Positions 1-56,567 of a DNA stretch of 56,567 bases are shown one piece after another (position 1 is the stretch's first letter; every line of letters starts with the position of its first letter). The notes beneath the pieces are model-generated. The model ran no database searches and had not been told where the DNA came from. It worked only from the letters and a program-made list of their open reading frames with translations. This DNA comes from an uncultured Fibrobacter sp. (lineage in GTDB: Bacteria > Fibrobacterota > Fibrobacteria > Fibrobacterales > Fibrobacteraceae): NCBI GenBank assembly GCA_947306305.1, contig CAMZGI010000003.1:1-56567 (forward strand), read 5' to 3'. The position numbers and the translations under genes were made by a program.

Positions 1-2
1 GC

Positions 3-317
3 GAAATCGCCCGCGACATGGCAAAGAACATCATCTTGCCGAAGGTCATCGAAGCTTATTCCAATGCGCTCAAGACAAACGAAATGGCTTTGAATCAAGG
101 TTTCCCGGGACTCGACGGTTACGCGAAATCGCTTGGCGAAGGCATGAACCGTTTGATCGCCGCTATTGACGTGATGGAAAAGTCGCTTAATGGTCTCCAC
201 GAAGGGATTGTCGATGCAATCGCCGCCCTCCGCAAGGAAGTCGATGCATTGGAAAAGCTCGTCTCCGACGAACTCTGGCCTCTGCCGAAATATCGCGAGA
301 TGCTTTTCATTTACTAA
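3..317 (+). CDS. Glutamine synthetase type III-like, C-terminal fragment (5' truncated by window edge)
   Basis: Frame is open from the window start; C-terminus ...LEKLVSDELWPLPKYREMLFIY resembles GSIII C-termini. Confidence 0.75.
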   Translation, partial: EIARDMAKNIILPKVIEAYSNALKTNEMALNQGFPGLDGYAKSLGEGMNRLIAAIDVMEKSLNGLHEGIVDAIAALRKEVDALEKLVSDELWPLPKYREMLFIY

Positions 318-410
318 TGAAAAGCGTCGGTCGTGCGTCGAAGGTGCACGACCTCAATGCGCATTTATATATTAGTAAACAGTGGTTAGGGTGGCGGGCG
401 AGGCATGCTT

Positions 411-440
411 CGTCATCCTCGACCCGATCAAGAATCTATG
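411..440. repeat. Degenerate copy of CGTCATCCTCGACC-type dispersed repeat
   Basis: cgtcatcctcgacccgatcaagaatctatg; nearly the same as 9279-9308 and related to 3639-3704. Confidence 0.6.
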
Positions 441-467
441 TGCCGCATTTGATGCGGCATTTTTTTT
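441..467 (+). terminator. Rho-independent terminator
   Basis: TGCCGCAT-ttg-ATGCGGCA stem followed by a T-run (tttttttt). Confidence 0.8.
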
Positions 468-509
468 ACCTTTACATTAATTACGAGTATTTTTTTGTTG
501 GAATGAACC

Positions 510-3500
510 ATGAAAAGTTTCATCAATTTATTTTTCGCATTACTCCTTGCAACGAGTGCCATTTCTTTTGCGGACCAATACCGCGAAGTCCCGAAAAAAG
601 TGGGCGGCTGCTACCAAATTTCTACAGCGCAGGAGATGAATGGCTTTATCGGCATTGTCAATGGCAATTTTATAAAACAAGATACGCTCAACGAATTTGG
701 GTGGTATGACTTTGTAAAAGACTCTACGGCTTGCGGTGTACTGACTGCTGATATTAAGCTTGTGGCCGGAGAAGATGGATGGGAACCGTTTAAAGTCTTT
801 TCGGGAACTTTTGATGGAAACGGACACACGATTTCTAATTTGGGAGTCGGTGGCGGCTCGTACTTTTTTGATACGCTTGTTAAATACTCGAAAGACAATC
901 CGCTGGTTGTCAAGAATGTGCGTTGGGCGGATGCCTTTGCTAAGGTGAGCTCTGCACTGGTTGGTGAGACTAATGGCGATGTTGTTCTTGATCATATTTA
1001 TAATGAAATCAATTGTGGTTTTGTTCTTGGTCAATCAGGGCATTTGACTATTTCTAATTCATACAATACGGGACGTATTTCTAAAAGTGGGGGCGTTTTT
1101 GTTGGAAAATCTCTAGGGGTAGTTTCTTTAAAGAACATCTATAACGTGGGTAGCGGAGCCACTTTGGTTGGCTATGCGCGTGATACCGTATCTGTTGTGA
1201 ATGGGTTCTCGATTGGGGACGGAATGAAGAGCACGATTGTATCTCGTTATGACTATCAGGGCAGTTATTCTACGATTGAATGGGAAAACTACTATTATTT
1301 AGATACGGCTAGCGGAAGCAATGGTGGCGATTATGGGGAACAATTTGCCGATGGGTCTATTGCTTTGAAGTTACGTTATATGAATGACGATGGTGCTATC
1401 TGGGGCCAAAATGTAGGCGTAGATTCCGTTCCGAATTTTAGCGGTAAAATTACGGGAGACCACAGTTCCACGACGAAAGTGTCTAAAATAACAGTTGTGT
1501 CTTTTAATGGTGACACGACCTCGTACCCCAAGTATTACGTCGAAGGCGAGCCAAGACCTTTTGGGTATGTGCCATCGCAAAGAGATGGGTATGTTTTTAG
1601 CGGCTGGTTCTATAATCCAAGAGGAGCGGGAGCTGCAATCAAAACGATATCAGATCGAGCTACCGGCGATTTGACGATTTATGGAAAATGGTGGAAGATT
1701 CCCAAGCCTAAGGGAGATTGCTATGAAATTGCTTCGATGGACGACCTGTTTGGCTTTGCCGCCATCGTGAACGGTGCTCCCGGTGTGAAAAAGGATTCTC
1801 TGGCTTGCGGAAAGCTCGTCGCCGACATCAAGTACGAAAGAAAAGAAGAAGACGTTTATGACGATGGACTGTACAATAATGGATTGTGGTGGCTTCCTAT
1901 CCAGAATTTTGCCGGAAGCTTTAATGGAAATGGGTTCACCGTTAGTGGACTTTATTCGGTGAACAGTGAGTTTTATGAAGTCAAATCGGAACCTGTAGGC
2001 TTGTTCGGTTCCATTTCAGGAGGCAGTGACGAAAAGCCTGTTGTCATCAAGAACTTGAAAATTCGGGATAGTTATTTTTACGCAAGCTGGAGTGGCGCTC
2101 CCATTGTTGGTCGAGTAAATGAAGGAGCTAGGGTTGTAATAGACAGTATCGTTGTGGATATGCCGCATTATGGCGCTCATGATGTCGGGGGTATTGTTGG
2201 CCTTATTAACGGGAATTCAAAGGTGACTTTGAGCAATTCCAGCAAAATAGGCGAGACCGTTGGCGAATACTTTGTTGGCGGGCTTGTAGGATGCATGTTA
2301 GGGGAGCAGCAGGTGACCATTGCCAATAGTTTTGTCGATGGCGAAGTCACGGCGAGAAACAATGCGGTGGGTTCCATTGTCGGTTCTGCAAATAAAGCCG
2401 ATATTTTGATAAGCACGGTCTATGCTAAAGGGAACGTTAATGGCTATAGCTATATGGGAGGCTTTGTCGGTAGCAATACCAAGCGTATCCGTATAGAGAA
2501 TTCCTACCATGTTGGGGATATTGTAACGGGTCAGAGTTGCCCGATTGGCGCCGGCGCTTTTGAAGGTGTCGTGATAGGCGGCTTTGCAGGAACTGCTACT
2601 GTGTTGTCGGTAGTCAATTCTTACCAGTTGGGGACTATCCGTAACGAATGTTATCCGAATAGGATTGGTGCACTGGCTGGTTATGTTAAGCCCGAAAACG
2701 TGCATACTGATAACGTATTTTTCCCGACTACGTTGGCTCCGGCGGATTCTGCGAAAGGCGTTGCCGAGGAAAAGTTTGCAAATGGCTTTGTCGCCTATGC
2801 CTTGCATCGTTACGATAACGGAAAAATCAATGGCTCGATTTGGGGGCAGGAAGTCGGCGTGGATCCGTATCCCGTGTTTAAGTCTAAATTAGAAGGTGCC
2901 AAGATTGATAATAAAATATCAAAGTTGGTTTTGCATACATACGAAGGTGACTCGCTGAAGTATGCCAATTCTTACATGGAAGGCGTAGAAACGCAGCTCC
3001 CCATACCGTATCACGAGGGCCACTATTTCCATGGATGGTTTACGAATCCAGAATTTACGGGAGATTCTATAGGCGTTATTCCCTCGACCGCGAAAGGCGA
3101 GTTGCATTACTACGCTAATTTCGAAATAAAGAGATTCTATATCGGCGTTAATATTCATTCTCCAAAAGAGTGCGAGAGTAAAGTTGAAGGTGTTGGATAT
3201 CATGATTACGGATCTAAAGTCGTGCTGAAACCTGTAACCAGTGAATGGTGCGAGTTGAACGATTCGCGTACGACATTCACCAATGGTGTAGAAGTCATTG
3301 ACAAGGTGACGGAATCCGATACTCTGGATGCCTACTTTGTTTATAAACTCTATAACATTACATGTTATAACGATACTACTGTATATAGTCGTTTGGAATA
3401 TACTTATGTATCTGGGAAAAAACTTGTTAATTATGTATGGGGAGGAAATTGCCGAGATTTTCTGGGGTGGTATGACAATGAAAAATTTGAGGGCGAACCG

Positions 3501-4043
3501 TATGATTCTGTTCCAAACGGTTCTATGGGCGACAAGAAATTCTGGGCCAAGTTTGGATTGAAAGACAGTGAGGAGTGTAAGGTATCGTCTAGCTCTGTCG
3601 CAAAATCTAGCAGCAGTGCCGCGAAATCCAGTAGTAGCCGTCATTCCGGGCTCGACCCGGAATCTAGCAGCGGTAGAGATGGCGGATCATCGTCCGCCAT
3701 GACGAAGTCCTCATCATCTACCGCAAAATCTAGCAGCAGTGCTGTGAAATCCTCGTCATCCACCGCAAAGTCCAGCAGCAGTGCCGCGAAATCGTCATCC
3801 TCCAGCAAATCGAATATCCTTGTTCAAATCGTTCACCCGAACATGAAGATAAACGTCTTGGGAAGAAGTATCCAAATTGAAGGTGCTGTTGTCGGGATTC
3901 CGTTTGCTGTCCTTGACATGCAAGGACGAGTGCTTCAATTAGGATATATCCAAACGGAGCATTTGAATTTGACTGTCGCCCGAGCCGGAACGTACTTGGT
4001 CAAAATCGGTAGCGTTAAACAGCTTGTGCGGGTAGGGAATTAA
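510..4043 (+). CDS. Secreted surface protein with GLUG-like repeats, InlB B/Listeria-Bacteroides repeats, Ser-rich linker and a C-terminal sorting-like domain
   Basis: Signal peptide MKSFINLFFALLLATSAISFA; repeated GG(F/L)VGxxxG segments; GHYFHGWFTNPEFTG and YVFSGWFYNP B-repeat motifs; (K/A)SSSS linker; C-terminus GTYLVKIGSVKQLVRV. Confidence 0.75.
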   Translation: MKSFINLFFALLLATSAISFADQYREVPKKVGGCYQISTAQEMNGFIGIVNGNFIKQDTLNEFGWYDFVKDSTACGVLTADIKLVAGEDGWEPFKVFSGTFDGNGHTISNLGVGGGSYFFDTLVKYSKDNPLVVKNVRWADAFAKVSSALVGETNGDVVLDHIYNEINCGFVLGQSGHLTISNSYNTGRISKSGGVFVGKSLGVVSLKNIYNVGSGATLVGYARDTVSVVNGFSIGDGMKSTIVSRYDYQGSYSTIEWENYYYLDTASGSNGGDYGEQFADGSIALKLRYMNDDGAIWGQNVGVDSVPNFSGKITGDHSSTTKVSKITVVSFNGDTTSYPKYYVEGEPRPFGYVPSQRDGYVFSGWFYNPRGAGAAIKTISDRATGDLTIYGKWWKIPKPKGDCYEIASMDDLFGFAAIVNGAPGVKKDSLACGKLVADIKYERKEEDVYDDGLYNNGLWWLPIQNFAGSFNGNGFTVSGLYSVNSEFYEVKSEPVGLFGSISGGSDEKPVVIKNLKIRDSYFYASWSGAPIVGRVNEGARVVIDSIVVDMPHYGAHDVGGIVGLINGNSKVTLSNSSKIGETVGEYFVGGLVGCMLGEQQVTIANSFVDGEVTARNNAVGSIVGSANKADILISTVYAKGNVNGYSYMGGFVGSNTKRIRIENSYHVGDIVTGQSCPIGAGAFEGVVIGGFAGTATVLSVVNSYQLGTIRNECYPNRIGALAGYVKPENVHTDNVFFPTTLAPADSAKGVAEEKFANGFVAYALHRYDNGKINGSIWGQEVGVDPYPVFKSKLEGAKIDNKISKLVLHTYEGDSLKYANSYMEGVETQLPIPYHEGHYFHGWFTNPEFTGDSIGVIPSTAKGELHYYANFEIKRFYIGVNIHSPKECESKVEGVGYHDYGSKVVLKPVTSEWCELNDSRTTFTNGVEVIDKVTESDTLDAYFVYKLYNITCYNDTTVYSRLEYTYVSGKKLVNYVWGGNCRDFLGWYDNEKFEGEPYDSVPNGSMGDKKFWAKFGLKDSEECKVSSSSVAKSSSSAAKSSSSRHSGLDPESSSGRDGGSSSAMTKSSSSTAKSSSSAVKSSSSTAKSSSSAAKSSSSSKSNILVQIVHPNMKINVLGRSIQIEGAVVGIPFAVLDMQGRVLQLGYIQTEHLNLTVARAGTYLVKIGSVKQLVRVGN
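3639..3704. repeat. 66-bp palindromic dispersed element (HSGLDPES type) in frame in the Ser-rich linker
   Basis: Ends CGTCAT...ATGACG; hairpin 1 ATTCCGGG-ctcga-CCCGGAAT; hairpin 2 GGCGGA-tcatcg-TCCGCC; translates to RHSGLDPESSSGRDGGSSSAMT within SSSS repeats. Confidence 0.8.
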
Positions 4044-4049
4044 AATTAA

Positions 4050-4075
4050 GAGGGTTCACGATGCCGTGAACCCTC
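4050..4075. terminator. Perfect 11-bp hairpin between convergent genes
   Basis: GAGGGTTCACG-atgc-CGTGAACCCTC; no clear T-run. Confidence 0.5.
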
Positions 4076-4103
4076 GAATGCAAGGATAATATTTCTTGAA
4101 CGG

Positions 4104-5207
4104 TTAAGGAATTCTCACGAACCTTGTGTTTGCGAGAATCAGCTCCAGCAAAATGAGGAGTGCGCCGATAAGCAGCCACGGGTAGAATTTTTCGGCGTAG
4201 CGTGCATAAGCGATGGTTTCGATTTCGGTCTTTTCGAGTTCGTCGATTTCGGAGTAAATCTTTTCGAGCTCGGCTTTGTTCTCGGCACGGTAGAAACGTC
4301 CTCCGGTCTTTGCAGCGACGGATTTCAGCATGCTTTCGTCAATGCCTTCTTCGGGTTCGATTTCGCGTTCGCCCCACGAGATTTCACCTGTCCACGGGTT
4401 CTGCTGGAATGCAAGAATCTTGCCATTCTTTTTGCCCACGCCGACGGTGTAAACTTTGACTCCTAAAGACTTGGCGACTTCGGCTGCTCGCATCGGCGGA
4501 ACGACGCTTGCATTGTCGCGACCATCGGTCAAAAGAATCACCACGCGAGATTTGGCGTCCGACATCTTGAGGCGGGCGAGGGCGTTCATAAGTCCATCGC
4601 CAATGGCGGTTCTGTTGTTCACGAGCGTATCGCGAGCAAGGTCGTCGCTCGCTTTGAGAATTTCGAGCAGCGAGCCGTAATCAAGGGTGAGCGGGCACTG
4701 CGTAAACGAACGCGAACCAAATGCCGAAAGCCCGATGCGGTCGCTGTGGCGTTTTTGGATAAATTCGGCAATCACGTCTTGAGCGTATCCGAGGCGGCTG
4801 TATTTCCAGTATTCGCCTTTCTTTAAAATGCGTTCGGCATTCATCACGCCAAGCTTCGCTTGTTCTGCGCGTGTAAGCATGTCGAGCGTTCCCATAGACC
4901 CAGAGACGTCGAGCGCAAGCATAATATCCACACCGTCTGTCGAGGTGTATTCGACTTCCATCGCGTTCTGCGGACGGGCGAGCGCAATCACAAAGCAAAC
5001 AAGAGCTGCAAGACGCAATGCCGGGACAATGTGCCTAAATTTAACGCGGCGGCTCGGCACCGCCTTTTTTGCAAGGGCGAGCGCAGGGAATTTAATTGTG
5101 CTTTTACGACGCTGCTGACGGTAAACGTAAAGCGCAATCAACAGCGGGACGAACAACAACAGCCAAAAGGCTTCGGGATTTTGAAAATGAAGGGTTCCAA
5201 TATCCAT
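4104..5207 (-). CDS. BatA-like vWA-domain inner membrane protein
   Basis: N-terminal TM helices, LARPQ, DxSxS MIDAS (DVSGSM), LLTDGRDNA, C-terminal TM. Start taken as MDIGTLHF (5207) rather than the longest ORF (5246). Confidence 0.85.
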   Translation of the reverse strand: MDIGTLHFQNPEAFWLLLFVPLLIALYVYRQQRRKSTIKFPALALAKKAVPSRRVKFRHIVPALRLAALVCFVIALARPQNAMEVEYTSTDGVDIMLALDVSGSMGTLDMLTRAEQAKLGVMNAERILKKGEYWKYSRLGYAQDVIAEFIQKRHSDRIGLSAFGSRSFTQCPLTLDYGSLLEILKASDDLARDTLVNNRTAIGDGLMNALARLKMSDAKSRVVILLTDGRDNASVVPPMRAAEVAKSLGVKVYTVGVGKKNGKILAFQQNPWTGEISWGEREIEPEEGIDESMLKSVAAKTGGRFYRAENKAELEKIYSEIDELEKTEIETIAYARYAEKFYPWLLIGALLILLELILANTRFVRIP

Positions 5208-5344
5208 TTCAGCTCCAAAATAACGAAAAACGATAATTACACGCAAGAATATACAAATTGGCGGTCGCGAAAAATCAGCATGTCCATCAAGAAAAACGCT
5301 TTTTTAATTTTGAAGTCCCCAAAAACCCAAAATAACGGGAATGT

Positions 5345-5382
5345 GGCATATAAAAACAGGCGGAAGGGGCGATTTATATGCC
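5345..5382. repeat. Palindromic unit 1 (GGCATATAAA...TTTATATGCC)
   Basis: 10-bp perfect inverted repeat; same architecture as 5420-5455 and 5515-5551. Confidence 0.75.
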
Positions 5383-5419
5383 TTTTCAATACAAATTATT
5401 CGCTTTAAATAAAGATTGA

Positions 5420-5455
5420 GCATATAAAAACGGGAATTTTACGACTTTTATATGT
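5420..5455. repeat. Palindromic unit 2 (CATATAAAA...TTTTATATG)
   Basis: 9-bp perfect inverted repeat related to units 1 and 3. Confidence 0.7.
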
Positions 5456-5514
5456 TTGAAAAGGCTTTGAAAGAATGTTTTGTGCTGATATTTTGTCTGC
5501 ATTTTTGCGTGAAA

Positions 5515-5551
5515 GGCATATAAAAGAGCAAAAAAAGGAATTTTATATGCC
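5515..5551. repeat. Palindromic unit 3 (GGCATATAAAA...TTTTATATGCC)
   Basis: 11-bp perfect inverted repeat. Confidence 0.75.
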
Positions 5552-5569
5552 TGCCTGCGTTTTTAGCGC

Positions 5570-5893
5570 CTATAAAATGAGCAAAAGCCCATCTACGCCG
5601 AGCACCGTGAGGCACGAAACGACGGCGACGGTCACGAGCCCGCCTCCAAGGAGCGAGGCAATCACGGCTGACGCAAGCGCGCTAATGCCTGTAATGCGGC
5701 TGTCTGTCGCAAAGAAAATTGCAGGAACAGTCATCGCGCTCAGCACGGTATAAGGCACGTACGCGAGGAACGAACTCCAAAAGACGCTTTTGAGCTTTTT
5801 ACGCAGCAAGATGAATGGTACTGCACGCAAAAAGAGTGTCACGCCAGCCATGACGAGCAAATAAATCGCGTAGGTCTGCAAATCGATGTTCAC
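5570..5893 (-). CDS. azlD: AzlD family branched-chain amino acid transport protein
   Basis: 107-aa hydrophobic protein with RAVPFILLRKKL and PYTVLSAM; overlaps the azlC-like gene by 4 nt. Confidence 0.8.
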   Translation of the reverse strand: MNIDLQTYAIYLLVMAGVTLFLRAVPFILLRKKLKSVFWSSFLAYVPYTVLSAMTVPAIFFATDSRITGISALASAVIASLLGGGLVTVAVVSCLTVLGVDGLLLIL

Positions 5894-6600
5894 TTTGTCG
5901 CTCCTTCATCGTTTTCGGGCTTCATAGGGAACAATGCCGCCGCTGCAAGAGATGCTACCAATGCGCAAATGATAATCGCAAAGCCTACAGAAACGCAGCT
6001 CAGCGCAGGGACGAATTTGAACGCGCAACTGAGAGCGACCGCAATCGTGACGGCGAAAATTGTCGGCTTGTGCACCTTCATCTGCGGAACGACAATCGCG
6101 ACGAACATGCCGTAAAGAGCAACGCCAAGGGCGTTCGTTACTATCGCGGGGAGGATTTCACCACAAATGGCGCCAACCGCCGTTCCTGACGACCAGCCAA
6201 TGTAGGGGAGCGTCATCAAGCCAAGGAAGTAAATCGGGGTCACGCTTTTTTTCGACATTGCAACAGCAAAAATTTCGTCGGTAATGCCTGTAGCCAAAAG
6301 CAGGCGTTTGGTCGTCCCGAAATCTGGCGACACCTTCTGTGACAAAGAAATCGCCATCAGCGAATAGCGGAGGTTGATAAAGAACGTCGCGAGAGCCATC
6401 TCTATAAAAGTTCCAGCCGCATCCGTCATAATTTGGAGCCCGGCAAATTGCCCCGCTGACGTGAGGTTCGTCATGGAAATAAGCGTTACCAACGGCCACG
6501 AAAGCAGTTTGGCGGAGCCTGCGATCCCGAACGAAAACGAGACTGCAAAGTAGCCCAGTCCAATGGGGAGTCCGTCTTTTACACCATCTGAAAATTTCAT
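5890..6600 (-). CDS. azlC: AzlC family branched-chain amino acid permease
   Basis: GVKDGLPIGLGYFAVSFSFGI N-terminus typical of AzlC; start taken as MKFSDG at 6600. Confidence 0.85.
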   Translation of the reverse strand: MKFSDGVKDGLPIGLGYFAVSFSFGIAGSAKLLSWPLVTLISMTNLTSAGQFAGLQIMTDAAGTFIEMALATFFINLRYSLMAISLSQKVSPDFGTTKRLLLATGITDEIFAVAMSKKSVTPIYFLGLMTLPYIGWSSGTAVGAICGEILPAIVTNALGVALYGMFVAIVVPQMKVHKPTIFAVTIAVALSCAFKFVPALSCVSVGFAIIICALVASLAAAALFPMKPENDEGATK

Positions 6601-6732
6601 GGGCACAAAGATAGAAAAAATAACCCGTTTTGCGTATATTTTATGCGAATATTTGAATATATGCAAATTTTATAACAGGGCACCCAATGTACGTGTGTTG
6701 GATTGTGCCGCATGGTCGAGTCTGGCTTGCTA

Positions 6733-7902
6733 CTACTCTTTCGGGGCTTGCGTTTCGGGCTTGTAGCAGTTCTTCTTTGCTTCGGCGAAAATCTTGGAAA
6801 TGTTGCTCGACGAGATGTTCGAGATTTCGGCGTAGTGGATGCTGAAAGAAATCTTCCAAGAATTCATGTCGGCTTGCATGCTGTCGCGTTCGCATTCGCG
6901 GACCAGCTTTTGGCAGAACGATTCGATTTCGGAAACTTCGTCGCGTTCCATGACGATGGCGAACTGCTTGTCGCCAGTCTTCGCCAAGAACACTTTTTGT
7001 TCTCTGCATTGCCGCTTGAAGAAAGACGAAAGATCTGCAAGCACGCGGTCAGACATTTCGTAGCCGAACTTGCGGACGATGTCTTTGAAGTAATCGATTT
7101 CCATGACCAGGATGAAAAGTCGCTTGCCCGGATCTTGGTGCTGGCTGATGAATTGCAGGTAGTCGATAAGTCGCATCTTGTTGTTCACGCCGGTGAGCGG
7201 GTCGGACGTGATTCTGAACTTGAGAAGCGTCACGTAAACATGCAAAAGCGTGAGCGAGAAAATCGGGTCGATGAGCGGAATTTCGGGAATGAAATACTGG
7301 ATGATGCAGGTGATGCTCGGGACGAATGCGATGAACGAGAGGTAAAAGGCCTCTTTCCTGTTCGAGGTGTTCTTTTGCGTGATGGCGTATTGCACGCCGA
7401 TGACCATTGTCGCGATAATGTAGATGAAGTTTAGCGTGATGAGGAACGGCAAGAGTCTTCTGAACTGGAGGGCTGTCGTGTGGCTGTCGTTGGTGAATCC
7501 GTAAACGCTCACTCCGATGCAAATCAAAACTCCGATGATGCTCGGGGTCGAAAATAGCGGGAACAGGTGCTTGTAGGTGTAGATGCTTTTGCGGATGCGG
7601 AGGAAAATGAACGAGAACCAAAGTTGCGCGAGCAAAATCGACGAGATGAGGGTCAGCGCATACATGAGCGAGTAGATGACGCCGATTTTGGGGTTGCTCG
7701 AGTAGAGGGCGCTTTCGACGTGCACCGAGTAGAGCATCTTCGTAGCCGTGTTTAGCACGATGTAGATGATGGTGTCGATAATCGTAAAGCCGAGGATGCG
7801 TTCTTCCAGATGCCTAAGGACGCTTTCCCTGAATTGCAGCAACGTAATCAGCAGCACTGCAATGCAAATAATGTTGATTTCAATTAGACCAGTGTAAGAC
7901 AT
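6733..7902 (-). CDS. Multi-TM protein with degenerate GGDEF domain
   Basis: DPLTGVNNKMRLIDYL followed by the degenerate signature KTGDKQFAIV; hydrophobic N-terminal half. Confidence 0.8.
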   Translation of the reverse strand: MSYTGLIEINIICIAVLLITLLQFRESVLRHLEERILGFTIIDTIIYIVLNTATKMLYSVHVESALYSSNPKIGVIYSLMYALTLISSILLAQLWFSFIFLRIRKSIYTYKHLFPLFSTPSIIGVLICIGVSVYGFTNDSHTTALQFRRLLPFLITLNFIYIIATMVIGVQYAITQKNTSNRKEAFYLSFIAFVPSITCIIQYFIPEIPLIDPIFSLTLLHVYVTLLKFRITSDPLTGVNNKMRLIDYLQFISQHQDPGKRLFILVMEIDYFKDIVRKFGYEMSDRVLADLSSFFKRQCREQKVFLAKTGDKQFAIVMERDEVSEIESFCQKLVRECERDSMQADMNSWKISFSIHYAEISNISSSNISKIFAEAKKNCYKPETQAPKE

Positions 7903-7973
7903 TCGCTCAAAAACCCCAAGAGACAATATAGCTATTCGGAAGCTTTAAATATGAAAACTTTATGAAAACTTTT

Positions 7974-8158
7974 TGCCTTCGGCATAGTTCTGAGTTTTGA
8001 GTTGCTAGTTACTGAGGTGCCTTCGGCACAGTTTAGAGTTTTAAGTTACTAGTTACTAGAGCTGCTTCGCGGCATCTTGCCTCTTAAGTATTCTAGTAAC
8101 TAATAACTAGTATCTAGTAACTATTAACTAGTATCTAGTAACTAACTTCTAGTAACTC
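7974..8158. repeat. Heptad (TNNNAAC) array with triloop hairpins, site A
   Basis: + strand right part: TAGTAAC TAATAAC TAGTATC TAGTAAC TATTAAC TAGTATC TAGTAAC; - strand left part: TAGTAAC TAGTAAC TTAAAAC TCTAAAC TG then hairpin GTGCCGAAGGCAC; hairpins at 7974-7984, 8017-8029 and 8061-8073. Confidence 0.85.
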
Positions 8159-8217
8159 AATTTTTGTATATTCTTCTTGCCCAGTTGAAATTAAGGGCGG
8201 ATTTATCGGAGTATATA

Positions 8218-9246
8218 ATGAGATTTGCCGAACCGAACTTTTTGTGGGGGCTTTTTACTCTCCCTCTTTTTGCTCTTCTCTTTGTGTATGCGTACCATCG
8301 CCGCAAAAAATTGGCGGCGCGATTTGTGTCGCTTTCGATGTTGCCGAAGCTTTCGACGAGCGTGTCTCCGTGGCGTCGGTTGACTAAGGTGCTTTTGCTG
8401 CTTTTGGCGATTGCGTTTTTGTTTGTCGCCTTGGCTCGTCCGCAGTGGGGACGCAAGATGGAGCATATCGAACGCCGTGGGCAGGATCTGGTGCTTTTGC
8501 AGGATGTGTCGCTTTCGATGCTGGCTGAAGATGTGAAGCCGAACCGCTTGGTGCGTAGCCGCCATGAAATCTCTGCGTTCCTCGAATCGCTGACAGGCGA
8601 TCGCGTGGGTCTTGTGGCGTTTAGTGGCGAGGCTCAGGTGATGGTTCCGTTGACGCTCGATTATGGAACTGTGCAGATGGTGCTCCGCGAATTGAATCCG
8701 GGCTGGCTAATGCCGGGAACGAACCTTGAAAAAGCAATCCGCAAGGGAATGACTTTGTTCAAAACGTCGGGTGGCCCGAGCATGCATTCTGTGATGGTGC
8801 TGATGAGCGATGGCGAAGAGCTTGAAGCCGCCGCCGTGAACGCGGCGAAAGAAGCCGCCGAAATGGGCATCAAGATTTATACGATCGGCATTGGCTCTAG
8901 GGAAGGCGTGCCTATACCTATTAAAGACCGCAAGGGCGGAAGCGTGTACAAGAAGGATATGCAAGGGAACATCGTGACGACGCGCTTGGAAGAAGGAACG
9001 CTTCAAGAAATCGCGAATGTGACCGGCGCTCGGTATTTTTACGCAAGCCCGGGCGAGTTCCAGCTGCAAAAGGTCTTGACCGAGATTTCGACGCTCGAAA
9101 AGAAAGACCAGAGCAGCGACCGCATGGAAAATTACCAAGACCGCTATCAGGTTTTCCTTGGGCTTGCCGCCTTGCTGTTCCTCATCGAGGCTCTTGTTTC
9201 GGAACGCGGCCGTCGCCGCAAACAGCTCAATGGAAGATTTAGCTGA
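8218..9246 (+). CDS. BatB-like vWA-domain membrane protein
   Basis: TM helices, LARPQWG, LQDVSLSMLAEDVKPNRL MIDAS region, VLMSDGEE; start taken as MRFAEP. Confidence 0.85.
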   Translation: MRFAEPNFLWGLFTLPLFALLFVYAYHRRKKLAARFVSLSMLPKLSTSVSPWRRLTKVLLLLLAIAFLFVALARPQWGRKMEHIERRGQDLVLLQDVSLSMLAEDVKPNRLVRSRHEISAFLESLTGDRVGLVAFSGEAQVMVPLTLDYGTVQMVLRELNPGWLMPGTNLEKAIRKGMTLFKTSGGPSMHSVMVLMSDGEELEAAAVNAAKEAAEMGIKIYTIGIGSREGVPIPIKDRKGGSVYKKDMQGNIVTTRLEEGTLQEIANVTGARYFYASPGEFQLQKVLTEISTLEKKDQSSDRMENYQDRYQVFLGLAALLFLIEALVSERGRRRKQLNGRFS

Positions 9247-9278
9247 TATAGCGGTGAGCAATGAGCTGCGAGTCACTG

Positions 9279-9329
9279 CGTCATCCTCGACCTGATCGAG
9301 GATCTATGGATTCTCGCTTTCGCGAGAAT
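9279..9329. repeat. Two-hairpin dispersed repeat related to 3639-3704
   Basis: CGTC + ATCCTCGA-cctga-TCGAGGAT, then ATTCTCGC-tttc-GCGAGAAT. Confidence 0.7.
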
Positions 9330-9343
9330 GCTGGCCCCGCAAC

Positions 9344-9387
9344 AGAGCATGAAAAAGGCCCGGCGCAATCGCGTCGGGTCTCTTTCA
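9344..9387. terminator. Long imperfect hairpin, likely (possibly bidirectional) terminator
   Basis: ATGAAAAAGGCCCGGCGC-aatc-GCGTCGGGTCTCTTTCAT; 15/18 exact pairs plus G-T wobbles; A-run on the left arm, T-rich right arm. Confidence 0.65.
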
Positions 9388-9390
9388 TAG

Positions 9391-9495
9391 GAGGGATTGA
9401 AGAAGCCTTCCTGGTGGAGTTGCGTCTCGACTGGAGAACTGTGCGGAAGCCGGAGGTAGGCTTACTACGCGTGTTGTGGCCACTAGGAAGGCTCA
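9391..9495. ncRNA. Candidate structured non-coding RNA (family unknown, strand unresolved)
   Basis: Closing stem GCCTTCCTGGTGG (9405-9417) / CCACTAGGAAGGC (9480-9492) with one G-T wobble; internal stem AAGCC-ggaggta-GGCTT; no convincing ORF. Confidence 0.45.
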
Positions 9496-9595
9496 AGTAT
9501 TAATATACCTCAAATTTTAGAATGTGGTAGCATAAACAATAAAATCTATAGTCTAGATTGGAATGATCCTATTTTAGTTTACTATTTTCTAGTTG

Positions 9596-11107
9596 ATGAA
9601 AACGAATTACTTGATTTCTGCTGCCTTTTTGGCTGTTTTGACGGCGTGTTCCATGATGCCAAGGCATGGCTCGATGGGTCGTAACTCGTCGGCTGACGAT
9701 ATTTATTCTCGCGACTATTCGGATGAACCTGTAGTTGTTAAGAGCGATTTGCCTGAACATTACAGCAAGATTGAATTCCCGGAATACAAGTACGTGGCTC
9801 CGTACCCTAAGGATTTCCGCGTTGAAATTGCGGAAGGAGTTACGGGTTACATTGTGAGCGACACGACGCTCCCGTTGGTCGATTTTACGGTTTATTTCGA
9901 AGAAAGCAATTTGCCGCAGGCTCTCAAGGATGTGGCAGCTTTTGAAATGGTGGGTTCGATGATCCGTCGCGGCTCGGGTGGCGGAATTTCTGCGCATGCT
10001 CTCGAAGATTCGTTGGAATTCGTAAGTGCTTCGATTACGACGAGCGTGGGAACGTACCTCTCGGCATTTGACATCAACTGCCTTTCTAAGGATTTTCCGT
10101 CGATGCTTGAGCTCGCCAAAAATGTGCTTACGGCTCCGGCGTTTGACAAAGACCAGCTCGAAATCATGAAGGCGAACTTTGTGACTGCTTACGAACGCCG
10201 TTTTGAAACTCCGGCGAAGGTGCTTTCTGCGCTCAAGTCCAAGGTGAACTATGTGCCGAACCCGCGTCTTTGGGATGCCAATGCAGCGGAGTACAAGGCT
10301 GTGACTGCAGCCGATGTGAAGCGTCTTGCAAAGGGCGTGTATTCTTCTAAGCGGATTGTCTTTGCTCTCTCGGGCGACATCAATAAGGATTCTGCGGTGA
10401 CGATGCTCAAGGGATTCTTCGATAGCTGGAATGTCGCGTCTGCAAAGGCCGAAAAGCCTGTGCCGGAACCGTTGTCTTTTGCCCGCAAGCCGGGTGTCTA
10501 TGTGGTCGATAAGGACATTACGCAGGCGAACATCACCATGAACCAGCCGTTCGTGAAGCGTCCGCACCCGGACTATTACCCGACTGCGGTGGCAAGTTTC
10601 ATTTTGGGCGGCGGGAGCTTTAGCTCCAGGCTCATGAACCGCGTCCGCAGCGACGAAGGTCTGGCATATAGCGTTTATAGCACGGTCGGCAACGACTACC
10701 GCGATACCGCGATGACGACGATTGCTTTGCAAACCAAGGTCGAAACGGTCGATTTTGCGATGAAACTCGTGTTCGAAGAAGTGGAAAAGCTTGCGAAGGA
10801 CGGCCCGACGGCTGAAGAGCTGGAACAGGCGAAAAAGTCCTTGGTCGAGAGCTTGCCGAGCCTTTTTGATTCCCCGTCGGCTACAGCTTCCATTTTTGCC
10901 AGAGGCGAACTGGTGGGCAAGTCGGACAACCATTACTTGGATTATGTGACGGAAATCAATGCTGTGACGGCTGAACAGGTCAAAGCGATGATAGCTAAGT
11001 ATTTTGATAAGAAGAAGATGACGATATCGATTGTCGGTCCTGTCGCCATGTTCGATGCCCTCAAGCCGTTCACCGTTATTCCTCTGGACAGTCTTGAGTT
11101 CAGATAA
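9596..11107 (+). CDS. M16 peptidase-like lipoprotein apparently lacking the HxxEH zinc motif
   Basis: Lipobox LLTACS-type N-terminus; M16 C-terminal features (GGGSFSSRLMNRVRSDEGLAYSVYS); no HxxEH or HxxxH motif. Confidence 0.8.
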   Translation: MKTNYLISAAFLAVLTACSMMPRHGSMGRNSSADDIYSRDYSDEPVVVKSDLPEHYSKIEFPEYKYVAPYPKDFRVEIAEGVTGYIVSDTTLPLVDFTVYFEESNLPQALKDVAAFEMVGSMIRRGSGGGISAHALEDSLEFVSASITTSVGTYLSAFDINCLSKDFPSMLELAKNVLTAPAFDKDQLEIMKANFVTAYERRFETPAKVLSALKSKVNYVPNPRLWDANAAEYKAVTAADVKRLAKGVYSSKRIVFALSGDINKDSAVTMLKGFFDSWNVASAKAEKPVPEPLSFARKPGVYVVDKDITQANITMNQPFVKRPHPDYYPTAVASFILGGGSFSSRLMNRVRSDEGLAYSVYSTVGNDYRDTAMTTIALQTKVETVDFAMKLVFEEVEKLAKDGPTAEELEQAKKSLVESLPSLFDSPSATASIFARGELVGKSDNHYLDYVTEINAVTAEQVKAMIAKYFDKKKMTISIVGPVAMFDALKPFTVIPLDSLEFR

Positions 11108-11128
11108 ACCTTAAACGAGGTTGGTCCT

Positions 11129-12235
11129 ATGCGATGCAAGGTTCTTCGTTTTCCGCTTTTGTGCCTGTGCCTTAGCGCCTTTGTTTTGACGTTAGGCGTC
11201 GCACCGTCTTATGCTGCGAAGAGTATTCCTTCGTCGCAGGTTTCCCGCGATAAGCTCCTTAAAAAAATGCGGGACAAGGCTGACGACTTGCGGTCGTTCT
11301 GCTCGGGCATGTACAGGTGCCTTGACATGAAGTACGAGGCTTGTACCGAAGATGACATGAAGCCTTGGCCAAAGATTGATTACGACGCTGAATTTTGCGC
11401 TCCTTACAAGGAAATTGTCAAGCGCGGTTTTTCGACGAACGTGAACTCCCCGATGATGACGGACATCTTTTTGCGTCTTGGCCGCCAGTACAGGGCGATA
11501 TATTCTAGCGAAGGCACGCTCCCGCTCGAAGTGAACGAAATCAGCTACTTGTTTGACAACATGCCGTTTACCGCAGACCTTATCAATGCGTACTTGGATT
11601 CTAAATACGAACTCCAATATAATAGCACGGATCGCAGGTATTTCTCTGGAAACAACGGAGATGGGCTTTCGGGCGACTTCTTTTGGGCTTTGTCGGATAG
11701 CGCTGGAACCAAGTTGATGCTCCGCAATATGTTCTTTGGATATGGCTATGCTCAAATTTTGAAGTGGTCTTTAAAGGGGACGGCTATCGCGTATTTGGAC
11801 ATGGACTTGATTGCCCCGAGGACTCTTAAGTATAAATTAACTGCAATCGTGTTCCCGGGAAATTCCGTGTTGAATTCCATCATGCAGTTGCGTGTGTTCA
11901 AGAGCGTGGTGAATTCTAAAATCGACGATGTCGTGGGCGATGTGAAAAAAGCGGCTAACATGTATTATGGCGGAAATAGAAAACCTATTGCCAACAATCC
12001 AAAATTGCAGACTCCAGAAAATGCCCGCCATATAGCCGAGTTCGACAAAGTGGTCGCTGGCGCTCCTTGGAAACTTGGGGATGCAGCGCGTAAGGAAAGA
12101 GCTCTGCTAGAGCTTTCGAAGCCGCCTGCACGAATCAAGAGCAATGAACCTGTGGATCATAATATTAAACTTGATTCTACTGATGCAGTTGAACCTGAAG
12201 AACCTGCGAAAAGCATATCTATAAAAAAGGATTAA
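11129..12235 (+). CDS. Hypothetical exported protein
   Basis: Signal peptide-like N-terminus (LLCLCLSAFVLTLGVAPSYAAKS); no family recognised. Confidence 0.65.
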   Translation: MRCKVLRFPLLCLCLSAFVLTLGVAPSYAAKSIPSSQVSRDKLLKKMRDKADDLRSFCSGMYRCLDMKYEACTEDDMKPWPKIDYDAEFCAPYKEIVKRGFSTNVNSPMMTDIFLRLGRQYRAIYSSEGTLPLEVNEISYLFDNMPFTADLINAYLDSKYELQYNSTDRRYFSGNNGDGLSGDFFWALSDSAGTKLMLRNMFFGYGYAQILKWSLKGTAIAYLDMDLIAPRTLKYKLTAIVFPGNSVLNSIMQLRVFKSVVNSKIDDVVGDVKKAANMYYGGNRKPIANNPKLQTPENARHIAEFDKVVAGAPWKLGDAARKERALLELSKPPARIKSNEPVDHNIKLDSTDAVEPEEPAKSISIKKD

Positions 12236-12238
12236 AGA

Positions 12239-12895
12239 ATGAGTGAATCGAAGGATTTGGAATCGTTGCTTGCTCGTGTTACGGAACGCCGTCGTGAGCT
12301 GCTTACTTCTGTAGTCAATCGCCGCACGAGGCATTTTTGCATGGTGCTCGAAGACTTGTTCGATCCGCACAACATTTCGGCAGTGATTCGCACGGCTGAA
12401 GTTTTTGGCATCCAGGATGTGCACATCATCGAAGAAGACAATGCATACAGCGTGAACAAGTCTATTCTCAAGGGCTCTTACAAGTGGATGAGCCTTTATC
12501 TGTACAAGAAGCGCATGCTCTGCATGGAAAAGCTCCGCGAGAAGGGCTACAAGATTGCAGTTGCAAGCACGAACACCACGAACTCTGTGCTCGACCTTGA
12601 TTTGAGCCAGCCGATGGCGTTTTACTTGGGGAGCGAATTCCACGGGAACCATCCTGACACGCTTGCCCATGCCGATTACGAGTTCAAGTTGCCGCAGTAT
12701 GGCATTACCGAATCTATGAACGTCTCTGTTGCCGGTGGCGTGCTGATGACTTACCTCGACGTGTTCATGCAGAAGGAAGGACGCGAAAAGTTTGCTCTGC
12801 CGCAGGCTGAACGCGACGCGTTGTTGCTCGACTGGCTCGACCGCCATGTGAACGGGATTGAGACGAACAGCCCCATTGTGAGGGTAGGGGAGTAG
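12239..12895 (+). CDS. TrmH/SpoU-family RNA 2'-O-methyltransferase
   Basis: LEDLFDPHNISAVIRTAEVFGI, MAFYLGSEFHG and MNVSVAGGVLMTYL SPOUT motifs. Confidence 0.85.
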   Translation: MSESKDLESLLARVTERRRELLTSVVNRRTRHFCMVLEDLFDPHNISAVIRTAEVFGIQDVHIIEEDNAYSVNKSILKGSYKWMSLYLYKKRMLCMEKLREKGYKIAVASTNTTNSVLDLDLSQPMAFYLGSEFHGNHPDTLAHADYEFKLPQYGITESMNVSVAGGVLMTYLDVFMQKEGREKFALPQAERDALLLDWLDRHVNGIETNSPIVRVGE

Positions 12896-12899
12896 CTTA

Positions 12900-13154
12900 G
12901 TTACTAGATTCTAGTTACTAGTTACTAGAGATTCTTGATAAAAAAATCTAGTAACTAGTAACTTAAAACTCTAAACTGTGCCGAAGGCATCTCAGTAACT
13001 AGTAACTTAAAACTCGAAACTGTTGCGAAGCAACCTCGGTAATTAGTAACTCCAAACTCAGAACTGCGACGTAGTCGCCCTAGTAACTAGTAACTCAGAA
13101 CTTAAAACTGCCGCAAAGCGGCCCTAACTAGTAACTAGTAACTTGGAACTAAAG
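12900..13154. repeat. Heptad (TNNNAAC) array with triloop hairpins, site B (most complete)
   Basis: 17-bp perfect inverted repeat AGTTACTAGTTACTAGA (12913-12929) / TCTAGTAACTAGTAACT (12947-12963), then four heptad blocks ending in hairpins at 12979-12989, 13022-13034, 13066-13078 and 13110-13122. Confidence 0.9.
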
Positions 13155-13179
13155 CAAAATATGCTAGATTAGAATTGAA

Positions 13180-14100
13180 ATGAAAAAGAATACTGCTCTA
13201 TATTTTTCTGTAGGACTTGTCGTTCTTTTAGCCATTGTCATTTTGATATTTGGCATGTTCTTTCTGAACGAGAAGGATCTGCGTGAAACATTCGACGTGT
13301 ATCATTTGCGGTTCACGCAAGTGAGTACGCTTGTCTTGGACGACCCGGTCAAAATCAATGGCGTGAAGCTTGGCCGCGTGGAGTCCATTGAGCTTTCTGG
13401 TCATCGCGTTGTCGTCACGATCAGGCTCAAGTCCAATGTGAAAATCCCGAAGGATTCCGAAATTCGCGTGCAGAATATCGGAATCATGGGCGAACGCCAG
13501 ATTGGCATGATTCTCGGCGACTCCGAAGAATACTTTGTGCCGGGCGACACCATTACGGGCCAGTTTGACGCGGGCATTGCCGAAGCTCTTGGGCTTGCAG
13601 GCGAAGTTTGCGACTCGACGAAGGTTTTGCTTGAGGCGGTGAAGGTCGCTTTGAACGGGACTATTGCAAACCCAGAATTCCAGGATCGTTTCAGGACGCT
13701 TTTGATTAAGGCCGAAGGTCTTGAAGACCGCTTGACGTCGTTGGTGACGACGACAGACCCGCAGCTCAAGAAGAGCCTTGCGAATTTGAATAAGGTGACG
13801 GTCAAGGTGAACGAACTGGTTGATGGGGTCAAGGGACCGATTGACGGTTTGTTTGCGGGGACGGACAAGGTCATGGGGAACGCGAACCAGCTTATCTCTG
13901 AGCTGGAAGACGTGACCAAGCATTTGGATGGGCTGATAGCCAAGGTAGAGGGCAAGATCGAATCGAAAGACAATACGGTTGGTATCTTGCTTAACGATAG
14001 ACAGCTGCATGACGATTTAGTGAAGACAGTTCGTTCTGCCGACAGCCTGTTCAAGATCATCCTGCAAGATGGCCTTGATATTAATGTGGATTTTTTCTGA
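13180..14100 (+). CDS. MCE/MlaD family protein
   Basis: Single N-terminal TM then FTQVSTLVLDDPVKINGVKLGRVESIEL...IRVQNIGIMGERQI (MCE domain). Confidence 0.85.
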   Translation: MKKNTALYFSVGLVVLLAIVILIFGMFFLNEKDLRETFDVYHLRFTQVSTLVLDDPVKINGVKLGRVESIELSGHRVVVTIRLKSNVKIPKDSEIRVQNIGIMGERQIGMILGDSEEYFVPGDTITGQFDAGIAEALGLAGEVCDSTKVLLEAVKVALNGTIANPEFQDRFRTLLIKAEGLEDRLTSLVTTTDPQLKKSLANLNKVTVKVNELVDGVKGPIDGLFAGTDKVMGNANQLISELEDVTKHLDGLIAKVEGKIESKDNTVGILLNDRQLHDDLVKTVRSADSLFKIILQDGLDINVDFF

Positions 14101-14108
14101 GGACGTTA

Positions 14109-14381
14109 ATGATTACGAAAAACTTTACTGTTTCCAACAAATTGGGTATTCACGCTCGCCCAGCTGGCATGATAGTCGATATCACCGGCCAAGCAAGGAG
14201 CGATGTTTCCATTTTGTTTGATGGTTCCAAGGCCAATGCGAAGAGCATCCTGAATGTGATGATGCTTGCTATCCCAGCGGGTTCCGAAGTCAAATTCGAA
14301 ATCGATGGCGAGGATGAGGAGTTAGTCGTCCAGCAGTTGGAAAAGCTTTTTGATGACCACTTCAACGAAGAACCCTGCTAA
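14109..14381 (+). CDS. ptsH: Phosphocarrier protein HPr
   Basis: GIHARPAG (active-site His) and KSILNVMML. Confidence 0.9.
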   Translation: MITKNFTVSNKLGIHARPAGMIVDITGQARSDVSILFDGSKANAKSILNVMMLAIPAGSEVKFEIDGEDEELVVQQLEKLFDDHFNEEPC

Positions 14382-16191
14382 GTTCGTGGCAAAAAATACC
14401 GACGGTGCGAGTCGTAAATCTCCAAGGACAGAACTCGTCGGTGTGCCATCGTCTCCTGGCTTTGCCATGGGGACGGTGTTTCCTATAGCCAACAGGGAGT
14501 TCTCCGTCGTCGAAGAAACGCTTCCCGAGAGCCGCATCGCGGCTGAAGAACAGTTGTTCTTAAAAGCGGTTTCTAAGACGGCAAAAGAAATTGCTCAGAT
14601 AAAAGAAATTTCGGAAAGTCGGGCTGGCGTAAAGGACAGCTTGATTTTTGCGACCCACTTGATGATTTTGCAAGATCCGGGACTGGTGAACGGAGTTCTG
14701 GACAAAATCAAGAAAAAGCACAAGAACGCGAAGTGGGCGGTGCATGTAGTCTTTGGCTCGTACATCGACAAGTTCGAAAAAATTAATTCCCCGGCCATGC
14801 GGGACAAAGCGGCGGACTTGCGCGACTTGTATAACCGCTTGATGGCTGCGATGGACGACTCCGGACCTGTATTGGAGGACGTGGCTGACGAAGACGGCAT
14901 TGTCCTTGTGGCTCATGAGTTTGTTCCAAGCTTCTTGATGTCCTTGAAGCCTGGACAGGTGAACGCCATCGTGATGGATACGGGTGGACGAACGAGCCAT
15001 GTGGCGATCTTGGCGAGGTCGTTGCAAATCCCGGCGGTGGGCGGTCTTCGCAACGTGGCGGCGCTTGTTAAAAGCGGCGACACGATTATCGTCGATGGCT
15101 CTGATGGCAAGGTTATCATCAATCCGAACGAAGATGATATCCGCAAGTTCCATGAACGTCAAGAAACGTTTGAACGCCAGCGCCGTGAACTTTTCACGAT
15201 GCGACAGCTGGAGCCGATGACGCGCGACGGCAAGTACATTGTGCTGCACGCGAACATCGAAATGCCGACCGAAGCAGACAAAGTCAAAGACTTTGGCGCG
15301 ACGGGTATTGGTCTTTACCGTTCGGAATTTTTGTTCTTTAAAAAAGATGTTCCGACGCAGGCGGAACAGCAAAACGCTTACAGGCATATTCTTGAAACGA
15401 TGGCTCCGTGCCCGGTCGTGATACGCACGCTCGATGCGGGCGGCGACAAGCTGGTGAGCGGAATTTCGGCGGTGAACGAATCGAACCCGTTTATGGGTTG
15501 GCGCTCTATCCGCGTGTGCCTAGACCGCGAAGATATTTTTATAACGCAGCTCCGCGCTCTTTTGCTTGCAAATACTAAAGGCAATTTGCGAATCCTTTTG
15601 CCGATGATTTCTTGCATGAGCGAACTTAGACGCGCGAAGGTTTGCATCGAGAAAGCCCGCAAGGAACTTGAAGAAGAAGGCTTTAAGCCCGCTGTAGTCA
15701 AGGTGGGCGTGATGATTGAAGTGCCCGCTGCCGTGATGATTGTGGATAAACTTGCTAAGGAAGCGGATTTCTTTAGCTTGGGCACGAATGACTTGATTCA
15801 GTTTACGCTTGCTGTCGATAGAACAAACGAACTCATTACGGACATGTTCAAGCCGCACCATCCGTCAGTGCTCAGCATGATTTACCAGACTGTGACGGCT
15901 GCGCACCGCGAGGGAATCCCGGTTGCAGTTTGCGGCGAAATGTGTACTGACCCGATGAGCGTATTGTTGCTGGTGGGCCTTGGCGTCGATGAGCTTTCCA
16001 TGACTCCGTGGAGCGTCATGACGACAAAGAAGATTATCCGTTCGATTAACTTTGAAGATGTTCGCGATACTGCTTTGACTGTCCTTCAAATGGATGATGC
16101 CGAGGATGTGAACGCATTTTTGCATAAAAAATATGCGCAAACGATTACAGAACTTGGTATATCTAGTTTTGTGGGACAAGTTGAAAAATAA
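14353..16191 (+). CDS. ptsI: PTS enzyme I (phosphoenolpyruvate-protein phosphotransferase)
   Basis: TGGRTSHVAILARSL active-site His; GIGLYRSEFLF; SLGTNDLIQFTLAVDR; VAVCGEMCTDP. Confidence 0.93.
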   Translation: MTTSTKNPAKFVAKNTDGASRKSPRTELVGVPSSPGFAMGTVFPIANREFSVVEETLPESRIAAEEQLFLKAVSKTAKEIAQIKEISESRAGVKDSLIFATHLMILQDPGLVNGVLDKIKKKHKNAKWAVHVVFGSYIDKFEKINSPAMRDKAADLRDLYNRLMAAMDDSGPVLEDVADEDGIVLVAHEFVPSFLMSLKPGQVNAIVMDTGGRTSHVAILARSLQIPAVGGLRNVAALVKSGDTIIVDGSDGKVIINPNEDDIRKFHERQETFERQRRELFTMRQLEPMTRDGKYIVLHANIEMPTEADKVKDFGATGIGLYRSEFLFFKKDVPTQAEQQNAYRHILETMAPCPVVIRTLDAGGDKLVSGISAVNESNPFMGWRSIRVCLDREDIFITQLRALLLANTKGNLRILLPMISCMSELRRAKVCIEKARKELEEEGFKPAVVKVGVMIEVPAAVMIVDKLAKEADFFSLGTNDLIQFTLAVDRTNELITDMFKPHHPSVLSMIYQTVTAAHREGIPVAVCGEMCTDPMSVLLLVGLGVDELSMTPWSVMTTKKIIRSINFEDVRDTALTVLQMDDAEDVNAFLHKKYAQTITELGISSFVGQVEK

Positions 16192-16210
16192 AACGGTTGG
16201 TGGATTGTAG

Positions 16211-18493
16211 ATGAAGTTTTTTTATTCGTTGTTGCTTGCTTGTGTTGCCGTCTCGTATGCGCAGATGGACGGCTCGGTGTATTCCCTTTCTAAGTCCCCG
16301 TTTGTGGAACAGGAATCGGTGGCGCCAGAGCAGTTCCAGGATGTCGTTGTCCGTGCGGCCCGTGCAAAGAAAACGATGAATGATATTTCGGTTTCGCAGA
16401 ACCACCGCGATTTTGCCCGTGCTGCCTATTTTTATTACAGTGGCCAATGGGATAGCGCTTATACGGCGTACAATTCGCTTCGCAACCGTGAATCAGGCTT
16501 GACGGGGAATGTTATTCTCCGCATGGCTCGTGCCAATTTTAAGCAAGAAAAATATGCCAAGATGCGCGAAACGCTCCGTTTGGAAAAAAGCTTGGAATCG
16601 GACGAAATTTGGCGCGAAGTTGCTGACCGTTTAAGAATTGAAGCGACGATGGCGGACAATTCGATCAATGACGTGTCGCGCGCGGAATCGTTGATGGTGT
16701 TTTTGGACCGTTACCCCGATAACGACGATGTGGTCGCCTTGAGGTATCGCTACGCCCGCTATTTGGAAGATTCCTACCGCTTGAAGCAGGCGAAAAGGCT
16801 TTACATGAAGCTTTTGACTAGCCGCACGGCTTATAAGGATTCAGCTTTCCAGTCGATTCGCCGTTTGCGCGAAGTGCTCGGCGCCCCCGAAACGCTTGCG
16901 GAAAAAGTCGCTTATGCAAAGATGGCTTGCACCAAGGACGAGATGAAAAACTGTCTGGACTTGCTGGATTCTATCCAGATTATGGATGCCCAGATGGCGC
17001 AGAAAAATCCGTCTCTGGTGGTGCCGCCGTCTGACGACCCGTTGCAGGCACGTTTGAAAAAGAGCACGCTCGATTTGAGTACCCGCATTGCGCTGTGGGA
17101 AAAACGTGCTGGCGCATTGCGTGCTTTGAACCGTAATGCGGAAGCTATTGAGCAATACCGCTACTTGATTGAAAATGTAGAGACTCGTCCGTCTTGGATT
17201 AATGCGATTCTGAAGCTTTACCGCAAAGAAGCCGCTGGGGTCTTTGACGAAGAAATCCATACTTACGATTCGCTTTTGCAGGACGTGAGCCAATACAGCA
17301 ACGAAAATGCAAACAACCTTTGGCTGCGCGGTTTTGAGTTTGAACAAAAGCTGATGTACGACAAGGCTGTCGAATGCTACATGAAGCTTGTCCATAAACG
17401 TTTTAAGAACAATTTGAAGCGTCAGTGGGCGAGATTCCGCATCGGTTACATCTACTTTAAGCGTGGCATGTGGGTTGAAGCCGCCGCGAACTTCCGCGAA
17501 GCGAAGAAAGATCCGTTCTTGTGGAGCGGCAGCGCCGCGAGAATGTTCTTGGGCGACACATACAGAAAAATGGGCGAGGATTCCTTGGCCCGCGAAGCGT
17601 ATCTGGATTGCATCAGGGATTTCCCGCTTTCGTATTACGCGCACCGCAGCCGCACGAAGCTTTTGGAACACCGCTTGTTGCCGATGCGTAAAATCCCGTA
17701 TGCGCATGGGGTGGCGATGTCGCCTGCGGCGACTCTCGAATGGATTCGCACGACGAACAAGCTTGGAAAGCCCGATGCCTCGTATAGCAAAGAACGCTAT
17801 GAACGCATCAAGAAGCTGTTCCTCTACGGTTTTGAAGAAGAAGCCTTTAGGCTTTATGACGAAATCAAGAAGAAAAACGCGAAGCGTTTGGATTTCCTTT
17901 ACGAATACGGAAAGCTCTTTTACGATATGGGCGAAACTGCTGCCGGTTACAGGCTTGCTCGCCAATTTCAGGCGAAGATTGATAGACGCTTGTTGATGTC
18001 TCCGCCGATAGACGTGCTGCATTACCTTTTCCCGGTGCCGTATGCCGACCCGGTGGTTTACTATTCGGGGAACAACATCGATCCGTTCTTTGTGTATAGC
18101 GTGATGCGTCAGGAATCAATCTTTGATTTTCAGATTACTTCCCCTGCGGGCGCTTGCGGCTTGTTGCAGATTATGCCGGCCACGGGCAAGATGCTTGCCG
18201 AAAAGGAAGAAATTTCGAACTTTGTGCCGAAGCGTTTGTACAATGCGTACATGAATATCCGCTTGGGAATACGTTATTTGACAGACCTCAAGGACGAATA
18301 CAATGACGATTACATGTATGTCCTTGGCAATTACAATGCAGGTCCGAAGCCCACAAAGCGCTGGCAATCCGAGAGCGAAGGGCTTCCATGGGATTTGCGT
18401 GTCGAAGAAATCAGCTACTGGGAAACTCGTGAATACGTGAAGCGCGTCATGGGCAATTACTGGATTTATAAAGAAATATATGACGGGATTTAG
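16211..18493 (+). CDS. TPR-containing soluble lytic transglycosylase (SLT domain)
   Basis: VMRQESIFDFQITSPAGACGLLQIMPATGK and NYNAGP motifs; helical repeat region. Confidence 0.9.
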   Translation: MKFFYSLLLACVAVSYAQMDGSVYSLSKSPFVEQESVAPEQFQDVVVRAARAKKTMNDISVSQNHRDFARAAYFYYSGQWDSAYTAYNSLRNRESGLTGNVILRMARANFKQEKYAKMRETLRLEKSLESDEIWREVADRLRIEATMADNSINDVSRAESLMVFLDRYPDNDDVVALRYRYARYLEDSYRLKQAKRLYMKLLTSRTAYKDSAFQSIRRLREVLGAPETLAEKVAYAKMACTKDEMKNCLDLLDSIQIMDAQMAQKNPSLVVPPSDDPLQARLKKSTLDLSTRIALWEKRAGALRALNRNAEAIEQYRYLIENVETRPSWINAILKLYRKEAAGVFDEEIHTYDSLLQDVSQYSNENANNLWLRGFEFEQKLMYDKAVECYMKLVHKRFKNNLKRQWARFRIGYIYFKRGMWVEAAANFREAKKDPFLWSGSAARMFLGDTYRKMGEDSLAREAYLDCIRDFPLSYYAHRSRTKLLEHRLLPMRKIPYAHGVAMSPAATLEWIRTTNKLGKPDASYSKERYERIKKLFLYGFEEEAFRLYDEIKKKNAKRLDFLYEYGKLFYDMGETAAGYRLARQFQAKIDRRLLMSPPIDVLHYLFPVPYADPVVYYSGNNIDPFFVYSVMRQESIFDFQITSPAGACGLLQIMPATGKMLAEKEEISNFVPKRLYNAYMNIRLGIRYLTDLKDEYNDDYMYVLGNYNAGPKPTKRWQSESEGLPWDLRVEEISYWETREYVKRVMGNYWIYKEIYDGI

Positions 18494-18494
18494 C

Positions 18495-18530
18495 GCTTAG
18501 AACTTAGAGCTTAGATCTTAGAACTTAGAA
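18495..18530. repeat. TTAGAAC-type heptad array left of the S23/IVP gene
   Basis: TTAGAAC TTAGAGC TTAGATC TTAGAAC TTAGAAG; exact 7-nt period. Confidence 0.8.
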
Positions 18531-18567
18531 GTTTGTATTTAGATTTATTGCAAATAAAGAAGTCTGT

Positions 18568-18936
18568 ATGGAATCGAATTACAAAAAGTTGGTTGTTTGG
18601 CAGAAGGCTATGTTGTTGACAACAGACATTTATAAAATTGTAAAAAAATTACCTAGAGAAGAATTATTTGCTTTGTCGGATCAAATGAGACGAGCGGCGA
18701 TTTCTATTCCCTCTAATATTGCGGAAGGTTGTGGAAGAAAACTTCAGGGTGAGTTAAAATACTTTTTGAGGATTGCTAGTGGATCTGCTGCGGAATTGGA
18801 AACTCAGTTGCAAATTTGTATAAATCTTGGATATTTAACAGCCGAAGATGTTAATGAAAAATTCTCTTTATTGCGAGAAATAGAGAAAATGCTTAGTTCT
18901 TTTATGAATTCAAAAAAGTTAATTTCTGCCAACTAA
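18568..18936 (+). CDS. Four-helix-bundle protein, S23/IVP (23S rRNA intervening sequence protein) family
   Basis: LVVWQKAMLLTTDIYK...FALSDQMRRAAISIPSNIAEGCGR is diagnostic of the S23/IVP family. Confidence 0.9.
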   Translation: MESNYKKLVVWQKAMLLTTDIYKIVKKLPREELFALSDQMRRAAISIPSNIAEGCGRKLQGELKYFLRIASGSAAELETQLQICINLGYLTAEDVNEKFSLLREIEKMLSSFMNSKKLISAN

Positions 18937-18949
18937 GTTCTAAGTTCTG
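18931..18949. repeat. Inverted TTAGAAC-type heptads right of the S23/IVP gene
   Basis: AACTAAGTTCTAAGTTCTG = reverse complement of CAGAACTTAGAACTTAGTT; contains the IVP stop codon. Confidence 0.75.
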
Positions 18950-18957
18950 CCTACTAT

Positions 18958-19803
18958 ATGCTTTTTCTTTTATTGACAATCGGCCCGGCATTTTTGTTTG
19001 CTTGCGGCAATATTCTTGAAAAGTCAGGTGTGTCTGCTGTTGGCAAACGCACTGGCGGAACTTCGAATCCTTGGGAATTCTTTAAGGGTGTTGTTACTAA
19101 CAAATTCTGGTGGCTTGGAATAGGCTGCTCTGGACTTGCTACACTTGGCTACTATATCGCCATGGCGAGTTACGACCTTTCTCAAGTGCAACCGATGATG
19201 GTTTTGAACCCGGTTTTGACGGCTCTCATGGGCTTTTGCATTCTCAAGGAAGTGCTGACGAAACGAATTGTCGTGGCGATTTGCTTTGTCGTGGCTGGGC
19301 TTTTGTATTCTGTCGAAAATCTCGGGGAGTCCACGGCAATTCAAAATATCGGAATGCTTTGGGCGTATGCGGGCGGGCTTTGCTTTGCAACGCTCATTGC
19401 GCACCTTTGGGTGAAAGATCGCGAAATGGTGGATTCGCTGATTATGGGTGTTGGCTTTGGGCTTTCGGCGGCGTTTTACAAGAGCCTTGCGATGGATTTT
19501 GATTTGGACCATATCGAGTTTTCGTCGATTGCGAATTTGCTCTTGGACTTTAGAACGCTCGGCTATGTGGCGACGTATAGTATTGCGTTTTTGTATTCTC
19601 AAGTGTCGTTCTCGCGCGGGCGGGCGCTATTTATTATTCCGTTTAGTGCGGCCGTCGGCGCGGCGGTCCCGACATTGGCGGGCGCTCTTGTTTTTTCCGA
19701 GGCGTTCCCTGTAGGGAAGGTTGTCTCGGTGACTCTTGTGCTGATTGGCGCTTGCCTCTTTATTGTTCGCCGTCCTAGACGTAAAAAGCCTACGAACGAA
19801 TAA
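18958..19803 (+). CDS. EamA/DMT family transporter
   Basis: ~10 hydrophobic segments; SQVQPMMVLNPVLTALMGFCILKEVLTKRIVVAI duplicated DMT pattern. Confidence 0.75.
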   Translation: MLFLLLTIGPAFLFACGNILEKSGVSAVGKRTGGTSNPWEFFKGVVTNKFWWLGIGCSGLATLGYYIAMASYDLSQVQPMMVLNPVLTALMGFCILKEVLTKRIVVAICFVVAGLLYSVENLGESTAIQNIGMLWAYAGGLCFATLIAHLWVKDREMVDSLIMGVGFGLSAAFYKSLAMDFDLDHIEFSSIANLLLDFRTLGYVATYSIAFLYSQVSFSRGRALFIIPFSAAVGAAVPTLAGALVFSEAFPVGKVVSVTLVLIGACLFIVRRPRRKKPTNE

Positions 19804-19823
19804 AAATGAATTGTTAAAATAGA

Positions 19824-19868
19824 GCCTATAAAAGTCTTATTTTGATTTTATAACGTATTTCTATAGGC
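19824..19868. repeat. Inverted repeat upstream of the polysaccharide cluster
   Basis: GCCTATA (19824-19830) ... TATAGGC (19862-19868), enclosing AT-rich TATAAAA/TTTTATA. Confidence 0.45.
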
Positions 19869-19983
19869 GGTAATTGCTATCTTATATAGTATGTGTTGCG
19901 AATCTAAAAATGTCCGAGTTGGTGCAGGCTCTTTTGCTTGCTTCGCCGTGGCAGTTACTTTTTGTTTATAGAGAGAATAGGTT

Positions 19984-21297
19984 ATGGCTTCTATTAGCGT
20001 CTTCGGATTGGGATATGTAGGGTGCGTTGGAATTGCCTGCCTAGCAAAGCTTGGCCATCGAGTCATTGGATGTGATGTCGATATCAATAAGGTAAACCGA
20101 ATAGCTTCTGGTCTCCCGACAATTGTCGAAAGAGATGTTGATGAAGTCATGCATGAAGGCTACAAGGTCGGGCTTATCTCGGCTACTTCTTCACCGTTCG
20201 AGGCTGTTTCTAAGACTGATGTTTCTTTTTTGTGCGTAGGCACTCCTAATGCCGCCGATGGCCGTTTGGACACGACTTATCTGATGTCAGCGGTCAGGTC
20301 TATAGCCGAGGTTATCCGCTCCAAATCGACGTTCCATATCGTGGTTATCCGTAGCACGGTTCCCCCGGGAACGAATGCCGTTGCGGCTGCGCTTATCGAA
20401 AAGATTTCGGGCAAGCGCGAGGGCATCAACTTTGCGGTGGCGTCGAACCCGGAATTTTTGCGCGAAGGCATGGCTGTTGCAGACTACTTGAATCCGCCGT
20501 TGACCGTGATTGGTTGCGAATGCCGCCGCGCTCTGGACTATCTCCGAAGAATTTACGAGCCGCTGGGCAGCGAAATTATTGAGGTCGAACCGAAGGTCGC
20601 CGAAATCATCAAGTTTGTCAATAACTCGTACCATGCATTGAAGGTGACTTTTGGAAACGAAATCGGCGCCATCTGCAAGAAGCTCGATATTGATAGCCAT
20701 AGCGTCATGGAATTGTTCTGCAAGGATACGCAGCTGAATATTTCGCCGTATTACTTTAAGCCGGGCTTTGCCTATGGCGGTTCGTGCCTCCCGAAGGATT
20801 TGCGCGGGCTCAACTTTTTGGCGGAGTCCAACCAGGTGGATGTCCCGGTGCTCTCGTCGATTGAATGCAGCAACAACGTGCATATCCAGCGCGTGCTCGA
20901 ACGCGTGCAAGAGATTGGCGCTCGTTCTGTGGGTATAATCGGGCTTACGTTCAAGGCGGGGACGGACGACCTGCGCAACTCGGCTGCAATTCGTTTGGCC
21001 GAAGGCGTGCTTGGAAAGGGTTGCTCGCTCAGCATTTACGACCGTTATTTGAATATCGCCCAAGATACGGAGACGAACCTCCGCGAACTCAACAGGCGTA
21101 TTCCCCATTTGCTTCCGCTTTTGGTGAAGAATGTCGAAGACGTTGTGGAAAATAGTTCGCTTGTCATCATTACTGTCCGAAATCCGAAAATGCCTGAATT
21201 GATTCGTGATAATCCTGAGGTTCATTTCTTGGATCTCGTGCGTTTGAAGGACCAGTCCGTAGAAACGCTCCCGAATTACGAAGGCTTTTGTTGGTAA
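19984..21297 (+). CDS. Nucleotide-sugar 6-dehydrogenase (GDP-mannose/UDP-glucose dehydrogenase family, AlgD-like)
   Basis: GLGYVG, STVPPGT, SNPEFLREG, FAYGGSCLPKDLRGL. Confidence 0.9.
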   Translation: MASISVFGLGYVGCVGIACLAKLGHRVIGCDVDINKVNRIASGLPTIVERDVDEVMHEGYKVGLISATSSPFEAVSKTDVSFLCVGTPNAADGRLDTTYLMSAVRSIAEVIRSKSTFHIVVIRSTVPPGTNAVAAALIEKISGKREGINFAVASNPEFLREGMAVADYLNPPLTVIGCECRRALDYLRRIYEPLGSEIIEVEPKVAEIIKFVNNSYHALKVTFGNEIGAICKKLDIDSHSVMELFCKDTQLNISPYYFKPGFAYGGSCLPKDLRGLNFLAESNQVDVPVLSSIECSNNVHIQRVLERVQEIGARSVGIIGLTFKAGTDDLRNSAAIRLAEGVLGKGCSLSIYDRYLNIAQDTETNLRELNRRIPHLLPLLVKNVEDVVENSSLVIITVRNPKMPELIRDNPEVHFLDLVRLKDQSVETLPNYEGFCW

Positions 21298-21303
21298 TTT
21301 TTT

Positions 21304-22515
21304 ATGGAACAGTCTATAAAGGAACTGTCAGGCAAAAAGGTCTGTATAGTCGTTGAAAATCTTCCTGTGCCTTTTGACCGTCGTGTGTGGCAAGAAGCGA
21401 CATCCCTGCATGAAGCGGGTGCCGAAGTGACTGTCATTTGCCCCCAGACGAAGAAGTATCCTTTGGAATACGAAGAACTTGAAGGCATCAAGATTTACCG
21501 TCATCCGTTGCCAGAGGCGAAGGGGACGCTGGATTACTTCAAGGAATATTTTTGCGCACTTTATCATGAATTCCGTTTGCTTTTTAAGGTGTTCAGAAAG
21601 CAGGGCGTGCAAGATGTTATCCATGCTTGCAATCCGCCTGACTTGATTTTTATTGCGGCGTTCTTGTTCTTTACGTTCACGCGTTGCAAGTTCCTCTTTG
21701 ACCATCACGATATCAATCCAGAACTGTGGATTGCGAAGTTTGGCAAGAAGGGCTTTGGCTACCGTGCGATGATTCTGGTGGAACGCTTTACGTATTTCTT
21801 TGCGAAGCATGCGATTGTGACAAACGAATCGTACAAGGAAATTGCGATGCGTCGTGGCCGCAAGTGCGAAGACGATATTACGGTGGTGCGTAGCGGTCCG
21901 AATCTTTCAAAATTGAAGGTGGGGCCTGCAAAGCCAGAAGTCAAGAAGGGATTCAAGTACCTGGTGGGCTACATTGGCGTGATGGGCAAGCAAGAAGGCA
22001 TTGACCTTTTGCTGCAATCGGTCGATTACATTGTGAACAAGAAAAATCGCAAGGATATTCGTTTTTGCATTATGGGCGGAGGCCCGTCTCTCGAAGAGCT
22101 CCGTGCATTGAATGAACAAATGAACTTGACCGACTACGTGGAGTTCCCGGGACGTGTGAGCGATGAATTTTTGGCTGACGTGATGAACACGGCTGACGTG
22201 TGCGTGAACCCCGACTTGCCTTCGGAAATGAACGACAAATCGACTATGAACAAAATCATGGAATATATGGCGTTCGGAAAGCCGATGGTGCAGTTTACGC
22301 TCAAGGAAGGGATGTTCTCGGCACAGGGCGCTTCGCTTTATGCGAAGAACACGGACACGGACGATTTTGCCGAAAAGATTTTGTGGCTGATCGATAATCC
22401 CGAAAAGGCCGCCGAAATGGGAGCGTTTGGACGCAAACGCGTGCAAAGCGAACTCAGCTGGGAATTTGAAAGGCCGAAGCTGATTCGCGCTTACAAGAAA
22501 ATCTTGGGGATGTAG
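21304..22515 (+). CDS. Glycosyltransferase family 4
   Basis: PVPFDRRVWQEATSL, HACNPPDL, VGYIGVMGKQEGIDLLLQS, EYMAFGKPMVQF. Confidence 0.88.
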   Translation: MEQSIKELSGKKVCIVVENLPVPFDRRVWQEATSLHEAGAEVTVICPQTKKYPLEYEELEGIKIYRHPLPEAKGTLDYFKEYFCALYHEFRLLFKVFRKQGVQDVIHACNPPDLIFIAAFLFFTFTRCKFLFDHHDINPELWIAKFGKKGFGYRAMILVERFTYFFAKHAIVTNESYKEIAMRRGRKCEDDITVVRSGPNLSKLKVGPAKPEVKKGFKYLVGYIGVMGKQEGIDLLLQSVDYIVNKKNRKDIRFCIMGGGPSLEELRALNEQMNLTDYVEFPGRVSDEFLADVMNTADVCVNPDLPSEMNDKSTMNKIMEYMAFGKPMVQFTLKEGMFSAQGASLYAKNTDTDDFAEKILWLIDNPEKAAEMGAFGRKRVQSELSWEFERPKLIRAYKKILGM

Positions 22516-22549
22516 GTCGCCTCTAAAAATTCATTTTCAAGAATGTGTG

Positions 22550-22582
22550 AAAAAAGGAAGTAGAGGCTACTTCCCTTTTTTG
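22550..22582. terminator. Bidirectional terminator between convergent genes
   Basis: AAAAAAGGAAGTAG-agg-CTACTTCCCTTTTTT; contains the stop codon of the minus-strand gene. Confidence 0.85.
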
Positions 22583-25368
22583 TTGCTGAAATCTATATCG
22601 AGCGTTTTGATAAGGGAGTCGAGGCGACGGGTGAGCTTTTCGGCACCTGCTTTAGATAGGTGACTGTAATCGTTTGCCATGTCATCTGAGTAGTCGTGAT
22701 TGCCCATTTTGTTTTCGTCCAGCAAAGTGAAGTTTGAATAAGTTTTGCTTAATTCAGCAATTTCGTTGATGAGGGCGGGGGCTTCGCTTCGACGGAGTCC
22801 CGCATAGCCGTATGCTCCAGTTTCTCTGTATTGGGGATTCATGGGGAATAGCACGCCTATGAGGTAGATGTTGTTTTGTTTACAGGCTTCAATGAAGTCG
22901 ATGAGATGATTGACGTTTATCCGATAAACATTTGCTTTTGAATCCATCCAGCAGGAATCTTCGGTGATGACTGGTGTTCCCCATGTGTTTGATTTTGTTT
23001 CGAGGAAGCCGCGATGCGGTCGTAGATTGTCTTCTAATTCCTTTTTTCCGAGGCCTTCGAATGTTGATTCGTATAACCCTTTGGGATAGCCTTCTTTCCA
23101 AAAGTTATGGTTCATGTCGTAAACGTAACCCGGATATGATTTATAGGCTGTGTAGAATACGTTATTTGAATTGTTGCCAGAGATGTATCCCCTATCGAGA
23201 TCGATTGATGTGATGATTAACTTGAGATTTTTTACATGGGGAAGGACATAGTTTTCAAAAAGGAATTGGCTTGAATTGATGACGGTTGCCGGAACTGCAA
23301 GGTTAATCGCATTAATTTCTTTGCTGAATTCGTTTGGATTTACACCGCGATATGATCTGGAGGAGCCAAAGATGACCGTATTGGCGGAATCTTTGTAATG
23401 CCACAAAATTTCCATTTTGTAGCGGTAAATATCTGCATTGGGTGTTGCTCCAGAATTGTTAAAATATATTCCGGCGGAATCTGGGTCGAGTTCGAAATCG
23501 ATTCCAACGTCGTCGGAGTTGCTGGTCTGTTGAGCTTTTTTTACCCACAGGCATGGATGCCAAAGCTCTTCGCCTTCGGCAAGTTCCACGATGGAACTGT
23601 CGGCGGGGCTTGCGAGAACGATTTTTGTATGGGCTCCATTGGAGTTGGTGAGCGTCGCCACGATGTTGGATGTTTTTCCGTTAGTCGCCCATTCGCTGTG
23701 GTCGAACGTGTAGCCCGATGGCGATGGAATACTTTGTATTAACTTTCCGTTGCTATCGGCGATAAAGATGCGTTCGTGCGTTGCGTATGTTTCGCCTACG
23801 AATTTTTTGCCTGTTTTGCTTGCAAAGTCGAGGAACGATGTGCGTTTGCTGCCGTCTTGTGCAAGAGAGGCGTTGCAAGCTTGTTCGCCGTTGTACCACG
23901 TGGTATCGCGTGATTTTTCGGTGGTGGTCGAGCCTGATTTGGCGAGACGTGCCCGAAGGAGCCTTGCTCCTGTAACTGCTAGCTTGTTGTCTTGGCTGAT
24001 GCCGCCGTGGTATGCTCCGTCAAAGAGTTTTTTGGGCGTACCGAATTTGCCGTTTGCAAAAGGTACTTCCCAAGTGGAGTTTTTTTTGAATGCTGTCGAA
24101 TCTTTGTTGTTGCCTGCGTCGGTGACATAGACGATTGATGTGTCGCCATTGCCGTTTACACGCCAGCGGGGGATGGCTGCGCTTTTGACATCGAGGCGGA
24201 CGAGGTTTTTGCCTTTGGAATTTAAGTCGCGGACATAGAGCTTTGAAGTGCCGCTGCTGCCTTCGGGTTTGGTGCAAAATGCGACGCGTTTCCCGTCGGG
24301 GGAAATGTCGGGATGATAGACTTCTATGGTGTCGCTGATTTCTGTTACGGACAAATTTCCGTCGTTGTAGTCGATGAATGCGAGGTTTCCGCTGATGTCG
24401 TTGCGGAATGCGAGAATTACGTTATAAGTGCCGGTTGATTTTTTGAGCGTTGTGGCGTTAGCGAGTGCGGATACCGTGCTTGTCTGTGCTTTGCCGCTGG
24501 CATCGAGCCAAACGGGCGATGGAATCTGCCCAAAGGCGAGCCTGAAACCGATGCGTTCTGCACGAGTCGAACCATCTACGGTGTATTCGTCGCCACGGGC
24601 GATGACGTTCATGTCGGATGCCCGATCCGAAAAGTAGCCGCCTTTTAAAACGCGTTCCCCAAGGTCGCCCCCGTCAAGGGAGCCGAGGTAGTTTGTAATC
24701 GTCGTGTCGCGGAAATGTCCTGCCCAGTCGTTGACCCATTCTTTGACGTTCCCGGCGAGGTCGCAAAATCCAAGGTTGTCTTTTTTTGCAGTGCAAATAA
24801 CATGTGCCGTGAAATTGGAATTGTCAGCATTCCAGCTTTTGTTTTTGGGATCCCAGCCTTTTGATGCCGCGTGCACCCATTCTGCTTCGGTGGGGAGTCG
24901 GTACGCGTTTACTTCGGGATGAAATACGAATGCATCTAAATTCGTGCAGTGGCCTTCGCTATCGAATGTCGCTTTGGTGTAAGTGTATGCGGTGTCGCGA
25001 TTTTCGGATTTGCTCTTGGCGTTTGCGATGAGAATTGCATCATAAAATGAGACGTTGGCGAGGGGGAGGCTGTCTTTTTTGCATTTGCCAAAATCTTTGA
25101 GCTTTTGTTCTTTTGCTAAGGAGCGGTATTCGCCGCAAGTCATTTCGTGGATTGCAAGATGAAAGTCGTAATCCAAATGGACCTTCATTGCGGGGCGTTC
25201 TGACGCTTTATACTTCGACTCGTTGCTTCCTAATGTTTCTGTTCCACCACGGACTAAAACCATGCCTTCTATTTCTTCTATGGAGGCATCGTTTAAAGAG
25301 TCGGATGTTCCGTTATTGCAAGCAAGTAGCGACAGTGCAAATGTAGAGATGTATAATGCTTGTTTCAT
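22567..25368 (-). CDS. Lipoprotein with SUMF1-type, TolB/PD40-like and C-terminal SGNH-like segments (resembles TIGR02171 Fibrobacter paralogous family)
   Basis: Lipobox LSLLACNN; MVLVRGGTETLGS...YRLPTEAEWVHAASKG...CDLAGNVKEWVNDW...ERIGFRLAF (SUMF1); HPDISPDGKRVAFCT (PD40); VIFGSSRS...DYSHLSKAGAEKL (SGNH-like). Confidence 0.82.
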   Translation of the reverse strand: MKQALYISTFALSLLACNNGTSDSLNDASIEEIEGMVLVRGGTETLGSNESKYKASERPAMKVHLDYDFHLAIHEMTCGEYRSLAKEQKLKDFGKCKKDSLPLANVSFYDAILIANAKSKSENRDTAYTYTKATFDSEGHCTNLDAFVFHPEVNAYRLPTEAEWVHAASKGWDPKNKSWNADNSNFTAHVICTAKKDNLGFCDLAGNVKEWVNDWAGHFRDTTITNYLGSLDGGDLGERVLKGGYFSDRASDMNVIARGDEYTVDGSTRAERIGFRLAFGQIPSPVWLDASGKAQTSTVSALANATTLKKSTGTYNVILAFRNDISGNLAFIDYNDGNLSVTEISDTIEVYHPDISPDGKRVAFCTKPEGSSGTSKLYVRDLNSKGKNLVRLDVKSAAIPRWRVNGNGDTSIVYVTDAGNNKDSTAFKKNSTWEVPFANGKFGTPKKLFDGAYHGGISQDNKLAVTGARLLRARLAKSGSTTTEKSRDTTWYNGEQACNASLAQDGSKRTSFLDFASKTGKKFVGETYATHERIFIADSNGKLIQSIPSPSGYTFDHSEWATNGKTSNIVATLTNSNGAHTKIVLASPADSSIVELAEGEELWHPCLWVKKAQQTSNSDDVGIDFELDPDSAGIYFNNSGATPNADIYRYKMEILWHYKDSANTVIFGSSRSYRGVNPNEFSKEINAINLAVPATVINSSQFLFENYVLPHVKNLKLIITSIDLDRGYISGNNSNNVFYTAYKSYPGYVYDMNHNFWKEGYPKGLYESTFEGLGKKELEDNLRPHRGFLETKSNTWGTPVITEDSCWMDSKANVYRINVNHLIDFIEACKQNNIYLIGVLFPMNPQYRETGAYGYAGLRRSEAPALINEIAELSKTYSNFTLLDENKMGNHDYSDDMANDYSHLSKAGAEKLTRRLDSLIKTLDIDFSNKKGK

Positions 25369-25410
25369 ATTGCTCCTTGATTGAGGAAGATAAAAAATTA
25401 TATTTGACAT

Positions 25411-27333
25411 GTGAAAATTTCCTGGTACATAAAGCGCTTAAAAACATTTTCTTTTGGTGAAGTCTTTTACCGTGTCCGTCAACGCGTGCAAACCCATGTG
25501 TTGGATAAACGCTTGATGAAGAGGGCGGTGCCTCCGTTTGATTTGCCGAAATCGTCTATTATTGAAGATGAAACGGCTCATTTGGAGTATCCGATTTTTG
25601 ACAAGTCGGTTGATATTTTCAAAAAGATCGACTGGCATTTGGATTTATCGACAGGACGCAGGTTCCCGAAGTCTTTTGCGCACAAGATTGATATTCGCAG
25701 CGACCAGTACGGCAGCGCTAAGCATGTGTGGGAAGTGAACCGCATGCAGTTTATGCTGCATATTGCGATGCTTTATAAAAAAAGCCATGATGTAAAATAT
25801 CTGGATTTGTTTCGCTACCATTTGACGAGCTGGCTTAACGAAAACCTTTACATGGTGGGTGTCAACTGGTACAGCAATATCGAAGTGAATTTGCGTTTGA
25901 TTTGCTGGTTCTTTTGCTGGGAAACTTTGGATGTGGGAACTGCTTGTGCCGAAAGTGCAGAGTTCGAAGAATTTGTGACGGAGGTGTGGGAGCCGTTGAT
26001 TTGCGAGCATGCGGAGTATTCGTTCAACCATCCGTCGCTTTACTCTTCGGCGAACAACCATTTGATTTCGGAATATGCGGGCTTGTTTGTGGCGGCTTGC
26101 GCTTGGAATCTTCCGTATCGCAAGGCTCGTTTGAATTATGCCAAGGCAGGGCTTGAACGCGAAATTTTGGCGCAGAATACCGAAGAGGGCGTGAACCGCG
26201 AAGAGGCTGCGGAGTACATCCAGTTTATCGATGACTTTTTCTTGATTGCGGCTGTGGTTGGCAAGCGTGCTGGCGTTGAATTCTCGGATGCATATAATAA
26301 GCGGCTTTATTCGATGGCTTGTTATTTGAATTCGATGCTGGATTGCAAATTTAATTACCCGATGTATGGCGATGGCGACGATGGCTTTGTGCTGCGTCCC
26401 GATGCTGGCGGTCATTTCAATAATTTCAAGTCGTTGCTTGCTTCGTTCGCGGTTTATTTTGACAGTAATTTGTTCAAACGCGCGGATGTCGTATGGGATG
26501 ACAAGAACGAATTGCTGTTCGGGAAAAAAGGACGTGAAAAGTTTGAATCAATGAAAGACTCTGGTTTGGGACTTTCTCCGAGTCCTATTACAGGGGATGA
26601 AAACAGGTTCTATAACGGACATTATATTTTCAGGAAGTCTTGGAATGAGGACGTTGATGGATACAACGCATTCCGCGAAATCTATTTGCATTTTGACGCA
26701 GCTCCGCTTGGATTTTTAAGCATTGCTGCTCATGGGCATGCCGATGCGCTTAGCTTTATTTTGCATGTCGATGGACTCCCAATTCTTGTGGATCCGGGGA
26801 CTTTCACGTACCATACGCATAAAGATTTGCGTCGTTATTTTGTCAGTACGCTTGCCCACAATACGGTTTGCGTGAATGGAAAAAATCAGGCGAATCAGGC
26901 TGGACCTACGATGTGGCTGAACCATTATCGATGCCAAATGGAAGATGCGGGGAAAGTTTTTGTAATTGCAAGGCATGACGGCTATAAATCAGAAGGTGTT
27001 GTGCATTCGCGTAAAGTCGAATTCCTCCGTGAGAATAATGAATTTGTGATTACGGATAAATTAACGTTCTCTAAAAAGGCGACTGTGGAAATTCCATTCC
27101 ATTTGCATCCGTCTGTGATTGCTGAATTGCAGGGCTCTACAGCGGTACTCAAGGTTGCTGGCGTTGCGAAGGTTCAGATGATATTGGACGAGAAATTGCC
27201 TTATGAAGTTCGCGATGATGGCTGGTATTCTGAACATTTTGGCGAAAAGATCCCGACGAAGTTCTTGTATGCAAAGATGAATTGCCCTGTTGGTTATAGC
27301 GAATCGTTTGTGACTCGTCTTAAAGTTCTTTAA
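25411..27333 (+). CDS. Heparinase II/III family protein (GTG start)
   Basis: WHLDLSTGRRFPKSF, FNHPSLYSSANNHLISE, HADALSFILHVDGLPILVDPGTFTYH. Confidence 0.88.
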   Translation: MKISWYIKRLKTFSFGEVFYRVRQRVQTHVLDKRLMKRAVPPFDLPKSSIIEDETAHLEYPIFDKSVDIFKKIDWHLDLSTGRRFPKSFAHKIDIRSDQYGSAKHVWEVNRMQFMLHIAMLYKKSHDVKYLDLFRYHLTSWLNENLYMVGVNWYSNIEVNLRLICWFFCWETLDVGTACAESAEFEEFVTEVWEPLICEHAEYSFNHPSLYSSANNHLISEYAGLFVAACAWNLPYRKARLNYAKAGLEREILAQNTEEGVNREEAAEYIQFIDDFFLIAAVVGKRAGVEFSDAYNKRLYSMACYLNSMLDCKFNYPMYGDGDDGFVLRPDAGGHFNNFKSLLASFAVYFDSNLFKRADVVWDDKNELLFGKKGREKFESMKDSGLGLSPSPITGDENRFYNGHYIFRKSWNEDVDGYNAFREIYLHFDAAPLGFLSIAAHGHADALSFILHVDGLPILVDPGTFTYHTHKDLRRYFVSTLAHNTVCVNGKNQANQAGPTMWLNHYRCQMEDAGKVFVIARHDGYKSEGVVHSRKVEFLRENNEFVITDKLTFSKKATVEIPFHLHPSVIAELQGSTAVLKVAGVAKVQMILDEKLPYEVRDDGWYSEHFGEKIPTKFLYAKMNCPVGYSESFVTRLKVL

Positions 27334-27352
27334 TTTTTTAGATTGGTTTTTT

Positions 27353-28462
27353 ATGCTCGAAAAAGTATGTCATATAGGGCCTGCGTTTAATGTGCAAGGC
27401 GGTATCAGCTCTGTGCTGGTCAGTTACAAGAAATTGTTCAATTTGCCGGAACGCAATTTTATAGCGAGCTATAACGGCTCGTTTGTCAAATCGTTGCCGC
27501 AGTTTTTATTGCTGTGTCTCAAGCTTTTGCTGAACCCTCCTGACGCTCCGTTTGTTCAAATCCATACGTCGTTTAACGGGAGCTTTTTCCGCAAGTATTT
27601 GATTAGCCTTTGCCTTAGGCTGCGTCAAAAAAAATACGTCGCACATATTCATGGCAGTCGGTTCAAAGAAATGTGCGTGAAATCGCCCAAGATTGTGAAA
27701 CGCTTTATTCGCAGCTATTTTAAGCATTCGGCGATGGTGATTTGCATTACGCCTGATATGCAGGAGTTTTTGGATGATTTTGTGGGGAAGGGGTTATGCC
27801 GTTATGTGGTCATTCCGAATCCTTGCGACTCGTTGGCGGATTCGCCTGTAGATTTGAATCGTGCGGGTTCTCCTGTGAGGATTCTCTTTGCGGGCCGTTA
27901 CGGGCATCGCAAGGGCGTGTATGATTTGCTCGAAGCATTCAATAATGCGAACTTTGATGTCCCTGCGGAATTGTGCTTGTTTGGCGATGGCGAAGTGGAA
28001 AAGGTAAAGCAGATTGCAGAATGCTACAACGCAGAGTTTGCAAGTCAGGAATTAGCGAGCCCTGAATATGCAGGACGTTCCAAAAAGATTCTGGTTTCGG
28101 ATTGGGTGAGCCGCAGCGATTACTTGAAAATGATTCCGCAGTACGATTTGCTTGCTCTCCCTTCTTATTCGGAAACGTTTGGAATGAGCCTTGTCGAAGC
28201 GATGGGGCAAGGGTTGCCTGTCGTATCGACGTTTTCGGGGGGAGTCCCGTTTGTAGTCCGCAACGGGGTTGATGGATTTTTAGTAAATGCTGGCGATATT
28301 GATGCTTTGGCTCAAAAATTAAAATGCCTTGTCGATGATAGGGTACTCAGGGCACGGATGGGTTTAGCTGCTTGGAATGGATGCAAGGAACGGTTCTCGG
28401 GGGAGAATATTTTAAATTTGCTAGAGCACAGTTATAGTGAATTGAAAAAAGTTTATGCTTAG
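27353..28462 (+). CDS. Glycosyltransferase family 4
   Basis: VQGGISSVL, ILFAGRYGHRKGVYDLLEAF, LPSYSETFGMSLVEAMGQGLPVV. Confidence 0.9.
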   Translation: MLEKVCHIGPAFNVQGGISSVLVSYKKLFNLPERNFIASYNGSFVKSLPQFLLLCLKLLLNPPDAPFVQIHTSFNGSFFRKYLISLCLRLRQKKYVAHIHGSRFKEMCVKSPKIVKRFIRSYFKHSAMVICITPDMQEFLDDFVGKGLCRYVVIPNPCDSLADSPVDLNRAGSPVRILFAGRYGHRKGVYDLLEAFNNANFDVPAELCLFGDGEVEKVKQIAECYNAEFASQELASPEYAGRSKKILVSDWVSRSDYLKMIPQYDLLALPSYSETFGMSLVEAMGQGLPVVSTFSGGVPFVVRNGVDGFLVNAGDIDALAQKLKCLVDDRVLRARMGLAAWNGCKERFSGENILNLLEHSYSELKKVYA

Positions 28463-29816
28463 CTTTGTTGTTTATTTGCTCTTTTTTGCGTTGCTTGGCG
28501 CGATGCTGCTTGGTCGAAAAAATCAAGCTTTTATCAGCGTGTTTGTGAGCCTGCTTGTATTCCCTACGTGCATCTATTTTATACAAAAACCGCAGCTTTC
28601 TCCGCAACAGTTGTTCTTGTACCTTTTTTTCGTGGTGACTTTTTTGTGGAATAAAGATGCGTTGTTTGAGGGAATTTTCAAGCATCCGTTGCGTTTTCCG
28701 ATTCTTTTGTGCATGTTGTCGCCGATGTTGACGGTCTTATTGAACGGGGATGGCGGTAAAGGGATTTATAACGCGTTCCGTTTATTTATGGAAAACTATG
28801 CTTATTTGATTGTTGCGTTTATTGGTGGGTTGGCATATAAAAAAGGCAAATTCGAGGAACTCTGGTTTTACCCGATAATCATCTTTTTTGTTCTGGGCTT
28901 TATAGAATTTTTAATAAAAACCAATTGGGTGTTCCCCTTTATTTGCAAGGCGTTCTCGTATTATGACGGATTCTATGACTTGAATAGCGCCGTTTCGGCA
29001 TCGAGAACTTATCGTTCGAGAATTTTTATTACGACGACGCATCCGACGGTTCTTGGTAGCATTTTATGTTGCTCCTTGATGATGCTTACGTGCCGGCTGA
29101 AAGATTTGCCGTGGAGCAAAGCGAGAAAGACGGTAGCGTGGGGAGCGTTGTTCTTGCTGATTTGCATGTCTGGTTCTAGAACGGCTTTGGTCTGCGCACT
29201 TTTGGGGCTTGGCATTTACGGCTTTATGAAAATTGGCATAAGGCTTCGCCTGTTTGTGATTTTTTTGATTGTGTTTGGCTCGCTGATGTATGTCCCCAAA
29301 GTCGTCGATAAATTCAATGTCGAGGGCGAAGGCAGCTCTTTGAGCATGCGTGAGCAACAACTGCTGTTTTCTTATATGCACTTTATGAAGAGTCCCATTT
29401 ATGGGAATGGTGTGCGTTACACGAGCAAGTACGTGATGGAGCGCGATACGTACAATGACCGCATTGTCGATAGCGAAATTGGCGGTTTGGAATCTATTAT
29501 CTTTTTCCAGATGATTGATTACGGGATTATCGGCATGGCTTGCTATGCATTGCTCTTTATCATGGCGTTTTATTACTTCTTTAGGCGATGGAAATCGCCC
29601 TATGCTAAAGCGGGTCTTTTAGTAACCGTTTGCTTCTTTATATTTGCATGCTTGTCGGGAGAAATTGGCGGAAACAACACCTTTGCGTATATGCTGATGG
29701 GATATTGCATGGGCGTGCTCCATGCGGATGAAAAAGAGTCTGACGAAACAACGGATAAAGAATCAGACGACGAGAATGCTGACGGCGAAAAGTTGCTAGC
29801 GAAGGATGAAACGTGA
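28455..29816 (+). CDS. O-antigen ligase/polymerase-like (Wzy-like) membrane protein
   Basis: Poly-TM protein with TTTHPTVLGSILC and SGSRTALVCALLGL; acidic C-terminal tail; between GT genes. Confidence 0.78.
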   Translation: MLSFVVYLLFFALLGAMLLGRKNQAFISVFVSLLVFPTCIYFIQKPQLSPQQLFLYLFFVVTFLWNKDALFEGIFKHPLRFPILLCMLSPMLTVLLNGDGGKGIYNAFRLFMENYAYLIVAFIGGLAYKKGKFEELWFYPIIIFFVLGFIEFLIKTNWVFPFICKAFSYYDGFYDLNSAVSASRTYRSRIFITTTHPTVLGSILCCSLMMLTCRLKDLPWSKARKTVAWGALFLLICMSGSRTALVCALLGLGIYGFMKIGIRLRLFVIFLIVFGSLMYVPKVVDKFNVEGEGSSLSMREQQLLFSYMHFMKSPIYGNGVRYTSKYVMERDTYNDRIVDSEIGGLESIIFFQMIDYGIIGMACYALLFIMAFYYFFRRWKSPYAKAGLLVTVCFFIFACLSGEIGGNNTFAYMLMGYCMGVLHADEKESDETTDKESDDENADGEKLLAKDET

Positions 29817-30682
29817 TGAAATTTTCTGCAGTGATAACGACTAAAAATCGGCATAAGCTTTTGGAGAATGCCATCCGCAGCGTTTTATCGCAGACGGTGA
29901 GCGGTGATGGCGTTGAATGCATTGTAGTCGATGACGCGTCCGTTGATGAAACCCAGAGCATTTACGAGAACGACCCTCGCATTGTTTATGTCCGCATTGA
30001 TGAAAAGGATTCCCATGGCGGAAATTACGCTCGCAATCAGGGGTTAGCGCGTGCGACTGGCGAGTTTGTCACGTTCTTGGATGACGATGACGAGTGGACT
30101 TCGGATAAGCTTGAAAAGCAATTTGCTCTTTACGAGAAACATCCGGGTTCTGTTATTTTTTGCGGAAGAACGTTCAAAAAGGTCTCGGGCGAAAATGTCC
30201 AAGTGCTTACGGTTATCCCGCCTAAAAAGTTCTCTGGCGACTTGTCTCGCTTGATTCGAACGACTTATGTCACGTCAACGTCGTGCCTCTTTTTCCCTCG
30301 GAAATTGTTGGAACAAGTGGGTAATTTTGATGAGCGTTTGACGTTCTGGCAAGAATACGAATTGTGTATTCGGCTTGCTCAAGTGGCTGAATTTTATTTT
30401 GTTCCCGAAGCTTTGGTGGTGTGCCTTGACGAAGTGAATGCTAAGACGCGTGTTTCGAATAAAGTGCTGAACTGGAAAGAAAATACGTCTTACATTAGGG
30501 ATAAGCACAAATCGTTGTACGATGATTTGACCTTCATGGAAAACTGGGCTTATCACGCGACGTTGATGAAGGACGCTTTCCGCCGTTACCAGCGTGCAGG
30601 CAAAAAATTCCAGACGCTGTATTATGGATTTTTGCGGCTAGTCGTTGAATATATCCCCACTCGTATTTTGCATCTTTTTTGA
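29813..30682 (+). CDS. Glycosyltransferase family 2
   Basis: FSAVITTKNRHKLLENAIRSVLSQTV...VDDASVDET...FLDDDDEW. Confidence 0.92.
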   Translation: MMKFSAVITTKNRHKLLENAIRSVLSQTVSGDGVECIVVDDASVDETQSIYENDPRIVYVRIDEKDSHGGNYARNQGLARATGEFVTFLDDDDEWTSDKLEKQFALYEKHPGSVIFCGRTFKKVSGENVQVLTVIPPKKFSGDLSRLIRTTYVTSTSCLFFPRKLLEQVGNFDERLTFWQEYELCIRLAQVAEFYFVPEALVVCLDEVNAKTRVSNKVLNWKENTSYIRDKHKSLYDDLTFMENWAYHATLMKDAFRRYQRAGKKFQTLYYGFLRLVVEYIPTRILHLF

Positions 30683-30690
30683 GGTTTAGC

Positions 30691-31788
30691 ATGCAGCAGA
30701 AAACAATTTGTTTTTATCCGACCCATCAGAAAAGGACAAACCATTTTCTGTTCAATCTCGCAAAGCTTTTGGAATCGTCAGGATGCTTTAAATGCGTGGG
30801 CTATAAGGATGTAAAAAAGTCCAATCCCAAGTCCATATTCGATGCCGATGTCTATCATATAAACTGGTTTGACCAGAGCAAGACTTTCGTTTCGTTCTTG
30901 AAGCGTTTGTACTTTTTGCTTATGCTGAAATGCAAGCGGAAAAAAATCGTTTGGACGATTCATAACATTGTGTCGCATGCAAAAACGCCTTTTTACAACA
31001 AGATTCTTTTTAGGCTTTTGGTGCGTTTTTCAGATAAAATACACATCATGTGCAAGGATACCGTTAAGATTGCGCATTTGGAAAAATATGCTGATAAGAT
31101 TCAGCTGATTCCTCATGGCGACTATTATGGTTCTTACCCTGAAAGCGACTTTGATATTTATGCTCGTTACAACATAACGCGTGGCAGGCCGATATTCCTT
31201 TTTACGGGAGCGATTCAGCCTTATAAGAATATTGAGGTCTTGGTGCAAGCGTTTAAAAAGGCGTGGCCCTCGAACTTGCCTGAAAGTGCGTTGCAGGGGG
31301 GCTCCGGCGAGGTTTCGCCGATGCTCTTGATTTGCGGCAAGGTGGAACCTGAGTCGTATAAGGAAACTATCCAGCAGCTTTTGGATAATCGAGACGATAT
31401 TGTTTTTGATCCGCAGTTTATTCCTGATGAAAAGTTGGCTGCTTACATCAAGTCGGCTGGCGTTTTGATGGCTCCGTATAGTTACCGTTCGTCGTTGAAT
31501 TCGGGGACGATTCCGCTTGCGTTTTCTTACGGCAAGACGCTTATTTGTTCTGACATTCCTTGCGTTAAAGATATTGTTGCAAAGTGCGATTGCTTGTACA
31601 GTTACCATTATGCGACGGAAGAAGAACATGTTGAAGCTTTGTCGAATATGATGAAACAGGCGTATTCGGATTTGATAAGCGGGAAAATTTTTGAGAAAGA
31701 AAATAATGCCGTGCGTTACATGAAAAGTAATGCTTGGGAAGCTCGCAAAAAAGAGTGGCTCTCGCTGTACGGGGAGGCTTCATGCTGA
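30691..31788 (+). CDS. Glycosyltransferase (GT4-like)
   Basis: VYHINWFDQ, PIFLFTGAIQPYKNIEVLVQAF, APYSYRSSLNSGTIPLAFSYGK. ATG 30691 preferred over TTG 30679. Confidence 0.8.
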   Translation: MQQKTICFYPTHQKRTNHFLFNLAKLLESSGCFKCVGYKDVKKSNPKSIFDADVYHINWFDQSKTFVSFLKRLYFLLMLKCKRKKIVWTIHNIVSHAKTPFYNKILFRLLVRFSDKIHIMCKDTVKIAHLEKYADKIQLIPHGDYYGSYPESDFDIYARYNITRGRPIFLFTGAIQPYKNIEVLVQAFKKAWPSNLPESALQGGSGEVSPMLLICGKVEPESYKETIQQLLDNRDDIVFDPQFIPDEKLAAYIKSAGVLMAPYSYRSSLNSGTIPLAFSYGKTLICSDIPCVKDIVAKCDCLYSYHYATEEEHVEALSNMMKQAYSDLISGKIFEKENNAVRYMKSNAWEARKKEWLSLYGEASC

Positions 31789-32726
31789 CGTTTATTTTTG
31801 TGGATTACAAGTCGGCTGAGGCGACTATCCGTTGCATTTCGCATTATATTGAAAAATGCAAAAAATCTCGTGAACAAATTTCGTTTGTCGTTGTCGATAA
31901 CAGCGTCGATGATGAAAACTTCGCGAAGCTTTCGGCTGTTGGAGATGCTGTTTCGAGTCAAGTTTATGACGGCTCAAAGCTAGAAGAAAAACGCTTTGAT
32001 GGTCATCGCTTATTTTTGTGGAGAAGCCTTGATAATGGCGGCTACGCTAAGGGAAACAACGCTGGTGCAAAAATTGCCGCTGAATTTTTGAATTGCGACT
32101 ATTTGCTTTTTACGAACAATGACTTGGTCGTGTTGGATGAAGAGCTTGCTTTGGACGCGATGATTGAAGAAGCTTCGCTTCCGCATGTTGGTGCCGTAGG
32201 TCCTTCTATTGTCGGAAAAAATTCTAAACCGCAAAACCCTTACTTTGAAAAATCGTTTTTTATGCGGTGGGGCTTGGAATACTTGTGCTACCCGTTTTCG
32301 CGTTTTCTGCCTAAAAAGTGGGGCTCTTCCGATTTGCTCGAAAACTTTGTCTCAAATCCTGTTTTTCGAGTGATGGGCTCTTTCTTTTTGGTGCCTCGCG
32401 TTGTTTTTGAAAAGGTCGGCGGTTTTGACACGGAAACTTTTTTGTTTGCCGAAGAAATGATTTTGTCCAAAAAGTTGCAAAAAGCCGGCTTTGAAGTCCA
32501 TTATTTGCCCACGGTGCATCTGCTGCATAACCATTCTGAAATTATCAACAAAAAGTACGATAAATTGAATCGCCTATCCCTGCTCTTCAAATCAGAATGT
32601 TATTATTATAAAAAATATGGCGGAGTAGGCTCGGTTCAGATGGCTTTGGTGAAGTTTATTTTTAAATCGTTTATACTTCGAAAACAGTTTGTCAAAAAAT
32701 TAAAGAACAAAATTAAAGGGGAGTGA
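31782..32726 (+). CDS. Glycosyltransferase family 2 (rhamnosyltransferase-like)
   Basis: LTFIFVDYKSAEATIRCI, NGGYAKGNNAGAKIA, YLLFTNNDLVV. Confidence 0.85.
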   Translation: MLTFIFVDYKSAEATIRCISHYIEKCKKSREQISFVVVDNSVDDENFAKLSAVGDAVSSQVYDGSKLEEKRFDGHRLFLWRSLDNGGYAKGNNAGAKIAAEFLNCDYLLFTNNDLVVLDEELALDAMIEEASLPHVGAVGPSIVGKNSKPQNPYFEKSFFMRWGLEYLCYPFSRFLPKKWGSSDLLENFVSNPVFRVMGSFFLVPRVVFEKVGGFDTETFLFAEEMILSKKLQKAGFEVHYLPTVHLLHNHSEIINKKYDKLNRLSLLFKSECYYYKKYGGVGSVQMALVKFIFKSFILRKQFVKKLKNKIKGE

Positions 32727-32728
32727 AA

Positions 32729-34759
32729 ATGAAAAAATATCTAGCATTAGTTTGGATGGGAGTGCTTGCATTGAGCACTGCATCCATGGCATTGGAAACT
32801 TCTGATCGGGAGCTGATGCTCGAAAGAGGTCGGGAGTGGTTCGCCAATGACTACGTGAGCGCGGACGCATTGGCTAGCTTGCGTACGCAAAAGCAAGACG
32901 GTACTTGGGAAAACATCAAGTACAAAAAGGGGAGTACCCCGATGGACCACCTGACGAATATCAGGGCGATGGCTATTCGCTACCATCAGGAAAAAAATGG
33001 TGCTCTTAAGGATTCTTTGAAGTCCGCCGTTATTCTCGGTTTGACTTATTGGTACGACCATAATAAAGACTTTGTCAATGACAACTGGTGGACAAATGAT
33101 GTTGGCGTGATGCTCGAAATCAACCCTGTCGCTTTTTTGCTGTGGAATGAGCTGCCTCAAAATCTTCAGCAGAAAATTATTGCGTCGAATCCCGAAAAGT
33201 CGAGTGGCAATGCGACGAACAAATCTTGGCTTGCCGAAAATGTTGTGATTCGTGGTATTCTTGAAAGCAGGGATTCATTGATTACGCAGGGTATTCGCGA
33301 TATAGCCGAAGGCATGAGCGTTACAAAGAAAGAAGGACACCAAAAAGACCATTCGTTTTTTATGCATGGAAATCTTTTGTATAATGGCGGCTATGGCAAG
33401 GTCTCTTTAGCGATCTCTGCGAAATGGGCTGTGATTACTCGTGGAACGCCGTTTGCTTTTTCTGACGATGCGTTGAGCAGCATGGCTTCTTTGGCACTTG
33501 ACGGTACTCGTTGGATGATGTGGAAAAACATGGTCGATCCGATGATTATGGGACGTGAAATTTCTCGCAAGGCTGGCAATAAAAATGCGACGGGCTGGTT
33601 GCCGATTTTGAAGGACTTGATGAAGGCGGATCCTTCTCGCCAAAAAGATTATGCGGGATGGGCGAACTCCATTGAAACAAAGACAGACAAAGTTTTACGC
33701 GGATGCCATTATTTTAATATAGGCGAAATGATGGTGTGCAGATCGAATGATTTTTATACTTCGCTCATGATGTCGTCGTGGAGAAATTTTGGAAGCGAGT
33801 TTTTGAACCGCGAAAACAAAAAGGGTCTCTGGCTTGGAATGGGCGTGCTTTCTTTGTATAAAACCCCCGATGACTATAAGAATATTCAGGCTTTGTGGGA
33901 TTGGTCTCGTTTGCCAGGTACCACGACCTTTAACGAATCGGAGTTGACTGAAAAACGCATTACGAATAACAACAATTATGCGGGCGGTTTGGCTAACGGT
34001 AATTTTGGCGTGGCTGCAATGATTTCGGATAGGCCGAAGTTGTACTCTCAAAAGAGCTGGTACTTTATTGGCGATAAAATTGTCGCTTTGGGCTCTTATA
34101 TCGAAAGCTCTCACGATTCTCCGATTTCGACGACGATTGACCAGAGGCTTGTCCATTCAAAAGTGCTGACGACGAAGGGCGATGTCAAAGATAATACTCC
34201 TGTTGAAACAAATCGAGTGTGGTGCGACGGAATTGGCTATGCGTCTTTGGACAATGCCATGTTTAAAGTTACAAAGCAAAAGAAAACAGGAAACTGGCGT
34301 GACATTGGAACGCTCAATGAAGAAGAATCCGCGAATGTCTTGACCATCGAAGAAGATCATGGCGTAAAGCCGCAGACGGGTTCGTATGCGTACTTGATTG
34401 ATTTTAGCGCGAACCGCGTAAAGTTCTTTAGAAAGCGTTATAGTTTCTTGTTTGCAAACACTAATGATTACCATGCTGTTTATGATAAAGCTAGCATGAC
34501 TTTGGCTGGAGCCGTTTTTGGAAAAAGCGAAATCAAGCTTAACAAGTATTCGCTGTCTTTCTCGGAACCTTGCATCTTTTATTTGCAAAAGACAAAAGAC
34601 CAGTACGCTTTGACGCTCATGGAGCCGACTCGTAAAAAGGAATCGTTAGAGGTCTCGGTCGATGTATCTGGTGACAAGTCCCCTGACTTTGGTAAAACGC
34701 AGAAAGTTGCGTTTGATAAAGCCGGAACGCCGGTAAATCTCTATTTTAGTCTTAAGTGA
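32729..34759 (+). CDS. Polysaccharide lyase family 8-like (hyaluronate/chondroitin/xanthan lyase family)
   Basis: Signal peptide; NWWTNDVGVMLEINP, DHSFFMHGNLLYNGGYGKV (His/Tyr region), VDPMIMGREISRK. Confidence 0.85.
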   Translation: MKKYLALVWMGVLALSTASMALETSDRELMLERGREWFANDYVSADALASLRTQKQDGTWENIKYKKGSTPMDHLTNIRAMAIRYHQEKNGALKDSLKSAVILGLTYWYDHNKDFVNDNWWTNDVGVMLEINPVAFLLWNELPQNLQQKIIASNPEKSSGNATNKSWLAENVVIRGILESRDSLITQGIRDIAEGMSVTKKEGHQKDHSFFMHGNLLYNGGYGKVSLAISAKWAVITRGTPFAFSDDALSSMASLALDGTRWMMWKNMVDPMIMGREISRKAGNKNATGWLPILKDLMKADPSRQKDYAGWANSIETKTDKVLRGCHYFNIGEMMVCRSNDFYTSLMMSSWRNFGSEFLNRENKKGLWLGMGVLSLYKTPDDYKNIQALWDWSRLPGTTTFNESELTEKRITNNNNYAGGLANGNFGVAAMISDRPKLYSQKSWYFIGDKIVALGSYIESSHDSPISTTIDQRLVHSKVLTTKGDVKDNTPVETNRVWCDGIGYASLDNAMFKVTKQKKTGNWRDIGTLNEEESANVLTIEEDHGVKPQTGSYAYLIDFSANRVKFFRKRYSFLFANTNDYHAVYDKASMTLAGAVFGKSEIKLNKYSLSFSEPCIFYLQKTKDQYALTLMEPTRKKESLEVSVDVSGDKSPDFGKTQKVAFDKAGTPVNLYFSLK

Positions 34760-35637
34760 CGCAGCTCTTTGGGCAAACGCCTACGAACCAGTTTAAGCCC
34801 TAAGTCAATTTTGAAGTTACGGATAAATTGATTTAGGAGCGGTCGCTGGGGGTGAACTGGCGGATCGTCGCTGATAAAGAGGAGCGGCTTTTGAATGACT
34901 TTGCTTCGTTTGGTGTATAGCCAAACGTTAAAAAGCCTTTCTGCAATGTAGCCGTAAATTCTTTGCTGGACGGGAGTGTAATGGGTGATGTCGATTTTCT
35001 TTTCTAACGCGAAGATGATATCGAACAGCCAAGAGCAATACTCGTCAAAATCCGCCTTTCTCATAATGCACATGTTGCAGGGAATCAAGTAATTTTCGCG
35101 GAAGAAAACTTGATAGAATGCCTTTTGCATGTAGGGCGGTTGCGTCTCGAAAAAGAATTTTCGCAATGTCGCAAAATCGTCGCTGATGTGGTGCGTGCAG
35201 TAATTGATGGCGATGTTTTCGTCGTAGTGAATGGGGCTTGGAACGATGATGGAACCGTTCTCGACTTTCTCGAATATTTTATCGGGGATATCGAGATTCA
35301 TTTTTTTGAATTCTGCAGACTTGAATTGCTTTTGCTCGCGTCCAAAGGGAACTTGCTTGTGAAAATCGAAGTATCTGCGGTAATGGCACAAGCCAATAAT
35401 CGATACGTCCTTTAAATTTTTCCATGCCCAGTAAATGCCCGTCAATTCGCAAAAACTGCGGTTCTTGTCGCTGATGTTGTCGCACGGATTTCCATTGAAT
35501 TGGTCGTCCCGCTGGATGCCTAGTTCTGCTTTGGAAATTGCAGCTCCGACGTGAATCGGGAGGAATCTTTTATCTTGCGGAAGTTCGCACGGCTTGTGGC
35601 AGCAAACAAGAATCTTTACTTTTGAATTATCGAGCAT
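34741..35637 (-). CDS. DUF4422 family glycosyltransferase
   Basis: ILVCCHKPCELPQD...FCELTGIYWAWKNL...IIGLCHYRRYF. Confidence 0.85.
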   Translation of the reverse strand: MLDNSKVKILVCCHKPCELPQDKRFLPIHVGAAISKAELGIQRDDQFNGNPCDNISDKNRSFCELTGIYWAWKNLKDVSIIGLCHYRRYFDFHKQVPFGREQKQFKSAEFKKMNLDIPDKIFEKVENGSIIVPSPIHYDENIAINYCTHHISDDFATLRKFFFETQPPYMQKAFYQVFFRENYLIPCNMCIMRKADFDEYCSWLFDIIFALEKKIDITHYTPVQQRIYGYIAERLFNVWLYTKRSKVIQKPLLFISDDPPVHPQRPLLNQFIRNFKIDLGLKLVRRRLPKELRHLRLK

Positions 35638-35646
35638 GCAAGAAAG

Positions 35647-36771
35647 TTAGAAATTTTTGATTTCTAGCACTTGCTCGATAACGGGGGCCATGTCGTAATA
35701 CTTGTACTGCGCGAGGCGTCCGCCAAAGATGACGTTGCTTTCTTGAGCGGCGAGCTTGCGATATTCTTCGGCAAGAACGTTGTTGCGTTCGTTGTTCACG
35801 GGGTAGTATGGCTCCATGCCGTCTTTGTATTCGGTGGAGTATTCCTCGGATACGACTGTTTTCGGGACACTGTAAACATCTGCACCAAACATTTCGAAAT
35901 GCTTGTGCTCGATAATGCGTGTGTAAGGCTGGTCGTGCGAAGTGTAATTGACGACGGCGTTTCCTTGGTAATTCGGCGTGTCTTCAATGCGGGTCTTGAA
36001 GCTGACTGTTCGCCAATCGAGCTTCCCGAGTTTGTAATCGAAGTATTCGTCGATTGCTCCCGTGTAAACGAGCTTGTCTGCAATATCTCGCCAGTTGTTT
36101 TTATGTGTGGCAAAAAAATCTACGCCAGTGCGAGTTTCGATACCTGCAAGCAATCCGTCGATGAGCTTGTTGTAACCGCCGATAGGGATGCCTTGGTATT
36201 TGTCGTTAAAATAGTTGTTGTCGAAAACGAGCCGCACGGGGAGTCGCTTGATGATGAATGCTGGCAAATCTTTGCAGCTGCGCCCCCATTGCTTTTCGGT
36301 GTATTCCTTGATGAGCGTTTCGAAGATGTCTTTGCCGACGAGGGTGAGCGCCTGTTCTTCAAGGTTTGCGGGTTCGCGACCGTTCAATGAAGCGACGGCT
36401 TCGGCTTTTTGTTCTTCGATTTTGGCCTTGGCTTCGGCCGGTGTGGTGACGCCCCACATTTGGTAGAATGTGTTCATGTTGAACGGCAGATTGTAAAGCT
36501 TGCCTTTGTAATTTGCAACCGGGCTATTGGTGTAACGGTTGAATTCGACAATGGAATTCACGAAGTCCCACACTAGCTTGTTGTTGGTGTGGAAAATGTG
36601 AGCCCCGTATTTGTGGATGTTTATCCCCTCGATATTTTCGCAATAAACATTGCCGCCTAAATGTGGACGTTTGTCTATAACGAGGCAACGCTTGCCCGCT
36701 TTGGTGGCAAGATTTGCGAATGTTGCTCCGAATAAGCCTGAACCGACAATGAGGTAATCGAATTTGTTCAT
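35647..36771 (-). CDS. glf: UDP-galactopyranose mutase
   Basis: DYLIVGSGLFGATFA, VIDKRPHLGGNVYCE, YGAHIFHTNNKLVWDFVN, PVNNERN. Confidence 0.95.
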   Translation of the reverse strand: MNKFDYLIVGSGLFGATFANLATKAGKRCLVIDKRPHLGGNVYCENIEGINIHKYGAHIFHTNNKLVWDFVNSIVEFNRYTNSPVANYKGKLYNLPFNMNTFYQMWGVTTPAEAKAKIEEQKAEAVASLNGREPANLEEQALTLVGKDIFETLIKEYTEKQWGRSCKDLPAFIIKRLPVRLVFDNNYFNDKYQGIPIGGYNKLIDGLLAGIETRTGVDFFATHKNNWRDIADKLVYTGAIDEYFDYKLGKLDWRTVSFKTRIEDTPNYQGNAVVNYTSHDQPYTRIIEHKHFEMFGADVYSVPKTVVSEEYSTEYKDGMEPYYPVNNERNNVLAEEYRKLAAQESNVIFGGRLAQYKYYDMAPVIEQVLEIKNF

Positions 36772-36772
36772 A

Positions 36773-37717
36773 TTAAGCTTGTTGCGAATGATTCTTGCGG
36801 TAAAGTTTTTTGAGGAACGTCCTTGGCGCAAGCGTCATGCCTTTAAAGAAGTAGTAGATTTTAGTCTTTGTATCGACGTAATCCCACGCATTTACCAAAG
36901 TGTGGCAGATGGCTCTGCTGATAATTCTGCTGTCCAGTTTTGGGAAATTACGCTTGAGTTCCATGAGGTGAGCGGGGTATTCCTTGATTCGCTGAATTTG
37001 TTTGGACTTGTCCCACGTGACTCCGCCGGGTTGCCTGCGATAGACGGACATCTTTTTGTTGAAGCAGCGGATTTTGCCCATGTGCGCGCATTTTTCGACG
37101 AGGAAAATGTCTCCGTTCATGATGTTGAGCGGATTTTTGATGGGGTAGTCTCTAACTTTGCGGAGATAGACCATGGATGCGGTCGGAACAGTCCATTTTT
37201 CGAAGAGTTCCGTGGCTGTATAGTCGCGGTCTTCCATGGGAGGGTACACTGCATCGACAGACTCTACGCCGGGTTCATTCTTGATTTCGGCATCGTGGAA
37301 CACCATCGTGTAATCGGGGTGGCTCTCTAAAAAATCAATTTGCGATTGCAGTTTGTGCGGATCAATCCAGTAATCGTCTCCTTCGCACATGCCTACGTAT
37401 TTGCGTCCGGTGAGGGAATCCATCACTCGGGTAAACGAGCCGTCGTTTTTGGACCATTGATTTTCGGTCTCGATGTAAGGCTTGATAATCTTGGGATACT
37501 TGGCTGCGTATTCACGGATGATTTCGCCAGTCCTGTCGCTGGAGGCGTCGTCGTGGGCGATGACTTCAAAAGGGAAGTCGGTTTCTTGGATTAAAAAACC
37601 TTCAAGGCACTGGGCGATATATTTTTCTTGATTGAACGCAGTGCAACGGATGCAGACGAGCGGTTCGGCATTGGCTGGCCATTTGGCCGTGATTTCATCT
37701 TGAGTTCGTAACAGCAT
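36773..37717 (-). CDS. Glycosyltransferase family 2
   Basis: LVCIRCTAFNQEKYIAQCLEGFLIQ...AHDDASSDRTGEIIREYA...CEGDDYW. Confidence 0.9.
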   Translation of the reverse strand: MLLRTQDEITAKWPANAEPLVCIRCTAFNQEKYIAQCLEGFLIQETDFPFEVIAHDDASSDRTGEIIREYAAKYPKIIKPYIETENQWSKNDGSFTRVMDSLTGRKYVGMCEGDDYWIDPHKLQSQIDFLESHPDYTMVFHDAEIKNEPGVESVDAVYPPMEDRDYTATELFEKWTVPTASMVYLRKVRDYPIKNPLNIMNGDIFLVEKCAHMGKIRCFNKKMSVYRRQPGGVTWDKSKQIQRIKEYPAHLMELKRNFPKLDSRIISRAICHTLVNAWDYVDTKTKIYYFFKGMTLAPRTFLKKLYRKNHSQQA

Positions 37718-37853
37718 TTTTTTTTACCGTGTATCTGAATTGCCAAATATATTTATATGAGCGGAAACGGTCAATGATAAAACATAGGCTATGGGTGACC
37801 AGCCCTTTAATTTTCTAGATTTGGCGAGACGATTGTTTCGTGAAAGGTGGATC

Positions 37854-39164
37854 ATGCAAAAGACTGTTTATTTAGGAATGATAGGTGACATCATGCACCC
37901 GGGCCTCATCAACATTATCAACGAGGGGGCCAAATATGGCGAAGTGATGATTGGACTTTTTACGGACAAGGCGATTGCTACGCACAGGCGTTTGCCCTAT
38001 CTGAACTACGAGCAGAGAAAGAACGTCATCGAGAATATCAAGGGCGTTTCGAAGGTGGTTCCGCAGGACGAATGGAGCTATGTGGAAAACCTGAAAAAGT
38101 ACAAGCCCGACTACATTATCCATGGCGACGACTGGCTTTACGGACCGGACAAGTTTATCCGTGACGAGGTTTTCAAGGTCATGGAAGCGCAAGGCGGGAA
38201 GGTCATCGAAATCCCTTACACCAAGGGCGTGACTTCTTCCGGGCTCAAGAAAGAGATGGAATCGCTCGGCACCACGCCGCAGGCGAGGCTCTCGTCGCTG
38301 CGTCGCTTGATTGCGGCGAAGCCGATTGTCCGCATCTTGGAATCGCACAACGGCCTTACGGGGCTTATCGCCGAGCACACGAGCGTAGAAATCAACGGGT
38401 GCATCCGCGAGTTTGACGGCATGTGGTCTTCGTCTTTGACGGACTCTACGAGCAAGGGCAAGCCGGACATCGAAGCGGTCGATTTGACGACGCGCTTGCA
38501 CGACCTGAACGACACGCTCGAAGTGACGACCAAGCCGGTTATTTTTGATGGCGACACGGGCGGAAAGGTGGAACACTTCGGCTTCACGGTGCGCACGCTT
38601 GAACGCCTCGGCATTTCTGCAGTGATTATCGAGGACAAGGTGGGCCTCAAGCAGAATTCGCTGTTCGGCACGGACGCTATCCAGACGCAGGACTCGATTG
38701 AAGGTTTTTGCACCAAGATCCGCGCGGGCAAGGACGCCCAGATTACCGAAGACTTCATGGTGATTTCGCGCTGCGAGTCGCTCATTGCAGGCAAGTCCAT
38801 CGACGACGCATTGGAACGCTGCCATGCCTACGTGGCCGCTGGCACGGACGGCATCATGATCCACTCCAAGGACAAGAGCGGCGATGACATCAAGGAGTTC
38901 TGCCGCCGTTTCCGCGAGAAGGACGCTCACACGCCGATTGTCGCTGTGCCGACGACGTACAACCAGTTCACCGAAGAAGAACTGGCAACTTGGGGCATCA
39001 ACATCGTCATTTATGCGAACCACATGCTTAGGTCAGCTTACCCCGCCATGGTAAAGTGCGCGGAGTCCATTTTGACGCACAGCCGTAGCCTCGAAGCTTC
39101 GAACGACTACTGCATGCCCATCAAGCAGATTTTGAACCTCATTCCCGGAACGATGAAGAAGTAA
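37854..39164 (+). CDS. pepM: Phosphoenolpyruvate mutase with N-terminal cytidylyltransferase-like domain
   Basis: C-terminal EDKVGLKQNSL signature and FDGDTGG; N-terminal TagD-like fold with MHPGLINII. Start MQKTVYLG. Confidence 0.92.
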   Translation: MQKTVYLGMIGDIMHPGLINIINEGAKYGEVMIGLFTDKAIATHRRLPYLNYEQRKNVIENIKGVSKVVPQDEWSYVENLKKYKPDYIIHGDDWLYGPDKFIRDEVFKVMEAQGGKVIEIPYTKGVTSSGLKKEMESLGTTPQARLSSLRRLIAAKPIVRILESHNGLTGLIAEHTSVEINGCIREFDGMWSSSLTDSTSKGKPDIEAVDLTTRLHDLNDTLEVTTKPVIFDGDTGGKVEHFGFTVRTLERLGISAVIIEDKVGLKQNSLFGTDAIQTQDSIEGFCTKIRAGKDAQITEDFMVISRCESLIAGKSIDDALERCHAYVAAGTDGIMIHSKDKSGDDIKEFCRRFREKDAHTPIVAVPTTYNQFTEEELATWGINIVIYANHMLRSAYPAMVKCAESILTHSRSLEASNDYCMPIKQILNLIPGTMKK

Positions 39165-39174
39165 CGGATAGCTT

Positions 39175-40302
39175 ATGATCAGCCCGAAGTTTTTTATTGA
39201 CACGCTCGGCTCTTACGGTATTGATTTTTATGCCGGCGTACCCGATTCCTTGCTCAAGAACATTTGCGCCTATATCGCAGACCATATGGACGCGAAGCAC
39301 AACGTGATCGCCGCGAACGAAGGCGCCGCCGTGGGGCTAGCCGCTGGTTATCATCTCGCGACGGGTAATATTGGCGTTGTCTATATGCAGAATTCCGGCG
39401 AAGGGAACATCATCAATCCGCTCGCATCGCTTACGGACAAGGAAGTCTATAACATTCCTGTGCTGCTTTTGATTGGCTGGCGTGGCCGCCCGGGCGTTCA
39501 TGACGAGCCGCAGCACGTGAAGCAGGGCAAGGTGACGACCGGGATTTTGAACACGATGGGCGTGAACTACGACGTGCTCTGCAAGGACGAGGACAAGGCT
39601 GCAAAGCAAATCGAGAAGGCTGTGAAGACGATGAAGGAAACGGGCGAGGTCTATGCGCTCGTGATCGAGAAGGACACCTTCGAGGATTACAAGCTCCAGA
39701 ACGTCGAGAAGAACGACCTCATGATGAGCCGCGAAGAAGCCATCCAGACGGTGGCGGCGGCCCTTGGCGCTAAAGACGTTATCGTTTCGACGACAGGCAT
39801 GATCAGCCGCGAACTTTTTGAATACCGTGCCCAAAAGGGCGAAGGCCACGAACGCGACTTTTTGACGGTGGGCTCGATGGGGCATGCCTCGCAGATTGCG
39901 CTTGGCATTGCGATGGAAAAAGAAGATCGCAAAGTTTGGTGTTTCGATGGCGATGGCGCGACGATTATGCACATGGGTTCCATGGCGATTGTCGCGAGCA
40001 AGTCTCCGGCAAACTATGTGCACGTAGTGTTCAATAACGGCGCTCACGATTCCGTCGGGGGCCAGCCGACGGTGGGCTTGAAGATTGACTTGCCTGCCGT
40101 CGCGAAGGCGGTGGGCTACCGCGACGCTTTGACAGCCGACAGCAAGGAATCGCTTGCGGCATCTCTCGAAAAGCTGAAATGCATGCAGGGACCGGTTCTT
40201 TTGGAAGTCCAGGTGAAGAAGGGCAACCGCAAGGATTTGGGCCGCCCGACGACGACCCCGGTCGAGAACAAGAACGCGCTCATGGAATTCTTGAGGAAAT
40301 AA
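39175..40302 (+). CDS. ppd: Phosphonopyruvate decarboxylase (ThDP-dependent)
   Basis: FYAGVPDSLLKNIC, GVVYMQNSGEGNIINPLASL, WRGRPGVHDEPQH, CFDGDGATIMHMGSMA. Confidence 0.93.
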   Translation: MISPKFFIDTLGSYGIDFYAGVPDSLLKNICAYIADHMDAKHNVIAANEGAAVGLAAGYHLATGNIGVVYMQNSGEGNIINPLASLTDKEVYNIPVLLLIGWRGRPGVHDEPQHVKQGKVTTGILNTMGVNYDVLCKDEDKAAKQIEKAVKTMKETGEVYALVIEKDTFEDYKLQNVEKNDLMMSREEAIQTVAAALGAKDVIVSTTGMISRELFEYRAQKGEGHERDFLTVGSMGHASQIALGIAMEKEDRKVWCFDGDGATIMHMGSMAIVASKSPANYVHVVFNNGAHDSVGGQPTVGLKIDLPAVAKAVGYRDALTADSKESLAASLEKLKCMQGPVLLEVQVKKGNRKDLGRPTTTPVENKNALMEFLRK

Positions 40303-40303
40303 G

Positions 40304-41032
40304 ATGCGTCTCGCGCTGTTGTCCGACATCCATGCCAATGTGACATCGCTGAATGCGGTGCTCGAAGAGTGCGAACGCCGCCACGTCGAAAAATTCGTGC
40401 TGTTGGGCGACCTCGTCAATTACGGCATGCGTCCGAACGAAATCGTGGAAATGATTCGGAATCTGGACGACCGCTTTGTCGCAAAGATTTGGGGCAATCA
40501 CGAAAAGGCTGTGATGGACAACGATACGACGCGTTTCGCGACGGATCGCGGACGTGCCATTCTCCATTACACGCAAAGTAAGCTTACGCAGCCTTCCATT
40601 GACTTTATCAATAACAAGATGAACCGCGACGGGATTTGCTCTTTGCAGATTGACGGCAAGAAGTTCTTGCTGGTGCATGGCATTCTGGGCGACCCCTACT
40701 GGGGCAAGTTCACGCCTACGGAACTCTCACGCGAAGAATACGCGGAATACGATTACGTCTTGACGGCGCATTCGCACGTGTGCCATTACTTCGAGGTGCT
40801 TTTCAAAGCGGATGCTCCTGCGACACGGAACAAGAAGAAGACGATTTTTATCAATCCCGGTTCTGTGGGGCAGCCGAGGAACATCAACCCTTGTGCCCAG
40901 TTTGGAATTTTGGATACCGAAACGACGGGGTACGAGCACGTGTGCGTTCCCTACGATTTCAAGGCTGAACAAGAACTTTATACGGACGAGGTCGATGTGT
41001 TTTACCGCGACCGTCTGACTTTAGGAATTTAA
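40304..41032 (+). CDS. Calcineurin-like metallophosphoesterase
   Basis: LSDIHAN, LLGDLVNYG, WGNHEKAV, AHSHVC, NPGSVGQPR. Confidence 0.88.
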   Translation: MRLALLSDIHANVTSLNAVLEECERRHVEKFVLLGDLVNYGMRPNEIVEMIRNLDDRFVAKIWGNHEKAVMDNDTTRFATDRGRAILHYTQSKLTQPSIDFINNKMNRDGICSLQIDGKKFLLVHGILGDPYWGKFTPTELSREEYAEYDYVLTAHSHVCHYFEVLFKADAPATRNKKKTIFINPGSVGQPRNINPCAQFGILDTETTGYEHVCVPYDFKAEQELYTDEVDVFYRDRLTLGI

Positions 41033-41046
41033 AAAGAGGTTTGAAG

Positions 41047-42045
41047 ATGAAGAAAAACTTGTATGTCATCAGCGGCGCTACCGGCATGACGGGCAGCGAA
41101 CTCTCTCACCAGTTGCTTAAAGAAGACAACATCGTTGTCGGTTTCGACAATTTCTTTGCAAGTTCCATCGACACGGTGAAAGACCTTGTCGGTCGCGAGG
41201 ATTTTGTCTTTTTCGAATACGACATCAACAACGCGGAGCACATGGCCGCTGTTGCGGACAAGGTCAAGAGCCTCAAGGGCTCTTATTCGGGTCGCTTGAT
41301 TTTTATCAACTGCGCTGCGGTGGTACATACTAAGCATTTCTACGAAGTGGAACACACGTTCCAGACAAACGTCATCTCGATGAAGACGTTCCTCGAAATG
41401 GCTATCGCCCTTGGCGCGGATACATACATCAACTGCTCCACTTCCGAAGTTTATTCCATGCAGTCTTGGAACGCGAACGGCGGTGTCCGCGAATCGGACT
41501 TTTTGCTCATGGCGACGGCAGAACATAGCCAGCGCACGAGCTATGCGGTCGGCAAGCTCCTCACGGAATTCTTCATGAAGGACGCTGTCGATAAGGGCAA
41601 AATCAAGGGCTGCTCCATCCGCTTTGCAAATGTCTATAGCAAGCACGAACGCTTTGCGGACCACATCATTCCGCACATCATCAACAACCTTCTCGAAAAG
41701 CCGGTGGTCACGTTGCTCGAAAATTCCAAGGTGAACAAGCGCACGTTCCTCCACAATATCGACAGCTGCCGTGCCGTGATGGAATTGATCGAATCGCCCG
41801 AAGCTCTCGACGGAACCGTCTATAACGTCGCTACCGAAGAAGAAATTTCGATTGTCGATCTCGTGAAGCTTATCGCGAAGAAAATGGGCATCGAAAATGT
41901 GGAAATCCAGTTCGAAGGCTACCGCAAATCTGACCCGGAACGCCGCTTGCTCAACACCGACAAAATCCGCACACGTACGCATTGGAAGCCGGTGGTTTCG
42001 CTGGAACAAGGCCTTGAAATGTGCGTGAAGAGTATCGAAAAATGA
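41047..42045 (+). CDS. NAD-dependent epimerase/dehydratase (extended SDR)
   Basis: GATGMTGSELSHQL, NCSTSEVY, SYAVGK catalytic motif, VYNVATEE. Confidence 0.88.
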   Translation: MKKNLYVISGATGMTGSELSHQLLKEDNIVVGFDNFFASSIDTVKDLVGREDFVFFEYDINNAEHMAAVADKVKSLKGSYSGRLIFINCAAVVHTKHFYEVEHTFQTNVISMKTFLEMAIALGADTYINCSTSEVYSMQSWNANGGVRESDFLLMATAEHSQRTSYAVGKLLTEFFMKDAVDKGKIKGCSIRFANVYSKHERFADHIIPHIINNLLEKPVVTLLENSKVNKRTFLHNIDSCRAVMELIESPEALDGTVYNVATEEEISIVDLVKLIAKKMGIENVEIQFEGYRKSDPERRLLNTDKIRTRTHWKPVVSLEQGLEMCVKSIEK

Positions 42046-42785
42046 AGTACTTGATTGTTACTGTGGCTGGGACTGCCACCCGCTTCAACAGGGATACGGA
42101 CAAAGAAACCCTGAAATGCCTTTATTACAAGGACTCGCCGAAGTTTGCACTTTTGCCCCAGCTTCTTAGGAATTGCGGCGAATACGACAAGTACATCATC
42201 GTGGGCGGCTACCTCTATTCTGCTCTCGAAGAATACGTGAAGCAAAATCTTCAAGCTTATGGTGACAAGATTGAACTTGTCTATAACGAACACTTCAGGG
42301 ATTACGGCTCGGGCTACAGCCTTTACAAGGGCATCGAGGCGGTGAAGGAACCCGGCGACGTGACGTTCGTGGAAGGCGACCTCTTCTTCTTGAAGGAAAA
42401 TTTTGACGAAGTTTATAACAGCCCGAAAAACGTGCTGACCATCAATCGCGAGCCGATTTATTCGAACAAGGCTGTGGCGCTCTACGTTTCTGTCGATGGC
42501 CGCCCGCATTACTTGTACGACACGAACCATTCTTCGCTGAACATCCCGGAACCGTTCTTGGCGGTGTTCAACTCGGCACAGATTTGGAAATTCGCTTCTG
42601 CGGAAATGTTGCACGAAGCCGTTGCTTCTTTGTCTGAAAAGCAGCTGCAGGGGACGAACCTCGAAATTGTGCAGGCCTACTTTAACAAGCTTTCTCGCGA
42701 AGAATACGATGTCGTCTTGTTCAACGCTTGGTATAACTGCAATACGGTTGCGGATTACAACATTGTCCGCACTCTCATGGAGTAA
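42042..42785 (+). CDS. Nucleotidyltransferase (MobA/GT-A-like; candidate phosphonate cytidylyltransferase)
   Basis: VTVAGTATRFNRDTDKETLKCL, VEGDLFFL; ATGA overlap with the upstream gene. Confidence 0.7.
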   Translation: MKYLIVTVAGTATRFNRDTDKETLKCLYYKDSPKFALLPQLLRNCGEYDKYIIVGGYLYSALEEYVKQNLQAYGDKIELVYNEHFRDYGSGYSLYKGIEAVKEPGDVTFVEGDLFFLKENFDEVYNSPKNVLTINREPIYSNKAVALYVSVDGRPHYLYDTNHSSLNIPEPFLAVFNSAQIWKFASAEMLHEAVASLSEKQLQGTNLEIVQAYFNKLSREEYDVVLFNAWYNCNTVADYNIVRTLME

Positions 42786-42787
42786 TT

Positions 42788-43969
42788 ATGGAACTTGTCA
42801 ATAAAAAAATCGCTCTGCTCAAGTCTAAAGTTGAGAACAACGAACCGATAACGGTGATGATTATCGGGCTTGGCAGTGTAGGAACGTTCTTGCTGGACTT
42901 CTTGGTGAGCCTTCGCGATCCGCAGATGAAAATTGTGGTGGCGGGCCGCAATGCAGCCAAGATGCAGATGGACGTGAATATCGTCCGCACGGCGGCGACT
43001 ATCCGCAGGGAACTTCGCAGCTCGATTGAAATCATGGACGGTTGCGACTTGAACGATGTCGATAGCATTGCAGCGACGATCAAGAAGGCGAATCCGGACT
43101 TTATCGTCAATAGCAGCCGCGTTTATTCTGGACTCAAGTACGGAAGCATTTCGTGGAGCAACCTCCGTGCTTACGGCATTTGGTCTCCGCTTTCGATTCG
43201 CTATGCAAAGAACATCATGGCGGCTTATGCAAAGGCGGGCTCCAACGCCATCACCATCAATACGTCGTATTCTGACGCGGTGATTCCTTGGCTCAAGTCG
43301 GCTGGACAGACTTACTTTGACTTTGGTAGCGGCAACTTGAACCACCTGATTCCGCGCATGAAGTTCTATATGGCTGAAAAGTGCGGCATCGACAACTTGA
43401 ACGATATCGACGTGACGCTCGCGGTAAGCCACTTCCACGACGTGGTGATTTCGAAGGAAGGCCATGCGGAAGGTCAGACGTTGCTTTTGAATTTCAAGCA
43501 CAATGGCAAGGAACTTGCGTTTAATCAGGACGAATTGCTCAAGGCTTGCGCTATCGCGATGCCTGTGGATCAGAAGCGCAACATGATGAACGCTTCGAGC
43601 AACTTCAACATCATCGATTCGATTCTGACGGCGCTCCGCGAAAAGACGACGACCAAGATTCACGCTCCTGGCGTCGATGGCGAAATTGGCGGCTACCCGG
43701 TTTTGATCGATGGCGTCAAGGGCGAAGCTTCTTTTGACACGTCGCTGTTTAGCATGGATGACATGCGTGCCGCTAACCGCAAGTCCATTTACTGCGACGG
43801 TATCGAGAACGTGGAAAATGGAACGCTAGTTTATACGGACGAGCTTGTGGCTAAGGTCAAAAAGGCATTTAACGTCGATTTGCCGAAGCGTGTCCCGTTC
43901 GAAAAGATTGACGAAACTGCGGACTTTATCATCAAGAACATCATCGAGCCGTTCGCTCCGAAGAAGTAA
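42788..43969 (+). CDS. NAD(P)-binding oxidoreductase of unassigned function (saccharopine dehydrogenase-like N-terminus)
   Basis: Rossmann motif VMIIGLGSVGTFLLDFLVS...VVAGRN; last gene of the pepM operon. Confidence 0.6.
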   Translation: MELVNKKIALLKSKVENNEPITVMIIGLGSVGTFLLDFLVSLRDPQMKIVVAGRNAAKMQMDVNIVRTAATIRRELRSSIEIMDGCDLNDVDSIAATIKKANPDFIVNSSRVYSGLKYGSISWSNLRAYGIWSPLSIRYAKNIMAAYAKAGSNAITINTSYSDAVIPWLKSAGQTYFDFGSGNLNHLIPRMKFYMAEKCGIDNLNDIDVTLAVSHFHDVVISKEGHAEGQTLLLNFKHNGKELAFNQDELLKACAIAMPVDQKRNMMNASSNFNIIDSILTALREKTTTKIHAPGVDGEIGGYPVLIDGVKGEASFDTSLFSMDDMRAANRKSIYCDGIENVENGTLVYTDELVAKVKKAFNVDLPKRVPFEKIDETADFIIKNIIEPFAPKK

Positions 43970-43972
43970 TAC

Positions 43973-44092
43973 GCACCTTTGGTGCAGTTACTAGAACTTA
44001 GTTTCTAGTTAATAGTTAGTAGTTACTAGAAGAATCTTGAAGAAAAAGTCTAGTAACTAGTAACTTCGAACTCAAAACTGCTGCGAAGCAGC
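43973..44092. repeat. Heptad (TNNNAAC) array with terminal hairpins, site C (two-armed)
   Basis: GCACC-ttt-GGTGC hairpin (43973-43985), inverted heptads, centre agaatcttgaagaaaaag, TAGTAAC TAGTAAC TTCGAAC TCAAAAC TG, hairpin GCTGC-gaa-GCAGC (44080-44092). Confidence 0.9.
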
Positions 44093-44095
44093 TTC

Positions 44096-44995
44096 TTACA
44101 TCCCAAGGAATTCTTTGTAGGGAACATCCGGTTCCAGCGTGTAATGGCTGTGTTCCTGCCCTCTCTTTTCAGGGGGCGGGAATGCCATGTAGTCCCCGTA
44201 CATGTTCGAAAGAATGTGCTTGTAGCCAGCGGGGGCGGGGAACTTGTGTCCTTCAAATTCTAAATCGACACTACCTTCAAAATCTGCGGCATCCCAGATG
44301 TTGATTTCAAGCGGGTCTGCTGTATAAGTCATAATCGCTAGCTTGTCTGTCTTTTGCGAATTGAACATGCTCGCGATGCGTTGGATTTCTTGGTAATCCT
44401 TGATGTGGTCCCTGTGGTATGCGGCAACGCGTTGCTTGTTTTTCTCGTTCAGCTCAGGATTGGTGAGGCGCATGTACGTCCCGTTTTCGATATTGAGCTG
44501 GTTGATTTGCGCATAGCGTTCGTGAGCGCCTTCTTCGACAAAATGATCTAACGGGAAAATGTCGATAAATATCCCGTGATTCATCTTTTGGTATTTGATG
44601 ATGGGGCTAATGGCGCTCGTGTTGGAATTGCGAAGGCATGTGTGCGAAACAGCAAAGCCGCTGTCGGTGTACGGCGTTTGCAGAAAAACAGGTTGCTCAA
44701 ATTCGTCTTGCAACTGGAGCAGCTTTTCGTAATCGTCGCGCGGCATAGCCACGTCTGCGTCGTCGTCCCACGGGATAAATCCCTTGTGGCGAACAGCTCC
44801 GAGAAGCGTTCCGCACATCAAGAAATAACGGAGCCCGTGTTTTTTGCAGACGCGGTCGAGTTCTAGCAAAAGCTCAAGCTCGATTGCCCAAACTTTTTTG
44901 CGTGTGGAACTGACTAAAAAATCGCACAACGTTTCTTCTTGCAAAAACGTAGGCGGAACAATTCCTTTGGCGACGATTTTTTCTGGTTCGGTCAT
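44096..44995 (-). CDS. LicD family phosphotransferase (1)
   Basis: LLLELDRVCKKHGLRYFLMCGTLLGAVRHKGFIPWDDDADVAMPRDDY. Confidence 0.92.
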   Translation of the reverse strand: MTEPEKIVAKGIVPPTFLQEETLCDFLVSSTRKKVWAIELELLLELDRVCKKHGLRYFLMCGTLLGAVRHKGFIPWDDDADVAMPRDDYEKLLQLQDEFEQPVFLQTPYTDSGFAVSHTCLRNSNTSAISPIIKYQKMNHGIFIDIFPLDHFVEEGAHERYAQINQLNIENGTYMRLTNPELNEKNKQRVAAYHRDHIKDYQEIQRIASMFNSQKTDKLAIMTYTADPLEINIWDAADFEGSVDLEFEGHKFPAPAGYKHILSNMYGDYMAFPPPEKRGQEHSHYTLEPDVPYKEFLGM

Positions 44996-44998
44996 GCT

Positions 44999-45997
44999 TT
45001 AAAATTCTTTGTAGTCGATTAACGGTTCGCCAATCATTTCAAAATACTTGTTCTTGTCGAGCAAAGTTTGCGGGAATCCAATGTCTTTAGGGTAATCTCG
45101 CCAGCTTTTGCTGTATTCTCTATCCAAGATGACTTCAGCCTTGTTCGGGCAGGGGAGTTCTTTGCCTTCGAACAAAATAGTCGTGGTCGGGTAAACGTCA
45201 TCGTAATTTCTGAATCCGTGGTATCCGTATTCGGTCAAATCCCAGTTGCCAAGGCCCGGTACAATTCGGGAGGTCGGTTCGAGCGAGAAAAGTCCGCATT
45301 CCTTCCAAGTGGCTTCGTAGAAGTCGAAGAGTTCTTTCCATGTGTGCGGCACGCGTATGAATGCGATGGCCTTGTCGCGGAATGCGAGGTACTGTTCTTC
45401 GGTCACGTCATCTTTCAAAAAGTCGTTCGGGAAAAATTCAAGATTCTTGGCATCCCTTAAGCATGTGCCGTTAAAAACGTGCAGGCATGTCGGAGTCATG
45501 ATGACGACATTTTTATTTGCATTCGCACGAATTAATTTGTCGTAATATTCGGCGTAATAACCCGACTTTTGAGTCGTATCGATCCATACAAAATTAGAGT
45601 CGGTTTTTAAAACGTGAAGCAACTTGTTGAAATCGGCTCGGGACATGGCTATGTCAATGTCGTCGTCCCACGGGATGAATCCCTTGTGTCGCTTTGCTCC
45701 AAGCAATGCTCCGCCTTCGAGGTACATCGGAATTTCGTAGGGTTTGAGCAAATCCAGAATATATCTTGCGAATGAAACTTCGGCGAGCTGGTATTCGCGG
45801 AGAACTCCTGTGGCGGGCTTCATTTGTCCAATGTCAAAATGATGCTTTAAGTAATTGACTTGGTAATTCAAGTACTCTTTTTCGGCGTTCAGCTGTTTCA
45901 TTTCTTTTTTGAGACGACGATTTTCGATTCGTGTCTTGAAAAGAACGTCATAAAGAGGTCCCATGCACTTGATGACAACTTGCTTCAACTTTTTCAT
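44999..45997 (-). CDS. LicD family phosphotransferase (2)
   Basis: YLEGGALLGAKRHKGFIPWDDDIDIAMSRADF. Confidence 0.92.
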   Translation of the reverse strand: MKKLKQVVIKCMGPLYDVLFKTRIENRRLKKEMKQLNAEKEYLNYQVNYLKHHFDIGQMKPATGVLREYQLAEVSFARYILDLLKPYEIPMYLEGGALLGAKRHKGFIPWDDDIDIAMSRADFNKLLHVLKTDSNFVWIDTTQKSGYYAEYYDKLIRANANKNVVIMTPTCLHVFNGTCLRDAKNLEFFPNDFLKDDVTEEQYLAFRDKAIAFIRVPHTWKELFDFYEATWKECGLFSLEPTSRIVPGLGNWDLTEYGYHGFRNYDDVYPTTTILFEGKELPCPNKAEVILDREYSKSWRDYPKDIGFPQTLLDKNKYFEMIGEPLIDYKEF

Positions 45998-46013
45998 TTA
46001 TTTAAAATCCTCA

Positions 46014-46775
46014 TTAAAAATACGTCACCGAGGTGTAATGCGGCTTTCTGTCTTCTTCGGGCGGGAGCTGCATGTAGTCGCCGTATTCCGAAACGAGCAA
46101 GGGGTGGTAATTGTTCGGTCCCAAGAATTCTGTATCTTCGAACTTGTATTTTTTCAGCGGGAAGACTTCGTCAATTTCTTGCTTGCCGTACGTGAACGGA
46201 TACGCGAAAATTTCTTTCTCAGGGTCGCTTAATGCTGGTTCCTTGGCTTTGCGTTCTTCAAATTCACGAATGAACAATGCTTTTCTCTTTTCGTAGTCTT
46301 CTTCGGTAATAAAGCCGAGCTTTTTTCGTCTGTCGATGTAATCCAAAGCTTCGTTCAGGCGATATTCCGCAAAATCTTTTTCTTTGATTTTGGTGAGCTT
46401 GTACAAATCAACGCTCAGCCCGTGATTCTTGTAGATGTTGTCTTGCGGGAAAAGGGCGCAGTCGCATTCGCTCTTTAAATCTTTGACATGAGCCCAGCCA
46501 TGGAAGTATTGGGGTTCGGTCTTTTCATTTTCGAGGAACATGCTGTCAGGCAGTTCGCGGGCGAGCACTTCTGTCGCTTGCTCATAGGAATCATCGAACA
46601 ACAAAAAGTCAAAGTCGTCATCCCAAGGGATAAATCCGCCATGACGGATTGCTCCTAAAAGTGTGCCAAATGCGATTTGGTAGGGAATGTTGTGCTTTTC
46701 TAAAATCTCGGCTGTAGCCTTCGCCATTTCTAAAAGGCGGTTTTGTACACGCTTGATGTCAAAAGAAGTTTCCAT
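46014..46775 (-). CDS. LicD family phosphotransferase (3)
   Basis: YQIAFGTLLGAIRHGGFIPWDDDFDFLLFDDSY. Confidence 0.92.
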   Translation of the reverse strand: METSFDIKRVQNRLLEMAKATAEILEKHNIPYQIAFGTLLGAIRHGGFIPWDDDFDFLLFDDSYEQATEVLARELPDSMFLENEKTEPQYFHGWAHVKDLKSECDCALFPQDNIYKNHGLSVDLYKLTKIKEKDFAEYRLNEALDYIDRRKKLGFITEEDYEKRKALFIREFEERKAKEPALSDPEKEIFAYPFTYGKQEIDEVFPLKKYKFEDTEFLGPNNYHPLLVSEYGDYMQLPPEEDRKPHYTSVTYF

Positions 46776-48070
46776 TAAAGAGCCTCAATCATGTCTAAAC
46801 TGAATACGGGAATATTAAACTTATCTGCAACGGCTTTGCGTTCGGCAAAAGAATCATCGATAAAAATAGCGTCCTTGTTGTCGATAAAGTCGATTTTCTT
46901 TTGGCTTGGATCCAAATGAATGATGCGATCAAAAACTTGGCGGATGCGTAATTTGTCGAGCAAGTCGTCGAGCTTTCCGAGCTTTATATCGTCGTGCCTA
47001 GAGAGGAGCGTAACCTTGATTCCGTTGTTTATGCAGCGGTAGAGAAAAGCCATCAATGAATCGTTGACGAACTGCTTTTCTAAATAAATGCAGTCGTCGA
47101 AATCGACAAAGACTTCGCTATAAGAAATGTTTAACTTGTATTTGTTATCCAAAGCTCGATCCATCACGACATCGTAATTGTTGCGTAGAATGGATACCGG
47201 AATATCGAAAGCATCGAACAGCGACATCAATGCAAAATTGACTCCCTGTGCACGGAACAGTGCCGAAGAGCCGCCAAATCGGCTTGCGACTTCGAGGAGC
47301 GTGAGTTCTCCATTTGCATCTTGCTTGACTTGGAAAAACCATGCCCCTTGGAATTTAATCGCTTGGTTGATGCGTTTTGCAAATTCCGTGAACTGCTCGG
47401 ATGAATCTTTTATGGGCTTTGTATTGACGCTAATGCCGTTCATGACGCGGATGCGTTCGCGTGCTGCCGCAAAAAGGAGCTCGCCGTTGTGCGATGAAAA
47501 ACAATCGACTGTATATTCTTTGCCGGGGAGGTATTCCGAGATAATGCTGTTGGAATAGCTTTGCGTGTAAGCGACAAGTTCTTCGATGCTTTCTATTTTT
47601 TTTGCACCGCGAGAACCGTAACCAACATCGGGCTTTGCAAAAACAGGGAAGGGACCGTTTGCTTTTGCAAGTCCATCTGCGGTGAATGTCTTGGGAACTT
47701 TCACTGCGTTTTCAAGAACTTTGTATGTTCTTGATTTGGAAAGGCAAATTTTTGTAGTCTCGACTGGCGATGAAATGACCTTGACTCCCAAGAATTCTTC
47801 GTTGCTTTTTAACAGCTCGATCACCGCATCCATTGCGGGGTAAACGGCATCGATATTATTGTCGAGAATAATTTGTTTGAACGTTTCCAAAAAACGCGGA
47901 TCTGTGATAAACGGAAGACCGCCAATATAATTTTCGAATACGAACTTCCCGTGATCATCAATGGAATTTGCTCCGATAAGGTTGAAATGAGTCGAGTTGT
48001 GGACTGCACGATACATTTCAAGGGCAATTTCTGAGCCGCAGGGAAAAACGAGAATGTTCTTTTTCATCAT
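46775..48070 (-). CDS. ATP-grasp protein fused to a C-terminal HAD-like domain
   Basis: FPVFAKPDVGYGSRGAKKI, EYLPGKEYTVDCFS, LLEVASRFGG (ATP-grasp); VFVDFDDCIYLEKQ, VTLLSRHDD, AIFIDDSFAERKAV (HAD). Confidence 0.82.
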   Translation of the reverse strand: MMKKNILVFPCGSEIALEMYRAVHNSTHFNLIGANSIDDHGKFVFENYIGGLPFITDPRFLETFKQIILDNNIDAVYPAMDAVIELLKSNEEFLGVKVISSPVETTKICLSKSRTYKVLENAVKVPKTFTADGLAKANGPFPVFAKPDVGYGSRGAKKIESIEELVAYTQSYSNSIISEYLPGKEYTVDCFSSHNGELLFAAARERIRVMNGISVNTKPIKDSSEQFTEFAKRINQAIKFQGAWFFQVKQDANGELTLLEVASRFGGSSALFRAQGVNFALMSLFDAFDIPVSILRNNYDVVMDRALDNKYKLNISYSEVFVDFDDCIYLEKQFVNDSLMAFLYRCINNGIKVTLLSRHDDIKLGKLDDLLDKLRIRQVFDRIIHLDPSQKKIDFIDNKDAIFIDDSFAERKAVADKFNIPVFSLDMIEAL

Positions 48071-48098
48071 TGACCAAAGTTACATTTTTTTTAGTAGT

Positions 48099-50048
48099 TT
48101 ATGGGCTTTGAGTTTCGGGAACTAGCAAGTTGCGGTCGAGAACCCATATCCAAGCATCCATAGCGTCGAGCAAACTGTCCGCTTGAGCAGTTGCATCGAC
48201 GTTTGCTTTTTTTTCGGCGATAAATCCGCCAATCGTTTCTGTCGTATCCCAATCAGCGACTTTGCTTTGGATACGTGCATGAGAAAATCGATGGTTGTTT
48301 GCTTGTACAAAAATGGCAAGCGAATCATTCCTCATAACGCCATTGGCGTTCCTGAACGAGATGACTTTTCTGTCGCTGCTGTTGTCAAAGAGGTTTTTAC
48401 CGACAAAGTTATTCGTTGCTTCAAGCCCGAGCATCGAAAGTATTGTCGGGGCGTAATCTACATGAGAAATGGGCTTGTCGATGATTTGACCTTCGGGAAC
48501 GCCTGCCCCTGCCCAAATAAAGCTCGTCCAAGTGTAAGTGCTGTTCGCTTCGCCAAGCTCTCCGAGCATTTGTTGCGCTTTGGCATTTGCAATAGAGTGG
48601 TCGCCCGTGACGACGATAATCGTGTTGCTTGCTCTAGGGCCATTTTGCACTGCGTCAAGGACAATTCCGATAGCACTGTCTAAATAGGCGACTGCTTGCG
48701 CGTATCGCTCGTCAGATGTTTCTGCGGGTTCTGCGTAATCCTTTGGAACATTGAACGGCGTGTGCGTTACAAAGTTTATCCATTCAAAGTAGAGCGGCTT
48801 GTCTTGGGGAGCATTGGCGTATAGTTCCTTGAATCGGTTGGCCAAAGGAATATCCGTGGTTACTTTCGGGTTGTACTCTGCGTAATCGAACCATTTCTCA
48901 AACCACGGCATAAAATTGTCGAAGCTCGGTTCCGCTGCGGTGAGCACGGTTTTGTAATACCCGGCCTTGCCTAAAATATCAGGGAGTGAGCGTGCTCTTG
49001 TATTCATCATGCTGCTGATAAATACTTTGTTCGGGTGGCTCCAGATTCCCAGTTGCAAGCCGAGCATGCCTTCGGTCGAGGGGTAGCCCACGCTGTACGT
49101 GTAAGGGAACGTGGTGCCAGACTTGCTTAGTTTGCACAGATTCGGCATGCGTTTGCAGTTTGAACCGATTCTAAAATCGCCCACCCATCCGCGGAAACTT
49201 TCTAGCGAAAGGAGGATGATGTCTTTCTTTTGTTCAATCGGCCTTTTCCTAAATTCTTGCATCAGGGAATCTTCGTTTGCGACGTAATGGTAGAATGGGT
49301 ATGGCGATTGCGTGTTGCCGCCTAGCAGAGCGATTCCCTGTTCGTAGCGTTCGGGCTTGACTTTGTGCGCTTGCATGTAGCGGTATTCGTCGAGCAGCGT
49401 CGAATATGGCGGCTGTATAGTTTGCCAGCGGATGCGGCAAGGCTTGTATCTCTTGTGGGCATCTGCTGTTGCAATCATAAGGACGGCGAGAATTGCAATC
49501 CAGATTGCGGTAGGAATTGCAGAAAGACGCGGAAAATTTATTTGCGGAAATTTCTTGAGCGGCGCAATATTTAAAAATGCAAAAAAGACACCTGCAATAA
49601 CGATGATGGAAACGGTTAGCGAAAAACTCCAAATTCCGTCTAAGAATATATTTGCCGTCATCGTCGGGTCAAGTCGCGAAACGGAATAGGTCGTGAGAAA
49701 CGATATCGTCAGGTGTTGCCCCATCCATCGTATGATTTGGTCGTTGAGCGCGCATGCAATTAAATAAATCCATGCGATTGCGGAAACCACAGAACATGCG
49801 ATAGTCGAAAGCTTCCCTTTCAGGAGTGCGCTCAATGCAAATAGAATCCCGAACAGTGCGATAGCTGGCAAGTTGACAATCGTTGCACAGATAAAGCCGA
49901 GCAGCGGCCTTTCTACAAAATACCCGCCCGACGGCGTTTGCGTAAAGTAAAGCTGTGCCAGTTGCAACAGCTTGAACGCCAACACGGCTAGCGCAAAAAT
50001 GATTGGCTTGCTGCCTACAATTTTTCTAAATGCATTGGCGAACTTCAT
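48099..50048 (-). CDS. LtaS-like membrane sulfatase/phosphotransferase
   Basis: N-terminal TM helices; ILLSLESFRGW, YPSTEGMLGLQLG, VVTGDHS. Confidence 0.85.
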   Translation of the reverse strand: MKFANAFRKIVGSKPIIFALAVLAFKLLQLAQLYFTQTPSGGYFVERPLLGFICATIVNLPAIALFGILFALSALLKGKLSTIACSVVSAIAWIYLIACALNDQIIRWMGQHLTISFLTTYSVSRLDPTMTANIFLDGIWSFSLTVSIIVIAGVFFAFLNIAPLKKFPQINFPRLSAIPTAIWIAILAVLMIATADAHKRYKPCRIRWQTIQPPYSTLLDEYRYMQAHKVKPERYEQGIALLGGNTQSPYPFYHYVANEDSLMQEFRKRPIEQKKDIILLSLESFRGWVGDFRIGSNCKRMPNLCKLSKSGTTFPYTYSVGYPSTEGMLGLQLGIWSHPNKVFISSMMNTRARSLPDILGKAGYYKTVLTAAEPSFDNFMPWFEKWFDYAEYNPKVTTDIPLANRFKELYANAPQDKPLYFEWINFVTHTPFNVPKDYAEPAETSDERYAQAVAYLDSAIGIVLDAVQNGPRASNTIIVVTGDHSIANAKAQQMLGELGEANSTYTWTSFIWAGAGVPEGQIIDKPISHVDYAPTILSMLGLEATNNFVGKNLFDNSSDRKVISFRNANGVMRNDSLAIFVQANNHRFSHARIQSKVADWDTTETIGGFIAEKKANVDATAQADSLLDAMDAWIWVLDRNLLVPETQSP

Positions 50049-50064
50049 AAGCTATATAATAGTC

Positions 50065-51177
50065 TTACTTGTTCAGAACAACATTAATAACGCGGTTGAC
50101 ACCTTCATCGTCGAGGTCTGCAAACATCGGGAGGCAAAGCACTTGGTTTGCGAGCTTGTGCGCCACGGGGAGGTTGGCAGGGTTTGCCGATTCCAATCCC
50201 TTGTATGCACTGAACGTGCTGATGAGCGGGTAGAAGTAACGCCGTCCGTAAATGTTGTACGTCTTGAGCTTTTCGTAGAGAGCGTCGCGGCTCATGCCGT
50301 AAGCAACTTCGTCAATGAAAATCGGGAAGTAGGCGTAGTTGTGACGAACGCCTTCGATGTCTTGCAACATGCGGATGCCCGGAACATCTTTCAACGCGGC
50401 GCGGTACTTTTCGGCGACCGCTTTGCGATTTGCAATAGCGGAATCGACTTGCTTTAAGTTCAAGAGACCGTATGCTGCACGGATTTCGTCCATCTTGCTG
50501 TTGATGCCGGGAGCGACGACTGTCGTTTCGCCAGCGAATCCAAAATTCTTGAGGTAGTCGATGCGTTTTTTAGTGGCAGCATCGTGGCAGATGAGGGCTC
50601 CCCCTTCGACCGTGTTATACACTTTAGTCGCATGGAAGCTGAGCGTGCTCATGTCGCCAGATTTAAGCACCGACTCGCCGTTTTTCTTCACGCCAAAGGC
50701 GTGTGCGGCATCGTAAATGACCTTGAGTCCGTAAATGTCTGCAATCTCTTGAATGCGTTTGGTATTGCAGGGCGTGCCATAAACATGCACCGGCATAATG
50801 GCGGTAGTGTGCGGCGTAATGGCTGCTTCGATTTTTTCGGGGTCGATATTTCCCGTTTCTTCTTCGACATCGACAAAGACTGGCTTGAGTCCGTTCCACC
50901 AAATCGAATGCGTCGTAGCAACAAAGCTATAGGGGGTCGTAATGACTTCGCCCGTGATGCGCATGGCTTGCAAAGCCGTGATAAGCGGAAGCGTCCCGTT
51001 AGTAAACAGGCTGAGGTATTGGACTCCCAAATATTCGGCAAGGGCTTTTTCAAGTTCCTTGTGGTAGTGACCGTTGTTCGTAAGCCACTTGCGATCCCAA
51101 ATATCTTTAAGCAGGGGGATAAAATCGTCCAGGGATGGAAGGAGCGGCGAGGTGACCGTAATCTCTTTATTTTCCAT
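50065..51177 (-). CDS. DegT/DnrJ/EryC1/StrS family aminotransferase
   Basis: KWLTNNGHYHKELEKALAEYLG, FTNGTLPLITALQA, YDAAHAFGVKKNGES, FHATKVYNTVEGGAL (PLP Lys). Confidence 0.92.
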   Translation of the reverse strand: MENKEITVTSPLLPSLDDFIPLLKDIWDRKWLTNNGHYHKELEKALAEYLGVQYLSLFTNGTLPLITALQAMRITGEVITTPYSFVATTHSIWWNGLKPVFVDVEEETGNIDPEKIEAAITPHTTAIMPVHVYGTPCNTKRIQEIADIYGLKVIYDAAHAFGVKKNGESVLKSGDMSTLSFHATKVYNTVEGGALICHDAATKKRIDYLKNFGFAGETTVVAPGINSKMDEIRAAYGLLNLKQVDSAIANRKAVAEKYRAALKDVPGIRMLQDIEGVRHNYAYFPIFIDEVAYGMSRDALYEKLKTYNIYGRRYFYPLISTFSAYKGLESANPANLPVAHKLANQVLCLPMFADLDDEGVNRVINVVLNK

Positions 51178-52618
51178 GTTTTCTCCTGAAATCAGCAACT
51201 GTTTTTAAGAGGTAATCTAAACTTTCAAAATGTAGTATTTTGGCAAGTCCCAAGTAAATGACGCTACCAAGGACTATCTGCAAAACAATAGTCAAAAAGA
51301 TGTTCAAGTGCAAGCAACCTAACGCAATAATTGCTATAGCCATCACGCAGGCTAAAAGAGCCGAGGGGAGTATGTCTTTTATTTGTTCCAAATAACCGTA
51401 ATTGAGGAGCTTGTTATTGGGGAATGCGTTGACAAACGAAGCGATGACTGTGCACAAGGCGGCACCGTAGGCAATTCCGATGGGGCTTCTGAAATAGAGA
51501 ATGCTTGCGATAAGGATGGTAAGCCCGTAAGCTTTCTTGATGATTTCGAGCTTTAAGAAAATATCGCTGCGGCCCATGGCGTTGATTGCGGACAAGTTAG
51601 AAGTGTGAATCGGATAGAATGCGTAAATGAAACAGAAAATTTGGACAAACGGAACGCAAGGCAACCATTTGTCTCCGAGCAGAATTTGCACAACAGGTTC
51701 TGCCATGGCGCCAAGCCCAGCCATCATCGGGATAATCAAGAACGAACTTGTCACAATGGCACGTCGCATCATCTTCTTGATTTGCGGTCTGTCGTCTTGG
51801 TATGCCGAAAGCGAGGGGAGCATTACCGCTTGAATGGAGTTGTTGACGTTATTAATAATGATGTACGGGAAATGGCTTCCTCGATCGTAAAAGGCGAGGC
51901 TTGCTGGCGAAAACATCTTGCCAATGATAAAGCTTTGCAACTGGGAATAAACGGTATCGAGAATGGACGATAAAAGAAGCTTCCATCCAAACGAAAATAA
52001 CTTGCTCAATCTTTCAAGCGAAAATAGCAACTTGGGTCGCCAAGGGACGACCACCCACATAATTGCGACTGCAAGGATTGAATTGGAAAGCTGTTGCGCA
52101 ACGAGCGCCCACACGCCAAAGCCGGTGAACGCCATCGTGATGCCGATAATACTTGAGGGAATCATCGAACCGATGCTTCGGAAGAAGAACTTCTTGAACA
52201 TCATGTTGCGGGCGACAAAGGCGTACTGGATGGAATTGAAAACGCCAACGAAAAGCGTCAATGTCAAAATGCGGATGATGGTAACAAGTGCAGGCTTTTC
52301 ATAAAAATCGGCAATGAACGGAGCTGCAAAAAAGATAATGGCATACACGACTCCGGCAAGCGCAAGGCTTGCGTAAAAGACGGACGAAAAGTCTGTATCG
52401 TCGGCATCTTTCTTTTGAATAAGCGCCGTGCCTAAACCGCTTTGTACAAAAACGTTCGCGATAGCGATTACCGCCATCACAAGCGCTATCAACCCAAAGT
52501 CTTCTGGGGCGAGCAAACGCGCGAGAATAATGGAGACGACAAACTGCGTCCCCTGAATTCCCATGCGTTCCATGAATTTCCATACCAGCGATGAGATGAT
52601 GGAGGCTTTGGAGGGCAT
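51167..52618 (-). CDS. Polysaccharide biosynthesis flippase (Wzx/PST-like)
   Basis: GTQFVVSIILARLLAPEDFGLIALVMAVIAIANVFVQSGLGTALIQ. Confidence 0.9.
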   Translation of the reverse strand: MPSKASIISSLVWKFMERMGIQGTQFVVSIILARLLAPEDFGLIALVMAVIAIANVFVQSGLGTALIQKKDADDTDFSSVFYASLALAGVVYAIIFFAAPFIADFYEKPALVTIIRILTLTLFVGVFNSIQYAFVARNMMFKKFFFRSIGSMIPSSIIGITMAFTGFGVWALVAQQLSNSILAVAIMWVVVPWRPKLLFSLERLSKLFSFGWKLLLSSILDTVYSQLQSFIIGKMFSPASLAFYDRGSHFPYIIINNVNNSIQAVMLPSLSAYQDDRPQIKKMMRRAIVTSSFLIIPMMAGLGAMAEPVVQILLGDKWLPCVPFVQIFCFIYAFYPIHTSNLSAINAMGRSDIFLKLEIIKKAYGLTILIASILYFRSPIGIAYGAALCTVIASFVNAFPNNKLLNYGYLEQIKDILPSALLACVMAIAIIALGCLHLNIFLTIVLQIVLGSVIYLGLAKILHFESLDYLLKTVADFRRKHGK

Positions 52619-52637
52619 ATTTTTAAAACAGGACCGA

Positions 52638-54731
52638 TTAATATTTTCCGTACTTGTAGCCGTATCCGTCGTTATGGCTGTGTTCGTACTTGTTGATGAC
52701 AAAGCTTGCGTGAGCGATATTGTTGCCCTTCAAAAGCTGCTTCATGCCGTCCTTGATGGCATCGATGCTGTGACGGTTGTATTCGATGACCATGACAATC
52801 TGCGAAGCGAAGCGGCAGGCGAGCGCCGCGTCGGTGACGAGCATAATGGGCGGCGTGTCGATGATGATCAAATCGTACTGCTTTTCGAGTTCGTCGATCA
52901 TGGCCGCGTAATACTTGGAGCCGAGCAGTTCGGACGGATTGCTCGGAACGCTGCCGCACGGCATCACGAACAGGTTCTCGACTTCGGTCTTGCTGATGAC
53001 ATCGGCGATGCTCGCTTTGTGGAGCAGAACCTGCGAAAGCCCTAAATTGCGCTTGAGACCAAATTCCTTGTGCAAACGCCCCTTGCGGATATCCGCGTCG
53101 ATGAGGAGCACTTTTTTGCCAAGTCCAGCGTAGAGTGCCGCGAGGTTTACAGAGATAAAGCTCTTACCCACTCCAGGAATAAGTCCGCTTACGCCAATGA
53201 TGGGGCGGCTTCCGTCTTCCATGCTGAATTCGAGCGAACTGCGCAGAGCTCGCAGCGATTCCACAGCCACGTCGTCGGGCTCGACCACGGCGAGCGGGCG
53301 TGTACCCTTGGTTCCGCTCGGATTGCCCTTCGGGACTTTGGCGTAAACGCTGAATCCTGTTTCGCGTTCGATAAAGTTCGCATCGCGAACGCCGTTGCTG
53401 AGCTTGCTCTTAATAGAAATAATGGCGACTGCGAGGAGAAGGCCGATAAAGAGTGCCGCGCTGATAATCATGGATTTTTTCGGCTTTGTCGGTCGGGTCA
53501 CTTCTTCTGCAAAGTCGATGATGCGGACGGAACCCACTTCGCCAGCGGAGACGAGCTTTAGCTGCTGGATGTTGTTGAGCATGGAAGTGTACATGATTTT
53601 GCTCATATCGACTTCGTTCGTGAGCTTGAGCACTTCTTGCTGCGTGGCGGGCAGTTTCTTTGTTTCGCTAGAGTTTGTGGCGAGTTCTCGTCTAAGTGCG
53701 TTCTCTTGTTCTTCGAGGGTCTTGATAGTGGGGTGTTCCGGCTGGAAAAGTCGGACAGCGCTTTTCTTTTTCTGTTCCAAATCGAGCAAGCTTTGCTGGA
53801 GGCGTGTGCGCTTTTCTAGCACAAGTCGAGTTTCGGCATTGATATCGACAGAGCCAACTTTGTTCCTGTAGGTGTTGAACTTCAAAAGCGAGCTGTCCAT
53901 CTGCGCCTTGACTTCGGGGAGCTGCTTTTCCAAAAATTCCAAAGTCTTTTGCGCTTCGGCGTTGCGCTGTTCCACATTCTGCTGCAAGTAGGTGGTCGCA
54001 ATTTCGTTCAAGATTTTTGTGGCACGGTCTGGATAAATATCTTGGTAGCTGAATTCCAAAATACCCGTCTTCTTGCCTTTTTCCTTGACATCGAAAGCGC
54101 TCTTGAATCTTGAAATGGCGTCGAGCCTGCTGGACTTGTAAAGCTCAAATTTTTGCCCGGCTGTCGCATCCATGTTGAACACGCCAAAAACGACCGTGTC
54201 GCCGCAATAGGGCGTTCTGTAAGTTTGCCCGACTTTTCCCGTCAGGATTTGCTTTGCATTGTGGTCGTAGAGGGCGTATGTATCGCTGTTGAGGGCTTCG
54301 GCGGTCCAAGGCTTGCTGACATCTTCGGTGGAGGGAATGCTATCCCAGGGCACTTCGAAGTTGTTGAGTTCCATGCGGCCTTCGCGATGCAGCAAACGGT
54401 CCAGCTTGTTAGTGGGAATTGCTTCGTATTGCAGACGCAACTTTTCGACGGCTTCGCCGATGATTTGACGGCTATTGATAAGCTCGATTTCTGTTTCGGC
54501 GGGGCTTGTCGTTGCAAACAGGCTTCCCAGCCCGCTCATCAAACCGGAGCTTTTGTTTTTTGTCTCGATTTGAAGCAAGGCATCGACTTTGTAAATCGGG
54601 CGGATCCACATGGCGATGAACATGCCCACTGCACCCGAAAGGAGCAGGCATGGAATCATGATTTTCCAGTTGTTCACCAAGTCTTTTACAAGGTCAAAAA
54701 GGTCAGTTTCTTCTTTTTTGGAAGATGCCAT
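52638..54731 (-). CDS. Wzc-like polysaccharide co-polymerase/BY-kinase
   Basis: Wzz domain; Walker A SGLIPGVGKSFISVNLA; LLIDADIRKG; IIIDTPP; C-terminal Tyr cluster GYGYKYGKY. Confidence 0.93.
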   Translation of the reverse strand: MASSKKEETDLFDLVKDLVNNWKIMIPCLLLSGAVGMFIAMWIRPIYKVDALLQIETKNKSSGLMSGLGSLFATTSPAETEIELINSRQIIGEAVEKLRLQYEAIPTNKLDRLLHREGRMELNNFEVPWDSIPSTEDVSKPWTAEALNSDTYALYDHNAKQILTGKVGQTYRTPYCGDTVVFGVFNMDATAGQKFELYKSSRLDAISRFKSAFDVKEKGKKTGILEFSYQDIYPDRATKILNEIATTYLQQNVEQRNAEAQKTLEFLEKQLPEVKAQMDSSLLKFNTYRNKVGSVDINAETRLVLEKRTRLQQSLLDLEQKKKSAVRLFQPEHPTIKTLEEQENALRRELATNSSETKKLPATQQEVLKLTNEVDMSKIMYTSMLNNIQQLKLVSAGEVGSVRIIDFAEEVTRPTKPKKSMIISAALFIGLLLAVAIISIKSKLSNGVRDANFIERETGFSVYAKVPKGNPSGTKGTRPLAVVEPDDVAVESLRALRSSLEFSMEDGSRPIIGVSGLIPGVGKSFISVNLAALYAGLGKKVLLIDADIRKGRLHKEFGLKRNLGLSQVLLHKASIADVISKTEVENLFVMPCGSVPSNPSELLGSKYYAAMIDELEKQYDLIIIDTPPIMLVTDAALACRFASQIVMVIEYNRHSIDAIKDGMKQLLKGNNIAHASFVINKYEHSHNDGYGYKYGKY

Positions 54732-54810
54732 TAGGTCTTTTCCTCATGCAACAAAATCTTTCCACAAAATTAGAAAAAAACATGGCTCGAAATAGTTTAA
54801 ATTTTGCTTT

Positions 54811-56567
54811 TTAGTCGTCTTTCACGCAGCGGACGGTACTGCCGTTTCTTTTTTCATTTTCAATGAAGCTATTTTCGTCATTGTTCATTTTCCATACGCT
54901 TGCTTTTGCTCCGTCTATTTCGGTAGATGTCCAAAAATAGCTGAACTTTCCTCTATCGGAAAAACCTGTATCGGGGTTGTAATTGCCCAATTTGAATTGG
55001 GCAAAATAAATGTCGGCTTTTTTAATTTCTATTTCTGTGAGCCACGCTTCTAGTTGTTCGTATTCTTTGACGGTAGGAATATGCCAACCTTCAGGACATA
55101 TTCCTTGCACTTTTTCGGGGAGTCCGCAGGATTTTTTGTTTTCTCCCGTGTTGCCGCAGGTTTTGCCTTTGGATGCCCAATAGACTGAGTCGATAACGGC
55201 ACTCCATGTGTAATGAAGTCCTACCTTATGAAGCGAGCTTTCATACCAGCTTCGTCCTTGCATGCTCGGATAATTTTCGCTGTCGTCATAGTGCAAATCT
55301 TCTGCCATCCAGGTTTGCGTCCCGATATTTAGGGTTTCGTATCCTAATTGGGTCCGAGGGTCTGTCATGGAATACCGATTTTTTCCTATCAGGAATGTCC
55401 ATTTGTATGTTGTTTGGCCTGGACCGTAATTCGCTACACATTTGAAATAGGATTTGGTTCCGTCCATTATTTTGTAAAGGCCAGAGGATTTTGGTGTACA
55501 GCCAAACCCCATTTTTATTTCTAATGGAGTAGCCAATCTAAAAGTGTCGCGATGGCAGACGTATTTATCGTTTTTAACAGAAATAATGGCGGAATTAATC
55601 TTGTCAGAAATAATGTTATTGCATTCGGCCTGTTCAATGCTGTCGTAAGTTTGTATTTTTTTGGAACCTAATAGCTTAAAATGACGTGAATCGCAAAGAT
55701 ATAGATTCTTAATTCCAGCGACAATTTCGTCATCGTTATAATCTTGGCATGATCTTGGTGCTACATCAATATCTGTACTCGAAGCTAAATCCCACGAAGT
55801 TTTGAGTGGATATTGGGCTTCGGTTGAATTTTCATGGTGGCAAACATACTTTCTTTTTTCCGCACCTTCTATAATTTCGATCTTTTTTGTTGTGAAACGT
55901 GAATTGCAGCTATAATCTCCGCAGTCAATCTTGATTGCAGGACCCGATTCAATTCTGCCGCTACGACTTTCGGTGCATCCTCCAAGACCTAAAACGCATT
56001 CGGTCACATCGCCTTCGCGCCATCCCCATGTGTCAAATACGTAGCATTTGTCTGTGTTGATGGAACCCCATCGGCTTTCGCCTTGCTTGCCGTTTCCAAA
56101 CCCGATTGTGTCAACTTCTATGTCGGTCGCTCTTATCCACTTGTAGGTGCTGTAAAATTTAGTCTGGTCAAAACTTTCTATTTCAGGGTCGTATGTCATG
56201 TTGGTGCTTTTGACGCATTTGTAATAGCCTTCGTCAAAGCGTGCGTCAAAACAACGGGACTCGAAGTTTCCATTTCTTGTGGTTTTAGTTCTGTATTCGC
56301 AATTGAGCGCAGAGTCGATTTGTCCTTCTCGTTTGGAGGCGAATCCGATGGAATCGAGATTTTCTTCGGTGCAGCCGCCGAGGGATGCTTCGGGGATTGT
56401 CGCAAGCCTCCAAGCGACCAAATCGAAAACATAGACGAGTCCTGTTTTTTCGTCGGTGCGGATGTCTCCATTTTTTGCATTGTTCCATCCTAAATTCGGC
56501 ATTTCCGAGAACAGCTCGCAGCCGAGAATTTTTTTGCAATCGTCGAGGCTTAGCCATCTTTGGTGAT
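54811..56567 (-). CDS. FISUMP (TIGR02145, Fibrobacter major paralogous domain) protein, 5' truncated by window edge
   Basis: LGYETLNIGTQTWMAEDLHYDDS...CPEGWHIPTVKEYEQLEAWL...RCVKDD; frame stays open to the window end (HQRWLSLDDCKKILGCELFSEMPNLGW...). Confidence 0.9.
   Translation of the reverse strand, partial: HQRWLSLDDCKKILGCELFSEMPNLGWNNAKNGDIRTDEKTGLVYVFDLVAWRLATIPEASLGGCTEENLDSIGFASKREGQIDSALNCEYRTKTTRNGNFESRCFDARFDEGYYKCVKSTNMTYDPEIESFDQTKFYSTYKWIRATDIEVDTIGFGNGKQGESRWGSINTDKCYVFDTWGWREGDVTECVLGLGGCTESRSGRIESGPAIKIDCGDYSCNSRFTTKKIEIIEGAEKRKYVCHHENSTEAQYPLKTSWDLASSTDIDVAPRSCQDYNDDEIVAGIKNLYLCDSRHFKLLGSKKIQTYDSIEQAECNNIISDKINSAIISVKNDKYVCHRDTFRLATPLEIKMGFGCTPKSSGLYKIMDGTKSYFKCVANYGPGQTTYKWTFLIGKNRYSMTDPRTQLGYETLNIGTQTWMAEDLHYDDSENYPSMQGRSWYESSLHKVGLHYTWSAVIDSVYWASKGKTCGNTGENKKSCGLPEKVQGICPEGWHIPTVKEYEQLEAWLTEIEIKKADIYFAQFKLGNYNPDTGFSDRGKFSYFWTSTEIDGAKASVWKMNNDENSFIENEKRNGSTVRCVKDD

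Follow-up and report, generated by a model that had tools for sequence, protein, structure and literature searches.

Heptanucleotide repeats are an old observation in unrelated bacteria that has come with no mechanism, and the gap between a SpoU-type methylase gene (12239–12895) and an MlaD-type gene (13180–14100) of an uncultured Fibrobacter sp. raises the question of what such an array is and how it comes about. The window analysed here is the whole stretch of 56,567 nucleotides at positions 1 to 56,567 of contig CAMZGI010000003.1; the assembly of this genome (GCA_947306305.1) is referred to as G000, other G-numbers denote compared genomes and L-numbers compared loci. A first-pass annotation, made from the letters alone, had placed an array at 12900–13154. 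The array (site B) is genuine, and the whole element occupies about 12896–13154 of the plus strand. The heptads, the hairpins and a perfect 17-bp inverted repeat with a 17-nt spacer were confirmed to the base. The left arm of this repeat (12913–12929) carries AG-strand heptads, AGTTACTAGTTACTAGA, and is followed by an AT-rich core, which is the 17-nt spacer GATTCTTGATAAAAAAA (12930–12946) and resembles the core of other copies of the same type, here termed family I. The first-pass annotation had put the inverted repeat upstream; it runs into the beginning of the array, and its right arm (12947–12963) is therefore also the first two forward heptads.

Four 44-bp units with a spacing of 44/44/44 fill positions 12950–13125, each composed of four heptads (AACT + NNN), a 13-nt hairpin (5-bp stem, 3-nt loop) and a 3-nt linker. 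All lie on the plus strand: unit 1 at 12950–12993 (hairpin 12978–12990, GTGCC GAA GGCAT, with a G-T outer pair), unit 2 at 12994–13037 (13022–13034, GTTGC GAA GCAAC), unit 3 at 13038–13081 (13066–13078, GCGAC GTA GTCGC) and unit 4 at 13082–13125 (13110–13122, GCCGC AAA GCGGC). Closing heptads without a hairpin (13126–13152, plus strand) end about 28 bp upstream of the next start codon. The hairpins had previously been parsed as 'TG' plus a hairpin; all four are real, but the stem is 5 bp long and includes the G of 'TG'. The array is not CRISPR, as had been stated, since there are no spacers and the units are adjoining variants of each other. As RNA, site B folds with z = -5.20 relative to shuffles, and no known structured RNA of Rfam 15 matched in the window at the gathering score. 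An intrinsic terminator consists of a G/C hairpin followed directly by a T run. Two terminator-like matches were found at site B on the minus strand (0.4 expected) and none on the plus strand, the pattern being a hairpin and then AGTT heptads. In most of the genus genomes shown, the segment AAAATATGCTAGATT (13156–13172) just upstream of the MlaD-type gene is kept and all that precedes it is replaced, and for this reason we read the segment as probably a promoter -10 region.

Besides site B the window holds three further arrays. Site A (7982–8157; hairpin 8017–8029 on the minus strand) likewise belongs to family I and lies between divergent genes, and in its orthologous gaps two relatives hold a different heptad family. 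Site C (43973–44092), a compact family I element between convergent genes, has the order hairpin, left arm, core, right arm, hairpin. Site D (18490–18530) is an array of AACTTAG-type heptads, family II. The 14-mer TAGTAACTAGTAAC occurs 88 times in G000, where the reversed control gives 0, and is present in 42 of 80 genus genomes; in a search that covered the phylum, the other sampled genera gave 0. The period is strictly 7. Runs of at least three AACT heptads number 41 in 406 kb of G000 against 0 in a second-order Markov simulation, and lag-7 repeats cover 2509 intergenic bp of G000, other lags from 4 to 13 covering 0–153 bp each. In the samples used for statistics (406 kb of G000, 1.19 Mb of G130 and 400 kb of G105), lag 7 accounts for 2509 bp of 29.3 kb, 5723 bp of 96.7 kb and 767 bp of 26.8 kb of intergenic DNA, respectively, and any other lag from 4 to 12 for 437 bp or less. 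The autocorrelation of intergenic DNA has peaks at lags 7, 14, 21 and 28 in these three genomes, weaker in G105 than in G000 and G130; in smaller samples, the peaks were absent from the outgroup G144 and from G062, which belongs to the genus but lacks the 14-mer. Neither outcome named in the first-pass annotation as refuting a repeat family, a single locus or a lack of period-7 enrichment, was observed, and the family stands.

The arrays are restricted to gaps: with genes called as longest ORF only, 17 were counted in 1.62 Mb of coding DNA, whereas in 153 kb of intergenic DNA arrays take up about 10 kb. Heptad elements make up a sizeable share of what fills the gaps in this fibre-degrading lineage. 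In the three-genome sample the proportion of gaps with an array is 18.5% where the flanking genes are tandem, 25% where they are convergent and 18% where they are divergent. Arms are as frequent at 5' as at 3' gene edges. Stops inside arrays push called starts past them and so bias distances to start codons. G000 comprises 388 contigs at 70% completeness. Many of its 14-mer copies are no more than about 100 bp from a contig end (for example C15:97, C29:16, C55:69, C179:3 and C331:25), from which we conclude that the repeats probably break the assembly and that copy number is underestimated. The same assembly has 74 matches to Fib_succ_major (PF09603), which agrees with its placement in Fibrobacter.

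The TNNNAAC heptad with its TG-hairpin, taken earlier as the family, is only one of several heptad families, all of which have one architecture, namely inverted arms around a core. Other heptad types are GACCAAT/GACTAAT, ACCTANN, CACTANN, CCTACTN, AACTTAG and GACGAGA, a simple rule having been used to sort heptads into families. In family I the core is AT-rich and about 20 nt long; most of the other families have at many loci a common palindromic core around GCGGC-NNN-GCCGCGATTATA. Copy numbers of families I and V are 88/2 in G000, 34/1 in G064, 9/161 in G132 and 0/67 in G077. Among the 80 genus genomes family V occurs in 30 of 42 family I carriers versus 2 of 38 non-carriers, a co-occurrence consistent with common descent or with a permissive background that the carriers share. 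At G130 L112:18238–18437, at L225 (Chitinophagales) and near position 12015 of G000 C25, heptad arms have REP-like inverted repeats (GTCATCCTGA...TCAGGATGAC) next to them or in their midst, as though these had entered the core.

Read on one strand, the heptads share the consensus (T)AG + NNNN, with T at 71%, A at 84% and G at 88%, followed by T (63%), T (54%), A (51%) and T (45%). Only AG(T) is conserved, and 332 distinct heptads occur among 863; the AG strand contains 36% T and 9% C. Lag-7 identity by phase is 0.66, 0.79, 0.86, 0.73, 0.60, 0.50 and 0.46, meaning that neighbouring heptads agree at 0.79 (A) and 0.86 (G) and at only 0.46–0.60 over the last three positions, the AG figures being somewhat inflated by a frame picked to contain AG or GG. 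The polarity of the arms is fixed. Where two opposed arms share a gap, the AG strand is on the left in 46 cases ('<>') versus 1 ('><'), and with respect to the nearest gene AG-out outnumbers AG-in by 187:34 in three genomes and by 86:17 for single arms alone (P = 3e-12).

The hairpins covary. At AACTG ends, which were not selected for pairing, 35 of 46 have a perfect 5-bp stem; at the ends of array runs 36 of 175 do (0.9 expected), nearly all in exact register. In a set of 23 sequences already chosen as hairpins, the stem covariation score is 0.591 versus 0.175 ± 0.035 in shuffles and at most 0.141 in all slid versions, with 23 double-changed cells compared with 6.4 after shuffling, and the stem sequence is free to vary. 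Whole elements fold on both strands with mean z of -3.7 and -3.9, against -1.4 for other gaps. When arms were swapped, an element's own arms paired no better than arms from other elements (P = 0.60 and 0.10), and a selected long hairpin with co-evolving arms was rejected on this ground.

The gene pair around site B is present throughout the genus, and the content of its gap turns over rapidly. It is a short terminator-like sequence in G130, G105 and G106, a family I element in G064 and G134, the latter having one exact extra 44-bp unit, and an AACTTAG array at the same place in G067, G126, G112 and G128; G125 has an apparent degraded remnant. The element of G134 is, together with its right flank, near-exact in G064 (L032; 87%). 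The next gene is 95% alike in G134 (L033) and G126 (L046), and yet their element families differ. Judged from these alignments, the gap appears to have been exchanged between species by short tracts. In the main ortholog comparison, which is small (48 gaps), the presence of arrays in a gap of G000 goes strongly with their presence in the matching gap of G130 (31/2/6/9; odds ratio 23, P = 1e-4). The association persists among pairs of gaps that both measure 80 bp or more (P = 7e-5), and one is likewise seen for G105 and G130 (P = 0.01). The dominant heptad family differs in 5 of the 9 gaps occupied in both G000 and G130. Differences at orthologous sites comprise replacement of an arm or core, substitutions at variable positions, a new element within an older one, and presence or absence; in one case a single 7-bp heptad is missing in G130 relative to G105. 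The first-pass annotation had proposed comparing orthologous gaps for clean insertion or excision boundaries. No clean boundary of a single event was found: filled sites differ from empty ones by replacements of about 15–60 bp, and no target-site duplication was detected by eye at the compared sites. In these respects the elements do not match a DNA transposon or MITE. A 335-bp gap at G130 L110:16149–16484 lacks heptads and has several TTTTACGTGAA / TTCACGTAAAA motifs in inverted arrangement, a further repeat type; in G105 a family III array takes its place.

We give about an even chance to the view that the arrays are dispersing composite non-coding elements, which grow by 7-nt slippage, exchange arms and cores, and are tolerated only in gaps. 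From the species comparisons, arms would lengthen and shorten by strand slippage in 7-nt steps, and whole 44-bp units would arise by tandem duplication. Arms and cores may spread among loci by copying or recombination, with the heptads serving as microhomology and existing arrays as preferred targets. The AG or AGT phase would be retained because the spreading process or a binding factor requires it, and insertions would persist only in gaps because the arrays bear stops and strong structure. Transcribed arrays would fold into long hairpins beside genes, which makes an effect on RNA 3' ends plausible but secondary. Dispersal has weak points of its own: no mobilising enzyme was found, target-site duplications are missing, ortholog numbers are small, and pairs of different families at the same site would also fit functional replacement or allele exchange between species.

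Ordinary replication slippage of a 7-nt unit, with neither dispersal nor function, would explain the exact period, the single-heptad indels and the exact 44-bp duplication, and a preference for heptads has been published for bacterial simple repeats (Mrazek 2007, as cited in PMC4679880 and PMC4692102). We consider it improbable as the whole explanation: the AG phases are conserved (0.79–0.86) and others are not (0.46), so that plain slippage is insufficient, and it accounts neither for the diversity of heptads nor for the 46:1 polarity, for non-heptad hairpins that covary in exact register, or for non-repeat cores common to many loci. Another reading gives the arrays a role in gene expression. 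Selection would have kept them as RNA 3'-end elements that work in both directions: a transcript coming out of a gene would run into a G/C hairpin followed by a heptad tract rich in T and poor in C, which would terminate transcription or protect the end, and families would be interchangeable because only structure matters. Folding better than shuffles on both strands argues for it, including the fold of site B, as does the lasting occupancy of the same gap despite family switching. An early test found intrinsic terminators at 21% of array 3' ends versus 39% (P = 9e-4); with more data the difference was confined to tandem genes, where 3' ends with arrays have terminators in 17% versus 40% of cases (P = 2e-4), and at locus B a terminator-like site is found in 0 of 5 detected array carriers compared with 8 of 22 others. 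In convergent gaps, where the effect should matter most, a terminator on either strand is equally frequent with and without arrays (54% vs 55%). Replacement of terminators in general was dropped for this reason, and the transcript insulation that had been considered earlier is not clearly supported. Arrays are also not clearly enriched downstream of genes, and swapped arms pair equally well. A bidirectional role at RNA 3' ends is possible from these sequence patterns, but as an account of the elements as a whole we regard it as unlikely.

Two further explanations fare much worse. If the arrays were REP/BIME-like and their hairpins were the recognition site of a Y1 (RAYT-type) transposase that moves them, dispersed intergenic hairpins in high copy number and mosaic arrangement would likewise be expected. 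Y1_Tnp is present in only 27 of 80 genus genomes, however, and is absent from copy-rich G000 (70% complete), G114 (88%, 99 copies) and G134 (93%, 53 copies); since in addition the stem sequence is unconstrained, this mobilisation was rejected and we hold it to be most improbable. Six-frame stop-codon cassettes at gene ends were suggested by the earlier remark that three heptads put stops in all forward frames. This is directly visible, and in G130 an array of another heptad family precedes the old stop codon and supplies an in-frame TAG. Against a cassette role, it is AG that is conserved and not the preceding T of TAG, the GACGAGA family carries no stops, and 5' edges are hit as often as 3' edges. 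Stop cassettes were rejected on these grounds and have very little probability left.

Elements that are structured and polar, whose hairpins covary, whose AG phase is conserved and whose families switch rapidly in the same gaps of close relatives provide a concrete system for asking whether 7-nt periodicity reflects slippage alone or betrays an enzyme or a binding factor. Their nearest analogue had been sought among the heptanucleotide repeats of cyanobacteria, and this comparison is upheld. As tandem direct 7-nt repeats that are mainly intergenic, the Fibrobacter arrays fall among the heptanucleotide (STRR/TAACTGA) repeats. TAACTGA direct repeats are described from Beggiatoaceae, cyanobacteria and some Bacteroidetes, Fibrobacter not being among the reported hosts (MacGregor 2015, PMC4679880). 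They, too, are 7-nt, intergenic, mixed with related heptamers and patchily distributed; read on the other strand the motif is CAGTTAT, which fits AGTYANN. Of the sets in BOGUAY, 147 are directed at a start codon and 12 at a stop (PMC4679880), so that at 5' edges the polarity is AG-out as in Fibrobacter. By contrast, inverted arms are nearly absent from TAACTGA repeats, BOGUAY having a single inverted repeat, and hairpin cassettes or cores are undescribed. Their heptad is near-invariant in BOGUAY, though not in all published types. That of Fibrobacter is not, and we therefore file the arrays as a variant of heptanucleotide repeats and not as a TAACTGA repeat.

The heptanucleotide repeats of cyanobacteria (STRR; GGGGA(C/T)T of Nostoc, PMC4692102) share with the Fibrobacter arrays their many dispersed intergenic loci but have few reported inverted pairs and no hairpin modules. 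The same source describes Xanthomonas heptad arrays that differ between related species and ties a G-rich heptad type to G-quadruplexes. In P6b of the Nostoc tRNA-Leu(UAA) group I intron, degenerate heptads flank a hairpin and change in copy number, non-heptad inserts form side stem-loops, and two repeat classes do not follow phylogeny (PMC3488679, PMC4476775). Degenerate heptads forming two stem arms with side hairpins are found in Fibrobacter as well (arms 46:1, fold z near -3.7), which is a resemblance only: the P6b repeats, with the motifs TDNGATT and NNTGAGT, occupy a single intron site, and the Fibrobacter copies are dispersed in gaps between protein genes at many loci and do not lie in that loop. 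REP/BIME sequences are dispersed intergenic palindromes in mosaic arrays, but differ in that copy-rich Fibrobacter genomes lack the Y1 transposase, the stem sequence is variable and the arms are built of 7-nt units. The composite architecture is undescribed in the available parts of PMC4679880, PMC4692102, PMC4476775 and PMC3488679, and no description of Fibrobacter heptad repeats was found in the open-access literature. As far as we could find, then, the elements are a variant of bacterial heptanucleotide repeats with an apparently undescribed architecture.

It is tempting to speculate, if with considerable doubt, that the degenerate NAGTYAN heptad, the inverted arms and the fixed gene polarity represent one system that extends across Fibrobacterota, Cyanobacteria, Bacteroidota and other phyla. 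Its arms would be copied or recognised by a putative factor reading AG at 7-nt intervals, and the scattered heptad repeats already published would be traces it has left. In a scan of about 85,000 species with (AGTYANN)5, many cyanobacteria, Bacteroidota and members of other phyla were among the matches listed. Within these listed matches, arm polarity has the same direction as in Fibrobacter (15 vs 2), as has gene facing (101 vs 36).
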